DNA from: an uncultured Eubacterium sp.
Lineage (GTDB): Bacteria > Bacillota_A > Clostridia > Lachnospirales > Lachnospiraceae
Length of the DNA stretch: 5,935 nucleotides
Direction of reading: 5' to 3'
Assembly (NCBI GenBank): GCA_948560485.1
Contig: CAOXUF010000068.1
Location: 3,206-9,140, forward strand
The number at the start of each line of letters is the position of its first letter. Positions within the stretch are counted from its first letter, which is position 1. The notes under the pieces were generated by a model, which saw nothing but the letters and a program-made list of their open reading frames with translations, ran no database searches and had not been told where the DNA came from. The position numbers and the translations under genes are program-made. Positions 1 to 5,935 of the stretch are shown one piece after another.

Positions 1-15
1 ACGCTCTTCCGATCT
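1..15. other. Illumina adapter remnant at contig end
   Basis: The first 15 bases, ACGCTCTTCCGATCT, are identical to the 3' end of the Illumina TruSeq universal (read 1) adapter. They are most simply untrimmed library adapter assembled onto the contig end and not genomic sequence. Genomic sequence probably begins at about base 16. Nothing coding overlaps it. Confidence 0.93.
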
Positions 16-63
16 AAAAGAACACCTTCTAAAAAAAGGCGGACTAAAAATATTTTTAATATA

Positions 64-99
64 TGCTAAAATTGAATAGTTGTTTATTAACATTATACA
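64..99 (+). promoter_or_regulatory. Candidate promoter(s) of the 610-residue surface protein gene
   Basis: An extended -10 element TGC-TAAAAT lies at 64-72, with no good -35 box 17 bases upstream. The same TGn-TAAAAT or TGn-TATAAA form is found ahead of two other genes in the window. An overlapping alternative is TTGAAT (72-77), a 16-base spacer and TATACA (94-99). Either would give a leader of roughly 20-50 bases before the ATG at 128. Which one is used cannot be decided from sequence. Confidence 0.4.
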
Positions 100-112
100 A
101 TAGGTAAAATTG

Positions 113-119
113 AAAGGAG
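113..119 (+). promoter_or_regulatory. Ribosome binding site fixing the start at 128
   Basis: AAAGGAG lies 8 bases before the ATG at 128. The longer frame opens with a TTG at 110, but that codon lies upstream of and adjacent to this Shine-Dalgarno sequence, so it cannot be the start the site serves. The 16-base block beginning here (113-128) recurs exactly at 3961-3976, ahead of the CotH gene. Confidence 0.85.
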
Positions 120-127
120 TATTAGAA

Positions 128-1960
128 ATGAAAAGAAGTTTCAAGAAAATGATTGCAGTTTTATGTGCAATCGCAATGGTTGTAACATCGGTTACGGTTT
201 ACAACACACAGACAGCAGTAGCTAGTGCAAATGCAACTGCTAATGGTAAAGTTTATACTGTTACAGATGGTACAAACGAAGGGCTTACAGGTTTTACATG
301 TAACGGAATGGAAATCTTTAATGAGACAGATGGACATATTGGTTTTGCATGGGGAGAAAAAGTAGATTCTGAAAGTATTAAAGTGTCAATTAATGATGCA
401 GAAGTAACTACATACAATGCAACTGCTAATGGGATATTTGTAAATTATTCTCAGTTTAAGGATTTTGCAGATGGAGAATATCCTATTTTAGTGACAGCAA
501 CGACATCAGGAGAGACTGCAAAAGATGTTAAGGGAAATGCAACACTTAAGATTCAGGATCAGGGAGAGACTGAACCGGCAGTTACAGATCCAAGTGCAGT
601 TAAATGGGATGATATCAGCTGGTTGGGAAATGAAACAACAGATCAAGGAAATCTTGATAAATTTAAAGCATATGTTTCACCAGCAAATCCTAAAAAATTA
701 GAAGTAATCAATATTCAGACAAAGAATGATGTAAATGCACTTTACATGCCAAATAATGATTCGCCGGCAGACAAGATTGAAGTAAATGGTGCAGATGTTA
801 CAAGTGATTGTATTACTGATGGAACACAGACATTTGTTCCGGTATCATTGCTTACAAAAATGTATAATTCAGTTGTAATTACTACGGTGAATAGTAATGG
901 ATTGTCAGCGTTTATATTTAATAAGGCTGGAGAAGGTGGGAATACACCAGTAGATCCAGAAACAACACCAGGTGACGAAGAGACAACACCGGTAGATGTA
1001 GAAACAACACCAGGTGACGAAGAGACAACACCAGGAGATGTAGAAACAACACCAACACCAGCAGATATTGTACTGGATCAGGAATTGGCAGCACCAGCAG
1101 ATGATAATAATTATCAAGTAGGTGGTTATAATGTTTATGTTGGTAAATGGAATGGTTCAACAGCAGTGGCAGGAATAGATGCAGCTGACAAGAATCATAT
1201 TAAGATACAGCAGAAGACATGCCAGAACTGGGATCCATGGGGAATACAGGTAGGCAAGAAGGTTGCAGGTTTAACACCGGGAGAAACATATACATATACA
1301 GTTGAAATGAAAGCATCTCCAGTAGATGGAAATTATAAGAAGACAGGAGATGACACATTATATCCGTTACAGGCAGAGCAGACAGTTGAGATTCAGGTAA
1401 CAGCAACTGAAGATGGAGCAGCAGACTTTGTAATAGGCCTTGGCGGAGTAGGACTTGCAGTAGTAGTTGATATCAACAATCCTATATTAAAAGATTCAAA
1501 AGGAAATGTTGTTGATATGGATAAAACAGGGGATGTAGAGACAACACCGGATGCAGTAGAGACAACGACACCGGATGCAGCAGAGACAACAACACCTTCT
1601 GTTGTAGAAACAACTACACAGGCATCTGCAACTACAGAAGCTCCAAAGACAACAACAGCAGCACCAAAGGTAACAACAAAGAAGGCGCTTGGAAAGACAA
1701 CAGTTAAGAGTGCAAGCAAGAAAAAAGCAGCAACAAAGGTTAAACTTACATTTAAGAAAGTGAAAGGCGCTAAAAAATATCAGGTACAGATTTCAAAGAC
1801 TAAGAAGTTTAAGAAAGTCCTTGTTAAAAAGACAGTGAAGAAAGTAAAAGTAACTATTAAGAGCAAGAAAGTTAAGAATCAGAAAAAACTTTATGTAAGA
1901 GTAAGAGCTGTTGGGGCTAAGAAATGGTCAAAAGCTAAAAAGATAAAAATTAAAAAATAG
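128..1960 (+). CDS. Exported multidomain surface protein, CBM-like, with Thr-Pro linkers and Lys-rich C-terminus
   Basis: 610 residues, probably a cell-surface or secreted protein; no exact function recognised. Residues 1-34 form a classical signal peptide (KRSFKK n-region, hydrophobic core, likely cleavage after VASA). Residues 40-146 and 158-268 are two distantly similar beta-rich modules, each ending in a pattern like VxVNG...FVxxSxL...YNxVVxT. The same module occurs twice in the CotH protein downstream. Residues 271-312 are an ETTPGD-type linker. Residues 312-458 resemble a CBM4/9-type jelly roll (WDPWGIQ, a GLTPGETYTYTVEMKAS strand pair, then VVVDINNPILKD); this is inference from pattern only. 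Residues 465-518 are a second ETTTPD linker. Residues 519-610 are a Lys-rich, Fn3-like domain with GAKKYQVQIS and LYVRVRAV strands. Its last 73 residues are about 40% lysine with no Asp or Glu. There is no LPXTG signal, so the basic domain may hold the protein to anionic wall polymers (inference). The start is set by AAAGGAG at 113-119. Confidence 0.9.
   Translation: MKRSFKKMIAVLCAIAMVVTSVTVYNTQTAVASANATANGKVYTVTDGTNEGLTGFTCNGMEIFNETDGHIGFAWGEKVDSESIKVSINDAEVTTYNATANGIFVNYSQFKDFADGEYPILVTATTSGETAKDVKGNATLKIQDQGETEPAVTDPSAVKWDDISWLGNETTDQGNLDKFKAYVSPANPKKLEVINIQTKNDVNALYMPNNDSPADKIEVNGADVTSDCITDGTQTFVPVSLLTKMYNSVVITTVNSNGLSAFIFNKAGEGGNTPVDPETTPGDEETTPVDVETTPGDEETTPGDVETTPTPADIVLDQELAAPADDNNYQVGGYNVYVGKWNGSTAVAGIDAADKNHIKIQQKTCQNWDPWGIQVGKKVAGLTPGETYTYTVEMKASPVDGNYKKTGDDTLYPLQAEQTVEIQVTATEDGAADFVIGLGGVGLAVVVDINNPILKDSKGNVVDMDKTGDVETTPDAVETTTPDAAETTTPSVVETTTQASATTEAPKTTTAAPKVTTKKALGKTTVKSASKKKAATKVKLTFKKVKGAKKYQVQISKTKKFKKVLVKKTVKKVKVTIKSKKVKNQKKLYVRVRAVGAKKWSKAKKIKIKK
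959..1054 (+). repeat. 21-bp tandem repeat encoding ETTPGD(E/V) linker
   Basis: Four full 21-bp units (959-979, 980-1000, 1001-1021, 1022-1042) and a partial fifth (1043-1054). Units 1 and 3 are identical and units 2 and 4 nearly so, giving a higher-order 42-bp period. Each unit encodes ETTPGDE or ETTPxDV. Because the period is a multiple of three, unit gain or loss would change linker length without breaking the frame. Confidence 0.92.
1535..1620 (+). repeat. Degenerate repeat encoding ETT(T)PDA linker
   Basis: Imperfect 21-24-bp units (VETTPDA, VETTTPDA, AETTTPSV, VETTTQ) form the linker between the CBM-like domain and the Lys-rich domain. Units vary by one inserted Thr codon and by third-position changes, so this array looks older than the one at 959-1054. 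Confidence 0.8.
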
Positions 1961-1978
1961 TCTTATTAAGGTTAAACG

Positions 1979-2010
1979 AGAGAGTGGTATATACCACTCT
2001 CTTTACTTAT
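1979..2010 (+). terminator. Intrinsic terminator after the 610-residue gene
   Basis: A perfect 12+12 base inverted repeat (AGAGAGTGGTAT at 1979-1990 against ATACCACTCTCT at 1991-2002) starts 18 bases after the stop codon. It is followed by a T-rich stretch, TTTACTTATTATT. The practical hairpin is about 10 bp with a TATA loop. The T-tract is interrupted, so termination may be incomplete. Confidence 0.75.
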
Positions 2011-2050
2011 TATTACATTGGATGATGAAGAAAAAGGAAAGGATAGATAC

Positions 2051-2079
2051 TTGTTATTTTAAAAAGTAAATGATAAAAT
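2051..2079 (+). promoter_or_regulatory. Promoter of the 243-residue gene
   Basis: TTGTTA (2051-2056), a 17-base spacer and TAAAAT (2074-2079), with TG at 2071-2072 making an extended -10. Spacing is ideal for a housekeeping sigma factor, and the start codon at 2122 lies 42 bases beyond the -10. It probably drives the 243-residue gene and the gene just after it together. Confidence 0.65.
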
Positions 2080-2121
2080 GATTATTATAATAGGTTAGGT
2101 TATAGAAAAGAGGAGTAACAT

Positions 2122-2853
2122 ATGAAGAAGTTTTGGGCAATAGCATGTACGGTAATTATGCTGGCGGTTACAATGACAGTTGCAGGAGTACAGAATCCTG
2201 ATGCAGGAGATATAGACGGGGACATAAATCGAAATCCTTGGGAAGATTTGTTTACGACGGCAGTCACAACGGAGCAGGTAACGACAGCAGAGCCGGACAC
2301 TACATCAGTAGAGCCGGTTACGACTCCGGAAGAGGTGAATACTACGCCGGAACAATCAGAAACCACATCAGAAGAGAAGGATACTACAATAAATGAAGCC
2401 GATACTACGTCGGATGTATCAGAAACTACCTCAGAAATTTTGACATTAGATATAACAACAGTTTCAGATAGTACATCTATAATTACGGAACAAAAAACTA
2501 CAAAACCGATTATTACAGGGGATGAGGTTACTCATAATACAACAAAGAGCATAAAAGTTGGACAAACAAAGATAAGAAAAGCAATTAAAAAACAAAATTC
2601 AAAGAAAATTTTATTGAAACTGAAAAAAATAAAAGGGGCAAAAAAATATCAGATACAGGTTTCGAAAAATAAAAGATTTAAGAAAGTTTTAGTGAAAAAA
2701 ACTGTTAAGAAGACGAATGTAAAGATAAACAGTAAAAAGGTTATTCGTAAGAAAAAATTATACGTGAGAGCCAGAGCTGTTAAAATCGTAAAAAGCCAAA
2801 AATATTATGGTAAGTGGTCAAAGGCTAAAAAGATAAAAATAAAGAAAAAATAA
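2122..2853 (+). CDS. Exported Thr-linker protein with GDIxxNPWxxLF motif and Lys-rich C-terminal domain
   Basis: 243 residues; function not recognised. The start is fixed by AGAGGAG at 2109-2115, six bases before ATG. Residues 1-22 are a signal peptide (MKKFWAIAC..., hydrophobic to VAG). Shortly after it, residues 33-44 read GDINRNPWEDLF, a block shared with the next two genes. Residues 45-105 are a Thr/Glu linker with TT pairs exactly every seven residues from 60 to 103, followed by a Ser/Thr-rich stretch. From about residue 143 to the end is a Lys-rich, Fn3-like domain closely related to the C-terminus of the 610-residue protein (shared FKKVLVKKTVKK and WSKAKKIKIKK). The mature protein is strongly dipolar: an acidic N-terminal half and a very basic C-terminal half. 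It has no catalytic motif and no sortase signal. A structural or adhesive wall-associated role is likely, but this is inference. It is probably co-transcribed with the following gene, whose ribosome binding site overlaps this stop codon. Confidence 0.88.
   Translation: MKKFWAIACTVIMLAVTMTVAGVQNPDAGDIDGDINRNPWEDLFTTAVTTEQVTTAEPDTTSVEPVTTPEEVNTTPEQSETTSEEKDTTINEADTTSDVSETTSEILTLDITTVSDSTSIITEQKTTKPIITGDEVTHNTTKSIKVGQTKIRKAIKKQNSKKILLKLKKIKGAKKYQIQVSKNKRFKKVLVKKTVKKTNVKINSKKVIRKKKLYVRARAVKIVKSQKYYGKWSKAKKIKIKKK
2299..2436 (+). repeat. Seven-residue Thr-Thr linker repeat
   Basis: Encodes seven consecutive TT pairs spaced exactly seven residues apart (residues 60, 67, 74, 81, 88, 95, 102), with mainly Glu, Asp, Ser and Pro between them. 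The DNA is diverged between units, so the 21-base period is kept mostly at protein level. The same period is used in the 610-residue protein's linker at 959-1054. Confidence 0.8.
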
Positions 2854-2856
2854 GGA
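2852..2856 (+). promoter_or_regulatory. Ribosome binding site overlapping the upstream stop codon
   Basis: AAGGA at 2852-2856 overlaps the TAA of the preceding gene. It abuts an ATG at 2857 (no spacing) and lies 12 bases before an in-frame ATG at 2869. The later ATG is preferred for spacing. It also places the GDIxxNPFxxLF block at residues 33-44, exactly as in the preceding gene. The arrangement suggests translational coupling. Confidence 0.6.
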
Positions 2857-2868
2857 ATGATTAATATA

Positions 2869-3078
2869 ATGAAGAATATATTGCATAAGATAGTAGTTTT
2901 TATTTTGGTTATAACTTTAGGATTGTGTGTACCAACACGCAATATAAATGCAGATGGTTTTGATGGAGATATAATGGAAAATCCTTTTGCACATTTATTT
3001 GTAGATGGAGAACCGGGAGATGCTGTAATAGGAAATCAGGTTCAGAAACCGACCGTTCAAGCAACAAAAAAAGATTAA
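2869..3078 (+). CDS. N-terminal part of a frameshifted exported protein with GDIxxNPFxxLF motif
   Basis: As read directly, 69 residues ending in QATKKD and a stop. From ATG 2869 it has a signal peptide (KNILHK, then a hydrophobic run to about residue 22, likely cleavage after NINA at 28). The block GDIMENPFAHLF follows at residues 33-44, the same numbering as in the upstream paralogue. An ATG at 2857 would add four residues (MINI) but has no spacing to the ribosome binding site. The frame stops at 3076-3078 right after a run of seven A's. The Lys-rich domain expected from the paralogue continues in the -1 frame to 3386. Joined by a -1 shift, the product would be about 172 residues: signal peptide, motif, very short linker, Lys-rich domain. 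It lacks the long Thr linker of its neighbours. Whether the 69-residue form, the joined form or both are made is unknown. Confidence 0.75.
   Translation: MKNILHKIVVFILVITLGLCVPTRNINADGFDGDIMENPFAHLFVDGEPGDAVIGNQVQKPTVQATKKD
3066..3078 (+). other. Slippery A AAA AAA heptamer followed by stop codon
   Basis: In the zero frame the sequence reads ACA AAA AAA GAT TAA. The heptamer A-AAA-AAA at 3066-3072 fits the X-XXY-YYZ form for -1 ribosomal slippage, and a zero-frame stop follows one codon later. After a -1 step, reading continues AGA TTA AAA into the open Lys-rich frame. No clear upstream Shine-Dalgarno stimulator or strong downstream hairpin is seen, so a one-base deletion or sequencing error in the A-run is an equal alternative. 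Confidence 0.55.
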
Positions 3079-3386
3079 AAAAATTATTAAAAACTTCTAT
3101 AAAATCGGCAACAAGAAAAAATAAAGAATCTAAAAAAGCAAAGGTTGTTTTAAAGAAAATAACAAAAGTAAAAGGAGTTAGATACCAGATTAAATATGCA
3201 TCAAACAAGAAATTTAAAAAAGCAAAGGTTAAAACATTTAAAAATAATAAAATTACAATAAAAAAATTAAAAGTCAGAAGAAATTATTACATAAAAGCGA
3301 GAGCGTATGCAAAAGGCAGCAATGGAGAAAAAGTTTATGGTAAATGGACAAAACGCAAGATGATTAAGTTTCGTAAGAAAAAGTGA
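3072..3386 (+). pseudogene. Frame-shifted Lys-rich C-terminal domain of the preceding gene
   Basis: About 104 codons in the -1 frame, ending at TGA 3384-3386. The segment has no in-frame ATG, GTG or TTG that could start it (the only Met is eight codons before the end), so it must be reached by slippage or is dead sequence. Its translation contains KVKGVRYQIKYAS, NYYIKARAYAKG and YGKWTKRKMIKF. These align with the paralogue's KIKGAKKYQIQVS, LYVRARAV and YGKWSKAKKIKI. Only one acidic residue appears in the last roughly 80. The intact frame, with conserved aromatic and glycine positions, argues that it is translated or was very recently. Classed as pseudogene only because the frame is broken in this sequence. 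Confidence 0.6.
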
Positions 3387-3395
3387 TTATAAGCA

Positions 3396-3424
3396 TTGCT
3401 TTCTTTGATAAAATATGCTATAAA
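3396..3424 (+). promoter_or_regulatory. Promoter of the 49-residue peptide gene
   Basis: TTGCTT (3396-3401), a 17-base spacer and TATAAA (3419-3424), with TG at 3416-3417 giving an extended -10. The -35 box begins only ten bases after the preceding stop codon. A second possible pair, TTGATA (3405-3410) and TATAGA (3429-3434), has an 18-base spacer. Having its own promoter sets the small gene apart from the upstream pair. Confidence 0.62.
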
Positions 3425-3468
3425 TTTGTATAGATATTAGATTCCATATAAATTTATTGCATTATTGT

Positions 3469-3474
3469 GAGGAG
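3469..3474 (+). promoter_or_regulatory. Strong ribosome binding site of the small peptide
   Basis: GAGGAG lies seven bases before ATG 3482. This near-ideal site is the main reason to accept the short open frame that follows as a real gene. Confidence 0.85.
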
Positions 3475-3481
3475 TTATATT

Positions 3482-3631
3482 ATGAGAAAGTATGAGACGC
3501 CAGAATTGAAATCAATTTATTTTGAATTGAATAACAGAATTATGGATGGATATGAGGGTGGTGACATTGGAGACAACCCATGGGGAGAGTTATTTACTGA
3601 GGAAGGTTCAGGGGATGACCCTTTACAGTAG
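3482..3631 (+). CDS. 49-residue leaderless peptide with KYxxPEL start and GDIxxNPWxxLF motif
   Basis: A short gene with a good promoter (3396-3424), ribosome binding site (3469-3474) and perfect terminator (3663-3689), hence a single-gene transcription unit. It starts MRKYETPELKSIYF. A YxxPEL motif near the N-terminus is seen in many small clostridial peptides and resembles the YxxP element in leader regions of some ribosomally made, modified peptides (known of those families; no modification enzyme is in this window). A Gly-Gly at residues 26-27 precedes DIGDNPWGELF, so residues 27-38 carry the GDIxxNPWxxLF block found after the signal peptides of the two upstream exported proteins. The tail is acidic (TEEGSGDDPLQ). 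It has no signal peptide, membrane segment or cysteine. Possible roles are a precursor peptide, a signal peptide-like pheromone, or a cytoplasmic partner mimicking the exported proteins. None is proven. Confidence 0.82.
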   Translation: MRKYETPELKSIYFELNNRIMDGYEGGDIGDNPWGELFTEEGSGDDPLQ

Positions 3632-3662
3632 AAATAGAATTAATTTAAAGAAGACTATACAG

Positions 3663-3689
3663 CCAAGTGCATTTTGCACTTGGTTTTTT
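3663..3689 (+). terminator. Perfect intrinsic terminator after the small peptide gene
   Basis: A 9-bp perfect stem (CCAAGTGCA at 3663-3671 and TGCACTTGG at 3675-3683) with a TTT loop, followed by six T's (3684-3689). It lies 31 bases after the stop codon. It is the strongest terminator in the window and isolates the peptide gene from the CotH gene. Confidence 0.95.
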
Positions 3690-3701
3690 GTTATATAGCA
3701 T

Positions 3702-3765
3702 AAAAACGTTTCAAAGGATAAATAAAGACGTTTAAATTTTGTTAATGTTAACATCAAAGACGTTT
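3702..3765. repeat. Three AAA(A/G)ACGTTT repeats around a palindrome
   Basis: AAAAACGTTT at 3702-3711 and AAAGACGTTT at 3724-3733 and 3756-3765 lie in the gap between the small peptide gene and the CotH gene. Between the last two is a perfect 10-bp palindrome, ATGTTAACAT (3745-3754). Direct repeats with a palindrome about 55-120 bases ahead of a promoter are compatible with a regulator binding region, but no known operator is recognised. Apart from these, the dyad at 3814-3837 and the promoter, 3690-3899 is plain AT-rich sequence. Confidence 0.5.
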
Positions 3766-3813
3766 TTTAAACATAATAAATTTTTAATTGGAAAAAAATG
3801 TATAAATCTGGCA

Positions 3814-3837
3814 AATCCCTTGAAAATTAAGGGGATT
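3814..3837. promoter_or_regulatory. Imperfect dyad overlapping the -35 box of the CotH promoter
   Basis: AATCCCTT (3814-3821) and AAGGGGATT (3829-3837) are inverted copies with one unpaired G, separated by seven bases. The dyad covers the TTGAAA -35 hexamer at 3820-3825, a position typical of repressor operators. The regulator is not identified. Confidence 0.4.
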
Positions 3838-3848
3838 AGGTGTAAAAT
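3820..3848 (+). promoter_or_regulatory. Promoter of the CotH-family gene
   Basis: TTGAAA (3820-3825), a 17-base spacer and TAAAAT (3843-3848): five of six matches to consensus in each box with ideal spacing. Transcription would begin near 3855, giving a leader of about 45 bases to the ATG at 3900 or about 135 bases to the ATG at 3990. Confidence 0.6.
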
Positions 3849-3899
3849 ATATTAAAATACTTTTTTAAATGGCTTAAAGTATGGACGGACAAGGATGAC

Positions 3900-3989
3900 A
3901 TGAGAAAATATTGGAAGCCATTTTTTGTGTCTAAACAAATAAGCGGGACTGAAGAAAGACAAAGGAGTATTAGAAAAAAGAAAGGAACT
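3900..3989 (+). other. In-frame 30-codon upstream extension of the CotH gene (alternative start)
   Basis: An ATG at 3900 is in frame with the CotH gene and preceded by AAGGA four bases away. The extension begins MRKYWKPFF and is rich in Arg and Lys. It starts with the same MRKYxxP pattern as the 49-residue peptide. The frame stays open even further upstream, to 3846. Starting here would give a leader length like the other genes but an unusually long charged stretch before the signal sequence. It also contains, at 3961-3976, a 16-base copy of the ribosome binding block at 113-128. It could be the true N-terminus, a short leader peptide remnant, or untranslated leader. Confidence 0.4.
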
Positions 3990-5935
3990 ATGAGAAGAGC
4001 AGTGTCAATTGTTCTTGCATTGGCGATGGTCATTACTAGTTTAAGTTATACGCCAAAAACAGTTGAAGCTGCAGAAGATTATTCAGGATTGAGTTTTACT
4101 GAAGTTGTTGGTATGAATGGATCATATGCATGGAATCTGAAAGAGAATAACATAGCAGGCTTTAGTGGAACGCCAGAGTTTCAAGATCAGAATTATATGA
4201 AGATAGTATATTCTGCCGATAATAAAACAGAAGATACCAAAATTACGGTAGACGGTGTGCCAAAGACTCTCAGTGATGAGGAAGTTTTTGAACAGGCACT
4301 TGGCATGACGACCTTTTTGGTATCTGCCTTATCAGATAACAACTATCACGAACTGGTAATTACAACTACCACAGGAAAGGCTGTTATTATTTTAAAGAAA
4401 GGAACTCCAAGCGGCAGTGGTGAATTGGATACTACATCTGGAACATCAGAAACAACAACTGCCACTCAATCAGGTGGAGATTATTCAGATCTTAATTTTG
4501 AGACGATTGAAAACACAACGAATCCAAATAACGGAATTGAACATGCGGTGGCATGGATTCAGCCGGCAGAAGGAGTAAGATTTAGTCTTAAGAGATATGG
4601 AACTGTTGGAGCTGGAAACAGGGTGTTTTTAGAGTTCGATTATGCACCGGTTTATAAAGATGTTAAAGTAAACGGAGTTGCACTTCCAACTGATAATGAT
4701 CACAATGCTGGTGGTGCATGGCTGGGATTCTTTGACAGCGATTTAACTGACAACGCATACAATGTTGTTACAGGTACAAATGGTAATGGTCAGGAATTCA
4801 GTTTTGTTATTCGAAAAGGAACTCCTAGTGAGCAGTCTACTACAGGCGGAACACTCACAGATTTAACAGCAGTTACCAATGCTTTCGTATATAATTTTAC
4901 AGAAGCAGGTGAGGGCTACAAGGTATACTTTAAAGATGGTAATGTATTACCGGAAGGCAGTACACGTAAATATATCGTAAGTATAGGAGAGCAGACAGTT
5001 GAGGTTGCTGAATCAGGAGCTTCAGTTAATGTAGATGGACTTGGATTAACAGATGGAACAAAATATGATGTAAAAGTAAAAGCTGTTTATACAGATGGCG
5101 AGGGAACTGAAATTGTTTCACCTGATTCAGAAATAACACAGTTTACATACAAGGCAAGTGCAGTAAATGCCTATGATGATGGAATTGCACAGATTTTTAT
5201 TAACACATCAAGAACTACATCAGGTACTAAGATTACACAAGATGTAGATATTTATAAGGATGAGTCAAAGATTAAATTTGATGCGGCGATTACAGTAAAA
5301 GGTGCTGACGGAACAGTTGCAGCATGGGATTATGGTACAGCGAATGTACGTGGAAATTCTACAAAGTCAGCACAGAAGAAAGCATATAATATTAAGTTTA
5401 ATGCTGCACATGATTTGTTTGGAATGGGTTCAGCGAAAAAGTGGAGCCTTCTTGCAAACTGTTTTGATAAAACATTAATGAGAAATCAGGTTGCTTTTGA
5501 TTTTTATAATAAGTTAGAAGCACAGCATGCCAGTGGCAATGCATTTAGTAGTAAATGTAAGCCGGCAGATTTATATGTAGATGGAAACTATTTAGGTTCT
5601 TATTTATTAATTGAATCTGTAGAAGAAGGAGTTAATCGTGTAAATATTAATGCAGGAAATGCAAATAATGATGACATTCTTCTTGAAATTGATAATTCTG
5701 GTAGAGATGAAAGTACAGACCCTCACTTAAAGGGAAGAACAAGCAAATATGACATGTATTTTGCAGTAAACGAACCGGAAGATATTGAAACAGATCCACA
5801 GTATGATGGAAAGAGAGACAGAACCCTTGCATATTTGGAAGAGTTTGAGACTGCATTACAGGCAAAGAACTTTACACAGATATCTAATCTGATCGATTTG
5901 GAGTCATTTGTAGATTTCTATATCGTATCTGAATT
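3990..5935 (+). CDS. CotH-family secreted kinase-like protein, 3' truncated by the window
   Basis: 648 residues visible, still open at the right edge. CotH proteins are atypical secreted or spore-coat kinases that phosphorylate Ser residues on Lys/Arg/Ser-rich partners (established for Bacillus CotH with CotB and CotG). Residues 1-28 are a signal peptide (MRRAVSIVLALAMV..., likely cut after VEAA). Residues 30-140 and 164-280 are two copies of a beta-rich module, each opening DYS(G/D)L and closing with a (K/R)KGTPS motif, joined by a short Thr/Ser linker. Residues 288-388 are Fn3-like (DGTKYDVKVKAVYTDG). From about 395 comes the CotH domain: RGNST at 454-458, KKWSLLAN from 483, DKTLMRN from 493, the VDGNYLGSYLLIE strand from 530, NRVNI, then LLEID near 565. 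These are hallmark CotH (PF08757) blocks. ATG 3990 was chosen for the classical signal peptide, with AAAGGA only three bases before it; ATG 3900 in frame is the alternative. The missing C-terminus may carry a Thr linker and Lys-rich domain like its neighbours (prediction). Confidence 0.88.
   Translation, partial: MRRAVSIVLALAMVITSLSYTPKTVEAAEDYSGLSFTEVVGMNGSYAWNLKENNIAGFSGTPEFQDQNYMKIVYSADNKTEDTKITVDGVPKTLSDEEVFEQALGMTTFLVSALSDNNYHELVITTTTGKAVIILKKGTPSGSGELDTTSGTSETTTATQSGGDYSDLNFETIENTTNPNNGIEHAVAWIQPAEGVRFSLKRYGTVGAGNRVFLEFDYAPVYKDVKVNGVALPTDNDHNAGGAWLGFFDSDLTDNAYNVVTGTNGNGQEFSFVIRKGTPSEQSTTGGTLTDLTAVTNAFVYNFTEAGEGYKVYFKDGNVLPEGSTRKYIVSIGEQTVEVAESGASVNVDGLGLTDGTKYDVKVKAVYTDGEGTEIVSPDSEITQFTYKASAVNAYDDGIAQIFINTSRTTSGTKITQDVDIYKDESKIKFDAAITVKGADGTVAAWDYGTANVRGNSTKSAQKKAYNIKFNAAHDLFGMGSAKKWSLLANCFDKTLMRNQVAFDFYNKLEAQHASGNAFSSKCKPADLYVDGNYLGSYLLIESVEEGVNRVNINAGNANNDDILLEIDNSGRDESTDPHLKGRTSKYDMYFAVNEPEDIETDPQYDGKRDRTLAYLEEFETALQAKNFTQISNLIDLESFVDFYIVSE

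Follow-up and report, generated by a model that had tools for sequence, protein, structure and literature searches.

A twelve-residue motif common to neighbouring exported proteins and a RiPP-like small peptide in Lachnospiraceae

Why should three consecutive genes, two encoding exported proteins and one a peptide of only 49 residues, carry the same short block of amino acids? We addressed this question in a 5,935-nucleotide stretch of DNA from an uncultured Eubacterium sp. of the Lachnospiraceae (hereafter the window), in which an initial annotation had pointed out the pattern GDIxxNP(W/F)xxLF in three places. All three copies lie on the forward strand at the coordinates given there: GDINRNPWEDLF at 2218..2253 in gene A, GDIMENPFAHLF at 2965..3000 in gene B and GDIGDNPWGELF at 3560..3595, corresponding to residues 27–38 of the 49-residue peptide; the sequence form of the motif peptide is DGFDGDIMENPFAHLF. 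The position of residues 33–44, assigned to both exported proteins, holds for gene A when counted from the ATG at 2122; for gene B it requires counting from the second ATG (2869), the ATG at 2857 placing the block at residues 37–48. A chance origin in three genes was ruled out: residue composition predicts 4e-10, 5e-8 and 3e-8 matches to GDIxxNP[WF]xxLF for the three proteins in turn, and shuffling these proteins 20,000 times produced no match. The shared block is confirmed, and its extent proved larger than first described; we recognised no described counterpart in the accessible portions of the open-licence PMC literature.

All features of the window discussed here lie on the forward strand (+). 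The motif-bearing genes follow a Thr-rich exported protein with a Lys-rich domain at its end and no motif (128..1960). Gene A (2122..2853) encodes 243 residues comprising a signal peptide, the motif, a Thr/Glu-rich stalk and a Lys-rich C-terminal domain. Gene B is a frameshifted copy, cut in an A-rich tract: its 5′ part (2857..3078; 73 residues) contains the signal peptide, the motif and the start of the linker, and its 3′ part, in another frame (3079..3386), encodes a Lys-rich domain. The counterpart in the nearest genome, G001 (every sampled 31-mer in common; 98.7% identity over the DNA aligned from base 16), has 176 residues including the Lys-rich C-terminal domain, and intact gene B relatives of similar length are present in the protein database. 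AlphaFold modelling of one of these relatives (P0126) predicts an fn3 fold for the Lys-rich domain (residues 71–170, pLDDT 90–97 per block), and Foldseek places fn3-type modules at the top of its matches to the predicted domain (E 3.6e-5 and weaker, probability 1.00). Downstream of the small peptide, an exported CotH-domain protein (3900..5935; PF08757, E = 3.3e-27) extends beyond the window; its gene encodes 3418 residues at full length in G001.

The small peptide had been described as leaderless and as having no other similarity to the two exported proteins, and neither description stands. Its N-terminal part (MRKYETPELKSIYFELNNRIM, 3482..3544, with a putative end point) has the form YxxPxL...F, the RRE-binding leader type of lasso and LPP RiPPs, in which the [Y/W]xxP motif appears as YETPEL. 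What follows is the predicted core (DGYEGGDIGDNPWGELFTEEGSGDDPLQ, with the stop codon 3545..3631), which matches the mature N-terminus of the gene B protein: the segment after the residues IM, DGYEGGDIGDNPWGELFTEEGSGD, aligns with DGFDGDIMENPFAHLFVDGEPGD over about 23 residues, with a score of 54 compared to 24.8±4.4 for 200 shuffles, none of which scored as high.

The suggestion that the block itself is under selection has fared better. The motif residues G, D, N, P, L and F never vary across 18 aligned gene B relatives of 170–187 residues. For mean conservation, the motif scores 0.82 and the Lys-rich domain 0.80, compared with 0.55 for the linker and 0.52 for the signal peptide. The 41 distinct DNA copies of the motif encode its conserved residues by varied codons, Leu by five, so it is the peptide that is kept, and a DNA-level element was ruled out by the same synonymous variation. 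The block is conserved in orthologues, and its matches are neither at chance level nor unclustered: carriers adjoin CotH or glucanase genes as well as exported proteins rich in Lys. Comparison by eye with an EF-hand or dockerin-like loop was abandoned because many motif copies lack the acidic residue at position 12.

To describe the distribution of the motif, we tabulated GD(I/V)xxNP(W/F)xxLF and its variants in stretches fetched on account of profile or query matches, obtaining 63 open reading frames, 47 from the genus of the window and 16 from a second genus (g297), in 20 of 23 genomes of the former and 3 of 3 of the latter; the table pattern misses two carriers read elsewhere, in G258 and G259. 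In the remaining three genomes of the window's genus (G252, G263 and G272), reading of the matches revealed no motif. A profile of 26 motif rows (A1) matched 21 of the 23 genomes at E≤1 and 16 at E≤1e-3; it was built from 12 of these genomes, in which matches are consequently found by construction. Outside that set, the motif occurs in eight further genomes of the genus (G254, G257, G258, G259, G260, G261, G265 and G269), four of which match at E≤1e-3. When the 49-residue peptide served as the query, 17 of the 23 genomes matched at E≤1, many of the matches spanning the motif alone, within other exported proteins. The second genus was first found with A1, which contains no g297 rows; matches in g297 to the broader profile A4 are, except for ClpX, by construction, because A4 holds g297 rows.

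Beyond these two genera, a family scan with both profiles (397 genomes, 334 genera, E≤0.01) returned only a match in G036, a radical SAM protein, which was judged on reading to be due to chance. A family search of 250 genomes at E≤0.1 added two matches that were judged in the same way; besides that in G036, the weak family matches so judged are those in G031 (solute-binding type) and G195 (cupin type). A class scan (371 genomes, 213 genera) yielded G001 and two weak matches, of which that in G526 is partial, in a frame overlapping another gene, and that in G547 (EDGDVISNPYGG), inside a solute-binding type protein, is probably a chance match. Among the database matches listed (in the first list, the best 120 of 202), at least 84 of 143 relatives of A or B fit the motif pattern. 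Some of the relatives listed come from Eubacterium sp.

The 63 open reading frames comprise 49 with a hydrophobic N-terminal stretch (L137 being counted by eye, from an internal ATG), eight small peptides, three ClpX proteins and three lacking a start in the fetched DNA, one of which retains the end of a signal peptide. In 42 of the 49 exported carriers the first match lies 5–20 residues past the signal peptide or hydrophobic stretch. What lies behind it varies: often a Thr-rich stalk followed by a Lys-rich fn3-fold domain, elsewhere Ig-type repeats. Exported carriers of about 100 residues in g297 contain three copies, and one protein of 548 residues bears eight. Further copies were seen at residue 166 of one exported protein and at a C-terminus elsewhere.

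Motif-bearing small peptides were found in 8 of the 23 genomes of the genus, and in seven of the eight loci (G001, G267, G262, G264, G255, G253 and G266) gene order resembles that of the window, with one or two exported motif genes followed by the small peptide and a large exported gene. The peptide of G265 comes after a large gene, on a 7-kb contig containing no motif gene. Among the four loci in which the large gene was examined with Pfam, it belongs to CotH in G001, to GH81 in G267 and to GH16 in G264. No Pfam family is assigned to the first of these genes in G255, where the next two are CotH genes. Pfam also assigns GH94, GH17, LacI and ABC genes to one carrier locus of G260 (L122) and a GH81 gene to another (L111), a set that by these assignments is of β-1,3-glucan type; tandems of GH94 and GH161 and a GH161 cluster with GH16 are described in PMC6484121. 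Similar glucan-type genes were noticed by eye at other carrier loci, and further carriers lie in exopolysaccharide loci, also by eye.

We next consider the leader. Lasso and PQQ leaders follow [Y/W]xxPx[L/V/I/A/F/Y] (PMC13381572), and it is through YxxPx[L..] that the recognition elements of lasso, PQQ and LPP systems bind their leaders (PMC13381572, PMC10368454). LPPs, linear polyphosphorylated peptides, are RiPPs described from Bacilli, with a defining gene set of a discrete PqqD-like RRE, an archaeal-type signal peptidase (SpI), an HprK-like kinase, an NTP transferase and an MsbA-like exporter (PMC13381572). The family to which the window leader belongs has the N-terminus YxxPx[LIMV]....FE....I(M/T), with Y, P and F invariant in 18 aligned segments; two additional relatives (G239 and G121:C2) lack the Pro of YxxP. 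At E≤0.05 this leader type was detected in 15 of the 250 genomes searched from the bacterial family, marginally in some of them. Around leader relatives in other genera, 5 of 16 fetched loci contain PqqD-like, archaeal-type signal peptidase-like, HprK-related, NTP_transf_5 and ABC genes, all five kinds in G013, G239 and G121:C6 and four in G026 and G121:C2, and the remaining 11 loci are without such a set. The G121:C6 locus additionally has a radical SAM/SPASM gene, and YxxP is intact in three of the five peptides from LPP-type loci. In the fetched stretches of the window's own genus, including the whole contig G001:C9, we found no RRE, SpI or HprK relative; these stretches contain one NTP_transf_5 relative (G260:C77) and distant ABC matches. 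As LPP machinery was not found beside it, we do not claim LPP membership for the window peptide; judged by its sequence, it is built like an LPP-type precursor.

The sharing of a core with an adjacent exported protein has a second instance. In G008, from another genus, the precursor ends in DEYELPFIPNKP and the adjacent protein in EEYELPFIPVG (0 of 200 shuffles as high); this neighbour has a hydrophobic N-terminal stretch and carries the shared EYELPFIP at its C-terminal tip, and the core is unrelated to that of the window. If the Lys-rich domain in one case and the hydrophobic N-terminus in the other act as anchors, the shared piece sits at a free tip in both. Of 15 small peptides examined for core sharing, two have no exported neighbour; among the other 13, sharing is clear for two (the window type and G008), marginal for one (G026, 2 of 200 shuffles) and negative for ten, and we therefore rejected it as a general rule. 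In a separate whole-locus test of 22 peptides with 40 shuffles each, five of the seven window-type loci scored above all 40 shuffles; for G253 (z 1.4) and G255 (z 2.5), at least one shuffle scored as high.

Our preferred reading, to which we assign a probability of about 0.42, takes the block for a short linear motif specific to this lineage and acting as an extracellular docking or assembly epitope that reaches the outside by two export routes. In the first, the motif would stand near the free N-terminus of Sec-exported proteins, held at the cell surface by the Thr-rich stalk and the Lys-rich fn3-fold domain as a putative anchor. In the second, it would form the core of a small RiPP-like precursor, whose lasso/LPP-type YxxP leader would be read by a PqqD-like recognition protein before the peptide is trimmed and pumped out. 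Tethered and diffusible copies would bind the same surface partner, located in polysaccharide-handling structures (β-1,3-glucan, exopolysaccharide). More tentatively, the diffusible RiPP and its surface-tethered twin, presenting one epitope, might compete for or co-assemble on that partner, and, given the case of G008, LPP-type peptides in other genera as well may be put to this so far unrecognised use.

The initial annotation had offered a docking peptide, a signal or a recognition tag for a processing or modifying enzyme. Carriers with several copies show no evident repeated cleavage site, so that multivalent binding fits them better than peptide release, and we accordingly lean towards docking over signalling. 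A modifying-enzyme tag is not favoured for the exported copies, which have no YxxP leader, and the gene B block of the window contains no Ser or Thr. We also considered whether the motif docks on other domains of its own carrier and set this aside, since two AlphaFold predictions gave no confident contact (motif-block pLDDT 49 and 66 for B, 50 and 45 for P0045).

Extracellular docking does not explain one group of carriers. In all three g297 genomes (G319, G419 and G420), the cytosolic ClpX carries NEDGDVxxNPFGxLF (E 3e-7 to 5e-7), although neither A1 nor A4 contains any ClpX sequence, and this copy has the genus-specific flavour of the exported g297 copies. Together with the place of the motif among the earliest segments to emerge past the signal peptide, this fits a reading in which a secretion chaperone, protease adaptor or modifying enzyme recognises the block inside the cell before export, with the small peptide and ClpX as further clients. 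We consider this unlikely, though still worth weighing: none of the 21 ClpX proteins compared from the window's genus, which share the same acidic N-terminus, carries the motif (the fragments in G266 and G267 are left out of this comparison), and copies also occur far downstream (residue 166) and at a C-terminus. A shared phosphorylation is moreover improbable, because the block of the window's gene B lacks the Ser/Thr present in some relatives.

The three-copy proteins of about 100 residues in g297 and the RiPP-like precursor of the window would also suit a released peptide signal, for which the exported proteins are precursors and the small peptide is another form. This appears improbable to us, as the eight copies in the 548-residue protein are not, by eye, separated by a repeated cleavage site, although a few Lys do occur between them, many carriers retain a surface-type domain behind the motif, and no peptide-receptor gene was noticed on undirected reading of the loci. 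Still less probable is an antagonistic small peptide from which the tethered A and B copies shield the producer by occupying its target. Such decoy immunity would agree with tethered copies adjoining the motif-bearing precursor in seven of eight loci, and with the patchy occurrence of LPP and lasso clusters, as in biological conflicts, according to PMC13381572; however, the motif is present in 20 of 23 genomes and the motif-bearing small peptide in only 8, and for many carriers the stretch read contains no precursor. Least probable is plain paralogy, with the block inherited by the exported proteins from one ancestor and having no function of its own, because although many carriers have the Lys-rich domain and stalk in common and that domain is conserved about as well as the motif (0.80 and 0.82), the flanking signal peptides and linkers have diverged (0.52–0.55), Ig-repeat proteins, the RiPP-like peptide and ClpX all bear the motif but not the Lys-rich domain, and one protein has eight copies.

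A core whose copies stand at the tips of neighbouring surface proteins, beside glucan and polysaccharide genes, offers a handle on LPP peptides, whose role is stated as unknown in PMC13381572, in that a binder of the motif can be sought. Looking for a precursor core that recurs in an exported neighbour, as seen clearly here for two unrelated cores, is also a simple rule for genome mining, and in little-studied gut Lachnospiraceae the motif may serve to mark the extracellular polysaccharide apparatus.

Compared with known systems, the window peptide resembles LPPs in having a conserved YxxP-type leader and a variable C-terminus, in the gene kinds found beside its relatives in other genera, and in its closeness to polysaccharide genes. 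It differs in that such genes were not found beside it in the fetched stretches, in a core common to adjacent Sec-exported proteins, and in its leader, which reads YxxPxLxxxxFE and not YxxPxVLxHQxIxFET; by eye, it has no HQ and a shorter Y–F spacing than the full consensus YxxPxVLxHQxIxFETxxS. With lasso and PQQ precursors it has the RRE-binding leader motif in common. In lasso peptides, a ring joins residue 1 to an Asp or Glu at position 7–9; the window core lacks this pattern, and neither reading of the loci by eye nor Pfam/NCBIfam scans of selected genes brought up a macrolactam cyclase. The carriers, with their predicted fn3 fold and Thr-rich stalk, are similar to bacterial surface proteins with fn3-fold domains, although the Lys-rich domain of gene A has no Pfam match above cut-off. 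In cellulosome assembly by cohesin and dockerin, a small surface element recruits glycan-active proteins. No dockerin or cohesin Pfam family was found among the proteins scanned, and the motif differs from these modules in being a linear element of 12 residues; nevertheless, it would act in a similar manner, and CotH domains and glucanases are encoded near its carriers.

In all three genomes of g297, the second motif-bearing genus, ClpX carries an N-terminal extension in which NEDGDVxxNPFGxLF lies just upstream of the zinc finger (loci L130, L134 and L138 in G319, G419 and G420, respectively). The Lys-rich domain of gene B was also found without the motif, in protein P0145, where it follows a lipoprotein-like signal (LLTGC).

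Within the window, gene B (2857-3386) is interrupted by a frameshift in an A-rich tract, and unbroken versions of 176 aa are present both in G001, the genome nearest to the window, and in the protein database; the frameshift may be either a sequencing error or a strain difference. The first bases of the window are probably an artefact, since positions 1-15 (acgctcttccgatct) resemble the end of an Illumina adapter, and the alignment of G001 to the window starts only at base 16.

A second group of small peptides has the YxxP leader and lacks the motif (L003:19738-19920, together with loci L063, L064, L065, L072, L075 and L076). These peptides are encoded immediately 3' of large exported genes, the one in G001 being CotH, and 5' of a further exported gene, with ileS close by in several of the loci. 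Further peptides of this leader type were observed at single loci. On contig C7 of G001 (L235:10448-14517), a 46-aa YxxP-type peptide ending in EQGWTGLF is present twice, in identical form, behind two related exported proteins. In G008, from another genus, a small YxxP-leader peptide and its adjoining exported protein (L242:9270-10022) have the C-terminal sequence EYELPFIP in common. At L237:7882-10575, on contig C6 of G121, again from another genus, radical SAM/SPASM and PqqD-like genes are followed by a YxxP-leader peptide and then by a protein-kinase-domain gene.
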